64,000 nucleotides of DNA from Streptomyces sp. NBC_01439 (GTDB taxonomy: Bacteria; Actinomycetota; Actinomycetes; Streptomycetales; Streptomycetaceae), in the NCBI RefSeq assembly GCF_036227605.1, contig NZ_CP109487.1, forward strand, positions 5,557,001 through 5,621,000, in the 5' to 3' direction. The notes below the pieces were generated by a model. The model saw nothing but the letters and a program-made list of their open reading frames with translations, did no database searches and was not told where the DNA came from. Made by a program: the position numbers and the translations under genes. Positions 1 through 64,000 of the stretch are shown here, piece after piece; positions within the stretch are counted from its first letter, which is position 1, and every line of letters starts with the position of its first letter.

Positions 1-1
1 C

Positions 2-1684
2 GTGCGCGAGGCGGGCGAAGACGCCGTACGGACGGTGGAGACCGAGCCGTGGAAGCTCCTCGACGACACCGTCGCCCACGTGGCGCGCCTCGTCGGCACC
101 AGCGACGGGAACACCCTCCGCTCGGTGGCCGTCATCGTCCCCGACGACTCGGACTGGCTCGACGCGATCAGTCGCAGGGTCGACGGCGGCGGGGACATCG
201 GCGCCCAACACCGTGCCGCGGTGTCCGTCCTGGCCGCCACCCAGGCCAAGGGCATGGAGTACGACCACGTCCTGGTCGTCGAGCCCGCCACCATCGCCGA
301 CCGCGGTCCCGCGGGCCTGCGACAGCTGTACGTGGCCCTGACCCGCAGCACCCAGAGCCTGACCGTCCTGCACACCAGCCCGCTGCCGGACGTACTGACG
401 CGCCCCGGGGGCGGTTCCGCGGCGCCGGCCCCCGAGGCCACGGTCACGGTGCAGGCAGAGGCAGAGGCAGAGGCAGAGGCAGAGGCGGGGGCGCAGGCGC
501 AGGCGGAGGCGTATGTGGACGCGGAGGAGGTAGCCGTGACCCGACTTCCCCGGATCGGGGCCGACGTGCGGGTCGAGGTCGTGGACCGGGCCCCGGGCGG
601 CCGCTACAAGGTCAAGGCCCTCACCCCCGGCTTCGACCGGCCCCTGGTCCTCACCGTCCGCCACGGATCGGTCCCCCCGAAGCGGGGCGAGAAGCTGGAC
701 TGCTGGGTGTTCGCCAACGAGACCAACCAGACGGTCCTCACCTCCGACCAGCGGGGCCGGTCGCCCGTCTCGCCGAGGATGGCGGGCCGTTACATCGCGG
801 CGCTGGACGTGCTCCGCGAGCTGACCGAGAACGACGGGGAGGTTCCCGACGCCCGCGGCAGGCTCTCCGAGCTGCAGGGGATGGCCAACCGGGTCCTGCG
901 CAGGGACCAGGCCGACTGGGTCGACGTGCTCCACCTGTTCGGCTCCCCGGACCGGGACCGGCTGAGCGTTCTGCGCGACCTCACCGCGAGCACCAACCGT
1001 GCGCTCAAGGAGCGCACTTTGGACCCCGGCCGGCTCCGGGAACACCTGACGGCCTCGGGCTGGACGGACACCCTGGCCCGGGCGCGCCGGGCGCTCCAGG
1101 ACCGCCTCGCCGCCGACACGGAACCGGCTCCGGTACCGGCCCCGGACCTCGACGACACCACGACCACCGAAGCCGCCGCCCCCGCCCCACCGCAGCTCGA
1201 GCAGAAGGACGTAGAGCAGATGACCCTCGCGGAAGACACGACCGCGCCGGCCTCGACCACGAAGGACGGCTTCCTGCGCGCGCTGGAAGCATCGGCCGGA
1301 GCCGACCGGACGTGCAAGAAGCACGAGGCGGTCCGCCACGCCCTGAAGTCGGACCTCCTCTGGGCCGACCTCCAGCCGACCGACTCGCCCCTCGTCGACG
1401 TCAGCTGCGTCACCGGCCGAGGACTCTTCCTCTACGAGGCGTTGGGCGCCGGCCGCTCGGCGTACGCGGACCTCCGCTCGGGCGCCACCCGCCTGCTGGA
1501 GATCAACCACACCCTGACCCCGCGTGCCGACGGCCTCTACCTGGTCCTCTCCGAACCCCCGGCCGAGGACTGGTCGGCGGACACCGTCCGCGACGTCTTC
1601 GGCGTCCACGTCATCTGGCGGAGCCCCGAGGGATGGGGCGGCACGGACACGGACATCGCGCTCGGGCAGCGCCCGCAGAGCTGA
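2..1684 (+). CDS. UvrD/Rep-like helicase, C-terminal part (cut by window edge)
   Basis: The reading frame is open at the left edge, so only the last ~560 residues are visible and the true start lies upstream. The segment around residues 75-120 has the superfamily I helicase C-terminal signature: an AKGMEYD motif followed by a QLYVALTR motif VI. This is the UvrD_C_2-type fold that couples ATP hydrolysis to strand movement. The rest is an actinobacterial extension with an Ala-Glu repeat (about residues 148-172) and a Pro/Ala linker near 375-395 before a conserved C-terminal domain. The Walker A motif would lie in the missing part. The helicase class is fairly secure; the exact role (repair or RNA polymerase recycling) is not. 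Confidence 0.7.
   Translation: MREAGEDAVRTVETEPWKLLDDTVAHVARLVGTSDGNTLRSVAVIVPDDSDWLDAISRRVDGGGDIGAQHRAAVSVLAATQAKGMEYDHVLVVEPATIADRGPAGLRQLYVALTRSTQSLTVLHTSPLPDVLTRPGGGSAAPAPEATVTVQAEAEAEAEAEAGAQAQAEAYVDAEEVAVTRLPRIGADVRVEVVDRAPGGRYKVKALTPGFDRPLVLTVRHGSVPPKRGEKLDCWVFANETNQTVLTSDQRGRSPVSPRMAGRYIAALDVLRELTENDGEVPDARGRLSELQGMANRVLRRDQADWVDVLHLFGSPDRDRLSVLRDLTASTNRALKERTLDPGRLREHLTASGWTDTLARARRALQDRLAADTEPAPVPAPDLDDTTTTEAAAPAPPQLEQKDVEQMTLAEDTTAPASTTKDGFLRALEASAGADRTCKKHEAVRHALKSDLLWADLQPTDSPLVDVSCVTGRGLFLYEALGAGRSAYADLRSGATRLLEINHTLTPRADGLYLVLSEPPAEDWSADTVRDVFGVHVIWRSPEGWGGTDTDIALGQRPQS
451..486 (+). repeat. GCAGAG hexanucleotide tandem repeat in the helicase gene
   Basis: About five to six consecutive copies of the 6-base unit GCAGAG lie in frame and encode alternating Glu-Ala, followed by degenerate Ala-Gln copies. 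The copy number can change without disturbing the frame, so the effect would be only on linker length between the helicase core and the C-terminal extension. Confidence 0.75.
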
Positions 1685-1702
1685 CGAGGAGCCGACCGGG
1701 CC

Positions 1703-2581
1703 GTGCCCACGAGCTACAACCTGATCACCGTCGACGCCCTCGCCACCGAGACGACGGCCGCCGCACTGGCCCGGTGCTTCGGCGTGGCGGTCGGCGACGT
1801 CGACGTCGCCGAGGCCGCCGCCGACGCCGAACTGCGGAACTGGGCCGCCCCCGTCCTGTGCACGTACGAAGCGGTCTCCGGCGACCTGGCCCGGTCGCTG
1901 GACCTCTACGCCCAGGACCAGGTCGCCGATCAGCCGCCGGAGCCGGAGCTCGCCGCGAGGTTCGCGGGGGCCGCCGGGACGACCGTCCTGTTCCCCGCCG
2001 AGGAGGCGTGCCCGAGCGCCTACTGGGCGGCGACGCCGGAGGGCCTCGTCACCCGGGTCAGGCTCGAACTGTCCGACGACGAGCCCCCGCTGTACACGGT
2101 CGACAGCGCGGAGGCGCCCGTCCCGCAGCTGCCCCGGGCGGTCGTGGAGCGGTTCGCCGAGATCGTCCGGGAGCAGCGGCCGCCGGCCCCGGTGGCCGAG
2201 GCCCTCATGGCGTCGGCGGCCCGGCTGTGGCCCGACGACGGGCCCCACCCGTCCCTGGCGGGCGCCCTGACCGTGTGGGAACGGGTCGTCGTGCAGCTGG
2301 AATCCGGCTGGGCGCCCACGGGGTGGTATCCGGCCGACCTCTACCGCGAACGCCTCGAAGCCCGCGACGACCTCGCCCGCATCGGGGCCCGACTGCCGCC
2401 CGAGGTGCGCCGGCTGCTCGACGACGCGGTGGAGGGGCTGGACCTGCGGTTCGTCCGGGCTACGGAGGAGGACCCGTCGGGGAGCCTCATCGAGGAGCTG
2501 ACGGGCCGGCCCCCGGGCCGGGACCCGTTCGGCCGGTGGTGGTACCGCCGCCCGACCCCCGTGCCCTGGGAACGGGCCTGA
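1703..2581 (+). CDS. Hypothetical protein, 292 aa
   Basis: GTG start preceded by GAGGAG at a normal distance, 18 bases after the helicase stop, so the two genes probably share a transcript. The product is acidic, without signal peptide or membrane segments, and rich in Ala/Glu/Pro. I do not recognise a domain. The C-terminal third is a compact aromatic segment ending in a WWYRRPTPVPWERA-like tail. Third-position GC is very high throughout, which supports real coding. The position behind a helicase suggests an accessory or cytosolic role, but no function can be assigned from sequence. Confidence 0.7.
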   Translation: MPTSYNLITVDALATETTAAALARCFGVAVGDVDVAEAAADAELRNWAAPVLCTYEAVSGDLARSLDLYAQDQVADQPPEPELAARFAGAAGTTVLFPAEEACPSAYWAATPEGLVTRVRLELSDDEPPLYTVDSAEAPVPQLPRAVVERFAEIVREQRPPAPVAEALMASAARLWPDDGPHPSLAGALTVWERVVVQLESGWAPTGWYPADLYRERLEARDDLARIGARLPPEVRRLLDDAVEGLDLRFVRATEEDPSGSLIEELTGRPPGRDPFGRWWYRRPTPVPWERA

Positions 2582-2584
2582 CCC

Positions 2585-5206
2585 CTACGGTTCGGCGACG
2601 GCCTCCAGGGGGCTCAGGGCCGACGCGCGGCGGGCCGGGAGGGCGGCCGCCACCGCGCCCGTGGCGAGGGAGGTCAGGCAGACGAGGAGCAGCGTGCCCC
2701 AGGGGAGGGCCAGGGAGTAGTCCTTGAGTGCGCCGTTGGCCAGGGCGCCGACCGTCCAGGCTCCGAACAGGCCGGTCGCCAGGCCCAGCAGGGTCCCGAA
2801 GGCGGCCACGGCCAGCGATTCGACGCGGATCGTCCGGCGGATGCCGGCGCGGTCCATGCCGATGGCGCGCAGGACGCCGATCTCGCGGGTGCGGTCCGAC
2901 ACCGACATGGCCAGGGTGTTCATGATGCCGAGGGTGGCGATCACGCCGCCGATGGCGAGCAGGCCGTACGTCAGGGTCAGCAGGGTGCTGAGGGAACCGG
3001 CGGCCTCCTGGACCAGTTCCTGCCGGTCCTGGACGCGCAGCAGCGGGTTGTTGCCCGTGGCGGTGCGCAGGCGGTCCTTCACGGCGGCGTCGTCAGCGAC
3101 GCCGTCCGTGCGGACGAGGACGCGCTGGACGGAGCTGGGGTCGAGGCTCTTCTCCTGGACCTCGGTGCGGGAGCCCAATGCGTCCCGGGCGGTGGGGTTG
3201 TCCTCGTAGACGCCGACGACCGTGTACGGGGTGAGGTGCTGGCCGGGGCCGCCGATCCGGGCGTCGATCCGGTCGCCGGCGCGCACCCCGTTCGCACGGG
3301 CGAGGGTGCTGGAGAGGGCGATGCGGCCCGGCCCGAGGTCCTTCAGGGAGCCGCTGACGAAGTCCAGCTCCATGACGGACGGTGCGGCGGCCGGGTCGAC
3401 CCCGGAGATCTCGCGGACGCCACCGCCGAGGAAGAGGGTGGAGTCGGTGACGGCGGTCGCCGTCCGTACGCCGGGGGTGGCGGTCACCCGCTGGACGGCG
3501 GCCGGGTCGATGCCGGCCGACGAGGTGTGGGTGCTGATCACGTAGTCGGCGCTGAGGCCTGCCGCGGCCTGACGGTCGAGGGCCCGCCCGGTGGAGTGGC
3601 CGATGACGGCGAGCCCGGCGACCAGGGCCGTACTGACCATCAGGGCGGAGGCGGTGGCGGCGGTGCGCCGCGGGTCGCGCAGCGCGTTGCGGTGGGCGAG
3701 GTGGCCGGCGATCCCGAGGCGCCCGGTCAGCCGACCGCTCAGCCGGATCACGGGTACGGCGAGCAGCGGCGCCAGCACGATCACGGCGATGACGAGGAGG
3801 GCGCAGCCGGACATCGCGCTCCGCAGGTTCTCCTCGGAGGCGTCCTTCGCCCCGGCGAGCGACAACAGCAGGCCGGCGCCGAGGGCGAGCAGGAGGGTGC
3901 CGGCCGCGCCGCGGACCCGGGACGCGGTGGCGGTGGGCGGCTGTTCGGCCGCGCGCAGGGCCTCGACCGGTGCGATCCGGGCCGCCTTGCGGGACGGCAG
4001 CCATGCGGCGAGCACGGTGACGCCCACCCCGACGGCGAGCGCGGCCGCCACGGGCAGCGGGCCGATCACCAGGGGGCCGCGGGGCAGTGGCTCCCCGGTG
4101 GTGCTCAGGACCTCCGGCAGTACGGAGGCGATGGCGAGACCCAGCAAGAAGCCGAGGGCCGAGGCGGCGAGGCCGAGGAGTACTGCCTCCCACAGGAGGG
4201 AGCGCACGACCTGGCGGCGCGTGGCGCCGATCGCGCGCAGCAGGGCGATCTCACGGGTGCGCCGGGCGACGAGCATGGTGAAGGTGTTGACGATCAGGAA
4301 CGACCCGATGAACAGGGCGACTCCGGCGAAGACCAGCGACAGCTTCTCGTTGCCGCGGGTGAGCGTGTCGACGAGGACGGCCTGCTGGGCGGCCTGCGCG
4401 GTGCCGGTGGTGGCTTCGGCCCGGCCGGCGGGGAGCCGGGCGGCGACCAGGCGGGCGAGTTCGGCGGGGTCGGTGCCCGGTACGGCGGACAGGTCGATCG
4501 AGGTGTAGCGGCCGGGGGAGGCGAACAGCTGTTGTGCGGTGGCCTTGTCGAACAGCACGAGGGTGCCGCCGGCCGTCACCCGGGTGTCACGGGTGGTGAC
4601 GATGCCGACGAGCCGCTTCGTCATGGCCGGGCCGTCCGTGGCCAGGGTGATCCCGTCGCCGATGCGGAACCGGCCGGCGGCGGCGGTTCCGCTGTCCACG
4701 GCGATCTCTCCGCCGTCGCGCGGGGCGCGGCCCTCGGTCAGCGCGTGCCGGCCGTCCTTGCCGTCGGCGCCGGGGACGTAGGCGGCCGCCCGGTGCGCCC
4801 AGACCCTGCCGGTGCGCAGGGGATCGCCGTCCGAGGCGTTCAGGACGGCCAGGCCGTCCGCGGACGGCCGTACGGCGGCGACGCCGGGCAGGGCGGCCAG
4901 ATCGCGGGCGAGCACGTCATCGAGCACGGTGGCGTGCTCGTCCCCGGCGGACCCGGCGGACCCGGCGGACCCGGCCGAGCCGGCGGATCCGGGTGTGCCG
5001 GGTGTGCCGGGCGGGGGGTCCTTCGGGGTCACCGTGACCGCGATGTCGGCGTAGTCCTTCGACACCGCGGCCCGGTGGGCCGCGGTGGAGGAGTCCGCGA
5101 AGACGAGGGAGCCGGAGACGAAGGCGACGCCGAGGGTGACGGCGAGCACCGTCATCAACAGTCGGGCCTTGTGCGCCAGAACGTTGCGCAGGGCTGTTTT
5201 CAGCAT
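2585..5206 (-). CDS. ABC transporter permease, FtsX/MacB type, 873 aa
   Basis: The start is the ATG giving an MLKTALRN N-terminus, typical of FtsX-family permeases; the frame stays open upstream but only in the antisense of the ATPase. Two FtsX core domains are visible: an N-terminal TM helix (about residues 15-35), a large extracytoplasmic domain, a three-helix bundle near 300-430, a second extracytoplasmic domain, and a final bundle near 740-860. The two bundles each carry the TREIALLRAIGA / TREIGVLRAIGM motif. The first extracytoplasmic domain has a Gly-Ser-Ala repeat encoded by a 9-base tandem array. It lies 68 bases behind its ATPase and downstream of a two-component system, like antimicrobial-sensing or cell-envelope exporters. 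The substrate is unknown. Confidence 0.88.
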   Translation of the reverse strand: MLKTALRNVLAHKARLLMTVLAVTLGVAFVSGSLVFADSSTAAHRAAVSKDYADIAVTVTPKDPPPGTPGTPGSAGSAGSAGSAGSAGDEHATVLDDVLARDLAALPGVAAVRPSADGLAVLNASDGDPLRTGRVWAHRAAAYVPGADGKDGRHALTEGRAPRDGGEIAVDSGTAAAGRFRIGDGITLATDGPAMTKRLVGIVTTRDTRVTAGGTLVLFDKATAQQLFASPGRYTSIDLSAVPGTDPAELARLVAARLPAGRAEATTGTAQAAQQAVLVDTLTRGNEKLSLVFAGVALFIGSFLIVNTFTMLVARRTREIALLRAIGATRRQVVRSLLWEAVLLGLAASALGFLLGLAIASVLPEVLSTTGEPLPRGPLVIGPLPVAAALAVGVGVTVLAAWLPSRKAARIAPVEALRAAEQPPTATASRVRGAAGTLLLALGAGLLLSLAGAKDASEENLRSAMSGCALLVIAVIVLAPLLAVPVIRLSGRLTGRLGIAGHLAHRNALRDPRRTAATASALMVSTALVAGLAVIGHSTGRALDRQAAAGLSADYVISTHTSSAGIDPAAVQRVTATPGVRTATAVTDSTLFLGGGVREISGVDPAAAPSVMELDFVSGSLKDLGPGRIALSSTLARANGVRAGDRIDARIGGPGQHLTPYTVVGVYEDNPTARDALGSRTEVQEKSLDPSSVQRVLVRTDGVADDAAVKDRLRTATGNNPLLRVQDRQELVQEAAGSLSTLLTLTYGLLAIGGVIATLGIMNTLAMSVSDRTREIGVLRAIGMDRAGIRRTIRVESLAVAAFGTLLGLATGLFGAWTVGALANGALKDYSLALPWGTLLLVCLTSLATGAVAAALPARRASALSPLEAVAEP
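4941..4988 (-). repeat. 9-base tandem repeat in permease gene (Gly-Ser-Ala linker)
   Basis: On the plus strand the unit GGACCCGGC is repeated about four to five times with slight degeneration. In the minus-strand permease it encodes a GSAGSAGSAG-type flexible linker within the first extracytoplasmic domain. Multiples of three preserve frame. Confidence 0.7.
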
Positions 5207-5274
5207 GGGTGATTGGCTTCCGGGCGGGTGCAGGGGTGGGGGTGGGTTGGGGAGCGAACGGGGGTGGGGGCGAG

Positions 5275-6048
5275 TCAGTTCGTGCGTGCGCGGGTGTCGA
5301 ACTGCTTCATCCGGTCCAGCACCCGGTCCGGGGTGGGGCGCACCATCTCGTCGACCAGCCGGCCGTCGGCGAGGAAGACGACGCGGTCCGCGTAGGAGGC
5401 GGCGACCGGGTCGTGGGTCACCATGACCACGGTCTGGCCCAGTTCGCGCACGGAGTCGCGCAGGAAGCCGAGGACCTCGGCCCCGGCGCGGGAGTCGAGG
5501 TTTCCGGTGGGCTCGTCGCCGAAGACGATCGCGGGCCGGGTGGCCAGGGCCCGGGCCACCGCGACGCGCTGCTGCTGCCCACCGGAGAGCTGCCCGGGCC
5601 GGTGGTCCAGTCGCTGGGCGAGGCCGACCATGGACACCACGCGGTCCAGCCACTGCCGGTCGGGGCGGCGTCCGGCGATGGACAGCGGCAGGGTGATGTT
5701 CTCCCGAGCGGTCAGGGTGGGCAGCAGGTTGAACGCCTGGAAGATGAAGCCGATCCGGTCCCGTCGCAGCTCGGTGAGGTGCCGGTCGCCCAGGGTGCCC
5801 AACTCGGTGGTGCCGATGCGGACCGAGCCCGAGCTGACGGAGTCGAGTCCCGCGGCACAGTGCATGAGGGTGGATTTGCCGCAGCCGGAGGGGCCCATGA
5901 TCGCGGTGAACTCGGCCTCCCGGAAGGAGACGCTGACCCGGTCCAGGGCCACCACGCGGGTGTCACCGTTGCCGTAGACCTTCGACAGGTCGGTGGTGGA
6001 GGCCGCGATGCCGGGCGTCGGGCGGGAGGAGAAGGGGTCGGCGGTCAC
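5275..6048 (-). CDS. ABC transporter ATP-binding protein, MacB/LolD type, 257 aa
   Basis: Nucleotide-binding subunit for the adjacent permease. The GTG start (VTADPFSS) is chosen because GGAGT lies just upstream and the ABC domain begins about 15 residues later; the frame is open far upstream only as antisense of the kinase gene. Walker A is GPSGCGKST, the signature is LSGGQQQRVAVARAL, Walker B ends in VFGDEPTGNLDS, and the switch histidine is in VMVTHD. The EPTGNLDS variant is typical of the MacB/LolD/FtsE class that partners FtsX-like permeases. The gene lies 158 bases downstream of the sensor kinase, separated by a 9-base direct repeat array. Confidence 0.93.
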   Translation of the reverse strand: MTADPFSSRPTPGIAASTTDLSKVYGNGDTRVVALDRVSVSFREAEFTAIMGPSGCGKSTLMHCAAGLDSVSSGSVRIGTTELGTLGDRHLTELRRDRIGFIFQAFNLLPTLTARENITLPLSIAGRRPDRQWLDRVVSMVGLAQRLDHRPGQLSGGQQQRVAVARALATRPAIVFGDEPTGNLDSRAGAEVLGFLRDSVRELGQTVVMVTHDPVAASYADRVVFLADGRLVDEMVRPTPDRVLDRMKQFDTRARTN

Positions 6049-6167
6049 GGGGACTCCACTTGGGGTGCGGTGGGAAAGGGGTGCACGCCGAAGGGTGTCG
6101 GGGGGACGTATCAGGGCCGGGGCCGCCGTGTATCGGCTTCCGCGCCGTTGTGCAGCAATCGTGCAGG

Positions 6168-6199
6168 GCGGTCCGGGCGGTCCGGGCGGTCCGGGCCGC
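6168..6199. repeat. 9-base tandem repeat between kinase and ABC genes
   Basis: The unit GGTCCGGGC is repeated three times in tandem in the gap between the kinase stop and the ABC ATPase start. It is noncoding here. Two other 9-base arrays occur inside coding parts of the same operon. Confidence 0.7.
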
Positions 6200-6206
6200 C
6201 GGTCGG

Positions 6207-7511
6207 TCAGCGCGGGAGCCGCAGGGTGGCTACCGCGCCGCCGTCCGGGGCGTTGTCCAGACGCAGTTCGGCGCCGAGCACCCGGGCCTGGCCCAGGGCG
6301 ATGGTCAGGCCGAGGCCGTGCCCCGCGCCCCGCTCCGTGGCGCCCGTACGGAACCGGCGCGGGCCGTCGAGCAGCAGGTCGGCTGGGAAGCCGGGGCCGT
6401 GGTCGCGGACGACGACGGTCCGGCCCTCGACGGTGACCCGCACCGGGGTCCGTCCGTGCCGGTGCGCGTTGATGACGAGGTTGCCGACGATCCGCTCCAG
6501 GCGCCGCGGGTCGGTCTCCACCACGCCCACGGAATCCACGACCGGTGCCTGCGGTGCCTGCGGTGCCTGCGGCGCCTCGGTGACGCTGACGTCCGTGTCG
6601 AGACCGGTACGGGCCACCGCCTCGGCGACCACCGCGGCGAGCGGCACCCGGGCGCGGACCGGCGCCTCCGCCCCCGCGTCGAGCCGGGAGATCTCCAGCA
6701 GGTCCTCGACCAGGCCGCGCAGGTCCCGTACGCGGGCCCGGAGCAGGTCCTCCGTCTCGCCGGCCGGCAGCAGGTCGGTGGCGGCCAGCAGGCCGCCGAC
6801 CGGGGTGCGCAGCTCGTGGGCCACGTCCGCCGTGAACTGCCGCTCGGTGCGCAGCCGTCGGCCGAGGCTGTCGGCCATGAGGTCGACGGTGGCGGCGATG
6901 TCGGTCACCTCGTCGCGGCCCCGGGCCCGACCCAGGGCGGGGCCGGTGCGGGCGTCGAGGTCCCCGGCGGAGATCCGGGCCGCGGTCTCGGCGACCCGGC
7001 GCAGTCGGCGGGCGACCAGCCCGGCCCCGTAGACCGCCAGGGGCAGTGCCGCGGCGAGCGAGAGGAGGGAGGCCACCGCCATGCTCGCGTCGAGGCGCCG
7101 CAGGTCGTGGAGTTGCGGGCTCATGTTGATCCGTACGGCGAGCACCGGGCTGCCCGGGCCGCCGACCCGCTGGGCGCCCCAGACGCTCGGTCCGAGGTTC
7201 CCCTCCACGCGCCCGTCGTGGGCCACCCGCCGTTCGTCGTCGGTCGGGTGGCGCAGGGCGGTGGGCAGTTCGGCGGGATCGAGCTCCGCGCCACCCGCCA
7301 GCGTTCCGGTGCGCCGGTAGACGTCCATGGAGGAGTACACGGTGTTGGTGGCTTCCATCTCGGCCCGGTCGCGGACGTCGATGGCGGTCCACACGTGGAC
7401 GAGGGCGCCCACCGCCAGGGCGACCAGGCCCGCCGTGGCCGCCGCCAGTGCGGCGATCTTCCAGCGCAGGGGCACGCGGGCCGGCCACCACGGCCGGCGC
7501 AGGTGGTGCAC
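6207..7511 (-). CDS. Sensor histidine kinase, HAMP type, 434 aa
   Basis: Membrane sensor of the two-component system. The GTG start five bases after the regulator stop implies translational coupling. Order of parts: TM1 about residues 14-42, extracytoplasmic sensor of ~100 residues, TM2 about 143-166, HAMP linker to ~215, HisKA with the phospho-acceptor His232 in HELRTP, and a HATPase_c domain with an N box (NLVINAHRHG), G1 (DHGPGFP) and G2 (GAGHGLGL). The N box lacks the usual Asn-Ala spacing but keeps Asn345/His350. A short Gln-Ala-Pro repeat at 313-323 lies between HisKA and HATPase. It is expected to control the downstream ABC genes, as in envelope-stress/antibiotic detoxification modules. 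Confidence 0.92.
   Translation of the reverse strand: MHHLRRPWWPARVPLRWKIAALAAATAGLVALAVGALVHVWTAIDVRDRAEMEATNTVYSSMDVYRRTGTLAGGAELDPAELPTALRHPTDDERRVAHDGRVEGNLGPSVWGAQRVGGPGSPVLAVRINMSPQLHDLRRLDASMAVASLLSLAAALPLAVYGAGLVARRLRRVAETAARISAGDLDARTGPALGRARGRDEVTDIAATVDLMADSLGRRLRTERQFTADVAHELRTPVGGLLAATDLLPAGETEDLLRARVRDLRGLVEDLLEISRLDAGAEAPVRARVPLAAVVAEAVARTGLDTDVSVTEAPQAPQAPQAPVVDSVGVVETDPRRLERIVGNLVINAHRHGRTPVRVTVEGRTVVVRDHGPGFPADLLLDGPRRFRTGATERGAGHGLGLTIALGQARVLGAELRLDNAPDGGAVATLRLPR
6541..6575 (-). repeat. 9-base tandem repeat in kinase gene (Gln-Ala-Pro)
   Basis: The plus-strand unit TGCCTGCGG is present about three and a half times. In the kinase it encodes (QAP)n between the HisKA and HATPase domains. 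It is the third 9-base array in this operon. Confidence 0.7.
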
Positions 7512-7516
7512 CGGCC

Positions 7517-8242
7517 TCAACGCCTGAGCTTGTAGCCGAAGCCGCGGACTGTCTCGATCCGCTCCCGGCCCAGTTTCTTGCGCAGCCGCTGCACGGCCAG
7601 GTCCACGACACGGCTGTCGCCGTCCCAGCCGTACTCCCAGACGTTGCGCAGCAGGGTGTGCCGTTCCAGCACGATGCCCGGGTGGGCGGCGAACTCCAGA
7701 AGCAGCTTCAGTTCGGTGGGGGTGAGCGCCACGGGGCGTCCGGAGCGGAACACCTCCAGCCCGCCGGTGTCGACGGTCAGGTCCCCGAAGGTCAGGACGT
7801 CCTCCTGGCCGGCGGCCGGCCCGCCGTCGGGGGCGGGCGCGTAGGCCGCCCTCCGGAGCAGCGAGCGGATGCGTGCCACGAGGACGTAGGTGTCCACGGG
7901 CTTGACCACGTAGTCGTCGGCCCCGGCTTCCAGACCGGCGACGACATCGAGGCCGTCGCCCCGGGCGGACATCATCAGCACCGGTACCAGGCTGGTCTCG
8001 CGGACCCGGCGGCACAGCCCGATCCCGTCCAGGCCGGGCAGCATCACGTCCAGGATCAGCAGGTCGAAGCCGTCGCCGTCGCGGAAGGACTCCAGCCCGG
8101 TCAGTCCGTCGGCGGCGGCCGTCACCCGGTAGCCGTAGCGTTCGAGGGCGACGGTGAAGGACCGGCGCATCAGCTCGTCGTCCTCGACCAGCAGCACGCG
8201 GACCGGAGGCAGAGATTCCGGCGCCGGGGCGGGTGAGGGCAC
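7517..8242 (-). CDS. Response regulator, OmpR/PhoB family, 241 aa
   Basis: DNA-binding partner of the adjacent kinase. The GTG start has GGAG eight bases upstream and gives a short Pro-rich leader before the receiver. Receiver features are the acidic pocket at residues 20-22 (EDD), phospho-acceptor Asp65 in LILDVMLPG, and Lys114 in VVKP. The C-terminal winged helix (about 145-241) ends with the conserved RGFGYKL stretch. First gene of the four-gene operon; the likely targets are its own promoter and the ABC genes. Confidence 0.94.
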   Translation of the reverse strand: MPSPAPAPESLPPVRVLLVEDDELMRRSFTVALERYGYRVTAAADGLTGLESFRDGDGFDLLILDVMLPGLDGIGLCRRVRETSLVPVLMMSARGDGLDVVAGLEAGADDYVVKPVDTYVLVARIRSLLRRAAYAPAPDGGPAAGQEDVLTFGDLTVDTGGLEVFRSGRPVALTPTELKLLLEFAAHPGIVLERHTLLRNVWEYGWDGDSRVVDLAVQRLRKKLGRERIETVRGFGYKLRR

Positions 8243-8557
8243 GGGCGGGACTCCTGTTCGTACGGGCCGGGCGAAGCGCCGCTCCGGCGTGCACCCACAC
8301 GCCGCCGACGACCCGGAAGGAACGATACGGGAGGCGCCGGACGCGGCGACCGCCGTCGCGGCCGGGTGCGCGGTCCGATCGATGGTCGAGCGCTCACCGA
8401 TACACGGCGGATACAAAAGGCCGGAATCGGCTTGAACCAAGTGGGGTGCTGGCGGAAAACGGCCTGTACGAGAGGGTGCCCCGGCCGGGCCGCTGCATAG
8501 TCTGACCATCGGTCAATCAGGATCCGCAGCGGGGTCCACGGAGCGAGGAGAACACTG
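8243..8557. promoter_or_regulatory. Divergent control region with a 13-bp palindrome at 8503-8515
   Basis: This 315-base gap separates the response regulator from the KAS III gene and holds both promoters. Near its right end TAGTCT at 8498-8503 is a plausible -10 for the KAS III gene. It is overlapped by the perfect palindrome TGACCATCGGTCA, arms of five around three bases, a size and layout common for TetR/GntR-type repressor sites. A GGAG ribosome-binding site follows nine bases before the ATG. No regulator gene lies next to it. Confidence 0.45.
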
Positions 8558-9496
8558 ATGGTCGGGTCGCGTGTCCTGTCCTTCGGGCACTATCAGCCGT
8601 CAAGGGTCTTGACCAATGCCGATCTCGAGCAAATGGTCGACACCAACGACGCGTGGATCCAGAGCCGGGTCGGGATCAAAACGCGTCGCGTGGCGGCCGA
8701 GGACGAGTCGGTTTCGGACATGGCCACGAAGGCCGCCGAGCACGCTTTGGCCAACGCCGGACTCACCGGCGGCGACATCGACGTCGTCATCGTGGCCACC
8801 TGCACGGCGCTCGACCGCTCGCCCAACACGGCCGCCCGGGTGGCCGCCGCGGTCGGGGCGCAGGCTCCCGCCGCCATCGACGTGAACACGGCCTGCTCCG
8901 GATTCCCGCACGCCCTGGCGCTGGCCGACCAGAGCATACGGACGGGTTCCGCCACGAAGGCCCTGGTCATAGGCGTGGAGAAGCTCACCGACTTCGTCGA
9001 CTGGACCGACCGCACCACCTGCGTGCTCGTCGCCGACGGTGCGGGTGCGGCCGTCGTCGTGGCCTCCGAAGAGCCGGAGATCAGCCCGGTCGTGTGGGGG
9101 TCCGTACCCGAGATGGGCCGGGCCGTGCGCATCGAGGCGCCGTCCCACACCTTCGCCCAGGAGGGGCAGTCGGTCTACCGATGGGCCACCACGACGCTCC
9201 CGGAGGTCGCCCTCCAGGTCTGCGAGCGGGCGGGCGTGAAGCCCGAGGAACTCGGCGGTGTCGTCCTGCACCAGGCCAACCTGCGGATCATCGAGCCCCT
9301 GGCGCGCAAGATCGGTGCGGTCAACGCCGTCATCGCCAAGGACGTCGTCGAGTCGGGCAACACCTCGGCCGCGAGCATCCCGCTGGCGCTGTCCAAGCTC
9401 ATCGAGCGGGGTGAGATCGAGAAGGGATCGCCCGTGCTGCTCTTCGCGTTCGGCGGGGGCCTGTCCTACGCCGGCCAGATCATCAACTGCCCGTGA
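8558..9496 (+). CDS. Beta-ketoacyl-ACP synthase III (FabH-like), 312 aa
   Basis: Thiolase-fold condensing enzyme that joins an acyl-CoA starter to malonyl-ACP or acts as an acyltransferase variant. The catalytic triad is complete: Cys113 in NTACSGF, His238 in LHQANLRI, and Asn268 in SGNTSAAS; the C-terminal glycine-rich GGGLSYAG loop is present. Length is slightly short of housekeeping FabH (~330). ATG start with GAGGAG upstream. It lacks the fabD-acpP-fabF neighbours of the housekeeping locus and is instead coupled to a type II thioesterase, so it probably serves a secondary or regulatory acyl product. Confidence 0.9.
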   Translation: MVGSRVLSFGHYQPSRVLTNADLEQMVDTNDAWIQSRVGIKTRRVAAEDESVSDMATKAAEHALANAGLTGGDIDVVIVATCTALDRSPNTAARVAAAVGAQAPAAIDVNTACSGFPHALALADQSIRTGSATKALVIGVEKLTDFVDWTDRTTCVLVADGAGAAVVVASEEPEISPVVWGSVPEMGRAVRIEAPSHTFAQEGQSVYRWATTTLPEVALQVCERAGVKPEELGGVVLHQANLRIIEPLARKIGAVNAVIAKDVVESGNTSAASIPLALSKLIERGEIEKGSPVLLFAFGGGLSYAGQIINCP

Positions 9497-10269
9497 CGGG
9501 CGCCGAGGGATCGACGACGATGACGTCCTCGCACGTGCCGTGGTGGCCGCTGCTGCGGTTGCGGGAGGAGGTGACCGCGCCCCGGGCGCGGCTGCTGGTG
9601 TTCCCGCATTCCGGGGCCGGCCCCAACACCCTGTTCCCCCTGGTCAAGTCGCTGCCGGACCACGTGGAAGTGCTCGGGCTCTCGCTGCCCGGGCGGGAGC
9701 GCCGGTTCGGCGAGCCGCCCGGCTGCCGGCTCGACCAGGTCCTGGACTCCGTCTCCGACGAGGTGCTCGGCCGTGACCCGCTGCCCACGGTGGTCTTCGG
9801 GCACAGCCTCGGCGCGCTCCTGGCCGCCCGTGCCGCGCGCCTGCTCGGCCCGCACTGCCGGGCCGCCGTGGTCAGCGGGCAGGCCCCCGGCCGGACCCCG
9901 CGCCGGGCCCACGCCACCGCCACCGATGAGGACGCCGTCCGGCTCCTGCGGGACGGCGGCGGCACCCCGGAGTGGGTGCTGCACGATCCGGACATGCTGG
10001 CGCACGTGACGCGCGTGCTGCGGGCGGACATCGCACTCGGCCGGGAGGCTGCGGCGGGGTTCGAGGACGTACGGCTCGCCGTGCCCCTGCACGTGTTGGG
10101 CGGCACGGCGGACCCGCTGGTCCCGCACGAGCCGCTGGACGGCTGGGCCGCCCACACAACCGGAGCGTGCCAGGTGCTCCGGTTCGACGGCGACCACTTC
10201 TTCCTGCTGACCGACGAGCACCGCCCCACGGTGGTGGACGTGCTGCGCCGGGCACTCGCGGAAGGCTGA
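9493..10269 (+). CDS. Type II thioesterase, alpha/beta hydrolase, 258 aa
   Basis: Editing-type thioesterase of the GrsT/RifR class that releases acyl groups from carrier proteins. Start GTG overlaps the preceding stop as GTGA, a sign of translational coupling to the KAS III gene. Catalytic residues are Ser105 in the GHSLGALLA elbow, Asp207 in TADPLVPHE and His235 in GDHFFL. N-terminal FPHSGAG and LPGRERRFGEPP stretches are diagnostic for the family. No PKS or NRPS is in the window, which makes the KAS III/thioesterase pair an orphan cassette. Confidence 0.9.
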   Translation: MTGAEGSTTMTSSHVPWWPLLRLREEVTAPRARLLVFPHSGAGPNTLFPLVKSLPDHVEVLGLSLPGRERRFGEPPGCRLDQVLDSVSDEVLGRDPLPTVVFGHSLGALLAARAARLLGPHCRAAVVSGQAPGRTPRRAHATATDEDAVRLLRDGGGTPEWVLHDPDMLAHVTRVLRADIALGREAAAGFEDVRLAVPLHVLGGTADPLVPHEPLDGWAAHTTGACQVLRFDGDHFFLLTDEHRPTVVDVLRRALAEG

Positions 10270-10368
10270 CGCGGCGCGCCGAAGGGTCGGAGGGCCGGGG
10301 CCGAAGGGCCGGAGTCACGTGGCGCGTGGTTCCGGCCCGGGGTCGGTCCGTCCCCGGCCCGTGGCAGG

Positions 10369-11646
10369 TCACGGCCGGATGATGCGGACCTGGTAGCTGC
10401 CGTTGCGGAGTTCACCCACCACAGACACGCTGATGCCCGCCTTCTCGTCGGTGAAGGTCTCGCCGGGCCGGAACGGCGCGTCCGAGAGCTCCGCGTGCAC
10501 GTTGGGCCGCCGGGTGCAGCCGCCGCTCGTGCTGGCACTGTCCGACACGGTGATCGGGCCGTGCCCGGTGTCCACGTCGGAGTCCACCTTGTAGATGAGG
10601 ACGCCCGGTTTGCAGACGGCCTCGTCGTTCCCGGCCAGGGTCCGCACCTCCACCGCGTACCCGGCGGTCTCCGACAGCGGGACGAAGGCCAGCTTGGTGC
10701 CGCCCCGTATGCCCAGCGGGGACAGGGTGTGGTCGCTGGTGCCCGACTTGGCCGCGCAGCTGATCTGCTTGCTGTCCAGCCAGCCCAGCTTCCACTTGTG
10801 CCAGCCCATCAGGTCGTTGTTGGCACCCCAGTCCTCGCTCATGATGTCCCAGTGCCCGACCGTGTTCCCGCCGTCCGAGGTGTAGAGGTCGGGCAGCCCG
10901 AAGACGTGCCCGTTCTCGTGGGGGAGCACCCGGTAGCCGGTCTCCTGGTAGGTGCCGGAGCCGTCGTCCTGCCGGCTGTAGACGAAGGACGTGTTGGCCA
11001 GCGGCACCCCGTCGGCGACCGGAGCCTCGCCGTTGCCCGAGAAGGTCACCGACAGGACGGTGTCCAGGGCGGACGGCCCGGCGTTCGGCGTGACCAGGAC
11101 GTTGATCAGGTCGTACCGGGCGAAGTCCACCTCGGGATCGGCGGCCTTCGCTATGTGCTCGACGAGCTGCCGGTAGCCCGGCTCGTACGCGGACCCGCGT
11201 TCGATCCCGTACGCCGCGAAGGGCATCGGCATCCGTAGCCAGCCCTTTATCGGCGCCTCGGCCCGGTAGACCAGCCGGCCGTAGGAGCTGGTGCGGAACC
11301 ATTCGGCCGTTTGGGGGAAGAACTCCGCCATCCGGTCCGCCGCCGTGCCCTCGCCCTTGGCATCAGGGAAGTCGATCATCAGGTTCAGGGCCCGGATCTC
11401 GCCGGTCGAGCGCGAGTACCCGGGCGGAGTCGGCATGCCCTCGGACATCTGCACACCCATGGTGCCCGCGATCCGGCAGGGCGCGAGAGCCGATTCGACG
11501 GTCGTGGCCACCGCTCCGGCCGCCGAGTTGCCGCGGCTGGATATGCCCGTGCTGGCCGTCGCCGTGACGCCGAAGGCCAGCGCGGTCAGGCCGATGTACG
11601 CGCTGGTGCGGCGTGGTCTGCGTATCCGGTGGCGGGTCTGCGGCAT
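10369..11646 (-). CDS. Secreted M6-family metalloprotease, 425 aa
   Basis: Extracellular zinc protease. Of two in-frame starts I chose the inner ATG (MPQTRHRI), which gives a proper signal peptide: Arg-rich n-region, hydrophobic stretch about residues 14-31 and small residues after it. The outer GTG has its GGAGG touching the codon. The catalytic HENGH (243-247) with FGLPDLY downstream is the immune-inhibitor-A/M6 signature, and the GHWDIMS stretch supplies the downstream Met-turn. Convergent with the thioesterase and divergent from the TetR gene. Substrate unknown. Confidence 0.85.
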   Translation of the reverse strand: MPQTRHRIRRPRRTSAYIGLTALAFGVTATASTGISSRGNSAAGAVATTVESALAPCRIAGTMGVQMSEGMPTPPGYSRSTGEIRALNLMIDFPDAKGEGTAADRMAEFFPQTAEWFRTSSYGRLVYRAEAPIKGWLRMPMPFAAYGIERGSAYEPGYRQLVEHIAKAADPEVDFARYDLINVLVTPNAGPSALDTVLSVTFSGNGEAPVADGVPLANTSFVYSRQDDGSGTYQETGYRVLPHENGHVFGLPDLYTSDGGNTVGHWDIMSEDWGANNDLMGWHKWKLGWLDSKQISCAAKSGTSDHTLSPLGIRGGTKLAFVPLSETAGYAVEVRTLAGNDEAVCKPGVLIYKVDSDVDTGHGPITVSDSASTSGGCTRRPNVHAELSDAPFRPGETFTDEKAGISVSVVGELRNGSYQVRIIRP

Positions 11647-11762
11647 GGAGATCGCCTTCGGGTCCGCGGCAGCCGGCCCTGCCCGGTCTGCGCCCTGTTC
11701 GATCACCCTCCGCCGGGCGCGGCGCGCCCGCGCGTCGGGAGAGGCCGAACGTGGACACGCCC

Positions 11763-11866
11763 GTGACTCAGGTCACACGGGGGAGTGAAATAACCGGGGA
11801 CCCGATCCCCGTTTGTACGGGAGTCCCGCTAAGCGGGGAGCGGCTCCCCGTTTGGGCGGGGGAGTC
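11763..11866. promoter_or_regulatory. Cluster of operator-like palindromes upstream of tetR
   Basis: The 269-base divergent region between the metalloprotease and the TetR gene holds several symmetric sites: GTGAC-N4-GTCAC at 11763-11776, GGGGA-N5-TCCCC around 11796-11810, and CGGGGAG-CGG-CTCCCCG at 11834-11850. A direct repeat of TCCCCGTTTG begins at 11806 and again at 11845. These spaced, GC-rich symmetric motifs are what is expected for autoregulation by the TetR protein encoded 50 bases downstream. Confidence 0.5.
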
Positions 11867-11915
11867 GCGCAGTCCGCACCGCGAGTCCACGAGCCCGCGC
11901 CGAGGAGGCCCCGGA

Positions 11916-12620
11916 ATGAAGAGCTCCACCCGTACCGTCGCGGCGGCCCGGCCGATCCCGGACCCGGTGCAGCCGCAGCCGCAGGTGTCCGCGGCCGGCG
12001 TCGCGCGTCCGCGCGCCGACGCCGTCCGCAACCGCGAGCGGATCCTGACGGCGGCCCGCGAGCTCTTCGTCGAATCCGGCTCCACGGCCCCCTTCGACGA
12101 GGTCGCCCGCCGGGCCGGCGTCGGCAATGCCACGCTCTACCGGCACTTCCCCGACCGCCCCGCCCTCGTCCATCACGTCGTCCTCTTCACGATGGGCCGG
12201 GTGACGGCCTCGGCCGAGGCCTCCCTCGCCGAGGAGCCCGACGCCTTCGCCGCCCTGTGTCGGTTCACGCATGCGGCCGCGGACGAGCGGATCGGCGCCC
12301 TGTGCCCGATGCTCGGCGACGGCTTCGACGGCGAACACCCCGAGCTCCTGGCGGCGCAGACCGCGCTGGCCGATGCCGTGGTCACGTTGCTGGCCGCGGG
12401 CCAGGACGCGGGGCTGGTCCGCACGGACATCGGCGTCGGTGACCTGATGGTCGCCCTGTCCCAGCTCAGCCGCCCCCTCCCGGGTGTCGCGTGCCTCGAC
12501 ACAGACCGCTTCGCCCACCGTCACCTCCAGCTCTTCCTCGACGGGCTGCGGGCTCCGGCCCGCTCCGAACTCCCGGGTTCGGCAACGACTTTGGACGACC
12601 TGCGGCAGAAAACCATGTGA
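11916..12620 (+). CDS. TetR-family transcriptional repressor, 234 aa
   Basis: The ATG has GAGGAG at the correct distance. After a ~38-residue Pro/Gln-rich leader, a TetR_N helix-turn-helix is clear (RILTAARELF ... RAGVGNATLYRHFPDR, about residues 45-95). The remainder is an all-alpha ligand-binding domain. It lies 62 bases upstream of an MFS exporter on the same strand, the usual layout of a self-regulated drug-efflux unit, and palindromic sites lie just upstream. The ligand is unknown. Confidence 0.92.
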   Translation: MKSSTRTVAAARPIPDPVQPQPQVSAAGVARPRADAVRNRERILTAARELFVESGSTAPFDEVARRAGVGNATLYRHFPDRPALVHHVVLFTMGRVTASAEASLAEEPDAFAALCRFTHAAADERIGALCPMLGDGFDGEHPELLAAQTALADAVVTLLAAGQDAGLVRTDIGVGDLMVALSQLSRPLPGVACLDTDRFAHRHLQLFLDGLRAPARSELPGSATTLDDLRQKTM

Positions 12621-12682
12621 CACGCACAAAGTTAAAGAACTAGCATTTTTCAGTCATTCCGCACAGTGAAGTGGGTACCTCC

Positions 12683-14215
12683 ATGTCAAAAACAGCCGCG
12701 AGCCTCGCGCCGGCTGCCGATCCCAGCCGCTGGAAGGCACTCGTCTTCATAGCCCTGGCCCAGCTGATGGTCGTCCTCGACGCGACCATCGTGAACATCG
12801 CCCTCCCCTCCGCCCAGACCGACCTCGGCATCTCGGACGGCAACCGCCAGTGGGTCATCACCGCGTACGCCCTGGCCTTTGGCGGACTGCTCCTCTTCGG
12901 CGGCCGCATCGCCGACAAGTGGGGCCGCAAGAACGCCTTCGTCGTCGGCCTCATCGGCTTCGCCCTGGCCTCCGCGCTGGGCGGCGCCGCCAACGGCGAG
13001 GCCATGATGCTCGGCGCCCGCGCCCTCCAGGGCGCCTTCGGCGCGCTGCTCGCACCGGCGGCCCTGTCGCTGCTCGCCGTCATGTTCACCGACGCCAAGG
13101 AGCGCGCCAAGGCCTTCGGCATCTACGGAGCCATTGCGGGCGGCGGCGGTGCCGTCGGCCTGATCCTCGGCGGCTTCCTGACCGAGTACCTCAACTGGCG
13201 CTGGACCTTCTTCGTCAACATCCCCTTCGCGATCGTCGCGGCCGCGGGTGCCTGGATGGTCATCCGTGAGCCCGCCGGCTCCCGCAACCGCGCACCGCTC
13301 GACATCCCGGGCGTGGTCCTGTCCACCACCGGTCTCGTCGCCCTCGTGTACGGCTTCACCCGCGCCGAGTCCGCCGGCTGGTCGGACGCCCTGACGGTCG
13401 TCATGTTCGTCGCCTCGGCGCTGCTGCTGTTCGCCTTCGTCCTCGTCGAGGCCAAGGTGAAGTCCCCGCTGCTGCCGCTGCGCGTCCTCCTGGAGCGCAA
13501 CCGCGGCGGTGTCTACCTCTCGCTCGGCCTCGCCGTCATCTCGATGTTCGGCCTGTTCCTCTTCCTCACCTACTACCTGCAGGTCGTGAAGGGCTTCTCG
13601 CCCGTCAAGACCGGCTTCGCCTTCCTGCCGATGATCGCGGGCATGATCACGGGCTCCACCCAGATCGGCGCCCGCCTGATGACCCGCGTCCCGCCGCGCC
13701 TGCTGATGGGCCCCGGCTTCCTGGTCGCCGGCCTCGGCATGCTGCTGCTGACCCAGCTGGAGGTCGGGTCCTCGTACCCGGCGCTCATCCTGCCGGCGCA
13801 GTTGCTGCTCGGCCTCGGCATGGGCACGGCATTCATGCCGGCGATGTCCCTCGCCACGCACGGGGTGAACCCGGCCGACGCCGGTGTCGCCTCCGCCATG
13901 GTCAACACCTCGCAGCAGGTCGGCGGCGCCATCGGCACCGCCCTGCTGAACACCATCGCCGCCTCGGCGACCACCGCCTACCTGACCGACCACGCGGCCG
14001 AGGCCGCCGCGGGCGGCCCGGCCGGGCAGCTGATCCAGGCGCAGGCCATGGTCGAGGGCTACTCCTCGGCCATCTGGTGGGCGGTCGGCATCCTGGTCGC
14101 CAGCTCGGTCATCGCGCTGACGCTGATCAACACCGGCCGTCCGGGCGTCGGCGGCCCGGTGGCCTCCGGCTCCGGCGAGGACGCCGAGCTCAAGGTGCCG
14201 GTGATCGCCCACTGA
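12683..14215 (+). CDS. MFS efflux transporter, DHA2 (14-TM) family, 510 aa
   Basis: Proton-driven drug exporter. Conserved motif A GRIADKWGRKNAF follows TM2, motif D1 is LDATIVNIALP in TM1, and motif C (GGGGAVGLILGG) lies in TM5. Hydrophobicity indicates about 14 helices, as in QacA/EmrB. The ATG at 12683 is chosen so that the N-terminus matches the family; a GTG four codons upstream cannot be excluded. Expression is probably controlled by the adjacent TetR protein. Confidence 0.9.
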   Translation: MSKTAASLAPAADPSRWKALVFIALAQLMVVLDATIVNIALPSAQTDLGISDGNRQWVITAYALAFGGLLLFGGRIADKWGRKNAFVVGLIGFALASALGGAANGEAMMLGARALQGAFGALLAPAALSLLAVMFTDAKERAKAFGIYGAIAGGGGAVGLILGGFLTEYLNWRWTFFVNIPFAIVAAAGAWMVIREPAGSRNRAPLDIPGVVLSTTGLVALVYGFTRAESAGWSDALTVVMFVASALLLFAFVLVEAKVKSPLLPLRVLLERNRGGVYLSLGLAVISMFGLFLFLTYYLQVVKGFSPVKTGFAFLPMIAGMITGSTQIGARLMTRVPPRLLMGPGFLVAGLGMLLLTQLEVGSSYPALILPAQLLLGLGMGTAFMPAMSLATHGVNPADAGVASAMVNTSQQVGGAIGTALLNTIAASATTAYLTDHAAEAAAGGPAGQLIQAQAMVEGYSSAIWWAVGILVASSVIALTLINTGRPGVGGPVASGSGEDAELKVPVIAH

Positions 14216-14248
14216 TCGGGGCCGAGGGCTTCCCGGAATGACTGACGA

Positions 14249-14280
14249 CCCCATCTCGTTCAAATTTGAACGAGATGGGG
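14249..14280. promoter_or_regulatory. Perfect 32-bp palindrome upstream of dioxygenase gene
   Basis: Two 16-base arms with no spacer: CCCCATCTCGTTCAAA and its exact complement. The centre GTTCAAATTTGAAC is AT-rich in a very GC-rich neighbourhood. It sits 33 bases after the MFS stop and 44 bases before the dioxygenase start. A TAGTCT hexamer at 14282 could be a -10 with TTCAAA inside the palindrome as -35. It has no trailing T-run, so an operator fits better than a terminator. The ATCTCG...CGAGAT half-sites resemble those of the MarR-type quinone sensor MhqR of Bacillus, which also controls ring-cleavage dioxygenases; that is an analogy only. Confidence 0.6.
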
Positions 14281-14324
14281 TTAGTCTGTTTCCGTACGCG
14301 TTTCAACCACCGAGGAGCGCCCCC

Positions 14325-15095
14325 GTGACCCGCATACCGGCCCTGTACCTGAGCCACGGCGCACCCCCGCTGGCCGACGACCCGCTCTGGCCGGGCGAGC
14401 TCGCCGCCTGGTCCGCCGGGCTGCCGCGCCCCCGGGCGATCCTGATGGTCTCCGCGCACTGGGAGGAGGCCCCGCTCGCCCTCGGCGCCACCGAGCGGGT
14501 CCCGCTCGTGTACGACTTCTGGGGCTTCCCCGAGCACTACTACCGGGTCCGCTACGACGCGCCCGGCGCCCCGGAACTGGCCGCCTCGGTCCGTAAACTG
14601 CTGAGGGCCCCCGGCACTCCGGTCCAGGACATCCCCGACCGCGGACTGGACCACGGGGCGTACGTCCCCCTGGTGGAGATGTACCCGGAGGCCGACGTAC
14701 CGGTCCTGCAGATCTCCCTGCCCACGCTGGACCCGGCACGGCTGATGGACATCGGCCGCAAGCTGGCCCCGCTGCGCGACGAGGGCGTACTCATCGTGGG
14801 CAGCGGCTTCTTCACGCACAACCTGGCGGCGCTGCGCCATACGGGCCCGGGCGTCCCGGCCTGGTCGGCGGAGTTCGACGCCTGGGGCCGCGAAGCCCTG
14901 GCCGCGTCCGACGTGGACGCCCTGCTGGACTTCGAGCACAAGTCCCCGGCGGGCCGCCTGGCCCACCCCCGTACGGAACACTTCGCCCCGCTGTTCGTCA
15001 CCCTCGGCGCGGCCGAATCCGACCTCGCCTCCGCCCGCACCCCGGTGGACGGCTTCTGGATGGGCCTCTCGAAGCGCTCCCTCCAGTTCGGCTAG
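14325..15095 (+). CDS. LigB/DODA-type extradiol dioxygenase, 256 aa
   Basis: Class III ring-cleavage dioxygenase family (YgiD/DODA-like) that uses a single non-heme metal to open catechol-like rings or related substrates. The start is GTG after GAGGAG; the N-terminus PALYLSHGAPPL supplies the first metal His, and SAHWEE, GLDHGAYVPL and GFFTHNL carry the other conserved His/Glu positions. Length matches the family (~260). It is a stand-alone gene behind a striking palindrome and downstream of an efflux gene, consistent with an aromatic or quinone detoxification response. Confidence 0.88.
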   Translation: MTRIPALYLSHGAPPLADDPLWPGELAAWSAGLPRPRAILMVSAHWEEAPLALGATERVPLVYDFWGFPEHYYRVRYDAPGAPELAASVRKLLRAPGTPVQDIPDRGLDHGAYVPLVEMYPEADVPVLQISLPTLDPARLMDIGRKLAPLRDEGVLIVGSGFFTHNLAALRHTGPGVPAWSAEFDAWGREALAASDVDALLDFEHKSPAGRLAHPRTEHFAPLFVTLGAAESDLASARTPVDGFWMGLSKRSLQFG

Positions 15096-15197
15096 TCCTG
15101 CCGCCCGAGCCCGGTGATGTCCACCCCGATGGTGAACCCCAGCGACTCCCCGACGCTGGGGGCGCGTGCGCGCGTGCCGTAGGGACGTGCCGGCCGC

Positions 15198-15728
15198 TCA
15201 CTCGGACGGGTGCTGGCCCAGCCGCTTCTCGTACCAGCGGACGTCCCAGTACCGGTCGAACTTCCAGCCCGCCTCCGTGAACTCGCCGATCCGGCGGAAG
15301 CCGAAGCGCTCGTGCAGGCGCACCGAGGCCTCGTTCGGCAGGGAGATCCCGGCGAACACGCGGTGCACGGGTTCCTTGGCCAGGGCGGCGAAGAGCGCCT
15401 CGTAGAGGAGGGTGCCGACGCCCCGGCCGACCGCGTGCGGGGCGAGGTAGACGCTCGCCTCCACCGAGGTGGCGTAGGCCGGTTTGGGGCGGAACGCGCT
15501 GCTCGTGGCGTATCCGGCCATTCGATCACCTGTCCAGGCAACCAGAAGCCGGTGGGGGCCGTCTTCAGAGTAGGAGTGCAGCCAAGGGCGGCGCTGTTCC
15601 GGAGTGAAAACGGCCGTGTCGAACGTGACGGCGGTCTCACGGACGTAGTGGTTGTAGAGGTCCGTGAGGGGCGCCAGATCGGCCTCCGTTCCGGGCCTGA
15701 CCTGCACCTCTTCGAGATCTTGCGACAC
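15198..15728 (-). CDS. GNAT N-acetyltransferase, phosphinothricin-acetyltransferase-like, 176 aa
   Basis: Acetyl-CoA-dependent acyltransferase of the PAT/YncA class. GTG start with a strong GGAGGGG upstream. Visible motifs are the N-terminal LTDLYNHYV with downstream TFDT, the acetyl-CoA pyrophosphate loop VGRGVGTLLYEAL, and the C-terminal NEASVRLHERFGFRRIGEF and WDVRWYEKRL, all typical of PAT-type enzymes. The amino-acid-like acceptor is unknown; homologs acetylate phosphinothricin, methionine sulfone or other amines. Divergent from hrdD; an inverted repeat overlaps its promoter and first codons. Confidence 0.88.
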   Translation of the reverse strand: MSQDLEEVQVRPGTEADLAPLTDLYNHYVRETAVTFDTAVFTPEQRRPWLHSYSEDGPHRLLVAWTGDRMAGYATSSAFRPKPAYATSVEASVYLAPHAVGRGVGTLLYEALFAALAKEPVHRVFAGISLPNEASVRLHERFGFRRIGEFTEAGWKFDRYWDVRWYEKRLGQHPSE

Positions 15729-15772
15729 CCGTCCCCCTCCCGTAGCGGGGCAGGATACTGCAAGATCTCGAA
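15711..15772. promoter_or_regulatory. 13-bp perfect inverted repeat flanking the GNAT promoter
   Basis: TTCGAGATCTTGC at 15711-15723 and its exact complement GCAAGATCTCGAA at 15760-15772 are 36 bases apart. The left arm lies inside codons 2-6 of the GNAT gene and the right arm overlaps its likely promoter (a TATCCT -10-like hexamer on the minus strand). Spaced identical half-sites could allow looping repression. The right arm ends 17 bases before the -35 of the hrdD promoter. Confidence 0.5.
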
Positions 15773-15788
15773 AACTAGGGAGCAGCGT

Positions 15789-15815
15789 GGGAATTCTGTC
15801 CCGATTCCAGTCGTT
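15789..15815 (+). promoter_or_regulatory. Sigma-R-type promoter of hrdD (GGGAAT-N18-GTT)
   Basis: GGGAAT at 15789-15794 is followed after exactly 18 bases by GTT at 15813-15815, which matches the Streptomyces sigma-R consensus (GGAAT-N18-GTT). hrdD is a known sigma-R target in S. coelicolor, so both position and identity fit. Transcription would start about 110 bases before the hrdD ATG, placing the gene in the thiol-oxidative stress regulon. Confidence 0.8.
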
Positions 15816-15932
15816 GTTTCCTTCGGAAGCGGGCACTCGGAAGAGTGTCCGTGACGCACCGGACCGGTTGGCAGCCGTCCCGGCGGCGTCCTCCAGCCGC
15901 ACCGCGACCGAACACTTCGCAAGGGAGCACGC

Positions 15933-16910
15933 ATGGCAACCCGCGCCGTCGCCCGTCGTCAGTCCACGAGCAGCGCCCGCGCTGTGGGCGGGGAGATCGC
16001 AGACCGTGACCTGGTCGGCATGTACCTGGACGAGATCGCGCGCACCCCGCTGCTCGACGCCGCCAAGGAAGTGGAGCTCTCCCAGATCATCGAGGCGGGC
16101 GTCTACGCCCAGCAGATCCTCGACAGCACGATAGAACGTGACGGGGACGCCCCGGCGCGCGAGGAGCTGGAGGCGCTCGCCGCCGAGGGCGAGCGGGCCA
16201 AGGAAGTCTTCATCCGCTCGAACCTGCGCCTCGTCGTGGCCGTGGCCCGCCGCTATCCGCGCAGCGGCCTGCCCCTCCTCGACCTGATCCAGGAGGGCAA
16301 CGCGGGCCTGGTCCGTGCCGTCGAGAAGTTCGACTACGCCAAGGGCTTCAAGTTCTCCACGTACGCCACGTGGTGGATCCGGCAGGCGATCACCCGGTCC
16401 ATCGCGGACCAGTCCCGCACCATCCGCCTCCCCGTCCACCTCGTCGAGGAGCTCGGCCGGATCCGCCGCATCCAGCGGGAATTCAACCGCGAGAACGGCC
16501 GCGACCCGGAGCACGCCGAGATCGCCGCCGAGCTGGACTCCACGGAGAAGCGCGTGGGTGACGTACTGGACTGGGCGCGCGACCCGGTCAGCCTCAACAT
16601 GGCGGTCGACGACGACGGCGACACCCAGTTCGGTGACCTCCTGGAGGACACCTCGGCGATCTCGCCCGAGCAGTCCGTGCTCTCCCTGCTGCGCAGCGAG
16701 GAGCTGGAGGACCTGCTGGGCAAGCTCGACCAGCGCACGGCGTCGATCATCAAGATGCGGTACGGCATCGACGACGGCCGCGAGCGGACGCTGACGGAGG
16801 TCGGCAAGCAGCACGGCCTGACCCGTGAGCGGATCCGCCAGATCGAGAAGCACGCGCTGCTGGAGCTGAAGCGGATGGCGCGCGACACCGGCTTCGACGC
16901 CGTGGCCTAG
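15933..16910 (+). CDS. hrdD: Group 2 RNA polymerase sigma factor HrdD, 325 aa
   Basis: Sigma-70 family factor closely related to the principal sigma but lacking the long N-terminal region 1.1. Region 1.2 begins near residue 25 (DLVGMYLDEI), region 2 carries NLRLVVAVARRY, LDLIQEGNAGLVRAVEKFDY and KFSTYATWWIRQAITR, and region 4 ends with RTLTEVGKQHGLTRERIRQIEKHAL. The MATRAVARRQS start is what I recall for HrdD. ATG with AGGGAG upstream. HrdD is dispensable in S. coelicolor and stress-induced; the sigma-R promoter upstream supports that assignment. Confidence 0.88.
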   Translation: MATRAVARRQSTSSARAVGGEIADRDLVGMYLDEIARTPLLDAAKEVELSQIIEAGVYAQQILDSTIERDGDAPAREELEALAAEGERAKEVFIRSNLRLVVAVARRYPRSGLPLLDLIQEGNAGLVRAVEKFDYAKGFKFSTYATWWIRQAITRSIADQSRTIRLPVHLVEELGRIRRIQREFNRENGRDPEHAEIAAELDSTEKRVGDVLDWARDPVSLNMAVDDDGDTQFGDLLEDTSAISPEQSVLSLLRSEELEDLLGKLDQRTASIIKMRYGIDDGRERTLTEVGKQHGLTRERIRQIEKHALLELKRMARDTGFDAVA

Positions 16911-16938
16911 AGCGGCCCGCCGCCAAGCCCCCCAGACG

Positions 16939-16973
16939 AGCCCCGGTGCCTATCCCCCCCAGGCGCCGGGGCT
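16939..16973 (+). terminator. Rho-independent-like terminator after hrdD
   Basis: A 12-bp stem with one G-T pair (AGCCCCGGTGCC / GGCGCCGGGGCT) and an 11-base loop, beginning 29 bases after the hrdD stop and followed by a CT-rich tract. Long T-runs are unusual in Streptomyces terminators. Confidence 0.7.
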
Positions 16974-17029
16974 CTCTCCTGTCCCGCACGACCCGGCCCC
17001 GCCGGCGTTTCGCAACCCACCCCCCCCGG

Positions 17030-17986
17030 TTACGGCGCGCCCGCCGCCGACGTGAGCCGCGCGGCCAGCGCACCGGCCGCATCCCGAAGCGCCGCAGGCC
17101 CCCGCACGGTGAACGGCAGCCCCGTCAGGGCGAGCCGCGCCACCGTCCACTCCAGTGCGTCCGCGCTCTCGAAGCTCACCGAGGTCTGCGTCCCCCCACC
17201 CGGCAGGGCCGCTGCCCGGAGCCAGGCCGGCAGTTCGGCCGGGCCGGCCGCGAAGTCGACCTCCACCCGGTACGGCTGCTTCTCACCGCCTCGCAGGCCC
17301 CGCCGGACGAACTCCTCGGCCTCCATCGGCAGGTCCCGCCGCGCGAACCGGGCCCCCGTCGCGAAGGCCTCGTCGACCCGGTCCACCCGGAAGGTCCGCC
17401 AGTCCTCCCGCTCCAGGTCGTAGGCGACCAGGTACCACCGGCTCCCGGTGCTGACCAGCCGGTACGGCTCCACCAGCCGCCGCGTCTCGGCCCCGTTCCC
17501 CGCCCGGTAGGCGAACCGCAGCCGCTCGGGGCCCGCCACCGCCGACGCCATCGTGGTCAGCGTCCGCGGGTCCACGCTGGCCCCGTCGCCCCGGGACAGT
17601 GCGATCGTGGCCGACTGGAGCGCGCTCACCCGGTGCCGCAGCCGTGAGGGCAGGACCTGCTCCAGCTTCGCGAGGGCCCGTACGGAGGCCTCCTCGACCC
17701 CCTCGATCGCATGCCCGGCCCCGGCCCGCAGCCCCACCGCGATCGCCACGGCCTCCTCGTCGTCAAGCAGCAGCGGGGGCATCGCAGCCCCTGCCACCAG
17801 CCGGTATCCGCCCTCGGCGCCCAGGGTGGCCTCCACCGGGTAGCCGAGGTCCCGCAGCCTTTCGATGTCCCGCCGGATGGTCCGCGCGCTCACCCGCAGC
17901 CGCTGGGCCAGCTCGCTCCCGGGCCATTCCCGCGGGGTCTGGAGGAGGGACAGCAAGGAGAGCAGCCGTGCGGGTGTGTCGGTCAT
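17030..17986 (-). CDS. WYL-domain transcriptional regulator with DeoR-like HTH, 318 aa
   Basis: The N-terminal winged helix (SELAQRLRVSARTIRRDIERL, about residues 23-43) and the adjacent EGGYRL wing are the YafY/DeoR-like type. The central WYL domain (about 140-215) has the LVSTGSRWYLVAYDLEREDWRTFRVDR core, with WYL itself in RWYLVAYD. WYL proteins sense small ligands or nucleic-acid signals. Divergent from an MFS exporter with only 62 bases between the starts, so it most likely regulates that gene. Confidence 0.9.
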   Translation of the reverse strand: MTDTPARLLSLLSLLQTPREWPGSELAQRLRVSARTIRRDIERLRDLGYPVEATLGAEGGYRLVAGAAMPPLLLDDEEAVAIAVGLRAGAGHAIEGVEEASVRALAKLEQVLPSRLRHRVSALQSATIALSRGDGASVDPRTLTTMASAVAGPERLRFAYRAGNGAETRRLVEPYRLVSTGSRWYLVAYDLEREDWRTFRVDRVDEAFATGARFARRDLPMEAEEFVRRGLRGGEKQPYRVEVDFAAGPAELPAWLRAAALPGGGTQTSVSFESADALEWTVARLALTGLPFTVRGPAALRDAAGALAARLTSAAGAP

Positions 17987-18048
17987 GAATCCAGGCTGCC
18001 AGCGAAATAGGACACAAGCTGACCTAGACGCCGTCTAAGTTTCTCCTC

Positions 18049-19611
18049 ATGAGCACCGAGACGTCCAAGACAGCGCCCGATAGAGAGAACGGGCCCGTAC
18101 CAGAAGAGCGGAACGACGTAGCCCACGACGCACCCAGCTCGCCCGCCGACCGCCGCCGCTGGCTGGCGCTCGCCATCGTGATGACCGCGGCCTTCATGGA
18201 CCTGGTCGACGTCACGATCGTCAACATAGCCATCCGCACCATGCGCGAGGACTTCGGCGCCTCCACCAGCGCGATCCAGTGGATCACCGCGGGCTACGCC
18301 CTCGCCTTCGCGGCGGGCCTGATCACCGGTGGCCGCCTCGGTGACATCTACGGCCGCAAGCGCGTCTTCCTCATCGGCATCGCCGGGTTCACGGCGGCCT
18401 CGCTGCTCTGCGGCATCGCCGCCAACCCGGACGTGCTCGTCATGGCCCGACTGCTGCAGGGCGGTATGGCCGCCCTGATGGTGCCGCAGGTCCTGGCGAT
18501 CATCCACGTCACCTTCCCGCCGCAGGAGCGCGGCAAGGTCTTCGGCATGTTCGGCGCGATCGTGGGCCTGGCGGCCGTCTCGGGTCCGCTGCTCGGCGCA
18601 CTGCTCATCGAATGGGACCTCTTCGGTCTCGGATGGCGCCCGATCTTCCTGATCAACCTGCCCGTCGGCATCATGGGCGTGATCCTGGGACGCAAGTTCA
18701 TCGCCGAGTCCAAGGCACCCAAGGCGCTGCGCCTGGACCTGGTCGGCGTCGTCCTCGCCACCCTCGCCATGGTCCTGCTGATCTTCCCGCTGACCCACGG
18801 CCACGAGAACGACTGGCCGCTGTGGGGCTTCGTCTGCATGGGCGCGGCGCCCTTCGTCTTCGCCGCCTTCATCACGTACGAGAAGTACAAGATCAAGAAG
18901 GATGGCTCCCCGCTCGTCGAGCTCTCCCTCTTCAAGGTCAAGAGCTTCGCCGGCGGCATCGCCGTCCAGCTGACCTTCGGCATCGCCACCGGCATCTTCT
19001 TCCTGGTCTGGACGATGTACATGCAGATGGGCCTCGGCTGGAGCGTGCTGCGCGCGGGTCTCACCGGCATCCCGTTCTCCATCGCGGTCTCGGTCGCCGC
19101 CGGCCTCTCGGTCGAGAAGCTCGTCCCCCGCTTCGGCCGCAAGGTGCTCCAGGCCGGCGCGCTGGTCATGGCCGCCGGTCTGCTCCTCTACATCTGGGAG
19201 TCGCAGCACTACGGCATGGAGATCGCCCCCTGGCAGATGGCCGCCCCGCTGATCGTCATGGGCGTCGGCATGGGCCTGATCGTGGCCCCGCTGAACGACA
19301 CGGTGCTCTCCGAAGTGCCGCGCGAGCACGCCGGATCCGCCTCGGGTCTGATCAACACCACCGGCCAGATGGGCAACGCGCTGGGTCTCGCCCTGACCTC
19401 CGTCGTCTTCTTCGGGCTGATCGACGACGACATGGTCTTCGGTCCGCCGTACGTGGAGGCCTTCCGCGGCGCGCTCTGGTGGGTCGTGGCCGTACTCTTC
19501 GTGATCTTCGCGGTGATGTTCGTCCTGCCGCGCAGGGCGCTCCCGATGGAGGAGCGCGAGGGCGCCGCCGAGCACGCCGGTCGCACTCCGGAGAAGGTCC
19601 CGGCCGGCTGA
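18049..19611 (+). CDS. MFS efflux transporter, DHA2 family, 520 aa
   Basis: Second 14-helix exporter in the window. The hydrophilic N-terminal ~38 residues precede TM1 with the LVDVTIVNIAI motif; motif A is GRLGDIYGRKRVF after TM2 and motif C GLAAVSGPLLGALL is in TM5. The ATG at 18049 shares a 62-base divergent promoter region with the WYL regulator gene. Substrate unknown; the regulator pairing suggests inducible efflux. Confidence 0.9.
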   Translation: MSTETSKTAPDRENGPVPEERNDVAHDAPSSPADRRRWLALAIVMTAAFMDLVDVTIVNIAIRTMREDFGASTSAIQWITAGYALAFAAGLITGGRLGDIYGRKRVFLIGIAGFTAASLLCGIAANPDVLVMARLLQGGMAALMVPQVLAIIHVTFPPQERGKVFGMFGAIVGLAAVSGPLLGALLIEWDLFGLGWRPIFLINLPVGIMGVILGRKFIAESKAPKALRLDLVGVVLATLAMVLLIFPLTHGHENDWPLWGFVCMGAAPFVFAAFITYEKYKIKKDGSPLVELSLFKVKSFAGGIAVQLTFGIATGIFFLVWTMYMQMGLGWSVLRAGLTGIPFSIAVSVAAGLSVEKLVPRFGRKVLQAGALVMAAGLLLYIWESQHYGMEIAPWQMAAPLIVMGVGMGLIVAPLNDTVLSEVPREHAGSASGLINTTGQMGNALGLALTSVVFFGLIDDDMVFGPPYVEAFRGALWWVVAVLFVIFAVMFVLPRRALPMEEREGAAEHAGRTPEKVPAG

Positions 19612-19631
19612 GCCGGGCCGCACGTACCGCC

Positions 19632-19671
19632 GAACGGACATGTCCGCCCTCCCGGGCGGGCATGTCCGTTC
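19632..19671. terminator. Strong hairpin between MFS and GH16 genes
   Basis: 18-bp stem with a single G-T pair (GAACGGACATGTCCGCCC and partner) around a 4-base loop, followed by TCTCCTTTTCC. Lies between two convergent genes and can serve both directions. Confidence 0.85.
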
Positions 19672-19717
19672 TCCTTTTCCCTCCGCCCCGCCCGCGGTCC
19701 CGCAGCGGGTGACGGGG

Positions 19718-21169
19718 TCAGGACTTGGGCAGGGCCACGGTGTTGACGTAGGCGGTGCCGTTGGCCGAGAAGCCCTTCACGGCCTTCTCGACCTCCGCGG
19801 TCGGCACGGCCTTGTCGGCCTGGTAGTAGAGCCAGTCGACCCGCATGTCCCAGGTGCGCGCCCCCAGGAAGGGGAGGTCGACCAGCCAGGCGCTGAAGTG
19901 GATGTTCATGCGCTCGCGAGGGAAGTACTTGCTGTCGCTGGTGAACAGCTCCCGGCCGTCCACGGAGTAGGTGACCGATCCGTTCACGGCCGTGATCAGC
20001 AGGACGTGCCAGCCTTCGAGCTTGTCCTTCTGGGCCTTGGTGACCCGGTCGTTCTTCGTGCTGTTGCGCCAGCTCGTGGTGTCGAGCCTGGGACCCGGCG
20101 CACCCCATCCGCCGTTCGGCATGTACTCGTAGTCGAGCTCGCTGTACTGATCCGACTTGTGGTCGGGCGAGATCGCGAAGAAGGACTCGTTGATGTGATC
20201 GCCGTTGCGTCCGCTCGTGGGCTTGTCGCTGAAGTACACCCGGGCGGCGAGGGTGCCCGTGAAGAAGTACGGCTTGCTGGTCTGCAGTTCGGACTGCTGG
20301 GTGCCCTTCGCGGTCCCGTCGCTGGTGACCTGCAGCTGCAGTGACTGGCCCGCCTTGGCGGTCCCCTCGGCCGGGAAGCTGATGCCCGCGGTGGACCAGG
20401 TGTCCTTGATCCCCGGACCGCCCTGGCCGGTGCGGACCTGCCAGCCGTTGGAGGCGAGCGCGGGGTCGTCGGGGCCGGTGTAGGAGAAGTCGTCGAACAT
20501 GACCCCCGCCGGCGGCGCGGCCGCGGCCGGTGCCCTCACGGAGAGCGGGCCCTGCCCCGCCGCCGCGTCGCTGCCCTTCGGCTCGTCACCCCAGACGTGC
20601 TTGCCGCCGAGGTACGCCGCCACCCGCTGGGACGGGGCGTAGTGGGTGGACTCGGCGTCGAACGAGAGGTCGTTCGCCTGGTTCAGCTCCTTGTGGTCGA
20701 GGCGGAAGAGCTGGAGCCCGATCCCCTGACTGGTCTTGCCCGGCTCCAGGCTGCCGGCCGCCGCCGTGAAGCCGATCTGGAGGTAGTGGCTGGACGTCGG
20801 ACCGGAACCGGTCAGCATGCCTATCTTGGCGGTGACGTTCGAGCAGCCGAGAGCCGTCTGGACGCAATTGGAACCGTAAGCGGAAGCATCATCCGCAGAG
20901 AAGTAGTACCTAAGGGCCACGTCGCTCAAGGCCACGGTTCTCTTCGAATTGTTGATGACTTCCAACCACGGCTTGGCCGCAGCGCCCGTGGCCGGGGCGT
21001 CGGTCCGGTACCGGACCGTGAGGTCGGCGGACCCGTGAGAGTCAGTACCGGAACGCCATTTGGGATAGAGCACGAAGGCGCCACCGCCGACGGCCAGTGC
21101 GCCCACCAAGAGGAGCACTTTCAGTGCGTTCCAGCCTCGACGGCGAGGATTTCGGCTGGAACGGCTCAC
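19718..21169 (-). CDS. Membrane-anchored CBM3-GH16 glycoside hydrolase, 483 aa
   Basis: The start is the GTG with AAGGAG five bases upstream (VSRSSRNPRRR); outer ATG/GTG codons lack such a site. Residues ~13-32 form a single uncleaved-looking TM segment, so the enzyme is probably displayed outside the membrane. Residues ~40-190 resemble a family 3 carbohydrate-binding module (KPWLEVINNS..., LRYYFSADD). The C-terminal ~250 residues are GH16-like; ELDYE is the ExDxE catalytic signature used by lichenase/XET-type members. Divergent from a processive GT2, it probably trims or remodels the same beta-glycan. Confidence 0.8.
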   Translation of the reverse strand: MSRSSRNPRRRGWNALKVLLLVGALAVGGGAFVLYPKWRSGTDSHGSADLTVRYRTDAPATGAAAKPWLEVINNSKRTVALSDVALRYYFSADDASAYGSNCVQTALGCSNVTAKIGMLTGSGPTSSHYLQIGFTAAAGSLEPGKTSQGIGLQLFRLDHKELNQANDLSFDAESTHYAPSQRVAAYLGGKHVWGDEPKGSDAAAGQGPLSVRAPAAAAPPAGVMFDDFSYTGPDDPALASNGWQVRTGQGGPGIKDTWSTAGISFPAEGTAKAGQSLQLQVTSDGTAKGTQQSELQTSKPYFFTGTLAARVYFSDKPTSGRNGDHINESFFAISPDHKSDQYSELDYEYMPNGGWGAPGPRLDTTSWRNSTKNDRVTKAQKDKLEGWHVLLITAVNGSVTYSVDGRELFTSDSKYFPRERMNIHFSAWLVDLPFLGARTWDMRVDWLYYQADKAVPTAEVEKAVKGFSANGTAYVNTVALPKS

Positions 21170-21565
21170 GGAAGCTCCTTGACGGGGTGGCATATTGAGC
21201 GCCATCGTAACCACGGTGTGTCATGGCTTGGAAGCCGCGGATAGGGCAGGAATGGGGCCCGATTTCCTTCGGCGTCGGGGCCGTGATTCAACCGTCAATT
21301 GTTCGGGGGGATCGGCAATGGGGCCGATCTGGAAGTGTTCTTCATCACTGCGCGGCGGGGATTCCGCACTCTTGGTGCCCACGTTGTCGGGTTTTGCCAG
21401 AGAGTAAAGACCCCGTGGTGCGCCGCCGACGCCCGCCGCACGTTGCGACCGGGCCGACTGACGCTGAGCGGTCGCATAGATGTGCAGTGCTTTCTGCGTG
21501 TGCTTTCACTCGGTCTCCACAGTGTGGAGGCCGAGTGATGTTGACTTGGGTGGGGGAGATAAATC
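21170..21565 (+). promoter_or_regulatory. Long divergent region and GT2 leader with hairpin at 21507-21537
   Basis: About 400 bases without a convincing gene. It must carry the promoters of the GH16 and GT2 genes. Close to the GT2 start lies a 15-bp near-perfect stem (CACTCGGTCTCCACA and partner, one G-T pair) ending 28 bases before the TTG start. I looked for c-di-GMP and c-di-AMP riboswitch consensus segments and could not identify one. A structured leader controlling polysaccharide synthesis is possible but unproven. Confidence 0.4.
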
Positions 21566-22801
21566 TTGTCGGGCACTGTTGCGCGCGGTGAGCGTGCCGA
21601 TGCGTCGCGCCGTGGGGGGCGCGGCGCCGCGATACGTCGTGGGCGCGGTGATGCGGCGCGTGCGTCGCGCAGTCGGCACCGGCGGGGCCGCGTCTCCCCC
21701 GAGGGGGTCGACAGCGCCGCTCTCTACGAGACCGTCGTCCTCGTTCCGGCCCGGAACGAGGAGGTCGGGGTGTTCACGTCCCTGCGGTCCCTGGCCGGCC
21801 AGAGCCGAACCCCCGACCTGATCATCGTGGTGGTCAACAACTCGACCGACCGGACCCTGGACTTCGCCCAGCAGTTCGCGGACGACGAGGACACGCCGCC
21901 GACGGTGGTGCTGAACCTGGACAACAACCCCCACAAGAAGGCGGGCGCCCTCAACCACGGTCTCCGCTGGCTCAGGGAGGCCGTCGGCGGCCGGCTCACC
22001 AACCAGGTGAAACACGTCCTGGTCATGGATGCCGACACCGAGCTGCACCCGAGGTTCATCGAACGGGCCCGCAACGTCATCGCGTCCGACCCGGAGCTCG
22101 GCGGCGTCAGCGCCGCCTGCCTCGGCCGCACCGACCTGTGGCGCAACCCGTGGCAGCGGTACCTCCTCGGCATGCAGATCATCGAGTACGGCCGCGCCGC
22201 CAACACTCGGTTCCGCAGGGACGTCCACACCATGTCGGGCGCCGGCTCCTTCTACCGGGCGGAGGCCCTACAGGGGCTCCTCGACTGGCGGGGCGAGGTC
22301 TTCTGGGAGGACCACTCCAATCTGGTCGAGGACTACGAGACCACCCTGGCCCTCAAGGAATCGGGCTGGAAGGTCACGGCCAACCAGCTCTGCATCGCGT
22401 ACACCGACCTGATGCCCACGCTGCGCGAGCTGATCCAGCAACGCGAAAGGTGGAGCCGAGGCACGGTCGACGCGTTGCGCGCCCGTGGTTGGACGAAGTT
22501 CACCTGGCATTCCATCAGCACCCTGATCCTGGGGCTGCTCGGCGCTGCTTACATTCTCGGTTGGGGGACGACGCAGCTGGTGGCGGCGGCGAAGCACGGC
22601 TTCTCGACGCAGCCGATCCTCCTGCTGCTCTTCGCTTTCTGGATCGTCTATCCCGCACTCCGCGTACGGAACATGGGCTGGAAGGCAATGCTCGTCGAGG
22701 CGCTGCTGATCCCCGAGCTGGTGTTCACATTGGTACGGACCTATTGGCTCGTGTCCTCCATCATCAAGTCGTACGTGACCCGCGTGTCCGCGTGGAAATG
22801 A
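21566..22801 (+). CDS. Processive family 2 glycosyltransferase (cellulose/chitin/hyaluronan synthase-like), 411 aa
   Basis: Inner-membrane polysaccharide synthase. TTG start with GGGGGAG at good spacing. Catalytic motifs are present in order: VVVNNSTD, the DAD metal-binding motif in VLVMDADTEL, the acceptor-site ED in VEDYETT, and a QQRERW version of the QxxRW gating motif, followed by three or four C-terminal TM helices. An N-terminal Arg-rich stretch of ~45 residues precedes the GT-A fold. No PilZ domain is visible. Divergent from the CBM3-GH16 gene and followed by a small membrane protein, suggesting a beta-glycan synthesis and processing unit. Confidence 0.85.
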   Translation: MSGTVARGERADASRRGGRGAAIRRGRGDAARASRSRHRRGRVSPEGVDSAALYETVVLVPARNEEVGVFTSLRSLAGQSRTPDLIIVVVNNSTDRTLDFAQQFADDEDTPPTVVLNLDNNPHKKAGALNHGLRWLREAVGGRLTNQVKHVLVMDADTELHPRFIERARNVIASDPELGGVSAACLGRTDLWRNPWQRYLLGMQIIEYGRAANTRFRRDVHTMSGAGSFYRAEALQGLLDWRGEVFWEDHSNLVEDYETTLALKESGWKVTANQLCIAYTDLMPTLRELIQQRERWSRGTVDALRARGWTKFTWHSISTLILGLLGAAYILGWGTTQLVAAAKHGFSTQPILLLLFAFWIVYPALRVRNMGWKAMLVEALLIPELVFTLVRTYWLVSSIIKSYVTRVSAWK

Positions 22802-22814
22802 TTCAAGGAGAGCA

Positions 22815-23015
22815 ATGAATTCCCTCAAGGGCTTGGGGGTCTGCGCGGTGCTTGGGGCCATCGCCTTCGCGCTGACCAAAGTGGAGGACATGGATCAACT
22901 TATTCTCGGCGCCAGCATCGGGATCGTCACCCTGACGCTGATCGGCTACATGGCATCCGTTCGGCGCAGTCGCAGGGACCGCCGCGTTGCCAATGGGTCG
23001 TCCGCGCGGAGTTGA
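22815..23015 (+). CDS. Small membrane protein downstream of GT2, 66 aa
   Basis: ATG preceded by AAGGAGAG, 13 bases behind the GT2 stop, so surely co-transcribed. Two hydrophobic segments (about residues 6-22 and 29-46) and a basic, Arg-rich C-terminus predict an inner-membrane hairpin with both ends inside. Family not recognised. Position suggests a subunit or stabiliser of the GT2 synthase. Confidence 0.75.
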   Translation: MNSLKGLGVCAVLGAIAFALTKVEDMDQLILGASIGIVTLTLIGYMASVRRSRRDRRVANGSSARS

Positions 23016-23035
23016 ATCATTCCCTCCGGTTTTCG

Positions 23036-23068
23036 GAACGGTCCGTCGAATTCCCTGGCGGGCCGTTC
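23036..23068 (+). terminator. Terminator-like hairpin after the GT2 operon
   Basis: 10-bp stem with one G-T pair (GAACGGTCCG / CGGGCCGTTC) and a 13-base loop, 21 bases after the small membrane protein stop and before the convergent DUF6227 gene. Confidence 0.55.
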
Positions 23069-23102
23069 TGCGCATCCGGACCCTCGCTCCGTCCGGCCCG
23101 CC

Positions 23103-23873
23103 TCACCGCACCCGGGCGCGCAGTTCCATCGCTCCGCGCGCGGCCGCCTCGCTCTCGTACACCTCGCACATGTGCTGCCCGTCGGGCGTTGCCGTGTGCT
23201 CGACCTCCCACAGGCTGACCTCGGTCCCGTCCAGCAGGACGAAGGCGTGTTCGTACAGGCTGAAGCCCGCCCCCCGCCCGTCCGCGAGGCACTGCCGCGT
23301 GCCGAACACCTGCGTGATCTGGTGCGCGTACGCCGCCCGCAGCAGCGTCGCCACCTGCTCGCCCGGCCGGTCGGCGTTCTCCGCACGGCGCAGCACCCGT
23401 CGGGCGTGGTCGGCGGATTCCTCCACCGCGTACTCCCGGTGTCGCCGCACCGGGGCCGGGGTCGCGTACAGCGCGCTCAGCAGGGCCATGCCGCCCTCCG
23501 GCTCGTCCTCGCCCGGCACCAGCACCGGATCCGGGGATGCCCCGGCCGGCGCCTCACCGAACAGCCGGGTCACGGCCAGGCAGATCTCAGCCTTGCTCGC
23601 GAAGACCTCGTGCCGGACGGTCCGGTCGCCCTCCAGCCGGTAGGTCAGCTCCCACAGCGAGACCGAACCGCCGTCGGTCAGCAGATAAGTGTGCCGGTGG
23701 GTCTCCCGCCAGATGCCCGCCTCCGGGCTGTGGTGGGTGGTGTAGAGCGAAGAGCTGTGGGCGAGCGCCGTGCCGAGGCGCTCGACCAGCCGGTCCGGCA
23801 GGTCGAAGGAGTTGAGGGCGCGGCCGAGGAGTCGTTCGAGGTGCGCCTCGGTTGTCTCGTACGGATCGCTCAA
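23103..23873 (-). CDS. DUF6227 family protein, 256 aa
   Basis: TTG start with GGAG seven bases upstream. Cytosolic, no signal or TM segment. Two related halves are visible: each contains a SLWEL/SLWEVEH-type strand next to a short basic/acidic motif (HRHTYLLTDGGSVSLWEL and EHAFVLLDGTEVSLWEV), suggesting an internal duplication. The family, as I recall it, is restricted to Streptomyces and relatives and has no known function. Monocistronic between opposite-strand neighbours. Confidence 0.75.
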   Translation of the reverse strand: MSDPYETTEAHLERLLGRALNSFDLPDRLVERLGTALAHSSSLYTTHHSPEAGIWRETHRHTYLLTDGGSVSLWELTYRLEGDRTVRHEVFASKAEICLAVTRLFGEAPAGASPDPVLVPGEDEPEGGMALLSALYATPAPVRRHREYAVEESADHARRVLRRAENADRPGEQVATLLRAAYAHQITQVFGTRQCLADGRGAGFSLYEHAFVLLDGTEVSLWEVEHTATPDGQHMCEVYESEAAARGAMELRARVR

Positions 23874-24065
23874 GGTGGGTCTCCAGGCCGTCGCAGCTTG
23901 TCACTTTGCGGAAGCTCAACGTAACCCCTGGTTCTGACATCACGTCCGGGGTTCGGTAAAACGTCCGGGAAGCATCGGAGGTTCCCGCCACACCTTCAGG
24001 TCAACTTGCGTATGGATGGGCATGGTTGGGCCCGGTCTGAGGTGAAGCGCGGGACTATGGGCCAC

Positions 24066-24707
24066 ATGGCAACGAATACAGTGGGCCTTCCGCGTCAGCA
24101 GGTGCGGCCCCGCAGTGGACACGAGGGCGAACGGAACGCCGCGCCGAGGGGGTTGGCCTGGCTGCTGGCCGTCACCGGGGCGGCCGGGCTGCTGGCCTCG
24201 TGGGTGATCACCCTCGACAAGTTCCTCCTGCTGGAGGACCCAGACTTCAAGCCCGCGTGCAGTCTCAACCCGGTCGTCTCCTGCGGCAGCGTGATGGCGA
24301 GCGAGCAGGCGGCGGCCTTCGGCTTTCCCAATCCGATGTTGGGGCTCGTCGCGTACGCCGTCGTCGTCTGCGTCGGCGCGGGTTTGTTGGCCGGCGCCCG
24401 CTACCACGGCTGGTTCTGGCTCGGACTGAACGCCGGCACGTTGTTCGGCGTCGGCTTCTGCAGCTGGCTGATGGTCCAGTCGCTCTACGAGATCAACGCG
24501 CTCTGCCTGTGGTGCTGTCTGGCCTGGGTCGCGACCCTGCTGATGTTCTGGGCGGTCACCGCGCACAACGTCCGTACGCGCACCCTGCTCGCCCCCGGCC
24601 CGCTGCGGGTCTTCTTCACCGAATTCGGCTGGGCCCCGCCGGCCCTGCACATCGGAGTGATCGGCATGTTGGTCCTCACCCGCTGGTGGGACTTCTGGAC
24701 CGGCTGA
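24066..24707 (+). CDS. Vitamin K epoxide reductase (VKOR) family protein, 213 aa
   Basis: Integral membrane quinone-dependent thiol oxidoreductase that re-oxidises periplasmic DsbA-like partners. Four to five TM helices; the active-site CxxC is LCLWCC in TM4, and the loop cysteine pair lies in ACSLNPVVSCGSVM between TM1 and TM2. The start at MATNTVG is preferred on family length; an ATG three codons upstream is possible, and neither has a strong ribosome-binding site. It stands alone, next to the cysteine-containing chaplins and rodlins whose disulfides such a system could form (inference). Confidence 0.88.
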   Translation: MATNTVGLPRQQVRPRSGHEGERNAAPRGLAWLLAVTGAAGLLASWVITLDKFLLLEDPDFKPACSLNPVVSCGSVMASEQAAAFGFPNPMLGLVAYAVVVCVGAGLLAGARYHGWFWLGLNAGTLFGVGFCSWLMVQSLYEINALCLWCCLAWVATLLMFWAVTAHNVRTRTLLAPGPLRVFFTEFGWAPPALHIGVIGMLVLTRWWDFWTG

Positions 24708-24725
24708 CCGCCTGGGGCGGAACGC

Positions 24726-24765
24726 GAAGAGGGCCCCGGCGGCTGGACGCCGCCGGGGCCTCTTC
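24726..24765. terminator. Bidirectional terminator between VKOR and rodlin genes
   Basis: Long perfect stem GAAGAGGGCCCCGGCGGC-type with its complement (17-18 bp, one bulge) around a 5-base loop, between convergent genes. Confidence 0.85.
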
Positions 24766-24821
24766 GTTCACTCCACAGGCTCAGCGGCCCGCGATCACCC
24801 GAAGGGCGGAGGATCCGGAGA

Positions 24822-25232
24822 TCAGCTGCCGCTCGAGAGGTTGCCCGAGAGGACCGGGATGTTGTCGAGGATGTGCGAGAGCGGCTCGTCGCCCTTGGCC
24901 TGGGTGGAGTTCTCGGTGCACTGCTGGTTCTGCGGGTTGGACAGGACGTTGATGTCCTGGACACCGATGTTGAGCGCGGCGATCAGCGACTGGGCGTTGA
25001 CCTTCGCCGGCAGGCCGATGCAGGGCTTGTTGAGGGTGCCCTGGACCAGGCTGAGCTGCGGGCTCATGTCGCCGTGGGTCTTCTGGTTGCCGTAGATCTG
25101 CTGGGCACCGTTGCCGTTGACGGTGTTGACCCCGTTGTCGTTGCCGATGGCCATGGCCGGGGCCGCGGCGGCAGCGCCCGCGCCGATCGCAACGGCGGAG
25201 ACCGCGGCGGCGGTCATGAACTTCTTGAACAT
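24822..25232 (-). CDS. rdlB: Rodlin, 136 aa
   Basis: Secreted surface protein that organises chaplin fibrils into paired rodlets on aerial hyphae and spores. ATG with AGAAGGA upstream. Signal peptide with a KK n-region and an Ala-rich core, cleavage near APAMA (about residue 28). The mature part shows the family features [51 protein letters not shown] and a C-terminal [14 protein letters not shown]. Two Cys remain in the mature protein. The other rodlin at 28.8 kb is the paralog; whether this one corresponds to RdlA or RdlB is arbitrary. Confidence 0.93.
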
Positions 25233-25277
25233 CTTGTTCCTTCTGTCGCACGAGTGCCCGCTGATGGAGCGCCCTGG

Positions 25278-25306
25278 TCAACTGCCCGACCAGGGGGTTG
25301 GTTCCG
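25278..25306 (-). promoter_or_regulatory. Candidate sigma-BldN-type promoter of the first rodlin
   Basis: Reading the minus strand, CGGAAC (25306-25301) and AGTTGA (25283-25278) are 17 bases apart, close to the sigma-BldN pattern CGTAAC-N16-CGTTGA known for chaplin and rodlin genes. The second rodlin has an equivalent site with identical spacing. An inverted repeat CCTGGTC...GACCAGG overlaps the -10 region. Confidence 0.5.
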
Positions 25307-25520
25307 CTGCTTCACTCAAACGGCCCGTGCGTGTCGAGGATTTCCCCGGCCCGGGTGAGTGGGCTCCGGACGCCTGCGCGAAGTCCGTACGCAGCCAGCA
25401 ACGTCCGGGGCTCCGGTTGCGCTCCGTGCGGCGCGTTCGCACGGTGGGTGAGGAAGCGGACCGTTCGGGTCCACTTCTCGTGTCCCCATCGCTCGTGTCC
25501 CCACCGCGTAAGGAACATCC

Positions 25521-26006
25521 ATGCACCGCACGAAGCCGTCCCGCGCCCGCCTCCTCGTTCCGTCGGCCCTCGCCGTCGTCATACTGTCCGGCGCGGCCGC
25601 CCCTGCGGGTGCCGCGGAGGGCGACGGCTCCGCGGCCCTCACCGAACGCGTGGCCTCCGTCCAGCAGCAGGTCAAGAAGATCGAGCGGCGCGCGGCGGCC
25701 GCCGGTCCCATCGACGACCTCCTGGCGGGCCTCACCAAGACCCTCGAAGGCCTTCTCGCGACGGTCGGGGGTCTGCTGCCCGACGGGGTGACGCTGCCGC
25801 CGATCGAGTTGCCGAAGCTGCCGGAGATCAAGCTTCCCGAGCTTCCCGACGTGTCCGGCCTCATCCCCAAGCTGCCGCCGGTGGAAGTGCCGCCGGTCGA
25901 CGGGCTGGTGCCGGAGCTGCCCGCGGTCCCCGAGGCCCCGCCGCTCCCCGAGCTTCCCGTGACCCCGACGGTCCCCGAGGTCCCGGCCCTTCCTGCCGTC
26001 CCGTAG
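25521..26006 (+). CDS. Secreted Pro/Leu-rich protein of unknown function, 161 aa
   Basis: ATG with AAGGAA just upstream. Classical signal peptide (residues 1-31, cleavage after AGAA). The mature protein starts with a short amphipathic helix or coiled coil (VASVQQQVKKIERRAAAA), a Leu/Gly-rich segment, then a low-complexity tail built of xLPxxxLPxLPEIKLPELP-like units rich in Pro, Leu, Val and Glu. No Cys, no anchor. Family not recognised. It sits between a rodlin and a chaplin, so a cell-surface or extracellular-matrix role is plausible. Confidence 0.7.
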   Translation: MHRTKPSRARLLVPSALAVVILSGAAAPAGAAEGDGSAALTERVASVQQQVKKIERRAAAAGPIDDLLAGLTKTLEGLLATVGGLLPDGVTLPPIELPKLPEIKLPELPDVSGLIPKLPPVEVPPVDGLVPELPAVPEAPPLPELPVTPTVPEVPALPAVP

Positions 26007-26159
26007 GAGCGGTTGCGGACCGACCCCGTCGGATGGTTACGACGGTTGAGCCGAATAGGTCTCATCGTGCGCGTGGCCGTGTCGTCTGGGAAGCTGGACC
26101 GTTTCGCTCGGTGTGAGCCCCGGTTCGGGGCAGAACATCGAACAGAAGGTGCACTTCCC

Positions 26160-26399
26160 ATGAACTCTGCCAAGAAGGCCGCCCTGGTCCTGGCCACCGC
26201 TGGTCTCGCTGCGGCCGGTGCCGCCGGCTCCGCCGCCGCCGACTCGTCGGCCGAGGGTGCGGCCGTGGGTTCCCCCGGCGTTCTCTCCGGCAACCTGGCC
26301 CAGGTGCCGGTGCACGTTCCGGTCAACGTCTGCGGCAACAGCGTGAACATCGTCGGCCTGCTGAACCCGGCGTTCGGCAACGTCTGCGTCAACAACTGA
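26160..26399 (+). CDS. chp: Short chaplin, 79 aa
   Basis: Amyloid-forming surface protein that lowers water surface tension for aerial growth. Signal peptide residues 1-28 ending in SAAA. The mature ~50 residues form one chaplin domain: GSPGVLSGN, QVPVHVPVNVCGNSV and LNPAFGNVCVNN, with the two conserved Cys. ATG with AGAAGG upstream. Secreted class lacking a sortase signal (ChpD-H type); I cannot say which letter. Confidence 0.95.
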   Translation: MNSAKKAALVLATAGLAAAGAAGSAAADSSAEGAAVGSPGVLSGNLAQVPVHVPVNVCGNSVNIVGLLNPAFGNVCVNN

Positions 26400-26414
26400 C
26401 GTCGGCCGAACGAC

Positions 26415-26456
26415 CGACTGTGGGCGCCCCGGCCTCGCCGGTGGCGCCCACAGTCG
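26415..26456. terminator. Bidirectional terminator after short chaplin
   Basis: Perfect 14-bp stem (CGACTGTGGGCGCC and complement) with a 14-base loop, starting 15 bases after the chaplin stop and lying between convergent genes. Confidence 0.85.
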
Positions 26457-26483
26457 TGTCGGCGGGTGTTCAGCCGGGTCGGT

Positions 26484-26828
26484 TCACTGGCCGCCGTTGA
26501 GCTTCACGCCGCCGAGCATGGGGGACGCCTGGGTGGCGTTGTTCGCGAGGCCGAGCACGGTGCCGGGCACGTCGTTGCGGACCTTGTTCACCTTCTGTGC
26601 GGTACCCACGACCTTGTTGAGGGTGTCCCCTTGCTCGGCCAGCCCGTTGCCCACGGTCTGCGGCAGCGACTCGGAGACGGGCCCGATGGAGTTCAGCGTC
26701 TCGGTCACCCCGCCGGTCAGGCTCATGGGGGGCATCGCGGCCGTGGTCTCGGCGGCGAAGGCGGTGGTGGAGGCACCGAGCGCGGCGACGGAGCCGGCGA
26801 CGACAGCGGCGACCTTCGTGAACTTCAT
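26484..26828 (-). CDS. Small secreted protein of unknown function, 114 aa
   Basis: Signal peptide residues 1-26 (MKFTKVAAVVAGS..., cleavage after AFA). Mature part is ~88 residues, without Cys, neutral to slightly basic and rich in Gly, Asn, Thr and Leu, with VTETLNSIGPVSESLPQTVGN and a C-terminal SPMLGGVKLNGGQ stretch. Small-residue composition resembles secreted Streptomyces surface proteins, but there is no chaplin or rodlin motif. The gene lies in the chaplin locus on the strand of the long chaplin, separated by ~200 bases. Confidence 0.7.
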   Translation of the reverse strand: MKFTKVAAVVAGSVAALGASTTAFAAETTAAMPPMSLTGGVTETLNSIGPVSESLPQTVGNGLAEQGDTLNKVVGTAQKVNKVRNDVPGTVLGLANNATQASPMLGGVKLNGGQ

Positions 26829-27030
26829 TATCGAAATCCTCTTCTTTCGTGGACAGACGCTTCAGCGGCGACCGTCGCGCCACTTTCGCATTGGGTAACG
26901 ATTACCCGCCGCTGCGGAAACGCGAACGCCCGCGCGGATAGGGGCGGGGCATGACAGCGACCGGGGAATCCGACGAGGGATTCTCCGGCCGCTACTTATT
27001 CTGATTACCCGGTATTACCGGTACGGCCGG
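26829..27030. other. Gap between secreted-protein gene and long chaplin gene
   Basis: Carries the ribosome-binding site and promoter of the 114-aa protein gene. Relatively AT-rich for this genome around 26,885-27,010 (ATTCGG-, TTATTC- and GGTATTACCGGTAC-type segments). TACCGGTA is a short palindrome just beyond the stop of the long chaplin gene. No gene found. Confidence 0.5.
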
Positions 27031-28161
27031 TCAGGAGACGCGCGACCGCCGGTACAGAATGGCGCCGCCCAGGATCAGGGCGCTGGCGAGAGCCGCAGCG
27101 GCCGCGGGCTGGCCCGCGCCCGTATCGGCGAGCACCGGCCCGGTCACGTGCGCCGGAGCGGGGGCCGGCGGCTCGACGGGTGCGGGCCCCGGGGCGGGGG
27201 TCGGGGCCGGCGGGGCCGTCACCGGAGGGAGGACGACGGGGACGTCACCGCCGGGAGCGGCCGGCGGCTGGTCCGCGGGCGGTACGACCTCGGGCGCGGG
27301 CGCCGGAGCCGGGTACTCCACGGGCAGCCTGCCGTGCGGCGGCCCGGACACGGGGGCCGGCAGCGTGTGCGGAGCCTCCCCGACCGGTGCGGGGGCGGGC
27401 GCCGGGGCGGGAAGCGTGTGCGGGGCCTCCTCGGCCGGGGGCTGCGGCGCGGGGGGTGCCGGCGGAGCCTCGGGCAGCGGCGCGGGCGCCTCCTGGACCG
27501 GCTCCGGGGTGGGCAGCGGGACCGGGTGTTCCTCCACCGGTTCCGGCTTGGGGTGCGGCCGCTCGGGCGCGGGCGGAGCGTGGTGCGCCGGTGGGGGCGG
27601 CGACGACTCGGGGTGGTCGTCGCACTCCTTCTCGCCGCGCTGCTCACCGGGGCCGTGGCCGCCGTCGTGGCGCGGCTCCTCCTGGCGCGGCTTCGCGTGC
27701 CGCGGCCCGTCCGGCCGGGGCTGCTCGGGCCGGGTCCGCTCCTGTCGGGGCTGCTCGGGACCGCCCGCGTGGCGCGGCGACCCGTGGCGCTGCTCCGGCA
27801 CCGCGTGCCGGCCCTCGCGCTCGTCGAGGTAGCGCTCGAAGGCCCGGGCGTGCTCGGGGCTGAGGTAGCGCCCGTAGTCGTGGCCGTCACCGGTGTGCGC
27901 ACCGGTGTCGGTGACGCACGTGTTTCCCATCGCAGGGTTGAGCGCAGCACCGCCGTCCACGCTGTTGCCGCACACGTTCGGTGCGAAGGTGATCGGTACC
28001 GAGACGCTGTTGCCGGCCAGCACGCCCGGCGAATGCGAGGCCTCGGCGCTCGCTCCGTGGTGCGCGTAGGCCGCGCCGGTCGCGATCGACAACAGGCTCG
28101 ACGCGGCTGCCGCCGTGAGCATCCCCTTGCCCAGTACCTGTCGGCTCAGTACCTGTCGCAT
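27031..28161 (-). CDS. chp: Long chaplin with sortase signal and Pro-rich stalk, 376 aa
   Basis: Cell-wall-anchored chaplin (ChpA-C type). The ATG at MRQVLSRQ has GGAAGG upstream. Signal peptide residues 1-33; a single chaplin domain follows (SPGVLAGNSVSVPITFAPN, VCGNS, LNPAMGNTCV, about 40-85). The C-terminus has the class E sortase signal LADTG, a hydrophobic helix and RRSRVS. Unusually, instead of a second chaplin domain there are ~230 residues of Arg/Glu/Gln/His-rich and then Pro/Ala-rich sequence, with PEP-type repeats. The stalk may span the wall and push the chaplin domain outward. Confidence 0.9.
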   Translation of the reverse strand: MRQVLSRQVLGKGMLTAAAASSLLSIATGAAYAHHGASAEASHSPGVLAGNSVSVPITFAPNVCGNSVDGGAALNPAMGNTCVTDTGAHTGDGHDYGRYLSPEHARAFERYLDEREGRHAVPEQRHGSPRHAGGPEQPRQERTRPEQPRPDGPRHAKPRQEEPRHDGGHGPGEQRGEKECDDHPESSPPPPAHHAPPAPERPHPKPEPVEEHPVPLPTPEPVQEAPAPLPEAPPAPPAPQPPAEEAPHTLPAPAPAPAPVGEAPHTLPAPVSGPPHGRLPVEYPAPAPAPEVVPPADQPPAAPGGDVPVVLPPVTAPPAPTPAPGPAPVEPPAPAPAHVTGPVLADTGAGQPAAAAALASALILGGAILYRRSRVS

Positions 28162-28209
28162 GGGTCCTTCCCTGTCTACCGGCGCCACGGCCGGTGTGGA
28201 ATCGGAGGC

Positions 28210-28243
28210 GGCCCCGGAGTGCACCGCCGCGCACTCCGGGGCC
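28210..28243 (-). terminator. Hairpin between short and long chaplin genes
   Basis: Perfect 13-bp stem (GGCCCCGGAGTGC and complement) with an 8-base loop in the 121-base gap, downstream of the short chaplin stop on the minus strand. Confidence 0.75.
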
Positions 28244-28282
28244 GCACCGAGGAGGCTTGCCCTCGCGGGCACGAGCGCTTCG

Positions 28283-28516
28283 TCAGGCGTTGACGCAGGT
28301 GTTGCCGAACGCCGGGTTCAGCAGCGCGATGACGTTCACGGTGTTGCCGCAGACGTTGACCGGGACGTGCACCGGGACCTGGAGCAGGTTGCCGGACAGG
28401 ACGCCGGGGGAACCCACGGCCGCACCCTCGGCGGCCGCGTCGGCCATGGCGGGGGAGGCGGCACCGGCGAGCATGAGAGCGCCGGCGGCCAGCACCACTG
28501 CCTTCTTGTACGTCAT
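28283..28516 (-). CDS. chp: Short chaplin, 77 aa
   Basis: Paralog of the chaplin at 26.2 kb. Signal peptide residues 1-25 ending in AMA; mature chaplin domain with GSPGVLSGNL, VPVHVPVNVCGNTVNV and LNPAFGNTCVNA, two Cys. ATG with AAGGAAAG upstream. On the minus strand in front of the long chaplin, but a terminator hairpin separates them, so they are probably separate units. Confidence 0.95.
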   Translation of the reverse strand: MTYKKAVVLAAGALMLAGAASPAMADAAAEGAAVGSPGVLSGNLLQVPVHVPVNVCGNTVNVIALLNPAFGNTCVNA

Positions 28517-28768
28517 TTTGATTTCTTTCCTTCCCGCAGGGGCGTGTCCACTGCAGAATTAACAACGAGCGGTTCGAGAAAAAGAAACCGCACATTTTCG
28601 GCGGTCGGTCGGTAATTCACTCCGATGCTCGACCCCATGTGCGGGTCGAATTATCGGCGCCGGTCGATTCGTATCGACAATTCCGTGGCCCGGGGCGTCC
28701 CCGGCCCCATATGCGGCGAGGCCGCCGCGACCCGGTGGGTGCGACGGCCTCGCTGGCACGGGCCTCGG

Positions 28769-29179
28769 TCAGCTGCCGTTCGAGACGTTGCCGGAGAGGA
28801 TCGGGATGTTGTCCAGGATGTGCGAGAGGGCCTCGTCGCCCTTGGCCTGGGTGGAGTTCTCGGTGCACTGCTGGTTCTGCGGGCTGGACAGGACGGGGAT
28901 GTCCTGGACGCCGACGTTGACCAGGGCCAGCACGGACTGCACGTTGGCCTTCGCAGGGAGGGCGATGCAGGGCTTGTTGAAGGATCCCTGGATCAGAGCC
29001 ATCTGCGGGCTCATGTTGCCGTAGGTGGCCTGGTTGCCGTAGATCTGCGCGGCGCCGTTGCCCTGGACCGTGTTGACGCCGTTGTCGTTCCCGATCGCCA
29101 TCGCCTGCGGCGCCATGGCGGCGCCGATGCCCACGACCGAGGCGGCAACCGCGGCCGAGGCCATCATCTTCTTGATCAT
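28769..29179 (-). CDS. rdlA: Rodlin, 136 aa
   Basis: Second rodlin, same length as the first and with the same blocks: signal peptide (MIKKMMASAAV..., cleavage after QAMA), [50 protein letters not shown] and the C-terminal [17 protein letters not shown] preceded by AAGGGA. Its start is 45 bases downstream of the chaplin-like ORF stop, and its candidate promoter overlaps the end of that ORF. The A/B naming is arbitrary. Confidence 0.93.
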   Translation of the reverse strand: MIKKMMASAAVAASVVGIGAAMAPQAMAIGNDNGVNTVQGNGAAQIYGNQATYGNMSPQMALIQGSFNKPCIALPAKANVQSVLALVNVGVQDIPVLSSPQNQQCTENSTQAKGDEALSHILDNIPILSGNVSNGS

Positions 29180-29224
29180 TGTCGTCCCTTTTTTGCAGGA
29201 TTGCCCGGTAGTGGAGCACCCGGA

Positions 29225-29253
29225 TCAACGCCGCGGCCCCGGTTCGGGTTGCG
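29225..29253 (-). promoter_or_regulatory. Candidate sigma-BldN-type promoter of the second rodlin
   Basis: On the minus strand CGCAAC (29253-29248) and CGTTGA (29230-29225) are 17 bases apart; the -10 matches the BldN pattern completely. It lies in the last codons of the chaplin-like ORF. The sequence after the -10, reading GTTGATCCGGGTGCTCCA..., is shared with the other rodlin leader (GTTGACCAGGGCGCTCCA). Confidence 0.5.
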
Positions 29254-29440
29254 TGGCTTCACCCGGATGCAGGCGTTTCGGGCAGCGCGGTTGACGGCTC
29301 GGCGCTGACGCGGCCGGTGTCGAGCGGGGGTTCGGCAGGGTGACCGCGCTCACCGCGGGGCCGCAGGAGCTCACCGGGACGTCGGCGGGCGCCCGGAGCG
29401 GGGCGTCGCTCGAGGCGCCGGGGGACCCGCCGGTCTCCAT
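29225..29440 (-). CDS. Degenerate chaplin-like protein without signal peptide, 71 aa
   Basis: ATG with AAAGGAA about eight bases upstream. Residues 5-38 align without gaps to the chaplin domain: GSPG, a Ser at +7, VPV followed by a Cys-Gly pair, spaced Val residues and a final Asn-Pro, about 16 identities in 34 positions to the chaplins in this window. It starts directly at the chaplin domain, lacks any secretion signal, has lost the second Cys and ends in a basic Pro-rich tail. It is either a decaying chaplin, a cytosolic derivative, or an ORF kept only as rodlin leader. The alignment is by eye. Confidence 0.55.
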   Translation of the reverse strand: METGGSPGASSDAPLRAPADVPVSSCGPAVSAVTLPNPRSTPAASAPSRQPRCPKRLHPGEATQPEPGPRR

Positions 29441-29614
29441 CTCTGCATTTCCTTTCGGTTCGAACAATGGTGCACCCCATAACGACCCGCCCGTTGCGAG
29501 GGTGCGTGCTATCGCCCAAAAGGCCGTACGAGCGAGTCCGGCGTGATTTCCAGCCCGATTTCTGCCAAAGTTCACTCCTGTTTTGTCCCCCTGATCGAAA
29601 ATGGAGACAGGGTC

Positions 29615-30706
29615 ATGGGTTCCTCCCGCAGAATCCTCGGCGCGCTCGGTCTGCTGTCCTGCCTGACCCTTTCCGTGAACGCCCAGATGGCGGGGGCGGC
29701 GGCTCCTGCTCCCAAGGAGCTGCCCCGGGTTCCCTTCACCCAGCGTTACCAGGCCGTGCAGCACGGCGGGCTGGTGCGCGCCTCCAACTCCGGCATCAGC
29801 TGTCGCGCGGAGCGGTCCCCGCAGGTCGAGCCGTGCGCTGAGGTCAAGAAGGGTGCGGCGGGGGTCAACAGCGACTTCGAGATGTTCTACAGCGAGGTCG
29901 ACAAGGACCCGGACACCTACAACTCCACCCGGGCCGAGCTCAAGGTCCCGCACGGCGCGAAGGTCTCGTACGCGCGCCTCTACTGGGGCGGGAACCTGCG
30001 GGTGGGCGAGCAGAAGCCGCCGCAGGACAACGGTCGGGTGCTGGTCGCCGAGCCCGGCGGCGCGTACAAGGAGGTGCTCGCCGACACGGTGATGGGCCAC
30101 CGCACGGACGCCGGCAGCGATGCCTACCAGGCCTCCGCCGATGTGACCCCGCTCGTCCGCAAGGGCGGTGCCGGCCTGTGGACGGTGGCCCAGCTCAACA
30201 TCGCGATGGGCCATTCCAAGGTGGGGGCCTGGGGCGGCTGGACGCTGGTCGTCGCCTACGAGCACCCGCAGGAGCCCGTGCGCCGGATCTCGCTGTGGGA
30301 CGGCTTCGAGTCGATCGCCGCGCGCGCCGGTGGCGCGGTCGTCGAGATCGAGGGGCTGGACGCGCCGACCGGCTCGGCGGGCCGGGTCGGGGTGGTCGGG
30401 TACGACGGGGACCGGGGCGCCCTCGGGGATTCACTCAACGTGACGGCTGACGGCGGCCGCGGGGTGAACCTCGGCGATGGAAAAAATCCTTTTAATGATG
30501 TTATGAATTCCACGATCACGGAATTCGGCGCTCAATCGTTCGTGCGACAGCCCGAACATATGAATAATCTCGGATATGACGCGGACGTGTTCGACCTGAG
30601 TCCCGCCCTGTCCGGTGGTGCCCGCAATCTGAGCTTCAGGTTCACGGGCGAAAGTCAGGGTCATTTCCTCGGTGTGCTCTTCGTTCAGACAGACGCGCGC
30701 CGCTGA
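29615..30706 (+). CDS. Secreted DUF3344-type protein, 363 aa
   Basis: ATG with GGAG eight bases upstream gives MGSSRRIL and a signal peptide to about residue 30 (cleavage after AGAAA). The mature protein is a beta-rich domain as in DUF3344: ARLYWGGNL, AYQASADVTPLV, GGWTLVVAYEHP and WDGFESI segments are characteristic. Such proteins are extracytoplasmic and often adhesin-like; function is not established. Its stop is 20 bases from the first exopolysaccharide gene, so it may be the first gene of that operon or a surface partner of the polymer. Confidence 0.75.
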   Translation: MGSSRRILGALGLLSCLTLSVNAQMAGAAAPAPKELPRVPFTQRYQAVQHGGLVRASNSGISCRAERSPQVEPCAEVKKGAAGVNSDFEMFYSEVDKDPDTYNSTRAELKVPHGAKVSYARLYWGGNLRVGEQKPPQDNGRVLVAEPGGAYKEVLADTVMGHRTDAGSDAYQASADVTPLVRKGGAGLWTVAQLNIAMGHSKVGAWGGWTLVVAYEHPQEPVRRISLWDGFESIAARAGGAVVEIEGLDAPTGSAGRVGVVGYDGDRGALGDSLNVTADGGRGVNLGDGKNPFNDVMNSTITEFGAQSFVRQPEHMNNLGYDADVFDLSPALSGGARNLSFRFTGESQGHFLGVLFVQTDARR

Positions 30707-30725
30707 ACGTAGGAGACCGCTCCAC

Positions 30726-31922
30726 GTGCCCAGTCAACCTCGGGCGGCACAGCCCACGACCGTCCTCCACCTCGTACAACCCGTCGACGGCGGTGTGGCC
30801 AGGGTCGTCACCGACCTGGTCCGCGCGCAGACCGCCGAAGGGCTGCGCACCGTCGTCGGGTGTCCGCCCAGCGGCACGCTCGGCGACGCCGCCCGGGCCG
30901 CCGGAGCCGAGGTGCTCACCTGGCGCGCCGGGCGGGCCCCCGGACCCGGACTGCCCGCCGAGATCATCGGCGCCCGGCAGGTCCTCCACCGGGTACGGCC
31001 CGACCTCCTGCACGCCCACAGCGCCAAGGCCGGCCTGGCCGGCCGGCTCGCCGCACGCGGGAGCCTGCCCACCGTCTTCCAGCCCCACGCATGGTCCTTC
31101 GACGCGGTCGGCGGGGCCACCGGCGCGCTCGCGCTGCGCTGGGAGCGGTACGGGGCCCGCTGGGCCGACCGGGTGCTCTGCGTCAGCGACGCCGAACGGC
31201 GCGCGGGCGAGACCGAGGGGATCACCGCCCGCTGGTCGGTGATCCGCAACGGCGTGGACCTGGACCACTTCCGTCCCGGCGGACCGGACCCCGACCGCGA
31301 CAGGGCCCTGGCCCGCGCCGAACTACCGCTGCCCGCCGACTTCCCGGCCGACGGGCCGCTCGCCGTGTGCGTGGGCCGCATCTGCCCCCAGAAGGGGCAG
31401 GACATCCTGCTGCGGGCCTGGCCGCAACTGCTCGCCACCGTCCCCGGAGCCCGCCTCGCCCTCGTCGGGGACGGCCCCGACACGGAACGGCTGCGCCGCA
31501 TCGCCGCGCCGTCCGGTACCAGCGTGCACTTCGCGGGCGCCGCCGCCGACATCCGACCGTGGCTTCGGGCCGCCGATCTCGTTGTACTGCCGTCGCGGTG
31601 GGAAGGCATGGCGCTCGCCCCGCTCGAAGCGATGGCCTGTGGCCGCCCGGTCCTGGTCTCCGACGTCAGCGGTGCCAGGGAGAGCCTGCCGCCGGGCCAG
31701 GGACGCCTGTGTCTGGTGCCGCCGGAGGACCCGACGGCCCTGGCCGAGGCCCTGGGCCGGCTGCTCGCCCAGCCGCGGCTGCTAGCCGAACTCGGGGAGC
31801 AGGCCCGGCAGCACGCCCGGACCGACTTCGACGTGCGGCGGACCACGGACGCGGTCACCGGCCTGTACCACGAACTGCTGGGCAGGCCCCGGCCCTTGAA
31901 CCAGGAGCGCATCAGCCGATGA
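30726..31922 (+). CDS. Family 4 glycosyltransferase, 398 aa
   Basis: GT-B fold retaining glycosyltransferase acting in the cytosol on lipid-linked sugars. GTG start with GGAG upstream. N-terminal LVQPVDGGVARVV is the usual Gly-rich acceptor loop; the C-terminal nucleotide-sugar domain has VCVGRICPQKGQDILL, and EGMALAPLEAMACGRPVL is the EX7E motif of GT4. Ends with an ATGA overlap with the sugar transferase gene. Probably adds an early sugar of the repeat unit. Confidence 0.92.
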   Translation: MPSQPRAAQPTTVLHLVQPVDGGVARVVTDLVRAQTAEGLRTVVGCPPSGTLGDAARAAGAEVLTWRAGRAPGPGLPAEIIGARQVLHRVRPDLLHAHSAKAGLAGRLAARGSLPTVFQPHAWSFDAVGGATGALALRWERYGARWADRVLCVSDAERRAGETEGITARWSVIRNGVDLDHFRPGGPDPDRDRALARAELPLPADFPADGPLAVCVGRICPQKGQDILLRAWPQLLATVPGARLALVGDGPDTERLRRIAAPSGTSVHFAGAAADIRPWLRAADLVVLPSRWEGMALAPLEAMACGRPVLVSDVSGARESLPPGQGRLCLVPPEDPTALAEALGRLLAQPRLLAELGEQARQHARTDFDVRRTTDAVTGLYHELLGRPRPLNQERISR

Positions 31923-33439
31923 CGATGGACAGCGCACCCGCCCGGCACACCGGGCAGAACGGCACGGGGCCCGCCGGCGGAGGCGCACTCGCGCCCGTGC
32001 ACCCCGCGGCGGCCCGCCGTTCGGCGACCGCCATCCACCCCCCGCGCGGGCCCAGGGCCGACCAGGCCCGCTTCGCCCTGCGCCCCCGGCGCGTCCACCG
32101 GCGCGGCCGGGCGCTCCCGCTGTTCACCGCCGACGCACTGGCCGCCGTGGTCACCGCGACGACCCTGCCCGCGGTGGCGCCGCCCGTCCTGTCCGTGGCC
32201 CCCGTCCTGCTCGCCGCGCTGCACGCGCAGGCCGGGCTCTACCGGCCGCGGCTCGCCCCCTCCGCCCTCCTCGAACTGCCCGTGCTGGCCGGACGCTCCG
32301 CCGTCCTGTGGTGCTCGGTCGCCGCCGTCACCGCCGCCGCCGACCCGGCCCGGGCCATGGGCTGGAGCGCGCTGCTCACCGCCGTCTGCCTGCAGGTCGT
32401 ACTGGCGTGCGCGGGCCGCGGCCTCGTCAACGAGCTCCAGCGCCGCGCGGCCGTACGCCGCCCCGCCTCCGCCCTCGTCGTCGGACCCGGCGCCGGGGCG
32501 AGCGCGGTGGCCGCCGCCCTGCACGGCCGCCCCGAATTCGGGCTGCGCCCGGTCGGGCTCGCAGACACGGCGGCGCCCGCCGAGGGCGCCGGCGGCGCCC
32601 TGCCGCTGCTCGCCACCCACGAGGACATCCGGCGCGCGGTCATCCAGAACTCCGTCGGGCACGCGGTGTTCACCAGACCGCCGGAGGCCGACGAGCGCAC
32701 CGCCTCCCTGGTCCGGCTCTTCCACGACCACGGTTGCCGGCTGTGGCTCGCCGACCCGGCCGGCACCGCCAAGGTCACCGGCATGCGGCTGCCGCACCCC
32801 GCCGACCAGCTCTGGGGGTACTCCGTGCAGCCGCTGCTGCCGCGCCCGACCCGGCCGCTGGAACGCTGGGCCAAGCGGGGCATCGACACCGTGCTCGCCC
32901 TGATCGCGCTGGTCGCCGCCGCGCCCGTGATGGGGGCGTGCGCGCTGGCCGTACGGGTCTGGGACGGGCCGGGGGTGATCTTCCGGCAGGAACGGGTCGG
33001 CCTCTACGGGCGCCCCTTCACCCTGCTGAAGTTCCGCACCCTGCGCGCCGACGCGCACGAGGCCGCCACCCGCTGGACGGTGGCGGGCGACCGCGGGATG
33101 AGTCCTGTCGGGTCCTTCCTGCGCAAGTCCTCGCTGGACGAGCTGCCGCAGCTGTGGAACGTCGTACGCGGTGACATGGCCCTGGTCGGTCCCCGACCCG
33201 AACGGCCCTTCTTCGTGGCCAAGTTCTCCACCGTCCACCCGGGCTACGAGGCCCGGCACCGGATGCCCGTCGGCATCACCGGCCTCGCCCAGATCAACGG
33301 CTTGCGCGGGGACACCTCCATCGAGGACCGGGCCCGCTTCGACAACCACTACATCGACACCTGGTCGCTGTGGCAGGACCTGTGGATCCTCGCCCGCACC
33401 GCGGCCTCCTTCTTCCGCTTCCGGCTGGGGGGCAGCTGA
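31919..33439 (+). CDS. Exopolysaccharide initiating sugar transferase (WbaP/WcaJ type), 506 aa
   Basis: Polyprenyl-phosphate hexose-1-phosphate transferase that starts repeat-unit synthesis. The N-terminal half carries about four TM helices and a CoA-binding-like/NAD-like domain (ASALVVGPGAGASAV), the C-terminal half is the catalytic bacterial sugar transferase: a TM hairpin near residue 330, VIFRQERVGLYGRPF, KFRTLRADA, LRKSSLDELPQLWNV with the Asp-Glu pair, and GPRPERP. ATG overlaps the previous stop as ATGA. Confidence 0.93.
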   Translation: MTMDSAPARHTGQNGTGPAGGGALAPVHPAAARRSATAIHPPRGPRADQARFALRPRRVHRRGRALPLFTADALAAVVTATTLPAVAPPVLSVAPVLLAALHAQAGLYRPRLAPSALLELPVLAGRSAVLWCSVAAVTAAADPARAMGWSALLTAVCLQVVLACAGRGLVNELQRRAAVRRPASALVVGPGAGASAVAAALHGRPEFGLRPVGLADTAAPAEGAGGALPLLATHEDIRRAVIQNSVGHAVFTRPPEADERTASLVRLFHDHGCRLWLADPAGTAKVTGMRLPHPADQLWGYSVQPLLPRPTRPLERWAKRGIDTVLALIALVAAAPVMGACALAVRVWDGPGVIFRQERVGLYGRPFTLLKFRTLRADAHEAATRWTVAGDRGMSPVGSFLRKSSLDELPQLWNVVRGDMALVGPRPERPFFVAKFSTVHPGYEARHRMPVGITGLAQINGLRGDTSIEDRARFDNHYIDTWSLWQDLWILARTAASFFRFRLGGS

Positions 33440-34845
33440 TGAGCCTCGCCGTACCGGGCCGGCTGGTCCGGCCGGACGTGCCGGGTCCGGTGCGCCGGCA
33501 CTGGCCGCTGCTGCCGCTCGCCGCGACCGTGCTGTTCCTGCTCGCCCCGCTCCCGGCGGGGGACGCCACCGCCTCCGGGAAGGTCGGCCCGGCCGACGCC
33601 GCCTCACTGCTGCTGGTCCTCGTCTGTGCGGTGCAGGCGCTGCGCGGCCGGGTGCGGACGCTGCCCCCGCTGGGCGTGCTCGTGCTCGGGGCGCCCGCCG
33701 TGGGCCTGGCGGTCGCGACGATGACCGCGGGCGACCCGTACGCCGCCCTGCCGGGCTTCGTGCGCTACCTGCAGGTCTTCGTCCTGGTCCCGGCGGCCGT
33801 GGTGCTCCTGGTGCAGGGCGCCGCGGAGTTCCGGCTGGCCGCCGGGTGCTTCGTGGTCCTGGCGCTGGTGCAGGGCGCGGTGGGGGTCGTGCAGTACGCC
33901 ACCCACACCGGGGCCTCGTACCAGGGCGAGGACGTCCGGGCCGTCGGCACCTTCGGCCCCGGTGACGTCATGGGCATGGCCACCGTCGTGGCGTACGGGC
34001 TGATCGTGGCGACCGCCGCAGGGCTCGCCCCGGGGCTGCCGCGGCGCCTGCGGCGGATCGCGGGCGGCTGCGCGCTGGCGCTGGTGCTCCCGCTGGTGCT
34101 GTCCTTCAGCCGGGGCGCGTGGATCGCCACCGTCGGCGCGGCGGTGCTGGTGATGGCGCTGGCCGGGATCCGGCGGGCCCTGAAGGTGGTCGCCGCGCTC
34201 GCCGCCGCCGGGGTGGTCCTGGTCGGCGGGTTCGGGGTCGGCTCGGAGATGGTCGCCGAACGGTTGACCTCCATCACCCAGGTGTCCAGCGCCCCCGACC
34301 AGTCGGTGACCGACCGCTACACGATGTGGGCCGCCGCCGAATCGATGTGGCGCGACCGGCCGGCGGTGGGGGTGGGGCTCAAGGGCTTCCCGGCCCACCG
34401 GGACGGGCACGCCTCGCTGGGCCTGTCCTCCGGCAGCGACACCGCGGGCGCCGGTCAGGCGTACCTGCGCCAGCCGCTGCTCTCCCCGCACAACATGTAC
34501 CTGCTGATCCTGAGCGAGCAGGGCCTGATCGGGCTGATCGCACTCGTCGGCGGCTGGGCGGCCCTGCTGGTCGCGGGGCTGCGCCGGCTCGCCTCCGCCT
34601 CCGGCGCCGGAGGCGGCGCGGGCGCGAAGGCGCGGGACTGCGGGCTGATCGCGATCGGGCTGTTCGTGTGGCAGTTGACCGACTTCCTCTACGCGGACAT
34701 CGGTGGGCCGTCCACGGTGCTGACCGGAGTCGTCATCGGCCTGGCCGCCTGGTGGGCGCTGCCCTCCCGGGGGGCGGCGGATCCCGAGGCGTCCGGCGGT
34801 GCGGTTTCACGGGGTAGGGCCCCCGGGGTTGCGGCTCGCCCGTGA
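33439..34845 (+). CDS. O-antigen ligase/polymerase-like membrane protein (Wzy), 468 aa
   Basis: Start overlaps the preceding stop by one base (TGATG). About 11-12 TM helices with the large Wzy_C-type external loop near residues 275-350, which contains TDRYTMWAAAESMWRDRPAVGVG and a conserved HN in SPHNMYLLILSEQGL. This is the Wzy/WaaL family that polymerises or ligates lipid-linked repeat units on the outer face. Genomic order next to a flippase supports a Wzy-type polymerase. Confidence 0.88.
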   Translation: MSLAVPGRLVRPDVPGPVRRHWPLLPLAATVLFLLAPLPAGDATASGKVGPADAASLLLVLVCAVQALRGRVRTLPPLGVLVLGAPAVGLAVATMTAGDPYAALPGFVRYLQVFVLVPAAVVLLVQGAAEFRLAAGCFVVLALVQGAVGVVQYATHTGASYQGEDVRAVGTFGPGDVMGMATVVAYGLIVATAAGLAPGLPRRLRRIAGGCALALVLPLVLSFSRGAWIATVGAAVLVMALAGIRRALKVVAALAAAGVVLVGGFGVGSEMVAERLTSITQVSSAPDQSVTDRYTMWAAAESMWRDRPAVGVGLKGFPAHRDGHASLGLSSGSDTAGAGQAYLRQPLLSPHNMYLLILSEQGLIGLIALVGGWAALLVAGLRRLASASGAGGGAGAKARDCGLIAIGLFVWQLTDFLYADIGGPSTVLTGVVIGLAAWWALPSRGAADPEASGGAVSRGRAPGVAARP

Positions 34846-37469
34846 CGGACACCACGCCTTGGCGGCCCGCCTCCGGCTCCCCGGCCGGGGCGGGCCACGC
34901 CCGTGTCCCGAACGTTCCCGCCTCCGGCCCGTCGCGCGTCCCCGCGGACCCCGGCTTCGCCGGCCGCGCCCACAACGCGCCCCTGCCCGTGCGGTCCGCC
35001 GGAGGGACCGATCCGGTCGGCCCTCCCGGCGCGGCTGGGTACTCACGCAGTGCGGCCGTGACCGTGGGGCCCGTCAAGGTCGCCGGCGGGTCGGGCCCGG
35101 CGGACCCCGGGTACCCGAGGAGCAGGCCCGTGGCCGTACGGCCCGCCGGAGCGGAGGACCCGGCCAGGTCCCGGGGCACAGCTGCCGCCGGGGACCCGGG
35201 ATCCGTCGCCGCGTCGGCCGCCCCGGGGTTCGTTGCCGGAGGGCTCCCGGGCGGCAGTCCGAGTACGCGCAGGGCCGCCGCGTTCGGCTCCGCCGGATAC
35301 CCGGGCGGGGCCTCGGGCCGACACAGCGTGCGGGTGGCCGCGAGCGGCTTCGGCGAACTCCCCGAGGCCAGGGCGGGCCAGGCCGGCCGCGCGGCCGTGC
35401 TTTCCCCCACCCCCGGCGGCAGCCAGACGGCGCCTGCCGGGAGTCGGCTGCGCCAGTCCCGCCCCGCGGGCGGGCTCGCTGCCGCCCCCGGCGGGAGCCA
35501 AGCCGTGGGCGAGTCCTTCGTCCCGGCCGTCCCCGCCGGGAGGGGCCGGCTGCGCCGGGCCCGCCGTGCGGGTGGGCTCTCCGCCACCCCCAGCGGGATC
35601 CTGGCGCCCGAGTCCGCCACCCCGGGCGGGAGCCAAGCCACGGGCGAGCCCGGCGCCAGCGTCCCCGCCGGGAGGGTTCGGCCGCGCCGGGCCCGTCGCG
35701 GGGGCGGGCGCTCTGGCACCCCGGGCGCGAGCCGGGCTGCCGAGGCCACCACCTCTGGCCGGGGCCAAGGATCAGAGTCGGTCACCCCCAGCGGGAGCGG
35801 CCCCGGCGGGGGCCGGGCGTCAGAGTCGGTCATCCCGAGCGGGAGCGGCCCCGGCGGGGGGCAGCCGCTCGGGCGGTTCCTGGCCAAGGCCGCCGCGGTC
35901 ACCGCCGGACTGACCGCAGCCGGGGCGGTGTTCGGGCTGGTGCGCGACCAGAGCATCGCGCACCTCTTCGGGGCCGGGCACGACAGCGACGCCTTCCTGA
36001 TCGCCTGGACCGTGCCCGAGATGGCCTCGACGCTGCTGATCGAGGACGCCATGGCGCTGCTGATGGTGCCCGCCTTCAGTCACGCCCTGGCCCACCGGGC
36101 CGCCGGCCGGGCCAGGCTCACCCGTAGGGAGGCCCGCGCGCAGGACCCCGTACGGCTCCTGGTGGGGGCGACCCTGCCGCGGCTCGTCGTGCTGCTGGCC
36201 GCCGTCGCCGCCCTGCTCATCGTGGCCGCGCCCGCCGTCGTCGCCGTACTCGCCCCCGGACTGCCCGACCCCGCACTGGCCGTCGAGTGCACCCGGCTCA
36301 CCGCGCTCACCGTGCTCTCCTTCGGCATCGCCGGATACTTCAGTGCCGCGCTGCGGGCCCACAGGTCCTTCCTTCCGCCCGCCGCGATCTACGTCTCGTA
36401 CAACGTCGGCATCATCGGCACGATGGTGGCCCTGCACACCCTGTGGGGCGTCCGGGCCGCCGCTGCGGGCGTCGCGGTCGGCGGGTTCCTGATGGTGCTC
36501 GTGCAACTGCCCGCCTTCGTACGGAACGTGGGCTTCGGCCCGCCCCGCGCGAAGCGGGCCGCTCCGCGCGACCAGCGCGACCGGGACCGGGACCGCCCCA
36601 CCCTCATCGCCTTCGGGGTCATCGCCCCCGTGATCTTCTTCGCGGTCTTCCGGCAGTCGCAGGTGCTCGTCGAGAGGTTCCTGGCCGCCTCGCTCCCGCC
36701 CGGGGCGATCTCCCACCTCAACTACGCGCAGAAGGTCGCGCAGATGCCGATGGTGCTCTCGCTGATGATCTGCACCGTCACCTTCCCCGTCGTCGCCCAG
36801 GCCATGGCCGGGGGCGAGCGGGAGAAGGCCCGGCGGCGGGTGGAGCAGGACCTCGCGCTGGCCTCGCTGGCCGTCCTGATGGGCACCGCACTCGTCATCG
36901 GCTACGCGCCCCAGATCATCCAGGTCCTCTTCGAACGCGGCGCCTTCACCCACGAGGACACCCTCGCCACCGCCTCCGTCATGCGGGTCTACGGACTCGG
37001 ACTCCTCGGCCACTGCCTCGTCGGCGCACTGTCCCGGCCCTTCTTCTCGACCGCCCGGCCCACCTGGTTCCCGGCGTTCGCGATGGGTGCCGGACTGCTC
37101 GTCAACATCGTGGCCGGAGCCTTCGCCGTCGGCTGGTGGGGCACCTACGGCATCGCCGCCGCCAACGCCGCCGGCATCACCACCACCGCCGTCATGCTGC
37201 TCACCGGCCTCGGCTCCCGGATCATCGCCATCCAGGTCCGCCGGGTCGCCGCCAGCATCGGCAAGCTCGGCGTCGCCGCCGTCGCCGCGGCCGCCCTCGG
37301 CTGGATCGCCGGCCCGAAGATCCCCGACCCGATGCTCAGCGCCGCCCTCGGCTGCCTGCTGGTCCCGGCCATGTTCGGAGCCACCGGCATGGCCATGCGC
37401 GCCCTCGAAGTCACCGCCCTGCCCGGTCAGATCTCCCAGCTCACCCAGAGGTTCCGCAATGTCCGCTGA
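34842..37469 (+). CDS. MurJ/MviN-like flippase with a ~340-residue disordered N-terminal extension, 875 aa
   Basis: GTG overlaps the previous stop (GTGA). From about residue 342 there is a MOP-superfamily core: FLAKAAAVTAGLTAAGAVFGLVRDQ, a first-half PEMAST/MVPAFSH region, and 13-14 TM helices, as in MurJ. In this operon it most likely acts as Wzx, moving undecaprenyl-linked repeat units outward. The N-terminal extension is Gly/Pro/Ser/Ala/Arg-rich, imperfectly repeated and predicted disordered; the unit GGSQA..GES and a 45-base tandem copy near 35,774-35,860 recur. Actinobacterial MurJ proteins can have cytosolic extensions, but this one has no kinase-like domain. Confidence 0.85.
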   Translation: MTDTTPWRPASGSPAGAGHARVPNVPASGPSRVPADPGFAGRAHNAPLPVRSAGGTDPVGPPGAAGYSRSAAVTVGPVKVAGGSGPADPGYPRSRPVAVRPAGAEDPARSRGTAAAGDPGSVAASAAPGFVAGGLPGGSPSTRRAAAFGSAGYPGGASGRHSVRVAASGFGELPEARAGQAGRAAVLSPTPGGSQTAPAGSRLRQSRPAGGLAAAPGGSQAVGESFVPAVPAGRGRLRRARRAGGLSATPSGILAPESATPGGSQATGEPGASVPAGRVRPRRARRGGGRSGTPGASRAAEATTSGRGQGSESVTPSGSGPGGGRASESVIPSGSGPGGGQPLGRFLAKAAAVTAGLTAAGAVFGLVRDQSIAHLFGAGHDSDAFLIAWTVPEMASTLLIEDAMALLMVPAFSHALAHRAAGRARLTRREARAQDPVRLLVGATLPRLVVLLAAVAALLIVAAPAVVAVLAPGLPDPALAVECTRLTALTVLSFGIAGYFSAALRAHRSFLPPAAIYVSYNVGIIGTMVALHTLWGVRAAAAGVAVGGFLMVLVQLPAFVRNVGFGPPRAKRAAPRDQRDRDRDRPTLIAFGVIAPVIFFAVFRQSQVLVERFLAASLPPGAISHLNYAQKVAQMPMVLSLMICTVTFPVVAQAMAGGEREKARRRVEQDLALASLAVLMGTALVIGYAPQIIQVLFERGAFTHEDTLATASVMRVYGLGLLGHCLVGALSRPFFSTARPTWFPAFAMGAGLLVNIVAGAFAVGWWGTYGIAAANAAGITTTAVMLLTGLGSRIIAIQVRRVAASIGKLGVAAVAAAALGWIAGPKIPDPMLSAALGCLLVPAMFGATGMAMRALEVTALPGQISQLTQRFRNVR
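35770..35862 (+). repeat. 45-base tandem duplication in the flippase N-terminal extension
   Basis: Two consecutive near-identical units reading SESV(T/I)PSGSGPGGG, with the core AGCGGGAGCGGCCCCGGCGG in both. They lie just before the first TM helix of the flippase core. Confidence 0.7.
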
Positions 37470-38235
37470 CACCGACACGGCCTCCGCCGCCGTGCTGGTC
37501 CCCACCCGCCGGACCGCTTCGCCGTGGGTCCTGATGTACCACTCGGTCGCCGAATTCACCGACCCCTCGGAGGACCCGTACGGAATCACCGTCACCCCGC
37601 TCGCCCTGGAGGCCCAACTGCTGTGGCTGCGCTCCCGCGGCCTGCGCGGGGTGTCCGTCGGCGAACTGCTGCGGGCCCGCGCGGCCGGCCGCGGAGCCGG
37701 GCTGGTCGGGCTGACCTTCGACGACGGGTACACCGACTTCCTGACGCACGCGCTCCCCCTGCTGAGCCGCTACGACTGCACCGCCACCCTCTTCGTGCTG
37801 CCGGGGCGGCTCGGCGTGGACAACGTGTGGGACCCGCTGGGCCCGCGCAAGTCCCTGCTCACCGCCGAGGGCATCCGCGAAGTTGCCGACGCCGGACAGG
37901 AAATCGGCTCGCACGGGCTGCTCCACCAGGACCTCCCCGCGACCGCGGACGACGTGCTCCAGCAGGAACTGCGGGGCAGCCGCGACCTGTTGCGCGAGCT
38001 GACCGGCACCCTGCCCGAGGGGTTCTGCTACCCGTACGGGCACCTCGACGCCCGGGTCGTCGACGCCACCCGGGCCGCCGGTTACGGCTACGCCTGCGCC
38101 ATCGACCCCGGCCGGCTCGCCGGCCCGCACGCACTGCCGCGCACGCACGTCAGCCAGGCCGACGGCGGTGCCCGGCTGCGGATCAAGCAGTTCCGCCACC
38201 AGGTGCGCGAGCTGCGGCGCGGGGTGCAGCGATGA
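37459..38235 (+). CDS. Polysaccharide deacetylase (NodB/CE4), 258 aa
   Basis: ATG lies 11 bases inside the flippase gene with AGAGG upstream. NodB catalytic motifs are TFDDGY (Asp-Asp) and SHGLLHQD (metal-binding His pair), with FCYPYGHLD as the third motif. No signal peptide is evident, so it either acts on lipid-linked intermediates inside or is exported differently. Removes N-acetyl groups from hexosamine residues of the polymer, introducing positive charge. Confidence 0.9.
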   Translation: MSADTDTASAAVLVPTRRTASPWVLMYHSVAEFTDPSEDPYGITVTPLALEAQLLWLRSRGLRGVSVGELLRARAAGRGAGLVGLTFDDGYTDFLTHALPLLSRYDCTATLFVLPGRLGVDNVWDPLGPRKSLLTAEGIREVADAGQEIGSHGLLHQDLPATADDVLQQELRGSRDLLRELTGTLPEGFCYPYGHLDARVVDATRAAGYGYACAIDPGRLAGPHALPRTHVSQADGGARLRIKQFRHQVRELRRGVQR

Positions 38236-39503
38236 AGACGATGCAGTCGGTCAAGGCACTGCACATCATCACCGGGCTCGGCGTCGGCGGCGCCGAACAG
38301 CAACTGCGACTGCTGCTGCGCCACATGCCGATGCAGTGCGACGTGCTGACGCTGACCAACCCCGGGCCGGTGGCCGAGGGGCTGCGCGCCGACGGGGTCC
38401 GGGTCGTCCACCTGGGCATGCGGGGCAACCGGGACCTGGGGGCGCTGCCCCGGCTGGTGCGGTTCATCCGGCGCGGCCGGTACGACCTCGTGCACACGCA
38501 CCTGTACCGGGCCTGCGTCTACGGGCGCCTCGCGGCCCGGCTCGCGGGCACCGGAGCGACCGTGGCCACCGAACACTCCCTCGGCGAGGGCGAGATCGAG
38601 GGCAGGCCGCTCTCCGGCGGGGTGCGCACGCTGTACCTGGCCAGTGAACGCCTGGGTGCGGCCACCGTGGCCGTCTCTGACACCGTGGCCGCCCGGCTGG
38701 AGGGGTGGGGGGTGCCGGCCGCGCGGGTGCACGTCGTACCGAACGGGATCGAGGCCGTCCGCTTCCGCTTCGACGAGGGCGTCCGGCAGGCCACCCGGGC
38801 CCGCACCGGGCTGCCCGAGCGGGCCTTCGTGGTCGGCGGGGTCGGCCGGCTGGTCCCCGGCAAGCGGTTCGACGCCCTGGTGCGGGCCGTGGCCGCGCTG
38901 CCGGGGGCGCACCTGCTGCTGGCCGGGGACGGGCCGGAGCGTGCGGGGCTGCGTCGGCTCGCCGCCGAGCTCGGCGCGCAGAGCCGGATCCACCTGTTGG
39001 GGGAGCGGGACCCGCTGGGCGACAGCGCGGACGGCCGCACCCCGGGCATTCCGGCCCTGCTGGCCGCGATGGACGTCTTCGTCTCCCCGTCGCGGGAAGA
39101 GGCCTTCGGACTCGCCGTCGTGGAAGCCCTGGCCGCCGGACTCCCCGTCCTGCACGTGACCTGCCCGGCCATCGACGACCTGCCCGCCGCGCAGGCCCCC
39201 GGGGCCCGGCGCATCGGCACCGGCACGGAGGAGCTCGTCGCGGCGCTGCGGGGCCACATGGAGGCGGGTGCCCGCCGGCTGCCCCCGCCGGCGGTGGTCC
39301 GCCGCTACGACATCGCCCGCAGCGCGCGGCAGCTGCTGGACGTGTACGACCTCGCCCTCTCGGCCGCGCCGGGCGCCGCCGGGACGGCCCGGGGCCGTGC
39401 CGCCGCCGACCCGGCGCCCGGCGCCACCGGCGGCGCAGCCGTCGTCGGCGCCCGGCGCGAGCCGGTCGGGCCCGGACCTGCGGAGTCGACCGGCACCGGC
39501 TGA
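38232..39503 (+). CDS. Family 4 glycosyltransferase, 423 aa
   Basis: ATGA overlap with the deacetylase. GT-B signatures are GLGVGGAEQQLRLL at the N-terminus, a VPNGIE hinge, GGVGRLVPGKRFDALV, and EEAFGLAVVEALAAGLPVL (EX7E). The last ~60 residues are Ala/Gly/Pro-rich and probably disordered. Second sugar-adding enzyme of the operon. Confidence 0.92.
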   Translation: MKTMQSVKALHIITGLGVGGAEQQLRLLLRHMPMQCDVLTLTNPGPVAEGLRADGVRVVHLGMRGNRDLGALPRLVRFIRRGRYDLVHTHLYRACVYGRLAARLAGTGATVATEHSLGEGEIEGRPLSGGVRTLYLASERLGAATVAVSDTVAARLEGWGVPAARVHVVPNGIEAVRFRFDEGVRQATRARTGLPERAFVVGGVGRLVPGKRFDALVRAVAALPGAHLLLAGDGPERAGLRRLAAELGAQSRIHLLGERDPLGDSADGRTPGIPALLAAMDVFVSPSREEAFGLAVVEALAAGLPVLHVTCPAIDDLPAAQAPGARRIGTGTEELVAALRGHMEAGARRLPPPAVVRRYDIARSARQLLDVYDLALSAAPGAAGTARGRAAADPAPGATGGAAVVGARREPVGPGPAESTGTG

Positions 39504-39572
39504 TCCCCCCTGCCCGAAGGGGTCCCGAAGGCCCCGAAGGAACCCCCCTCCACTCAGGAAGCGAGCACGTCC

Positions 39573-40379
39573 ATGGCCGACACGGCCGAGCAGAACCCCG
39601 AGAAGAAGACCGAGAAGAAGACCGAGAAGAAGACCGAGAAGAGGTCCGAGAGCAGGTCCGAGCGGAAGGCGGACCACCGATCCGAGCGCAGGCCGCGCCG
39701 CCGGAAGGCGTCGCCGCCGCTGTGGTGGCCGCTGCCCGCTTGTGCCCTGCTGGGGCTGGCCGCGGGCGGGGCGTACGGGGTGTTCAAGGCCCCCGAGTAC
39801 GCCGCCACCAGCTATGTCGTCGCCGTACCCGACGACACCACCGAGCCGGCCACCGCCCTCGGCTTCGCGCAGGCCTACGCCCGCATCGCGACCAGCAGTT
39901 CCACCCTCGCCTACGCCCAGCCGCGGGCCGGCGTCACCGCGGCGAAGCTGCGTACCCACGTACGGGCCGAGACCTCCCCCGAGTCCCCGATGATCGCCGT
40001 CACGGGTACCTCCAAGAGCCCCGCCGAGGCCGCCGACATCGCGAACGCGGTCGCCGACGCACTGTCCCTGAACAGCAATCAGGCCGCCAAGAACACCGGT
40101 GTCCAGCTGCTCCTCTTCAACCAGGCGGTCGCCCCGTCCGAGCCCTCCTCCCCGTCCGCTGCCATCAGCGGTGCCGTCGGGACGTGCGCCGGCGGACTGC
40201 TGGGCGGACTGTGGCTGCTCGCCCGGCCGGGCCGCGCACGGCGTTCCGAGGACGGCGCGGCCGGGTCCGCGGTCGAGTCCCCGGTGGAGACGGCCGGCGG
40301 GTCCCCGGTCGAGGAGTACACGTCGCTGCCCGCCCAGGGTGAGCCGGCCTCGACCAAGGAGAAGGAGTCCGTTCGATGA
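39573..40379 (+). CDS. Wzz/chain-length-determinant-like membrane protein, 268 aa
   Basis: Two TM helices (about residues 48-71 and 196-216) flank an extracytoplasmic Wzz-like domain containing YAATSYVVAVP and SPMIAVTGTSKSPAEAADIAN. The N-terminus has a Lys/Glu/Arg repeat (EKKTEKKTEKKTEKR) encoded by a 12-base DNA repeat near 39,600-39,645. The C-terminal cytosolic tail of ~50 residues has no tyrosine kinase domain. Likely sets polymer length with the Wzy protein. ATG with GGAAG upstream, 69 bases after the GT4 gene. Confidence 0.82.
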   Translation: MADTAEQNPEKKTEKKTEKKTEKRSESRSERKADHRSERRPRRRKASPPLWWPLPACALLGLAAGGAYGVFKAPEYAATSYVVAVPDDTTEPATALGFAQAYARIATSSSTLAYAQPRAGVTAAKLRTHVRAETSPESPMIAVTGTSKSPAEAADIANAVADALSLNSNQAAKNTGVQLLLFNQAVAPSEPSSPSAAISGAVGTCAGGLLGGLWLLARPGRARRSEDGAAGSAVESPVETAGGSPVEEYTSLPAQGEPASTKEKESVR

Positions 40380-41518
40380 GTTCGGGCTCCGCCGGGACCC
40401 TGTCGGTGACGCTGTGCCGCGACCCCCGGCAGTTCGCCGCGCTGGAGGAGCCCTGGAACAGGCTCTTCCGCGGCTGCCCCACCGCCACCCCCTTCCAGAG
40501 CCACGCCTGGCTCCACTCCTGGTGGCTGTCGTACGGCAAGGACGGCCGGCTCCGGATCGTCCTCGTCCGGCGCGGCGAGGAGCTGGTCGGCGCGGCCGCG
40601 TTGATGCTCGTGCACCGGCCGATGCCCCTGCTGGTTCCGATCGGCGGACCCATCACCGACTACTTCGACGTGCTCGTGGCCGCGGAGTACGCCGACCAGG
40701 TCGTCCCGGCGCTGGCCCGCGGGCTGCACCGGGCCGCCCGCGGCGCGGTCGTGGACCTGCGGGAGGTACGTCCCGGGGCCGCCGCCGAGGAGTTGTACCG
40801 GCAGTGGCCCGGGGTCTCCAGCGTGCTCGTCGACTCCACGTGCATGGAGCTGCCGACCCTGCCGTTCGACGAACTGGTCAAGCGGATGCCGGCCTCCGGC
40901 GCCCAACGGGTGCGGGCCAAGCTGCGCAAGACCGACGCGGCCGGGATCGAGGAGCACGAGGTCACCGAGCAGGAAGTGCCGCGCGCCGTACGGACCCTGC
41001 TGCGGCTGCACGAGAAGCAGTGGCGCGGCCGCGGGGTGACGCCCGAGCACCTGCGGCCCCGCTTCGCCGAACACCTGACCCGGGCCACCCGGCGGATGGT
41101 GCGGGCCGGCGAGAGCCGGCTGACGGAGTTCCGGCTGGACGGCAAGGTGGTGGCGGCCAACGTCACGCTGTTGTCGTCCGGGCTCAGCGGCGGCTACCTG
41201 TACGGGGCCGACCCCGACCTGCGGACGCGGAAGGTGGACGTCGCGACGCTGCTGCTGCGCTACGAGGCCGGGCGGGCGCTCGCCGAGGGCCGGCCGGTGG
41301 TGAGCTTCCTGCGCGGCAACGAGCCGTACAAGAACCACTGGCGGCCCGAAACGGTCGTCAACCGGCGCTTCCTGCTGTCCACGGCGGCGCTCGCGCCCCT
41401 GCTGCGCGTACACGAGTCGCAGATCACGGGGCGCGAACGGGCGGTGGACGTACTGCGGGAGGCACTGCCGGCCGCCAGGGACTGGCGGTCGCGGCTGGGC
41501 GAACTGCGGGTGCGATGA
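40376..41518 (+). CDS. CelD/FemAB-like GNAT acyltransferase, 380 aa
   Basis: ATGA overlap with the Wzz-like gene. The N-terminal FQSHAWLHSWWLSYG and the C-terminal acetyltransferase half with RLTEFRLDGKVVAAN, GGYLYGADPDLR and VSFLRGNEPYKNHWRPE identify the CelD/BcsL (Acetyltransf_6) group within the double-GNAT FemAB fold. Members occur in cellulose and exopolysaccharide operons and are thought to acylate sugars or attach amino acids. Last gene of the operon; its stop is 5 bases from the convergent hydrolase gene. Confidence 0.85.
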   Translation: MSSGSAGTLSVTLCRDPRQFAALEEPWNRLFRGCPTATPFQSHAWLHSWWLSYGKDGRLRIVLVRRGEELVGAAALMLVHRPMPLLVPIGGPITDYFDVLVAAEYADQVVPALARGLHRAARGAVVDLREVRPGAAAEELYRQWPGVSSVLVDSTCMELPTLPFDELVKRMPASGAQRVRAKLRKTDAAGIEEHEVTEQEVPRAVRTLLRLHEKQWRGRGVTPEHLRPRFAEHLTRATRRMVRAGESRLTEFRLDGKVVAANVTLLSSGLSGGYLYGADPDLRTRKVDVATLLLRYEAGRALAEGRPVVSFLRGNEPYKNHWRPETVVNRRFLLSTAALAPLLRVHESQITGRERAVDVLREALPAARDWRSRLGELRVR

Positions 41519-41523
41519 CCCGT

Positions 41524-43185
41524 CTAGAAGGGCCAGAGGCCGGATTCCCCGCCGAAGTCCAGCTTGATGCAGACCGACTGCTTGCCGACCAGCTTGGAGA
41601 GCCACTCGCCGAAGTTGAGCGGCACGCACCAGTGCTTGCTGTTGACCGGCGGCGGTGTGGGCTGCGGCAGGGGCTTCGGCGTGAGCGGGCTCGGGACGAC
41701 GGGGCTCGGGGTGACCGGCGAGGGCGCCGGGACCTGGGGCGTCGGGACCGCGGGCGAGGGCCGGGGGGTGGGCTCGGGGTCGGGTTCGGGGACCTCGGGT
41801 GTCGGGACGAGCGGGCTGGGAGTGACCGGCAGCGGGACCGCCGGGCTCGGAGTGACCGGCGCCGGGACGAGCGGGCTCGGGGCGACCGGCGTGGGCGTCG
41901 GGACCTGGGGTGTGGGGACCTCGGGCTTCGGGACCTGGGGTGTGGGGACCTCGGGCTTCGGGACCTGGGGTGTGGGGACCTCGGGCTTCGGGACCTGGGG
42001 TGTGGGGACCACCGGCGTCGGTACCACCGGCGTGGGGGTGGGGATCTCCGGCGTCGGGGCCTGAGGTGTGGGCACCTGAGGTGTGGGCACCTGGGGGGTC
42101 GGCACCTGCGGGGTCGGCACGACCGGCGTGGGCACCACGGGGGTCGGCACCACCGGGGTCGGCACCACGGGCGTGGGCACCACCGGGGTCGGGACCACCG
42201 GACCGGGCCGCTCGGGCGTCAGCGCGTCGCGGAAGGCCTTGGAGGACTCCGGGTTCTGCTTGCACTGCCACACGCCGTGCGGACAGTAGTCGGTGATGGT
42301 GTGGTAGAGCGGCTTGTGCTCCGCGATCCACTTCAACATGCGACGCACGTACTCCGGATTGTCCCCGCGCCGGAACAGCCCCCACTCCGGGTAGGAGATC
42401 GACTTGCCGTGTGCTTTCGCGAATTCGACCTGGTGTTGGAGTCCGTACGGCTGGGTGATCTGGTCGTCGAAGGTCTGGCCGGGACCTTGGTCGTACGAAT
42501 CCATACCGACGACGTCCACCACGTCGTCGCCCGGGTAGCACTTGGTCCAGCCGATCGCGTCCACCCCCCTGTTCGGGGCGAAGTCGAACGTGAACTCCTG
42601 CCCGGGTACGGCACGCATCGCGGTGACGATGCGCTTCCAGTACACCTTCCAGTTCTCCGGGTCCGGTGCGCACCGGTGGGTGTACGTGACGCCGTTCATC
42701 TCCCAGCCGAGCACGATCACCGTGTCCGGGACGCCGAGCTCCACCAGCCGCTCGGCGAGCCGCTGGAAGTGCCGGTCGTACTGGCCCTCCGCGCCCGCCC
42801 TGATCAGCTGGGCCACCTGGTGGTCGGGCACCCGGTCCTCGTTCCGTTCCTGCATGGGCACGTTGAGGACGAACATCCGGTCGTCCTCGGCCCGGCGCCA
42901 CTCGGCCCAGTGCTCCAGGAACGAGACCCTGCCCTCGATGCCGGCCCACTTGTCGCCGGGGAGGTAGGTGTGCCCGACCCGGATGTTCTTGCCGCCCAAC
43001 CAGCTCGACAGGTACGGGATCCGGGCCACCCCGGGCGGCCCGTAGTCGAGATAGGCGCCCATGGCGATGTCCGAGCCCTCGGGCCGGTCCTTCTCCGGTG
43101 TTGCGAGCGCGGCGCCGGTGGCCAGCAGTCCGGCCGTGACCGTACCGATGCAGGTGCTCGCCAGTCGGCGGCGTGGTCTGGGCAT
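41524..43185 (-). CDS. Secreted GH26-like glycoside hydrolase with Pro-Thr-Pro repeat region, 553 aa
   Basis: ATG with GGGAG upstream. Signal peptide to about residue 28. Residues ~40-320 form a GH26-like barrel with acid/base Glu162 in LGWEMNG and nucleophile Glu267 in SYPEWGLF. Residues ~330-505 are repeats of VVPTP/QVPTP/EVPKP. A conserved C-terminal cap follows (HWCVPLNFGEW, two Cys, ending in GLWPF). GH26 members cleave beta-mannans and related polymers; here it may trim or release the exopolysaccharide made by the operon it converges on. Confidence 0.82.
   Translation of the reverse strand: MPRPRRRLASTCIGTVTAGLLATGAALATPEKDRPEGSDIAMGAYLDYGPPGVARIPYLSSWLGGKNIRVGHTYLPGDKWAGIEGRVSFLEHWAEWRRAEDDRMFVLNVPMQERNEDRVPDHQVAQLIRAGAEGQYDRHFQRLAERLVELGVPDTVIVLGWEMNGVTYTHRCAPDPENWKVYWKRIVTAMRAVPGQEFTFDFAPNRGVDAIGWTKCYPGDDVVDVVGMDSYDQGPGQTFDDQITQPYGLQHQVEFAKAHGKSISYPEWGLFRRGDNPEYVRRMLKWIAEHKPLYHTITDYCPHGVWQCKQNPESSKAFRDALTPERPGPVVPTPVVPTPVVPTPVVPTPVVPTPVVPTPQVPTPQVPTPQVPTPQAPTPEIPTPTPVVPTPVVPTPQVPKPEVPTPQVPKPEVPTPQVPKPEVPTPQVPTPTPVAPSPLVPAPVTPSPAVPLPVTPSPLVPTPEVPEPDPEPTPRPSPAVPTPQVPAPSPVTPSPVVPSPLTPKPLPQPTPPPVNSKHWCVPLNFGEWLSKLVGKQSVCIKLDFGGESGLWPF
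41675..42205 (-). repeat. Pro-Val-Pro-Thr repeat array in GH26-like gene
   Basis: Fifteen-base units encode VVPTP or QVPTP; around 41,920-42,010 a longer 33-base unit (PTPQVPKPEV) is repeated three times almost exactly. In-frame and protein-coding, not a CRISPR array. Confidence 0.85.
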
Positions 43186-43335
43186 GGCGTCTCCCGAGCT
43201 TTCCCGAATCGGTGTGCTGTCCGAAGACGTTAGGCATCAGATCTGACGAATGGCCTGTTCGGTGACTGGCCGCGTAGGCCATTCGCAGGTGCGCACCACC
43301 CCCGCTTGGTCCGACTAGGTGAAAGACGCCGTTCC

Positions 43336-44844
43336 ATGCCCGCGTATCTCAGCCATGTGCCCGCAGTAGTGCTCAGACTCGATCGGAATCCGTTCCACCA
43401 CGGAACCCTCGGCGCCGTCAGATCCCTTGGCCGCAAGGGCGTGGAGGTCCATGCCGTCGTCGAGGCCGGGGGAGGTCCCATGGGGCGTTCGCGCTATCTG
43501 CACGCCGTGCATTCCGGGCCGGCGGGCGGGCTGGACCCCGAGGCGCCCGAGGCGCTGCTGGAGTGCCTGACCGGGGTGTCGGAGCGGATCGGTCGCCCGG
43601 CCGTGCTCATCGCCATGGACGACCTGAGCGCGATCGCCGTGTCGCGGGTCGCACCGGTGCTCCGCGAGCGTTACCGGATTCCCCATCAGCCCGACAACCT
43701 GCCCGCCCGGGTGGCCGACAAGGCCGAGCTGTCGCGGCTCTGCGCACGGTGGGACGTCCCGCACCCGGAGACCGTGATCCCGGCGAGCGGGGCCGAGGCG
43801 GCCGAGGCGGCCTGGCGGCTCGGCCTGCCGGCGATCGCCAAGTGGAGCCGGCCCTGGCTGCTGCCCACGGGGGTCGACGGGCTGCGCAGCACCACGCTCT
43901 TGCACACCACCGCCGAGGCGCGCCGGCTCTACGAGCGGTCCGCCGAGGCCGGGAGCAGGCTGCTGCTCCAACGGTTCCTGCCGGCCGGTCCGGACACGGA
44001 CTGGTTCTTCCACGGCGCCTTCGCACGGGGCGGGCGGCCGCTGCTCGCGGGCTCGGGCCGCAAGGAGTTGTCCTGGCCGGTGCGGACGGGGCTGACGGCC
44101 GTGGGGCGCTGGCTGCCGGATCCGGCGGTGGAGGAGGCGGGGCTGCGGCTCGCCGAACGGCTGGGCTACCAGGGGATCTTGGACCTCGACTTCCGCCGCG
44201 ACGAGCTGGGCTGCTTCCGCCTCGTGGACTTCAACCCCCGGCCGGGCGCGCAGTTCCGGCTCTTCGTGGATTCGGCCGGACTGGACGTCGTACAGGCGAT
44301 GTACCTGGACCTGACGGGTCAGCAGGTCCCCCAGCCTTCCGGGGGGCCGGGCCGGGTGTTCGTCGCGGAGAACTACGCGCTGCTGGCGAGGGCCCGGGGC
44401 GGTTCGATGCCGCGCCGCCCGGCGGCGGTGCCCGCCGCGGATCCGGCCGGGCCGGTGGGGGCGTCCGCGTCCTCGGGCCCGGGCGCGGACCAGAAGTCGG
44501 CCCCGCAGCGGGCCCCACAGCCGTCCGCCGAGCGGCGGAGCGTCGAGACGGCCTGGTTCGCAGCAGACGATCCGCTGCCGTTCCTGGCGATGCTCGGCGC
44601 CCTGCTGGGGCGGGGCGCGGGCAAGGGGGCACGGGCGCTGCGCGGGGTCCCGGAGCAGGGTCGCCGGACGGCGCTCGCGGTCGTCCGCGCGCCCCGGCAG
44701 CGCGGCCGGAACGAGGAGCCCATCGGATCCGGTGGTGCCGGAGCCGCCGGCGGTGCAGGCGGCTCCACCGGATCCGCCGTGCCGGCCTCCCAACCCGTTC
44801 CGCCGGAGGCCCCGGCCGAGCCGGACGAGCTGGTGTCCCGATGA
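43336..44844 (+). CDS. ATP-grasp ligase-like protein, 502 aa
   Basis: The inner ATG (MPAYLSHVPAVVLRL) matches the start of this family; a TTG ten codons upstream is possible. An ATP-grasp fold spans about residues 5-370: FHHGTLGAVRSLGRKGVEVH N-domain, LPAIAKWSRPWLL lysine strand, LLLQRFLPAGPDTDWFFHG, and the metal-binding LDLDFRRDELGCFRLVDFNPRPG. These enzymes join a carboxylate to an amine through an acyl phosphate. The last ~130 residues are low-complexity. Tightly linked to the following FAD enzyme gene. Confidence 0.85.
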   Translation: MPAYLSHVPAVVLRLDRNPFHHGTLGAVRSLGRKGVEVHAVVEAGGGPMGRSRYLHAVHSGPAGGLDPEAPEALLECLTGVSERIGRPAVLIAMDDLSAIAVSRVAPVLRERYRIPHQPDNLPARVADKAELSRLCARWDVPHPETVIPASGAEAAEAAWRLGLPAIAKWSRPWLLPTGVDGLRSTTLLHTTAEARRLYERSAEAGSRLLLQRFLPAGPDTDWFFHGAFARGGRPLLAGSGRKELSWPVRTGLTAVGRWLPDPAVEEAGLRLAERLGYQGILDLDFRRDELGCFRLVDFNPRPGAQFRLFVDSAGLDVVQAMYLDLTGQQVPQPSGGPGRVFVAENYALLARARGGSMPRRPAAVPAADPAGPVGASASSGPGADQKSAPQRAPQPSAERRSVETAWFAADDPLPFLAMLGALLGRGAGKGARALRGVPEQGRRTALAVVRAPRQRGRNEEPIGSGGAGAAGGAGGSTGSAVPASQPVPPEAPAEPDELVSR

Positions 44845-44906
44845 CCAGGACCGTCACGGCGGACCGGGCCGGGCCGGTGACCATCGAGTTGGAGGAGCGG
44901 CGTTGA
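44841..44906 (+). CDS. Tiny 21-residue ORF bridging the ATP-grasp and FAD genes
   Basis: ATG overlaps the ATP-grasp stop (ATGA) and the ORF stop overlaps the TTG start of the next gene (TTGA). Encodes MTRTVTADRAGPVTIELEERR. Its last codons contain the GGAGGAG ribosome-binding site of the FAD gene. It may be a coupling leader that carries ribosomes across the gap rather than a functional peptide. Confidence 0.35.
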   Translation: MTRTVTADRAGPVTIELEERR

Positions 44907-46213
44907 CGCGGATCGACGATCTCGTGGTGATCGGTGCGGGCCCGTACGGGCTGTCGATCGCCGCCCACGCGGCGGCCGCGGGGCTCGACGTGCGGCTGTT
45001 GGGGCGGCCCATGGCCTCGTGGCGCGATCACATGCCCGACGGCATGTACCTGAAGTCGGAGCCCTGGTCGTCCAACCTGTCCGCGCCGGACGGGAGGCAC
45101 ACCCTGGCCGACTACTGCGCCACCCTCGGCACCAGTGCGGAACACGGCACTCCGCTGCCGATCGGCACGTTCAGCGCGTACGGGATGTGGTTCGCCCGGC
45201 AGGCCGCTCCCGAGGTGGAGGAGGTGACCGTGCTGGAGGTGACCCCGCAGGGCGACGGCTTTCGCGTGCGCACCGCCGAGGGACCGCCCCTGCTCGCCCG
45301 TGCGGTGGCCCTCGCGGTCGGGGTGATGCCCTTTGTCCGCCACCCCGAGGCGCTGGCGGACCTCCCGCCCGCGCACTACTCGCACAGCAGCGGCCACCGG
45401 GACCTGAGCCGGTTCGCGGGCCGTGAGGTCGCCGTGCTCGGGGCCGGGCAGGCGGCCCTGGAGACGGCGGCGCTGCTGGCCGAGCAGGGTGCCCTGCCCT
45501 GCTTGGTCGCCCGGCGCTCCCGGCTGAACTGGAACACCGTCCCGCAGCCCCTGGATCGGCCCCCGTTGCGGGCCCTGCGCGATCCCCACAGCGGCCTGGG
45601 CACCGGCTGGCGCAGTTGGGTGTGGTCGGAGCTGCCCTGGGCGGTGCGCCGGCTGCCCGCGCCCACCCGGGAGCGGATCGCGGCGACGGCGCTGGGGCCG
45701 GCCGGTGCCTGGTGGCTGCGGGACCGCTTCGAGCCGCGCGTTCCCGTCCTGCTCGGGCACCAGCTGCACCGGGCGGTGGCGGTGGGCGAGCGGACCCGGC
45801 TCGGGCTGACCACCCGGGCGGGGGAAACCGTGGTGCTGGACACCGCGCACGTCATCGCGGCCACCGGCTTCGTCCCGGAGCTGGACCGCCTCGAGCTGCT
45901 CGACGCGGGGTTGCGGGCGGCGCTGGAGACCGTGGGGGAGAGCGGGGCGCCGGAGCTGAGTTCCGGGTTCGAGTCCTCGTGGCCCGGACTGTTCTTCGCG
46001 GGGCTGCTGACGGCTCCCTCATTCGGCCCTTCCATGCGATTCGTACACGGCGCGGGCTTCACGGCGGGGAGACTGGTGAGAGGAGTCCGCAAGCGCCTCG
46101 GCGCCCGGGGTCCGCGGTCGGGTTCCTCTGGTGTCGCCCGGTCGGGCCGGGTCGTTTCCCCCGGGCCGCTTCCGGGGGTACCCCCAGGGCATCCGAAGAC
46201 ACATCTGCGGTGA
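44903..46213 (+). CDS. FAD/NAD(P)-binding oxidoreductase, monooxygenase-like, 436 aa
   Basis: The TTG start has GGAGGAG at ideal spacing, and the FAD Rossmann motif VVIGAGPYGLSIAAHA begins at residue 8. A second dinucleotide motif VAVLGAGQAALETAALL (about 173-190) binds NADPH, and the AATGFVPELDRLELL stretch is the ATGF hallmark of the flavin N-hydroxylating monooxygenase/FMO group. Substrate unknown. The ATP-grasp neighbour suggests that the two modify the same metabolite or surface component. Confidence 0.86.
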   Translation: MTRIDDLVVIGAGPYGLSIAAHAAAAGLDVRLLGRPMASWRDHMPDGMYLKSEPWSSNLSAPDGRHTLADYCATLGTSAEHGTPLPIGTFSAYGMWFARQAAPEVEEVTVLEVTPQGDGFRVRTAEGPPLLARAVALAVGVMPFVRHPEALADLPPAHYSHSSGHRDLSRFAGREVAVLGAGQAALETAALLAEQGALPCLVARRSRLNWNTVPQPLDRPPLRALRDPHSGLGTGWRSWVWSELPWAVRRLPAPTRERIAATALGPAGAWWLRDRFEPRVPVLLGHQLHRAVAVGERTRLGLTTRAGETVVLDTAHVIAATGFVPELDRLELLDAGLRAALETVGESGAPELSSGFESSWPGLFFAGLLTAPSFGPSMRFVHGAGFTAGRLVRGVRKRLGARGPRSGSSGVARSGRVVSPGPLPGVPPGHPKTHLR

Positions 46214-46237
46214 GATCCGCGGAGAGAGGGGTCCGTG

Positions 46238-46612
46238 ATGAGCTCGGAGCGAGCGCAGGGCCGCGGCTGGGTGCGCATTCCCGCCAGCCGCGGGGAACAG
46301 CCCGCCGGTCGGTCCAGGGCCACCGGGTACGACCACGTCGGGTACGACCACGTCGGGTACGACCACGTCGGGTACGACCACGCGGGGTACGACCGGGGCG
46401 GGTACGACCGAGCCGGGTACGACCACGCCGCGTACGAGGGTCCGTACGCGGCGCCCTACGCCGGCCCGTACGCGACGGCCTCCCACGCCGACCAGCCCAC
46501 GATCTACCTCTCCGTGGTCAAGCGCTGGAGGGAGGCCGGACGCACCCTGCCGGGCCATCCCGACGAGGAGTGGGAGCGGCTGATCTCCCAGCCGTACTGG
46601 CCCGGCCGTTAG
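46238..46612 (+). CDS. GYDHV-repeat protein of unknown function, 124 aa
   Basis: ATG at 46238 has GAGAGGGG upstream; an overlapping GTG one codon earlier is an alternative. The central region (about residues 30-65) has seven to eight pentapeptides GYDHV/GYDRA, encoded by a nearly perfect 15-base repeat. The C-terminal ~40 residues (TIYLSVVKRWREAGRTLPGHPDEEWERLI) look like a folded, conserved module. No signal peptide. It lies 12 bases upstream of the phosphatase start and is probably co-expressed. Confidence 0.7.
   Translation: MSSERAQGRGWVRIPASRGEQPAGRSRATGYDHVGYDHVGYDHVGYDHAGYDRGGYDRAGYDHAAYEGPYAAPYAGPYATASHADQPTIYLSVVKRWREAGRTLPGHPDEEWERLISQPYWPGR
46326..46432 (+). repeat. 15-base tandem repeat (GGGTACGACCACGTC)
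   Basis: Four near-identical copies followed by three diverging ones, in frame in the GYDHV-repeat gene. Confidence 0.85.
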
Positions 46613-46624
46613 GTGGTGGGGAAC

Positions 46625-48712
46625 GTGGCAGCGGCGGAACGGGACGGACCCGAGCCGGTCCGGCGGTCCCCCGTGACCGTGCCCGGGGAGCGGTTCGCGC
46701 TCAACGGCATGGGCAGTCTCGAATGGGACCTGGGTGCCGGGACGGTGGTGCTGGACGAGGCCGCGATGAAGGTCTTCGACCTGGGGCCGGAGGAGTTCGA
46801 CGGCACCGTTCCCGGGGTCGGTCGGCGCATCCCGTCCGCGGACGGGCTCCGGCTGACCCGGATCGTCGAGGGCGTCCTGGCGGACGGCGGGGACACGTAC
46901 GGCGCGTACTTCACGGTGAAGCGGCGCGACGGGCGCGACCAGTGGACGCACACCTCGGGCCGGGTGCTCCGGGACGGCGCCGGGCAGCCCGAGCGGATCG
47001 TGGGCATCGTCCGGGACGCGACCGCCGAGCTGGCCCACGCCACGCTGCTGCGCAAGCTGGAGGCGGCGCGCGCCCAGCAGACGACGATCGTGCAGCGGAC
47101 CACGGAGGCCCTGTCGCGGGCGGTGACGGTCGACGACGTCACGGCCGCGCTGACCGGGGCGGGCGCGCTGGAACGACTCGGTGCGGACGGGCTGGCCCTG
47201 GGGCTGGTCGAGGGCGGCACCATCAAGATCATCGCACTGAGCGGGGAGTCCCTGGAGATCCTCAGCGAGCGCCGGTTCACCCGACTGGACGGTTCGCTGC
47301 CGCTGTCGCACGTGGTGCTCACCCGGCAGGCACGTTTCGTCAACTCGCTCGCCGACCTCGGCGGCGAGTTCCCGCTCCTCGCGGACTACCTGAACCGGAT
47401 CCGGTACGACGCCGCCGCCTACCTGCCGCTGATCGCGCAGGCCAAGGCCATCGGCGGGCTGGTCCTCTTCTACCGGCGGCGCACCGAGTTCAGCCCGGAG
47501 GAGCGCAACCTCTGCCTGGGCCTGGCGGGCATCGTGGCCCAGTCCCTCCAGCGGGCGCTCCTCTTCGACCAGGAGCGGGAGTTCGCGACCGGCCTGCAGG
47601 CCGCCATGCTGCCGCGCCGGATCCCGGAGATCAGCGGCGGGGAGATCGCGGTCCGCTACCACGCCGCCTGGAGCGGGCGGGAGGTCGGCGGGGACTGGTA
47701 CGACGTGATCGCGCTGCCCCGCGACCGCGTGGGCGTCGTGGTGGGCGACGTCCAGGGCCACGACACGCACGCGGCGGCGATCATGGGCCAGCTGCGGATC
47801 GCGCTGCGGGCGTACGCGGGGGAGGGCCATCCGCCGTCCACCGTCCTGGCGCGGGCCTCGCGCTTCCTCGCCGAACTGGACACCGAGCGCTTCGCCACCT
47901 GCATGTACGCGCAGGTGGACCTGGAGACGGGCGGCGTACGGGCGGTTCGTGCGGGTCACCTCGGACCGCTGATCCGGCACACGGACGGGCGTACGGGCTG
48001 GCCCAAGGTGCGCGGCGGCCTGCCGCTCGGGCTGGCCTCGCTCTTCGAGTACGAGGAGTTTCCCGAGACCCGGCTCGACCTGGTGCCCGGGGAGACCCTG
48101 GTGCTGTGCACGGACGGCCTGGTGGAGGAGCCGGGCACCACCATCACCGCCGGGATGGACGCCCTTGCCCAGGCCGTGCGCAGCGGCCCCCAGGGGGCCG
48201 CGGCACTCGCCGACCACCTCTCCGACCGGCTCTGGGAGCGCTGGGGTTCCGGGGACGACGTGGCCCTGCTGGTGCTGCGCCGGGCCCCCGACCCGGGAAC
48301 CCACCGGGCGCCGCGCATCCACCAGTACGTCCACCAGGCCGATCCGGAGGGCCTCTCGGAGGCCCGCTACGCCCTGCGCCAGGCCCTGCGCGACTGGGGC
48401 ATGCCGGAGCTCGCCGACGACGTGGAGCTGGCGGCCGGGGAGCTGCTGGTCAACGCGCTGCTGCACACCGACGGCGGGGCGGTGCTGACGATGGAGGTGC
48501 TGCCGGAGCCGGTCCGGCGCATCCGGCTGTGGGTCAAGGACCGCTCCAGCGTGTGGCCGCGCCGGCGCACCCCGGGCGAGGCGGCCACCACGGGGCGCGG
48601 GCTGCTGCTGGTGGACGCGCTGTCCACGCACTGGGGCGTGGAGTCCCGGGGCGACGGCAAGGCGGTGTGGTGCGAGTTCGACGCCGGGGGCAGCCCGCGG
48701 AACACGAGGTGA
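46625..48712 (+). CDS. SpoIIE-type PP2C phosphatase with PAS, GAF and HATPase domains, 695 aa
   Basis: Predicted regulator of anti-sigma/anti-anti-sigma switches. Start chosen at the GTG preceded by GGTGGGGAAC; GTGs at 46613 and 46616 are alternatives. Order: PAS-like segment (about 20-135), GAF (about 150-310, ending VLFYRRRTEFSPEERNLC), PP2C_SIG/SpoIIE domain (about 330-540) with GGDWYDVIAL and VVGDVQGHDTHAAAIM metal sites, and a C-terminal HATPase_c kinase-like domain (about 560-690) with ELLVNALLHTD and TGRGLLLV. Proteins of this layout are abundant in Streptomyces and link environmental signals to sigma-F/B-like factors. Confidence 0.9.
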   Translation: MAAAERDGPEPVRRSPVTVPGERFALNGMGSLEWDLGAGTVVLDEAAMKVFDLGPEEFDGTVPGVGRRIPSADGLRLTRIVEGVLADGGDTYGAYFTVKRRDGRDQWTHTSGRVLRDGAGQPERIVGIVRDATAELAHATLLRKLEAARAQQTTIVQRTTEALSRAVTVDDVTAALTGAGALERLGADGLALGLVEGGTIKIIALSGESLEILSERRFTRLDGSLPLSHVVLTRQARFVNSLADLGGEFPLLADYLNRIRYDAAAYLPLIAQAKAIGGLVLFYRRRTEFSPEERNLCLGLAGIVAQSLQRALLFDQEREFATGLQAAMLPRRIPEISGGEIAVRYHAAWSGREVGGDWYDVIALPRDRVGVVVGDVQGHDTHAAAIMGQLRIALRAYAGEGHPPSTVLARASRFLAELDTERFATCMYAQVDLETGGVRAVRAGHLGPLIRHTDGRTGWPKVRGGLPLGLASLFEYEEFPETRLDLVPGETLVLCTDGLVEEPGTTITAGMDALAQAVRSGPQGAAALADHLSDRLWERWGSGDDVALLVLRRAPDPGTHRAPRIHQYVHQADPEGLSEARYALRQALRDWGMPELADDVELAAGELLVNALLHTDGGAVLTMEVLPEPVRRIRLWVKDRSSVWPRRRTPGEAATTGRGLLLVDALSTHWGVESRGDGKAVWCEFDAGGSPRNTR

Positions 48713-48783
48713 CGGCCCGGACACGTCGAGTTGTGGGCGGCGGGAGCCGGGGCGATGATGCCGACCATGGAACGGAACGCGCT

Positions 48784-48957
48784 GTGCGCAGGCTGAGCAG
48801 GGGCGCCGTGACCGGCATCCTCGCCGCGCTCCTGCTGGCCGCCGGAGTGCCGACGGTCGTGGACCGGACGACGGGACGGCCGCACGCGGACTCCGGGTGC
48901 CGGGGGGTGGCCTTCATGTCGATGACGGGCGTCGCGCCCGAGTGCCGGTCCCGGTAG
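48784..48957 (+). CDS. Putative small membrane or secreted protein, 57 aa
   Basis: GTG start with weak ribosome-binding sequence (ATGGAACGGAACGC). Encodes a basic N-terminus, a hydrophobic helix about residues 8-24, and a short tail with two Cys (DSGCRGVAF ... VAPECRSR). Good third-position GC. Not a family I recognise. Lies 71 bases after the phosphatase stop. Confidence 0.5.
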   Translation: MRRLSRGAVTGILAALLLAAGVPTVVDRTTGRPHADSGCRGVAFMSMTGVAPECRSR

Positions 48958-48996
48958 CGGCGGCTACCGGGAAGGCGTCACGGCCGCGCACGGGCT

Positions 48997-49434
48997 TCAG
49001 TGCTTGCGGACCTTGACGTCCTGCCTGTCCTGGGCGACCGTGGTGACCGACCTCGGCATCAGGCCCGACAGTTGGACCTCCTGGAGCTCGGCGGTGACCA
49101 CGGCGCGGCCCGGGCGCACGTTCACCCAGCGGCCCGGGGCCGTGGCCACCCACCGGCGCTCCGTGCCGTCACAGACGGCCTGCTCCGCGCCGATGCTCAG
49201 CCGGCCGCCCTCGTGCTCGACGGTCGCCTTGATCTGCATCGCCCCCGTGGGTGAAGCCTGCTCACAGTGGTACGACCCGGAAAGGGTGAGGGTCCCGTCG
49301 CCCGCGACGTACGCGTCGTGATGTACGGAAATGCCTTGATTGAAAACCGTGGCGCCGGCCGGAGCACAGAACAGCGTGGTGGCGGCCAGCGCGGAGAAGG
49401 CCACCAGGGACATTCGGCGGGGGGAGATGCGCAT
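48997..49434 (-). CDS. Secreted DUF6299-like protein, 145 aa
   Basis: ATG with GGAGGAAG upstream (MRISPRRMS). Signal peptide residues 1-30, cleavage near AGA. The mature ~115-residue beta-rich domain begins VHHDAYVAGDGTLTLSGSYHC and has two Cys (in SYHCE and AVCDG) likely disulfide-bonded. Streptomyces-type small exported protein; I assign DUF6299 by recollection of the domain start. Function unknown. Confidence 0.72.
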   Translation of the reverse strand: MRISPRRMSLVAFSALAATTLFCAPAGATVFNQGISVHHDAYVAGDGTLTLSGSYHCEQASPTGAMQIKATVEHEGGRLSIGAEQAVCDGTERRWVATAPGRWVNVRPGRAVVTAELQEVQLSGLMPRSVTTVAQDRQDVKVRKH

Positions 49435-49590
49435 TCTTCCTCCAAGGGGTGTGGACGGCGGTATTCCGCCGGAACGCATTGTGCTGGCAGGTGGACGTGC
49501 GCACGTGATCCGCGCGCTCGTGTCGTTGTGTGCAATTACCTGCTCGGGCGCGTGAAACTGGCCGGAATCACGCCCCCGAAGGGATCTTGC

Positions 49591-50178
49591 ATGCGCCAGC
49601 CCGCCCGCCCCCTGCCCGTCCTCGCCCTCCTCCCGGTCCTGCTGTTCGGTGTCACCGCCTGCCAGAGCGCCGCGGAGCGGGGTGCGCTCGCGCCCGCCGC
49701 CGGGCCGGCGGTCCTGGTGGACGACGGGGCACCGGGTGGGAAGGCGCCCGGACGGCCCGGCGCGAAGGACGCCCGTGTGGGTGGCACCGCACGGTTGCAC
49801 GGCAGCCAGTTCGGCCGGCACCTTCAGGTCGCGCTCGGGGCCTTCGTGGACCCGGCGATCAGCGTGGACAAGAACTTCGCCCCGCCCGCCGGGAAGCGCT
49901 GGGTGGCCGCCTCGATGTCCTTCGTCAACGTGGGGGGTGCCTCGTACGGGGCGCTCGGACGCATGTGGGCGCACGACGGCGCGGGGCGGCGTCATCCGGT
50001 GGTGAAGAGCGGCGAGCTGACGACCGGCAAACCGATCGTCTTCGATTCCCTGGAGGTCGGTGAGCGGGCCGAGGGATGGGTGGTGTTCGAAATTCCGGAA
50101 AGCACGCGCATTGTGCGGATCCAATACCAGGATGCGAACACGCGGGCGAATTCCGGAGAGGGTTTCTGGGCCGTCTAG
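49591..50178 (+). CDS. Putative lipoprotein, 195 aa
   Basis: ATG with AAGGGA upstream. Signal sequence with a lipobox VTAC at residues 21-24, so it should be lipid-anchored outside the membrane. After a disordered linker, residues ~65-195 form a beta-sandwich-like domain (RWVAASMSFVNVGGASYG ... EGWVVFEIPESTRIVRIQYQ) resembling DUF4352-type immunoglobulin-like lipoproteins. Divergent from the DUF6299 gene. Role unknown. Confidence 0.75.
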   Translation: MRQPARPLPVLALLPVLLFGVTACQSAAERGALAPAAGPAVLVDDGAPGGKAPGRPGAKDARVGGTARLHGSQFGRHLQVALGAFVDPAISVDKNFAPPAGKRWVAASMSFVNVGGASYGALGRMWAHDGAGRRHPVVKSGELTTGKPIVFDSLEVGERAEGWVVFEIPESTRIVRIQYQDANTRANSGEGFWAV

Positions 50179-50234
50179 CCCGCCCGGGTGACGGGCCGTG
50201 AAAGGCTCGCCGAAGAGACCACTAGGGTGCGCGC

Positions 50235-50729
50235 ATGACTTCTACTCAAGCCGAAATCGACCGGTCCCAGCTCGGCACCCTTTCGGTGCTCGCCTGGATC
50301 GGAGACCCCGAAGAGGCGCACGACATCCCGTACCTCCTCGCCTACACCCTCGGCGATGGACCGCAGGGCCGGGAGGCCGGCGAGGCGGCCGCCCGCGGGC
50401 TGCTGGAGGAGATCGGCCTGCCCATCGGCGACGTGGTCATGGACGGCACCCTCAAGGCGGCCACCTTCCCGGTGCAGATCCTGCTGGAGGGCAACCAGAT
50501 CGCCCTCACCCTGCCCGGGATGAACGCACGCTGCACCGCCCCCGACGAGTGGGTCGCCGCGGCGGACGAGAGCGGGCAGGCGTACTTCCTCTTCGCCACC
50601 CGCGCCTGGCCCGAGGCGGTTCCGGGCCAGCCGGTCGCGCCGGAGACCCTGCAGGCCTTCGCGGGCGACGAGTCCGTGCTCACCAGCAGCGCCCACTGCG
50701 TCCTCGCCGTGCGGCGCGTGCAGCGGTAG
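50235..50729 (+). CDS. DUF5949 family protein, 164 aa
   Basis: ATG start 56 bases after the lipoprotein stop, with only a weak ribosome-binding sequence. Cytosolic, acidic, with SQLGTLSVLAWIGDPEEAHDIPYLLAYTLGDGP near the N-terminus, which I recall as characteristic of the Streptomyces DUF5949 family. No catalytic motif visible. Function unknown. Confidence 0.7.
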   Translation: MTSTQAEIDRSQLGTLSVLAWIGDPEEAHDIPYLLAYTLGDGPQGREAGEAAARGLLEEIGLPIGDVVMDGTLKAATFPVQILLEGNQIALTLPGMNARCTAPDEWVAAADESGQAYFLFATRAWPEAVPGQPVAPETLQAFAGDESVLTSSAHCVLAVRRVQR

Positions 50730-50816
50730 CCACAGACCGGGTGCCGCCACCACCCGCTCCGGCCGCCGGGCCCCCAGCCTGCCCGGTGGCCGGTTCCGCT
50801 TCACCCGGGGCCGTGG

Positions 50817-52070
50817 TCAGGGCCGTTCGAAGGCGAACCGCAGCGAGCGGACCCGGTTGTCGAAGTTCGACCCCGCCAGGTCCGGCAGACCCACCGCCCG
50901 CAACCCGATCGGCCGGGTCAGCAGCTCGTGGAAGAGGGCCCTCATCTCCACCCGGGCCAGGTGCGCGCCCAGGCAGAAGTGCGGGCCGCCGCCGCCGAAC
51001 CCCAGGTGCGGATTGGGTGAGCGGGTGATGACGAAGGCGTCCGGGTCGGGGAAGACCGCCTCGTCGCGGTTGGCGGAGGCGTAGTAGAGGACCACCTTGT
51101 CGCCCGGCCGGAACACGTGCCCGTCCATGGTGTGCTCGGCCGCCACGGTCCGGCGGAACTGGATGATGGGCGTCGAGTGCCGGATCATCTCGTCCACCGC
51201 ACCGTCCGCGTACTTCTCGAAGTCCGAGAGCAACAGGTCCCGCTGGTCCGGATGGTCGGTCAGCAGGGACAGCCCGTGGGTGATCGCGTTCCGGGTGGTC
51301 TCCACCCCGGCGACCATCAACAGGGAGAAGAAGGCGCCGAGCTGGCGGGCCCCGAGGGCCTGGCCGTCGACGTTCGCGCACACCAGCGCCGAGATCAGGT
51401 CGTCGGTGGGGTGCTTGCGCCGCTCCCGCCCGATGCCCGCCACCATCCGCTGCATCCGGGCGAGCGCGCGCAGTCCGCGCCCGGGCATCCGCAGCCGTGA
51501 GCCCAGGCCCCGCTCCACACCGATGTTCTCGGAGGCGTGGTTGACGCGGTCGGCGATCTCGGCTCGGTAGCGCTCGGGGATGCCCATCATGTTGCAGATG
51601 ACCTCCAGGGGCAGCCGCGAGGCCACGGCCGAGACGAACTCGTCGGGCTGATCGGCCAGTACGTCGTCCACGATGCGGGCGGCCACGGCGTGGACGTCCG
51701 CCTCGGCGGCCGCCAGCAGGCGGGGCGTGAAGGCCCGCTGCACGATCTTGCGCAGCTGGGCGTGGTCGGGGCCGTCCAGATTGACCATCGAGTCCCCGAA
51801 CAGGGCACGCACCCAGCGGGCCGGTTCGGGGGTGGTCACGCCCGGGGCACTGGCGAAGACCTTGGGGAGGCGGCTGGCCTCCTGCACCTGGGCGTGGCGG
51901 ACGAGGGCCCAGTGGCCGCGCCCGGATCCTTCGGGGACGAACACCGGGCCCCCGACCGCACGCAGCCGGGCGAAGGCTGCGAGTCGGTGGGCGGGGGGCT
52001 GCTGCCAGAAGCCTGGCTCGGCCAGCTCCCTGCCGGGGTCGGTGCCGTGGCGTTGTGCCGGGAGTGTCAT
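50817..52070 (-). CDS. Cytochrome P450, 417 aa
   Basis: Heme-thiolate monooxygenase. Heme ligand Cys366 in FGGGGPHFCLGAH, I-helix oxygen-binding motif AGVETT (254-259), K-helix EMIR (294-297) pairing with the meander Arg. N-terminal helices and the VNLDGPDHAQLRKIVQRAFTPR C-helix are of the bacterial soluble class; the pattern is close to CYP124/125/126-like actinobacterial enzymes that hydroxylate lipids or steroids. No ferredoxin gene nearby. ATG at MTLPAQR has GGAGG some distance upstream. Confidence 0.93.
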   Translation of the reverse strand: MTLPAQRHGTDPGRELAEPGFWQQPPAHRLAAFARLRAVGGPVFVPEGSGRGHWALVRHAQVQEASRLPKVFASAPGVTTPEPARWVRALFGDSMVNLDGPDHAQLRKIVQRAFTPRLLAAAEADVHAVAARIVDDVLADQPDEFVSAVASRLPLEVICNMMGIPERYRAEIADRVNHASENIGVERGLGSRLRMPGRGLRALARMQRMVAGIGRERRKHPTDDLISALVCANVDGQALGARQLGAFFSLLMVAGVETTRNAITHGLSLLTDHPDQRDLLLSDFEKYADGAVDEMIRHSTPIIQFRRTVAAEHTMDGHVFRPGDKVVLYYASANRDEAVFPDPDAFVITRSPNPHLGFGGGGPHFCLGAHLARVEMRALFHELLTRPIGLRAVGLPDLAGSNFDNRVRSLRFAFERP

Positions 52071-52205
52071 GGCAGGGCCTCCAGTCGGTGCGCGTCGTTC
52101 TGCGCTGGAGAACGGCGGCGGGGGCGCGGGAGTGACGGTTCGGTGGGGAGCGCGTGCGGGTGCGGGAGTGCGGCAGGAACGTGCGGGTGCGGGCGGCCCG
52201 GGGAG

Positions 52206-53243
52206 TCAGACGGCGGCACCGGTGGCCGCACCGGCCCGTGTGGACAGGGTGAGGCCGACCGCCACCGTCAGCACCCCGACGAGGCCCGCCCACAGGACGG
52301 CGTACGTCCCCGACCAGGTGCAGGCGAGCGTCACGAGCGCGGCCACGGGCAGGACCAGCTGTTGGGCGGGGCCGCGCTTGAAGTGGCGGGAGTGCAGCAG
52401 CCACACCATCAGCAGGAACAGCGCGGTCGGGACGGTGACGGAGGCGTTCGCGGCGACCTGGGAGATGTGCGCCTTGCCCACCGCGTGCTCGACCGCGACC
52501 TCGATGCCGGCGCCGATCGCCGCACCCGAAAGGAAGATCAGCAGGTGCCCGTAACCCCAGGGGATGGCCTCGCGGTTGGAGTTCAGGTGCTGGTGCATCG
52601 GTACGGCGAAGTAGATCCACCACGCGGCGAAGACGATCAGCAACCCGCCCGCCGCGATGGGCAGCAGCTGGTCCAGCGCCTCGTGCTCGTCGATCGCGGA
52701 CTTGACCGCCACCGTGGCCGCGGCGATCGTCTCGCCGAGCACGATGATGGTGAACAGGCCGTACCGTTCCACGATGTGGTGGGCGTGCCAGGGCGTCTGG
52801 TGCCCGCGTTCGGCGATCACCGGAACCGCCAGCTCGGCGACGAGCAGGACGACGAACAGCCAGCGCTTCAGGTCGTCCGGGACGAACAGCAGCCCGATCC
52901 AGCCCAGCTGGCAGATCACCAGTCCGGCCGCGTACTTCAGCGCGGAGGCCCGGGCCTCGCCCTGCCCCCCGGAGGCGGCCCGCAGCCACTGCGCCGTCAG
53001 GGCGACGCGCATGATGATGTAGCCGGTGACCGCGACCGCCCAGTCGTTGTCGTCGAAGGCCCGGCTCACCCCGGCCGCGTACACGAGCACACCGGCGATC
53101 TGCACGAGCGTCGCGATCCGGTAGGGGGCGTCGTCCACGTCGTACGCCGAGGCGAACCAGGTGAAGTTCATCCAGGCCCACCCGTGAACCAAGGGAACAG
53201 CACCGCTTCTGACCTGGGCAAACGCTGAAAACAGGCGTTCCAC
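52206..53243 (-). pseudogene. ltrA: ltrA (low-temperature-requirement A family), 5' end missing
   Basis: The visible ORF encodes most of an LtrA-family membrane protein: WAWMNFTWFASAYDVDD, AFDDNDWAV, HIVERYGLFTIIVLGE and eight or so TM helices. Intact members are ~390-410 residues and begin with a LELFFDLVFVF-type segment; that N-terminal part is absent. The similarity starts near 53,185, and the ~19 upstream codons (MERLFSAFAQVRSG...) look unrelated. The break coincides with the edge of the integrative element, so ltrA is probably disrupted. Function of LtrA is poorly known. Confidence 0.75.
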
Positions 53244-53248
53244 ACGCT
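53186..53248. other. Candidate left attachment junction (attL)
   Basis: This stretch plus the bases right of the IS701 copy (54,699-54,734) originally lay between ltrA and the integrase gene. Large serine integrases place attP directly next to their own gene. An imperfect inverted repeat AACGCTG-AAAA-CAGGCGTT at 53,221-53,239 is present. The exact crossover dinucleotide cannot be placed without the right junction or an empty site. Confidence 0.4.
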
Positions 53249-53252
53249 CTAG
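53249..53252. repeat. Target-site duplication CTAG, left copy of IS701 element
   Basis: Identical CTAG at 54,695-54,698 on the right side. CTAG fits YTAR. Confidence 0.8.
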
Positions 53253-54694
53253 TAGGGCTTGGTCAGGTTGGGGCTGGTGTTGCGTGTCCTAAGGGCTCGG
53301 TGAGTCGTTCAAGACGTGTGACGCCGGAGGAAATTGCAGCTGTACGTGGCGAGTTGGAGGACTTCGCGGCGGAGGTTTTCGAGCCGTTCGCGCGTAAGGA
53401 TCAGCGTCGGTGGGGGCGGGTTTACCTGCGGGGCCTGCTCACGGACGGGCAGCGCAAGTCGGTCGAGCCGATGGCCGCCCGGCTGGGCGAGGACGGGAAC
53501 CGTCAGGCCCTGGCCCACTTCATCACCACCAGCCCGTGGGACCCCGCGCATGTGCGGGCCCGGCTGGCCTGGAGCATGGAGAAGGCGATCCGGCCCACCG
53601 TGCTGATCTTCGATGACACCGGCTTCCTCAAGGACGGCAATGCCTCGGCGTGTGTCTCGCGGCAGTACACCGGCACTGCGGGCAAGGTCACCAACTGCCA
53701 GGTGGGCGTCTCCCTGCACCTGGCCTCGGACCACGCCTCGGTGGCGGTCAACTGGCGGCTGTTCCAGCCCGAGGCCTGGGACCCCGCCTCGCCGAAGGCG
53801 GACCCGGCCAAGGTCGCCCGCCGCACCGCCTGCGGCATTCCCGACGACACCGGGCATGTGGAGAAATGGCAGCTGGCCCTGGACATGCTGGATGAGACCC
53901 GCTCGTGGGGCATCGAGGTGCCGCTGGCCGTCGCGGACGCCGGATACGGAGACGCGGCGGCATTCCGGCACGGCCTGCAGGCCCGCGGCCTCAACTACAT
54001 GGTGGGGATCTCCACCACCCTCTCGGCCCAGCCCGGCGAAGCCGTGCCGGTGACCGAGCCCTACTCCGGGAACGGACGGCCACCCGTGGCGAAGTACCCG
54101 GACAAGCCGCAGTCGGTGAAACAGCTGGTCATCGCGGCCGGCCGGAAGACGGCGAAGCCAGTGCAATGGCGTGAGGGCTCCCGGCCCGGCACCGGCCGCA
54201 GCGGCTTCAAGCGGATGTACTCGCGGTTCGTGGCCTTGCGGATCCGGCCTGCCGGTCGCGAGGTCCGCCACACGGTCGAGGGCCCGGAACTGCCCGCATG
54301 CTGGCTGCTGGCCGAGTGGCCGGCCGACCAGGGCGAACCCGTTCAGTTCTGGCTCTCCGACCTGCCCGCCGACACCCCGCTGACCACCCTGGTCCGCCTG
54401 GCCAAGCTCCGCTGGCGCATCGAGCACGACTACCGCGAGATGAAACAGGCCCTGGGACTTGCCCACTTCGAGGGACGCACCTGGAACGGATGGCACCACC
54501 ACGTCACCCTCGTATCCGTCGCCCACGCCTTCTGCACCCTGCAACGACTGGCCAGAGCCCCAAAAGACATGGCGCCGGCCTGAGCCTCTACCAAGTCGTC
54601 CGCGAGCTACAAACCCTCCTCGCGACATGGACCGGCGCATGCCCCACCTGCCACCGCGGCATACCCACACCAACCCCAACCTGACCAAGCCCTA
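53253..54694 (+). mobile_element. IS701-family insertion sequence, 1,442 bp
   Basis: Terminal inverted repeats of ~28 bases, TAGGGCTTGGTCAGGTTGGG... at the left and its complement at the right, with one mismatch. Both ends are flanked by CTAG (53,249-53,252 and 54,695-54,698), a 4-bp target duplication of the YTAR type reported for IS701-family elements. One transposase gene fills the element. The insertion separates the ltrA remnant from the integrase start. Confidence 0.9.
53300..54583 (+). CDS. IS701-family DDE transposase, 427 aa, frame interrupted near 3' end
   Basis: RNase H-like transposase. GTG start 47 bases inside the left repeat. Catalytic acidic residues are visible in LIFDDTGFLKDG (Asp105/106), AVADAGYGD (Asp213) and RWRIEHDYREMKQALG (Glu). 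The zero frame stops at 54,583, but the -1 frame continues to 54,684 with LSLYQVVRELQTLL and a CPTCHR motif typical of the family's C-terminus. The heptamer CCCAAAA at 54,559-54,565 sits in the slippery register, so programmed -1 frameshifting, or a simple indel, would explain it. Confidence 0.88.
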   Translation: MSRSRRVTPEEIAAVRGELEDFAAEVFEPFARKDQRRWGRVYLRGLLTDGQRKSVEPMAARLGEDGNRQALAHFITTSPWDPAHVRARLAWSMEKAIRPTVLIFDDTGFLKDGNASACVSRQYTGTAGKVTNCQVGVSLHLASDHASVAVNWRLFQPEAWDPASPKADPAKVARRTACGIPDDTGHVEKWQLALDMLDETRSWGIEVPLAVADAGYGDAAAFRHGLQARGLNYMVGISTTLSAQPGEAVPVTEPYSGNGRPPVAKYPDKPQSVKQLVIAAGRKTAKPVQWREGSRPGTGRSGFKRMYSRFVALRIRPAGREVRHTVEGPELPACWLLAEWPADQGEPVQFWLSDLPADTPLTTLVRLAKLRWRIEHDYREMKQALGLAHFEGRTWNGWHHHVTLVSVAHAFCTLQRLARAPKDMAPA

Positions 54695-54698
54695 CTAG
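54695..54698. repeat. Target-site duplication CTAG, right copy of IS701 element
   Basis: Matches the left copy at 53,249-53,252 and directly abuts the right terminal inverted repeat. Confidence 0.8.
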
Positions 54699-54734
54699 GA
54701 CTTCGAGAAGCGGCCCTACGGCGAACGGAACATC

Positions 54735-56423
54735 ATGGAACGCACAGACCTGCCCACCCTCCGCGCGCTGGGCTTCGAGGATGAAGAGCTACAGCGGATA
54801 GGGCTTTGGGAGGTTGCTGAGGGTGCCTCTGCCGACCTGGCAGAGGCATACATCAGGCGCAGCAAGAAGCGCGACGACCTTTCCACGCTGCGGGCTCACG
54901 TCCGGGATATCTGCCGCACGGCAGCCACTGAAGACGTGACCATTCGCCACGTTTGGTTTGAGCAGAAGTCGGCGAGTAAGGCGCACGTACGTCGCGAGGA
55001 GTTCGAAAAGGCAACTGCCGCTGTCCTTGAAGGACTTTCTAGGACGCTTTACGTGTGGAAGACAGACCGGCTTTCCCGCCGGGGCATGGGCGCTGTGGAC
55101 CGGCTCATTGATGATTTCAAGCCTCGCGGAGCCCGCATCGTCTCCGTGACTGAGGGGCTGGACTCTTCACAGCGGGGCGTGCGAATGGTGTTCGGCATTC
55201 TCAGTGACCGTGCGCGCGAGGAGGCGGAAGACATCGCCATGCGTACTAAGACCGGCGGGGACGCGCACAAGGCTGAGGGACGCTGGCCCGGCGGAGTAGT
55301 CCCGTACGGTCTGCGCTGTCCCAAGGGAAGTGGCAAGTTGGAGCACGACCCGGCGGAGTACCCGACAGCGCGCCGCATTGCTGAGGCTCTTCTAGATGGC
55401 GACACCCCTGCGGGAATAGCCAACACACTGAATGCCGAAAGCACCAAAACCCGTAAGGGGAAGATGTGGCGTGCGCAGACCGTAATTCACCTTGCGCAGT
55501 CTCCTAGCTGGGCTGGGCTCATCCCCGATCGGGAGCGGGCTAAGGATGAATTCGGTAACCCCCTGGATAAGTGGCACCGGCGCGGAACACCGCTCATGGG
55601 CCCTGACGGTCACCCGGTCAAGGCAGGGGAAGGGGTGGTCACCTTCGCTGAGTGGCAGAAAATCAGCGCAATCATCAGTGGGCGAAGCCGTCCAGGGACC
55701 GCGATTGGTGACCGGTCACGTGGCGTTCGCAAGGCAGCCACCATCATGACCGGCATTCTCCGATGCCCTCACTGCAAAGGTTCCATGGGGAACGGCGGGC
55801 GCAATTATCGGTGCATCACGCGAATGAACCAGGGTGAAGCCGCCTGTACGGGAATGGCAACCCTTCGGAAGCGTGTAGATGAAGCCATGGCAGTTATGTG
55901 GATTAACCACGTGCTGATGCTGCCCCCAGGGTCACCGACGATTCAGACGATTGCCAGGGGCTGGCTGTCCTATCAGGACCCGGCCAAAGAAGCGCGCAAG
56001 CGCGCCGTAAGTGCAGCGCTGGACAACGCGGCGGCGCGAGAGCTTCGCCTACAAAAGGAGTTCTTCATTGGGGGTGGAATGGATGAGTCTCAGTACGAAT
56101 CTCTGCGCTCTGAGCTTTCCGCCCAAATCGCGGGGCTGAAATCCGAGCTGGCAGAGCTGTCCCGAGAAGCCGACCTCACGCCGCTCATGGACCCCGAATC
56201 GCTAGCCGACTTGTGGAATGACGCTGGCATTGAGGGACAGCGTGCCCTACTCAAAGCGGCCTTGAAGGGTGTGACGATGGTTCCGCCGAAGGGTGTTGGG
56301 GACCGAACGCCTATCCTCGACCGCCTGATACCGGCATGGCGAGACGACAGCGTGAACCCGGCGGAAGAATCCGCATGGGATGGATGGGAAGAGCGGCGCA
56401 CACAAGTCACGGCCGCGAACTAG
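54735..56423 (+). CDS. int: Large serine recombinase (integrase), 562 aa
   Basis: Site-specific recombinase that integrates and excises the element. Catalytic Ser43 in AYIRRSKKRDD; conserved Arg in KTDRLSRRGMG; the resolvase domain ends near residue 175, followed by a recombinase domain (GGVVPYGLRC ... GIANTLNAE, about 195-290), a zinc ribbon (CPHC ... CITRMNQGEAAC, about 343-372) and a C-terminal coiled coil near 440-475. Length and layout match phage and integrative-element serine integrases. The native promoter region is split off by the IS701 copy 36 bases upstream. Confidence 0.94.
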   Translation: MERTDLPTLRALGFEDEELQRIGLWEVAEGASADLAEAYIRRSKKRDDLSTLRAHVRDICRTAATEDVTIRHVWFEQKSASKAHVRREEFEKATAAVLEGLSRTLYVWKTDRLSRRGMGAVDRLIDDFKPRGARIVSVTEGLDSSQRGVRMVFGILSDRAREEAEDIAMRTKTGGDAHKAEGRWPGGVVPYGLRCPKGSGKLEHDPAEYPTARRIAEALLDGDTPAGIANTLNAESTKTRKGKMWRAQTVIHLAQSPSWAGLIPDRERAKDEFGNPLDKWHRRGTPLMGPDGHPVKAGEGVVTFAEWQKISAIISGRSRPGTAIGDRSRGVRKAATIMTGILRCPHCKGSMGNGGRNYRCITRMNQGEAACTGMATLRKRVDEAMAVMWINHVLMLPPGSPTIQTIARGWLSYQDPAKEARKRAVSAALDNAAARELRLQKEFFIGGGMDESQYESLRSELSAQIAGLKSELAELSREADLTPLMDPESLADLWNDAGIEGQRALLKAALKGVTMVPPKGVGDRTPILDRLIPAWRDDSVNPAEESAWDGWEERRTQVTAAN

Positions 56424-56442
56424 CCGCTGCCACTGAGGCTCT

Positions 56443-56476
56443 GAGCCCCCGTCTGGTCATTGACCGGCGGGGGCTC
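56443..56476 (+). terminator. Terminator after the integrase gene
   Basis: GAGCCCCCG / CGGGGGCTC perfect 9-bp stem, with a smaller inner GGTCA/TGACC pairing in the loop, 20 bases after the integrase stop and followed by TCTC. Confidence 0.8.
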
Positions 56477-56672
56477 TCTCGTGCCCTGAGTAAGTGGCCC
56501 CCTGCGTGCCTTCCGCGTGCTCTCTGACGCCCCCCAGGGACCGGCGGACGACTCAGGGGCGCTCAGGCGGGCACACATGGCTTCACGTGCAGGCTGCCGC
56601 CCACGGGCAATCCACTCCTTCACTCCCCTTTGAAACCGCTTACCGGTAGCCGCACCAACGAGGGGAAGCACC
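56477..56672. other. Leader of the first small ORF, with repeat shared with the later leader
   Basis: No gene seen. CTCAGGCGGGCAC near 56,560 recurs near 56,985, and the block CCCACGGGC(A/G)ATC(C/G)ACTC ... ACTCCCCT...GA(A/G)ACCG recurs in 57,150-57,250. TCCCCT here is complementary to the AGGGGA ribosome-binding site at ~56,660. This suggests duplicated regulatory leaders in front of two small genes. Confidence 0.4.
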
Positions 56673-56861
56673 ATGACCGAGGCTCTTAACCGCGCAATGC
56701 AGATCATGACTCGGTACGTCGAGATGACCGGCGGGCCGATGGACTCAGTTGCGCTCACGGATGTCATCACGGACCTTGCCCTTTGGGGCTACAGCAACGG
56801 CCTCGACTCCGCCGATGCGGTCCGCAGTGCAATGGAGACGCACGTTCCTGCCGAGCGCTAA
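56673..56861 (+). CDS. Small hypothetical protein, 62 aa
   Basis: ATG with GAGGGGAAG upstream. Acidic, helical, cytosolic; begins MTEALNRAMQIMTRYVEMTGG. No recognised domain. First of the element's small genes after the integrase; good ribosome-binding site supports translation. Confidence 0.65.
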   Translation: MTEALNRAMQIMTRYVEMTGGPMDSVALTDVITDLALWGYSNGLDSADAVRSAMETHVPAER

Positions 56862-57240
56862 TACCTCCCACGGCAGCCCGTCTGAATCGCCGACCTGAGG
56901 TGGCTTCCCCGTGCCCTCAGCGGGCCTCTGAGGACTTCCCCGGGGTTGCCGACAGGCGGGATCCGCCAGGCGGCCCGTAGGCACTCAGGCGGGCACGTGG
57001 CGCCCCGCCCTACTCGGGAACAGCGGGCAGATCCACGGGAGTTGGTGTCAAAATTCCTGACACCTGAGAAGACCCTCTATACGCGGATGGGAACCCTCTA
57101 CAGGTGCAAGCTTTTTCGACACCACCGTTGCGATCGGCACTTGGCAGCCGGCCCACGGGCGATCGACTCACTAGATAAATTAGGAAGGAACGATGCGGGT
57201 CCTGTCTCCACGTGGAGGCAATCGGCTCTCTAACTCCCCT
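56862..57240. other. Noncoding stretch within the element
   Basis: No convincing gene in ~380 bases. It holds repeats of the upstream leader (see 56,477-56,672), short CACGTGG palindrome-like sites at 56,994 and ~57,210, and a TTGGCA...TAAATTAGG segment near 57,143-57,184 that could be promoter-like. Replication-related iterons cannot be excluded since the primase gene is close. Confidence 0.4.
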
Positions 57241-57414
57241 CCGAGACCGGTTGGACGGCGAATCCAGCATCCCGGTCATGTACTGACGCGCACCCCCTTT
57301 AGCTAAGCCCCCGGTCTCGTACCGGTTTCATCGCTGCGGATTTCGCCGTCCACGCAGCGTGTGAGACCAGGTGCGAACCGGGGGCTTTTCTTTTACCCAA
57401 AAGGACGGCGAACC
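57241..57414 (+). ncRNA. Candidate structured leader RNA with loop-exposed anti-Shine-Dalgarno
   Basis: The 10-mer GGACGGCGAA occurs at 57,253-57,262 and again at 57,403-57,412, where it contains the ribosome-binding site of the next gene. Its exact complement TTCGCCGTCC is at 57,342-57,351, in the loop of a perfect 7-bp hairpin (CGCTGCG 57,332-57,338 / CGCAGCG 57,353-57,359). This sits inside a perfect 11-bp stem (57,305-57,315 / 57,377-57,387) followed by TTTTCTTTT, a terminator. GAGACCGG at 57,243 can also pair with CCGGTCTC at 57,311, which would break that stem. Confidence 0.55.
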
Positions 57415-57663
57415 ATGAACGGTTACCAGCATTACCAGCGCTCCGAAGAGATTGCAGCGGAGTGCGCGAGGTACGGCGTGAACCCCGAAACAGTGGCCCT
57501 GGCTCAGGTTCACGCGACGCTTGCGCTTGCCGCTGCTACGGCGGATGCCTCCAACTTCAAGCGCGACCTATATGCGGGCAATGGCGAGGAACTTCCGGCC
57601 GTCAAGACGGCGAAGAACCGTGCCGATCGCGCTGCCGCTTCCGCTGCCGCCTTTCTCGACTAA
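57415..57663 (+). CDS. Small hypothetical protein, 82 aa
   Basis: ATG with AAGGA twelve bases upstream, the site covered by the possible anti-Shine-Dalgarno pairing. The protein is Ala-rich and helical (LAAATADASNF ... KNRADRAAASAAAFLD), cytosolic, without known domain. Its stop is 11 bases before the primase start, so translation of the primase gene may depend on it. Confidence 0.7.
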   Translation: MNGYQHYQRSEEIAAECARYGVNPETVALAQVHATLALAAATADASNFKRDLYAGNGEELPAVKTAKNRADRAAASAAAFLD

Positions 57664-57674
57664 GGGGGGCGGCC

Positions 57675-59120
57675 GTGATTTCTGATGACACCTACTGGGC
57701 CAGGCAGCGCGCACGGCTCGATGTAAGTAACGACGTGCTGCACGTGAACTTCGCGAAGTTCGTTGCTGATCATTGTGCGGACCGCCTCAAGCACGTTGAG
57801 CATGTTGGCTGGTATCGCTGGAATGGCATTGTCTGGGAAGCGACCGGCAATGACGGGGCAGCAATGCAGGCAATCACGGACGCTGTTGCTGTGCTTGCCA
57901 GGCGCATTGTTGATTCGCCTGGTGACACATCGTGGGCATCAGCGGCCATGAGCAAGATGCTTGTGAATTTCCAGCGCCGGGCCATCGTTGCCGAAATGAG
58001 CGTTCTCCGGGAATTCCACGCAACCGTTGATGACTTGGACGCCCGGCGGCACCTGCTGACTTTCCGAAACGGCACCGTGGACCTCCGGTCCGGCAGGCTC
58101 AGGCCCCATGATCCAGCGAATATGCTCACGCAGTGCGCGCGGGTCAACTACGTGTCTGATGCCGAGGCACCGCGCTGGCTCCGGTTTGTCGAAGAGGTCT
58201 TCCCGGACGAAACGGAGCTTCAGCGATATTTCCAGACGTTCTTGGGGTACTGCATGACGGGCGAAGTCCGTGAACACGCGCTAGGTGTTTGGTATGGCGC
58301 CCACGGCCGGAACGGCAAAGGCACCACTGTCCGGACCATGCAAAAGGTATTCGGCGCTGACATCGTTCGCGAGGTTGAGTTCTCGCTTTTTGAGAACGTT
58401 CGGGGGCAGGCTCCCCATACTGAGCAGATTGCCGGACTTCGGGGTGCACGCATGGTTGTTGCGCAAGAAGGCAACCCGGGAACTCCGATGAACACGGCGC
58501 TACTCAAGAATTTCAGCGGCGGGGATCGGATCAGCACGCGTCACCTCATGGGCAAGGTCTTCTCGTATGAGCCGACGTTCACCATTGTGCTGGCCACGAA
58601 CCATTTGCCTGAGTTTTCAGCCGGCGGTGCTGCTCTGTGGGCCCGCACTAAAGCCATTCTGTTTGGCCAGTCTTTCGCTGACCGACGGGACCCAGACCTT
58701 GAGCCGACCATTCAGGGCTCGGAAGCCGAGGGTGTTGCCGCATGGGTTGTTCGCGGAGCGACTCGCTATTACGCCGAGGGGTTGAAGGACACACTCAGCG
58801 TGATTCAGGCCGCGGAACACCACAAAGACAGCGTCGACCCGCTTAAAGACCTGGTAGGCGAACTCTTCGACTACTCCGAGGGCGGGGAAGTCGGCCGTTC
58901 CTCGTTCAATGCCGATTTGAAGATGTGGAGGGACAACAACGGCGACAAGTCGGCAAAGTTCAGCCCATCCAGCGTAAAACGGCATCTGCTGGATAGCGGA
59001 AAGGTCGAAGAACTCCGGCGCAAAAATAGGGGCTGGGTCTACACCGGTATTCGTTTGATGAGTGACCCGGAGAGCGCGGCTGGCCCCGGAATCTTCGACC
59101 ACACAGACGCTGCCACCTGA
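57675..59120 (+). CDS. Phage/plasmid P4-type primase with SF3 helicase domain, 481 aa
   Basis: GTG with AAGGGGGG upstream. The region ~20-200 has the D5_N/P4 pattern (WYRWNGIVWE, LLTFRNGTVDLRSG, FLGYCMTG), followed by an SF3-type ATPase: Walker A GAHGRNGKGT (208-217), a B-like MVVAQEG, and motif C FTIVLATNHLPEF. It loads and unwinds at an element origin, supporting autonomous replication of the excised form. No separate toprim primase domain is seen, so it may be helicase-only. Main replication gene of the element. Confidence 0.9.
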   Translation: MISDDTYWARQRARLDVSNDVLHVNFAKFVADHCADRLKHVEHVGWYRWNGIVWEATGNDGAAMQAITDAVAVLARRIVDSPGDTSWASAAMSKMLVNFQRRAIVAEMSVLREFHATVDDLDARRHLLTFRNGTVDLRSGRLRPHDPANMLTQCARVNYVSDAEAPRWLRFVEEVFPDETELQRYFQTFLGYCMTGEVREHALGVWYGAHGRNGKGTTVRTMQKVFGADIVREVEFSLFENVRGQAPHTEQIAGLRGARMVVAQEGNPGTPMNTALLKNFSGGDRISTRHLMGKVFSYEPTFTIVLATNHLPEFSAGGAALWARTKAILFGQSFADRRDPDLEPTIQGSEAEGVAAWVVRGATRYYAEGLKDTLSVIQAAEHHKDSVDPLKDLVGELFDYSEGGEVGRSSFNADLKMWRDNNGDKSAKFSPSSVKRHLLDSGKVEELRRKNRGWVYTGIRLMSDPESAAGPGIFDHTDAAT

Positions 59121-59200
59121 CTACCTAATTCTCCTACCCTTTCCCCTCCCCGTCCGCAATCGGTTGCAGCGGGGCCTCTCCAAAACGTAAGGAATGACCG

Positions 59201-59512
59201 ATGACCGATACCCCCTGGTACATGCGCAAGAACCAAATTGTTGAGAAGCGTGATCCAGAGCGAATGCGCCGACACCTTGAGTCGCTGGCATCTGTGGCCA
59301 GCGAGGAACTTGACGCCGAGTCGGCCCACCTTCGAGCCGCTGAGGCAAAGGGCGTTCAGCTCAGCCCCGCGCAGCGAATGACGATGGGCTATTCGCAGAT
59401 TGCCCGCAGCGCCGCCGATCAGCTAGGCGTCCAGCCGTCCAAGCCTGAGCCTTCGCCGTCCGGCGATCACCTGACCCCTGACCAGCGCATTGCGCGCGGA
59501 TATGGAGCCTGA
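59201..59512 (+). CDS. Small hypothetical protein, 103 aa
   Basis: ATG with TAAGGA upstream. Highly charged, helical N-terminus (KRDPERMRRHLESLASVASEEL). Two related motifs, LSPAQRMTMGYSQ near 52-64 and LTPDQRIARGYGA at the C-terminus, suggest internal duplication of a short binding motif. No family recognised. Confidence 0.65.
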   Translation: MTDTPWYMRKNQIVEKRDPERMRRHLESLASVASEELDAESAHLRAAEAKGVQLSPAQRMTMGYSQIARSAADQLGVQPSKPEPSPSGDHLTPDQRIARGYGA

Positions 59513-59515
59513 TCT

Positions 59516-59989
59516 ATGACTGCCCTTGAGAATGCCCGTAAGGCCGCTGAGGCCGCCGCAGCGAAGCTAGCCGCCCTTGAGTCCGCCGAAGCTGAGAAGG
59601 CTGCCCAGAAGGCCGCTCAGCGCGACGCCCGCCAGCGAGACCTAGACATCGAGTTTCTGGCTCAGTGGAAGGCGCTTGACGATGAGCTGTTGGACGTTGG
59701 ATCGAAGAGTGCCGCTGACGCTGTGTACGAAGGGGCGGACCCAATTGCCGCTGTTGCTACCTACTGGGTGGCGCGTGCTAAGCGGAACGCCATTCGCCAG
59801 CATGCCCGCATGGCCTACTTCCGTGTTCACGGCGAGCACCCCACCGATACCTTTGCCATGGAACTGAACTATCGGGAAATGATGCTCACTGCCCGACTTG
59901 AAGAGGCGATAGGCGGGGCTGCCAGCCGTCACGCCGCTGACCTCTCAGACGCACTTGAAACGCAGTGGATGGCGCCCGATGGCGCATGA
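59516..59989 (+). CDS. Coiled-coil hypothetical protein, 157 aa
   Basis: Starts 3 bases after the previous stop. N-terminal ~45 residues are Ala/Glu/Lys heptads (coiled coil), followed by a mixed helical domain (EFLAQWKALDDELLDVGSK ... VARAKRNAIRQHARMAYFRVHG). Cytosolic. Unknown function; in the dense small-gene run downstream of the replication gene. Confidence 0.65.
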   Translation: MTALENARKAAEAAAAKLAALESAEAEKAAQKAAQRDARQRDLDIEFLAQWKALDDELLDVGSKSAADAVYEGADPIAAVATYWVARAKRNAIRQHARMAYFRVHGEHPTDTFAMELNYREMMLTARLEEAIGGAASRHAADLSDALETQWMAPDGA

Positions 59990-60203
59990 CGCACTGGACC
60001 CGGGACCGGATGGCGATTACCCATTCTTCCCCCGGCTGCCGGACGGCTCGCCCGCATGGTCTGACCGGTGTCCTGCTGACTATCACGGTTCTCGCGTACC
60101 CCGGGGAATTACCACCATTGTTCGGAACCGTCAGCGCCTCGTGATTGATCAGACTCCGTACGACGCTGCCGGTAACCCAATAGACCCACCGGTATTGCTG
60201 TGA
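59979..60203 (+). CDS. Small hypothetical protein, 74 aa
   Basis: ATG overlaps the end of the preceding gene by 11 bases (MAHDALDPGPDGD). Pro-rich and acidic, with DRCPADYHGSRVPRGITTIV and a C-terminal NPIDPPVLL. No domain recognised. The overlaps on both sides support a translated operon. Confidence 0.6.
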   Translation: MAHDALDPGPDGDYPFFPRLPDGSPAWSDRCPADYHGSRVPRGITTIVRNRQRLVIDQTPYDAAGNPIDPPVLL

Positions 60204-60388
60204 GGGGCGTGAATCCGTTCTGTGAGCTGTGCCCCCGGGCGCCGTACGGCATGGAGACCGGAGCTGTTGTGTCTGCCTGGTATCCGCTATCCCGCGCCGA
60301 GTTGATCGCCCGGGGTATCCGGCCGGACTATCCCGGGTACCGGAAGTCCATGTGCCTGGCTTGCTACCAGGCGTGGAATCGCCGTTGA
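60200..60388 (+). CDS. Small zinc-finger-like protein, 62 aa
   Basis: GTGA overlap with the preceding stop. Two CxxC pairs, CELC at residues 8-11 and CLAC near residue 52, predict a single zinc-binding site. Basic C-terminus CYQAWNRR. Phage elements often encode such small treble-clef or zinc-ribbon proteins. Function unknown. Confidence 0.65.
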   Translation: MRGVNPFCELCPRAPYGMETGAVVSAWYPLSRAELIARGIRPDYPGYRKSMCLACYQAWNRR

Positions 60389-60392
60389 TGAG

Positions 60393-60421
60393 AGGTGCCC
60401 TGTGTCGGACACAGGGCACCT
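60393..60421. terminator. Bidirectional terminator, perfect 13-bp stem
   Basis: AGGTGCCCTGTGT, a 3-base loop and the exact complement, between convergent genes. Its right arm ends inside the stop codon of the minus-strand gene. Confidence 0.85.
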
Positions 60422-61007
60422 AGTCCTTTGTCCCGTCATTGTCCAGTGCTACCCGCGCCCTTTCAGAGAAGTCATCTATCGCGTCCATGAAATTACAAAA
60501 GCGCGTAGCTCCATCCCTCCACTGGTCAGACAGACTGGGCATGCCTGGATAGGTGACGGGCACGCGCATTACTGCAAGCACGGCATACACCAGGCGAGAC
60601 TTTTCGTCGACAAGAGCTGCTGCCGCACTCACTTCTTTAGGGCCAGCGAGCTGAACCCGTGTCGATATCTTCTTCACGTTCTCATGGAGCGCCTCAGACT
60701 CTCGGATGACCATGATCAAATCCATCCCAGGCGGAAGGATTCGAAGACGCTCTAGGTCGCTAAGTTCGTCTGGTGTCGGAGCTAGTAGGAGTTTGGTGAG
60801 GCTTGAGTGCGCGTGGGCTGCGGTAATGAGCTCCTCGTAGACGGCCTGCCGCGCGTCGCGTCGCTGCCGAAGGTGCTCGGCGCGTGCCGCCGTCCTCGCC
60901 TGCTCTCGTGCTGACCAGCCGGTAGCCACCGATGCCCCGATGGTCGCTACCGAACCTGCCAACGCGCCGAGCACTGCTGCCAATCCTGCGTCCATGCGGG
61001 TAACCAT
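60420..61007 (-). CDS. Membrane-anchored hypothetical protein, 195 aa
   Basis: The N-terminal hydrophobic helix (about residues 7-30, LAAVLGALAGSVATIGASVATGW) is followed by an Arg/Ala-rich helical cytosolic domain with AREQARTAARAEHLRQRRDARQ. Type II or signal-anchor topology. Lone minus-strand gene among plus-strand element genes, a placement typical of cargo or immunity genes expressed in the integrated state. I do not recognise the family, and exclusion function is only a possibility. Confidence 0.6.
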   Translation of the reverse strand: MVTRMDAGLAAVLGALAGSVATIGASVATGWSAREQARTAARAEHLRQRRDARQAVYEELITAAHAHSSLTKLLLAPTPDELSDLERLRILPPGMDLIMVIRESEALHENVKKISTRVQLAGPKEVSAAAALVDEKSRLVYAVLAVMRVPVTYPGMPSLSDQWRDGATRFCNFMDAIDDFSERARVALDNDGTKD

Positions 61008-61205
61008 CAGGGCCCAGAAGTCGGGCCGTCAAGGGGGCCGTACTGGCAGTGAAACGCCCTTTCCCTTACGCAACGCTGCCCCAACTGCCGGCGCGTGGGC
61101 CTAACCCCCAGCGACCAGTAGATATGCCCCCAGGCGTTCTCCCCCTCCCCCCTTCGCTGGCGCTACGTCCCCGGACCCGTCGGCATGCAGACCCTTGGAA
61201 CAGCC

Positions 61206-61595
61206 ATGCCCCGAATGCCCAAGAAGCCATGTACTCAGCCTGGTTGCGGCGAACTCACGGATGGTGGTCCGTGCGCTGAACACAAGAAACAGAGGGAGCA
61301 GCAGCGAGGATCGGCCAGCAAGCGCGGTTATGACGTTGGGTGGCAGCGAAAGAGAATGGCTTACCTGTACGCGAATCCATGGTGTGTGCTGTGTAGTCGG
61401 CATGCCAACGTCGCGGACCATTGGCCTTTGAGCCGTAAGCAATTGCTGGCAAGAGGTGAGGTAATGCCTGACGCACCAAAGCACCTTAGGCCGTTGTGCA
61501 CTGCTTGCCACAACAAGGAAACGGCTAAGAACCAGCCGGGCGGATGGGCTGCCGAGAAGGTCAAGCCACAGCCGAATGACGTTCCGCCGTTCTGA
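61206..61595 (+). CDS. HNH endonuclease, 129 aa
   Basis: Metal-dependent nuclease with zinc-binding cysteines (CTQPGCGEL, CVLC, CTAC) and the catalytic HNH core ADHWPLSR ... PLCTACHNKET. ATG at 61,206 has GGA nearby; an ATG seven codons upstream is an alternative. This class of small phage HNH normally lies next to cos and terminase genes and helps in packaging. Here no terminase follows in the window. Confidence 0.88.
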   Translation: MPRMPKKPCTQPGCGELTDGGPCAEHKKQREQQRGSASKRGYDVGWQRKRMAYLYANPWCVLCSRHANVADHWPLSRKQLLARGEVMPDAPKHLRPLCTACHNKETAKNQPGGWAAEKVKPQPNDVPPF

Positions 61596-61910
61596 CTTCC
61601 CGCTGCATCTCCCACCTACCCCCTGGGGGGTGACCCCCTCCCGGCCCTGAGATCGACCGGCAGGGAGGCAAAAAGCTAGCTCCGTAACTGGAGACGTTTG
61701 CGCGGACTTGCAGCAGAAGAGCTTGCCCTTCAATCGGATTGGGCCATACGATCCGTGATCGTCGCCGTATGACCCATGGCCTTTGATGTTGGGACGGAGT
61801 AGCGTTACAAGCGTGACGCTTAGCCAGATCCGTGGATCGGCGGCCATCGACTGACTTATTGTCAGCTCTCAGATACAAGCGGCATTGTGGTTTGAACTCA
61901 AGGAACCATC
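61596..61910. other. Noncoding stretch after HNH gene, with GC-rich symmetric segment
   Basis: No gene. CCTACCCCCTGGGGGGTGACCCCCTCC at about 61,616-61,642 forms nested inverted repeats and is a possible cos-like or terminator site. Further short inverted repeats are CATACG...CGTATG near 61,746-61,770 and AGCGT...ACGCT near 61,801-61,820. The ribosome-binding site AAGGAACC of the next gene is at the end. Confidence 0.4.
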
Positions 61911-62498
61911 ATGAGTAGCACTCCGCGACGACGAATTTCCCGTTGTGTCGGCGCTTCCTGCCTGGCTGCGACACTTGCTGTTTCAACAGGGGCGACTCTC
62001 GCGATAGCTGCCCCTCAAGCATCCGCCCAGGCATCGCGAGCGATACAAGGCGATAGCGGCGACAGTGATCAAGGCGGATCGGACGAGTCCAACTCGGACC
62101 AACGCAGCAGTGATCAACACAGCAGTGACCAACACAGCAGTGACCAACACAGCAGTGACCAACACAGCAGCGACCAACACAGCAGCGACCAACAGAGCAG
62201 CGACCAACAGAGCAGTGATCAACAGAGCAGTGATCAACACAGCAACGACCAACACAGCAGTGATCAACAGCGCAGCAACCAACGCAGCACCCACAAGACG
62301 CCCAGCAACGACACAAGAAACAGCAGAAACGACCAGTTCGATAGTGGCGATGTCAACGGTGTCTCACCGGAGACGATAGGTGGCGCCCTGAATGACCTCG
62401 CGAAATGCCTCCCGAGGCCTCTGCCAGAGAACCCGTATTGCTGGAAGTACGTGGCAGGGGTAGGACTCCTGTGGATAATTCCCGGCAAGGTGGAATAA
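61911..62498 (+). CDS. Secreted Ser-Asp-Gln-His repeat protein, 195 aa
   Basis: ATG with AAGGAA upstream. Signal peptide residues 1-42 (Arg-rich n-region, cleavage after ASA). Residues ~62-118 are SSDQH/SSDQQ pentapeptides from a nearly perfect 15-base repeat, hydrophilic and probably disordered. The C-terminal ~45 residues are a conserved-looking segment with two Cys and a hydrophobic end (KYVAGVGLLWIIPG). Unknown family; may be an element-encoded surface or morphology protein. Confidence 0.72.
   Translation: MSSTPRRRISRCVGASCLAATLAVSTGATLAIAAPQASAQASRAIQGDSGDSDQGGSDESNSDQRSSDQHSSDQHSSDQHSSDQHSSDQHSSDQQSSDQQSSDQQSSDQHSNDQHSSDQQRSNQRSTHKTPSNDTRNSRNDQFDSGDVNGVSPETIGGALNDLAKCLPRPLPENPYCWKYVAGVGLLWIIPGKVE
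62090..62290 (+). repeat. 15-base tandem repeat AGCAGTGACCAACAC (SSDQH)
   Basis: About twelve copies in the secreted-protein gene with silent C/T variation and Gln/His switching. Not CRISPR: no spacers, unit is codon-phased. Confidence 0.9.
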
Positions 62499-62517
62499 GC
62501 GGGGGCTGCGCTTTCTA

Positions 62518-63387
62518 AGCGTTGTCCCGTAAGTACTGGTCACGGGTGAGATGATCTTGCTGTGTCTGGTGTGATCACGGCGTCGGAGCCGTCCTGGATA
62601 GCCCCGTTCGCCGGGCTGAGCCCGCGGCAGTTCAGCAAGCTGATCACCGCGCTGCGGCGCGAGGGAGCCGACCCGGTCCGCAAGGGCCGACCCTGGAGCC
62701 TGCCACTGGAGGACCGGGTCCTGCTGGTCGCCGCGTACTGGCGCACCAACCTCACCCTGCGCCAACTCGCCCCGCTGTTCGGGGTGTCGAAGTCCGCGGC
62801 CGACCGGATCGTCGACCACCTCGGCCCGGCGCTCGCGCTCCAGCCCCGCAAGCGGTTCCGCAAGGACACCGTGCTGATCGTCGACGGCACCCTGGTCCCC
62901 ACCCGGGACCACACCATCGCCGAGCAGTCGAAGAACTACCGGTACTCCACCAACCACCAGGTCGTCATCGACGCCGACACCCGGCTCGTCGTCGCGGTCG
63001 GCCGGCCACTGCCCGGCAACCGCAACGACTGCAAGGCATGGGAGCTGTCCGGAGCGAAAGACGCCGTCGGCAAGGCCACGGTGATCGCGGACGGCGGCTA
63101 CCGAGGCACCGGCCTGGTCATCCCCCACCGCCGCGAACCCGGCCAGAGCGAACTCCCGGGCTGGAAAGAGGAACACAACCGCTCGCACCGCAAGGTCCGA
63201 GCCCGCGTCGAGCACGCCTTCGCCCGCATGAAGACCTGGAAGATCCTCCGCGACTGCCGCCTGAAAGGCGACGGGGTCCATCACGCCATGCTCGGCATCG
63301 CTCGCCTCCACAACCTCACGCTCGCTGGTTGACCAGGAAACGACGCTGGTCAACCAGCATGCCGTAGATCATTTACGGGACAACGCT
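62518..63387 (+). mobile_element. IS5-family insertion sequence, 870 bp
   Basis: Perfect terminal inverted repeats AGCGTTGTCCCGTAA and complement (15 bp, 18 bp including flanking bases), bordered by a TA dinucleotide on both sides (62,516-62,517 and 63,388-63,389) as target duplication. One transposase ORF. Base composition is as GC-rich as the chromosome, unlike the surrounding element, indicating recent arrival from a Streptomyces background. Confidence 0.88.
62562..63332 (+). CDS. IS5-family DDE transposase, 256 aa
   Basis: GTG start 44 bases inside the left repeat. N-terminal helix-turn-helix (LRQLAPLFGVSKSAADRIV) and DDE catalytic core: LIVDGTLVPTRD, VIADGGYRGTG and the RARVEHAFARMK Glu motif. 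Single uninterrupted ORF, apparently functional. Confidence 0.92.
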   Translation: MSGVITASEPSWIAPFAGLSPRQFSKLITALRREGADPVRKGRPWSLPLEDRVLLVAAYWRTNLTLRQLAPLFGVSKSAADRIVDHLGPALALQPRKRFRKDTVLIVDGTLVPTRDHTIAEQSKNYRYSTNHQVVIDADTRLVVAVGRPLPGNRNDCKAWELSGAKDAVGKATVIADGGYRGTGLVIPHRREPGQSELPGWKEEHNRSHRKVRARVEHAFARMKTWKILRDCRLKGDGVHHAMLGIARLHNLTLAG

Positions 63388-63470
63388 TAGGCTGCCTGGT
63401 GTTCAGCGAGTAGCGCGGAGACTTCCGGTACGTCTGCGTACTCCTGCAACCGGTTGAGAATAATGCGCAC
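63387..63470 (-). CDS. 27-residue ORF downstream of regulator, IS5 inserted in its stop codon
   Basis: GTG with a perfect GGAGG five bases upstream, 16 bases after the regulator stop. Encodes VRIILNRLQEYADVPEVSALLAEHQAA. Removing the IS5 copy leaves TAG as the next codon instead of TAA, so the ORF length is unchanged by the insertion. Such a short ORF may be a partner peptide of the regulator or a fragment. Confidence 0.45.
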   Translation of the reverse strand: MRIILNRLQEYADVPEVSALLAEHQAA

Positions 63471-63486
63471 GTGTTCCTCCTAGCCG

Positions 63487-64000
63487 TCAACCCAAGGCGT
63501 CAATTGCCGAAGTGATTAGGGTGCGGGCATGTGCTGCGTAAACGGCGACCTCTTTCAGATTCCCAAATGCCTTAAGGTACATGGCTACGTCACTCGGCCG
63601 CGTTTCCTTGATGGCTGCCGACAGGGTTTCCACGTGGATACGCTGACGGTCAAAGATGGTGAACGTTTCCAGCGGCCACGCTTGCCGGGGCGCCGTGAAC
63701 GGAATGATTCCCAGCGAGATTGAAGGAAGCGCCATCACGGACAGCAGATGACCTAGCTGAGCGGCCATCACTTCGGCGCTGCCAATCCGGTACCGCAAGA
63801 CCGATTCCTCAACCAACACGGCGAATCGGTGGTCACCTTCGCGGATGACGTGTGATCGGTCCATGCGTGCTTCCACAGCACCCGATACATCGTCTGGTGT
63901 CCCGCGAAACTCTGCAATGGAGGTCAGCAAGGCGGTTGCGTAACCAGGAGTTTGAAAGAAGCCGGGCATCACGTTGGAACAGTAGACATGGAACTGTCGC
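63487..64000 (-). CDS. XRE-family regulator with DUF5753 domain, C-terminal part (cut by window edge)
   Basis: The frame is open at the right edge (reading FHVYCSNVMPGFFQTPG), so only the C-terminal ~170 residues are seen. They match the DUF5753 (Scr1-associated) domain: MPGFFQTPGYATALL, VEESVLRYRIGS, AQLGHLLSVMALPSISLGIIPF, and an FTIFDRQRIHVET segment. The N-terminal HTH would lie beyond the window. Such regulators usually pair with DUF397 proteins and control mobile-element or developmental genes. Confidence 0.8.
   Translation of the reverse strand, partial: RQFHVYCSNVMPGFFQTPGYATALLTSIAEFRGTPDDVSGAVEARMDRSHVIREGDHRFAVLVEESVLRYRIGSAEVMAAQLGHLLSVMALPSISLGIIPFTAPRQAWPLETFTIFDRQRIHVETLSAAIKETRPSDVAMYLKAFGNLKEVAVYAAHARTLITSAIDALG

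Follow-up and report, generated by a model that had tools for sequence, protein, structure and literature searches.

A probable antisense-RNA immunity switch, P4-like in its working, ahead of a P4-family helicase gene in a Streptomyces element

The soil bacterium Streptomyces sp. NBC_01439 carries, in the 64,000-nt stretch of DNA analysed here (the window, always meaning that whole stretch), a leader in which a hairpin loop holds the exact complement of the ribosome-binding region of the next gene, and of a second copy of that sequence further upstream. What does a loop with two competing targets control, and does it act on its own transcript or on others? The end of the window looks like a small integrative element in a Streptomyces-like genome, with the following genes.

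54735..56423, + strand: serine integrase (Resolvase, 3.3e-20; Recombinase, 2.6e-8; phrog_95, 6.1e-68), presumably belonging to the same element as the leader
57415..57663, + strand: 82-aa ORF (MNGYQHY...), a small protein and the first gene 3' of the hairpin (phrog_16141, E 3.5e-10)
57675..59120, + strand: P4-family SF3 helicase / primase C-terminal protein (D5_N, 5.7e-27; phrog_6088 DNA primase, 2.2e-97)
61185-61595: HNH gene (phrog profile search), with small ORFs between it and the helicase gene

An earlier note, made from the letters alone, had placed the leader before the replication genes of an element, and this position is borne out by the 82-aa ORF and the helicase, which scores 191.8 bits against TIGR01613 (cut-off 108.7). 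Pfam and NCBIfam searches with the 82-aa ORF gave zero matches, and a repeat search for element ends in the window gave no convincing direct repeat as att sites. The element is flanked by an IS701-family transposase (53300-54583) and an IS5-like transposase (62562-63332, scoring just under its curated cut-off), and a 15-nt repeat array at 62052-62336 lies within ORF 61911-62498. Also seen 5' of the leader or at its start were a perfect, operator-like inverted repeat (GGTGTCA-7-TGACACC, 57044-57064), a 36-nt imperfect direct repeat (75%; 56606-56641 and 57217-57252) lying 5' of a 62-aa ORF and of the upstream target, and a 37-aa leader ORF (57193-57306), window-specific as judged by eye only.

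The leader itself comprises the following features.

57242..57250, + strand: CGAGACCGG, possible antiterminator, pairing with CCGGTCTCG (57311-57319) in the 5' arm of the hairpin, in the window only
57252..57262, + strand: seqA, the upstream target TGGACGGCGAA, an 11-nt exact complement of the B loop
57305..57387, + strand: terminator-like hairpin, the proposed antisense RNA, with outer stem 57305-57315/57377-57387 (11-bp inverted repeat)
57342..57351, + strand: seqB, TTCGCCGTCC, lying in the apical loop and reverse-complementary to seqA and seqC without mismatch
57386..57394, + strand: U-rich tail TTTTCTTTT 3' of the hairpin, by sequence
57403..57412, + strand: seqC, GGACGGCGAA, in the ribosome-binding region of the 82-aa ORF, 2 nt 5' of the ATG, a 10-nt exact loop complement

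All the short sequences that the earlier note had reported are present, namely the 10-mer GGACGGCGAA at 57253-57262 (the core of seqA, whose loop match extends to 11 nt) and again as seqC, the complement between them, and the 11-bp outer stem with its tail. Another exact copy of the 10-mer lies on the minus strand at 59452-59461, inside ORF 59201-59512. The description of the complement as the hairpin loop needs a correction: it is indeed borne in a loop closed by an inner 7-bp stem (57332-57338/57353-57359), but this loop (57339-57352) is 14 nt long, so the 10-mer is part of it and not the whole. The proposed folding check came out clearly, the minimum free energy (MFE) fold of 57300-57395 being very stable (-61.4 kcal/mol, z -9.47, 0 of 200 shuffles as stable; -59.9 kcal/mol for 57305-57387 folded alone). 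Within the loop of this fold, GGAU and GUCC pair, leaving 6 nt open. The window seqA sits in a small predicted hairpin, TTGGA-CGGCGAA-TCCAG, which is weak and ordinary given its z of -0.19. A consensus terminator scan, which permits only 3-8 nt loops on a simple stem, did not list the hairpin at 57305-57387, its sole listed site being 57646-57673; a promoter scan gave 0 matches, and simple promoter patterns likewise none.

Relatives were sought for the helicase and for the 82-aa gene in overlapping sets of genomes (1999 counted with repeats). The strong relatives of the 82-aa gene fall into five distinct loci, namely the window, L028 (S. lycii, found via its helicase), and L029 (S. stelliscabiei), L149 and L163, which are strong new relatives from the genome searches. 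About 27 more close 82-aa relatives (P0121-P0152 minus these five loci) also came up. The genome of L163 (G673) also contains L162, and the L163 helicase is on another contig; L163 is read as Actinacidiphila oryziradicis because L162 and L031 both have, at the start of a contig, a helicase truncated in a similar way, and because P0135 is so named. The A/B/C leader is present in four of the five loci (window, L028, L029 and L163) and absent from L149. By eye, the motif CGACTC(A/G)CTAGA occurs in the window (57164-57175), L028 (3438-3449) and L149 (1053-1064 and 1132-1143), 5' of the leaders of these three genes.

The four leaders fall into three letter classes, GGACGGCGAA in the window, GGCATCAC in L028 and L029, and GCCGCCAC in L163; since L028 and L029 form one class they are not independent, and conservation is counted over three letter classes only. 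At all four loci B is the exact reverse complement of both A and C, over 8-10 nt within a locus, although the letters differ to the extent that the longest core match between the three classes is 3 nt. Two targets sharing one loop-borne anti-Shine-Dalgarno, as the earlier note had proposed, are thus found in every class, and the compensatory conservation that it had asked for in homologous elements is seen both here, in complementarity kept with changed letters, and in the stem, as set out below. The A-to-B spacing is 89 nt in the window, 97 in L028, 94 in L029 and 100 in L163, and seqC ends 2, 15, 15 and 16-17 nt before the ATG, respectively, with a second C copy in L028 (at 3720) ending 2 nt 5' of the ATG.

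The predicted folds agree in outline. At 4/4 loci the prediction is a single long, bulged hairpin that carries B in its apical part and is followed by a U-rich tail; all 10 nt of the B loop are predicted to be open in L028 and L029, and some of them to be paired in the window and L163. A small hairpin is likewise predicted at all four loci that holds seqA within or at its loop (z -0.19, -2.53, -2.49 and -2.72 for window, L028, L029 and L163). Across L028, L029 and L163, with the structure drawn from the L028 fold, both partners are changed in five stem pairs (three of the inner stem, one of the middle and one of the outer), compared with a shuffled mean of 1.7, and 4 of 500 shuffles reach five. 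In this three-row alignment 85.7% of cells are paired, and 11 of 28 pairs depart by unpaired cells only, because the L163 outer stem misfits the given register. RNAalifold on a rough alignment of all four loci gave double changes in 9 of 17 pairs.

The chance of such matches was estimated by keeping the loop fixed and shuffling the flanks 20000 times with dinucleotides preserved. For the window, 2 shuffles reached the A match (11 nt), 5 the C match (10 nt) and none the two together. For L028, L029 and L163, both matches together were reached in 3, 0 and 5 shuffles, A alone in 121, 75 and 1293, and C alone in 198, 102 and 104, respectively, so that the A match of L163 is weak by itself. In RNAduplex searches, A and C were the strongest loop sites within about 7 kb for both L028 and L029. 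The window has one site, near 58879 (-22.0), that outranked A (-21.4), followed by C (-20.3), and in L163 A came first, with C (-21.1) outside the 12 best sites.

The specificity of the pattern was gauged by scanning the collected loci (2.54 million strand-bases, duplicates and a stretch of P4 included) for single terminator-like hairpins with 8 nt complementary to the loop both in the 150 nt before and in the 150 nt after. The settings were loosened once L163 was known, an earlier, stricter scan having missed it. Among 543 candidates, ten rows matched, comprising only the window, L028, L029, L163 and their duplicates, and all four loci precede the same gene family. Without the hairpin requirement, plain 8-nt triples are common in this GC-rich DNA, occurring in many of 147 loci; a first triple scan at 9 nt missed L028 and L029, and at 8 nt without the hairpin the scan is noisy. 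Hairpin scans of both strands gave zero matches in the weak 82-aa relatives (L003-L005, L150-L154, L164) and in helicase loci of at least 43% identity (L025, L026, L027, L030, L032, L033, L010, L011, L069), the result for L010 coming from the hairpin scans alone; L006 and L031, also with helicases of at least 43% identity, end before the leader. The close helicase relatives L025, L026, L032 and L033 have, by eye, different genes in front. The leaders of L025 (3400-3540), L026 and L032 show by eye a strong hairpin between repeats like ACTCACTCTCTG, followed by a plain terminator and then a small Cys-rich ORF. Searches of phage, plasmid and viral collections turned up no further A/B/C leader; one of them returned only partial gene matches of 47 nt, from 9 records of Gordonia phages. 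A helicase relative (P0033) and an 82-aa relative (P0134) carry a Massilia metagenome-assembled genome (MAG) label and consecutive locus names, and are probably mis-binned Streptomyces DNA.

The known system closest in layout is that of P4, a coliphage satellite. As a control, a plain triple scan of 3 kb of P4 at 8 nt returned two sets, one being the origin iterons (TGTTCACC) and the other TTCACAGG. The latter occurs at 8651, within the Rfam isrK match, at 8463, within the Rfam C4 match (74.9 bits), and at 8384, overlapping AGGAGG 5' of an ATG, and these copies are taken by position as seqA, seqB and seqC. The CI RNA of P4 is described as pairing with seqA and seqC, with premature termination as the result (in passages of PMC4825925), and Rfam C4 and isrK as picking up relatives of CI and seqA (in part of PMC10111431). 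The Streptomycetaceae leaders resemble P4 in the order A, B, C of the matched short sequences, in the position of B in an RNA loop and of C over the ribosome-binding region, and in the P4-family replication gene downstream. They differ from it in several respects. In P4 the terminator after seqA (at the end of the isrK match) is separate from the CI RNA (the C4 match), whereas in the Streptomycetaceae leaders one hairpin seems to be both terminator and antisense RNA; the P4 stretch gave no match in the hairpin scan because its CI RNA is not a terminator hairpin. The A-to-B distance is 89-100 nt, compared with 188 in P4, which also has a second triple (GTGAGAA, 7 nt, at 8667, 8448 and 8415) besides TTCACAGG.

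In C4 of P1/P7 (Rfam RF01695), listed for Proteobacteria and phages, there are three stem-loops and two different targeting loops (as outlined in PMC2864571), one partly occluding ribosome-binding sites and the other binding upstream (according to passages of PMC5320573). By contrast, the Streptomycetaceae leaders have a single loop for both targets. Membership in Rfam C4, with its three stem-loops and separate a' and b' loops, was considered and rejected on the single bulged hairpin predicted at 4/4 loci. The Rfam C4 model gave no match in the window, L028, L029 or L163 (P4 control, 74.9 bits), nor did isrK or c4-a1b1 in the Streptomycetaceae leaders; near the leader there were merely three sub-threshold Rfam matches, on the opposite strand, and two more elsewhere in L028. 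Since these models do not match, and since terminator and antisense RNA appear to be fused, the leader is regarded as P4-like in working but outside the C4 RNA family. A further likeness is to IsrK of Gifsy-1, a terminated phage RNA acting in trans on its own read-through mRNA (as portrayed in passages of PMC4825925); IsrK activates translation, whereas pairing in the Streptomycetaceae leader would repress it.

At the level of the element, the window has integrase and helicase, HNH genes are found in the window and L029, and L028 has a protease-capsid fusion. The Mulch/Flayer satellites and cf-PICIs are comparable in being small Streptomyces elements, with HNH and capsid genes found in the window or its relatives. 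The Mulch/Flayer satellites are described as lacking recognisable primases (in part of PMC10690885), unlike window-type elements with their serine integrases and P4-family helicase. The fusion in L028, a prohead protease joined to a capsid protein (Peptidase_S78 + Phage_capsid, 6113-7729, 3' of the helicase), hints at capsid-forming satellites in Streptomyces.

Taken together, the leader is probably an antisense-RNA immunity switch that precedes a P4-family helicase and works in the manner of satellite phage P4. The complementarity kept under letter change, the target in the ribosome-binding region and the replication gene behind it are established at the sequence level, and the presentation of seqB in a loop at that of predicted structure. 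For the mechanism, we infer an upstream promoter from which transcription would run through seqA and then the hairpin, mostly ending at the U-rich tail. The terminated and probably processed hairpin RNA, freed from seqA by cleavage in the linker like processed C4 and CI, would expose seqB in its loop. Acting in trans, seqB would pair with seqC of read-through transcripts and with seqA of newly made leaders, blocking translation of the 82-aa gene, and helicase expression would fall via coupling or polarity. An integrated element would thereby stay silent, and another one with the same class of loop would be shut off.

The strongest competing explanation, though an unlikely one, is a leader switch working in cis only, in which pairing of B with A would leave C free (gene on), pairing of B with C would turn the gene off, and no RNA acts in trans. 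The lie of A, B and C on the same strand within about 160-225 nt at 4/4 loci would suit it, as would the window pairing between upstream flank and hairpin arm, which could oppose the terminator. The earlier note had this pairing, of GAGACCGG with CCGGTCTC, break the stem, and named a switch in cis as one possibility. The pairing does exist in the window, over 9 nt (CGAGACCGG/CCGGTCTCG; 2 of 2000 single-base shuffles did as well), but it shrinks to 4, 5 and 3 nt in L028, L029 and L163, and for want of this conservation a main switch of this kind was rejected. Also against a switch confined to cis, the like layout in P4 and P1 is described as working in trans (in passages of PMC4825925 and PMC5320573).

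Considerably less probable is RNA copy-number control of an excised, replicating form, in the manner of plasmid antisense RNAs, which would involve the same molecule for another purpose. The leader does precede a replication helicase gene, and mycobacteriophages are described as having RNA-based prophage origins (in part of PMC7157519), but the element has a serine integrase and encodes its own helicase, and since the target lies in the ribosome-binding region, translation is a likelier point of control than a primer RNA. Where the earlier note had left copy-number and lysogeny control side by side, a lysogeny (immunity) RNA fits better than pure copy-number control because the layout is that of P4.

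Still less is to be said for A, B and C as DNA iterons bound by a replication protein, with co-variation following the protein, although the P4 origin iterons do surface in the triple scan. Exact copies number just 4 in the window (54700-61700, one of them the distant copy at 59452), 4 in L028, 3 in L029 and 3 in L163 (2025 bases); each locus has A on the plus, B on the minus and C on the plus strand, B falling in a hairpin loop and C within the ribosome-binding region, and the annotated iterons of P4 lie at its origin, away from the leader. Origin iterons were discarded on copy number and layout. An ordinary terminator with chance repeats, for which the abundance of plain 8-nt triples might speak, is scarcely credible, being contradicted by the flank shuffles, by the complementarity kept across letter classes, and by the four distinct loci that remain once a hairpin is required, all before one gene family.

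The P4-like immunity switch may have a wider bearing. Proteobacteria and their phages are the hosts for which RNA immunity of the P4/C4 type is described (in passages of PMC2864571 and PMC5320573), and no report of it in Streptomyces was found among the titles and abstract openings listed from open-access literature. That Streptomycetaceae show this three-part logic with an unrelated RNA suggests a design that arose repeatedly or diverged beyond recognition. The chances are about even that a P4-like RNA immunity evolved separately in actinobacterial satellite-like elements, with a single hairpin serving as both antisense RNA and intrinsic terminator and an exchangeable loop of 8-10 nt defining the immunity group. 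The group of an element could then be read from its loop, and, if true, the leader would provide a compact, programmable off-switch for Streptomyces.
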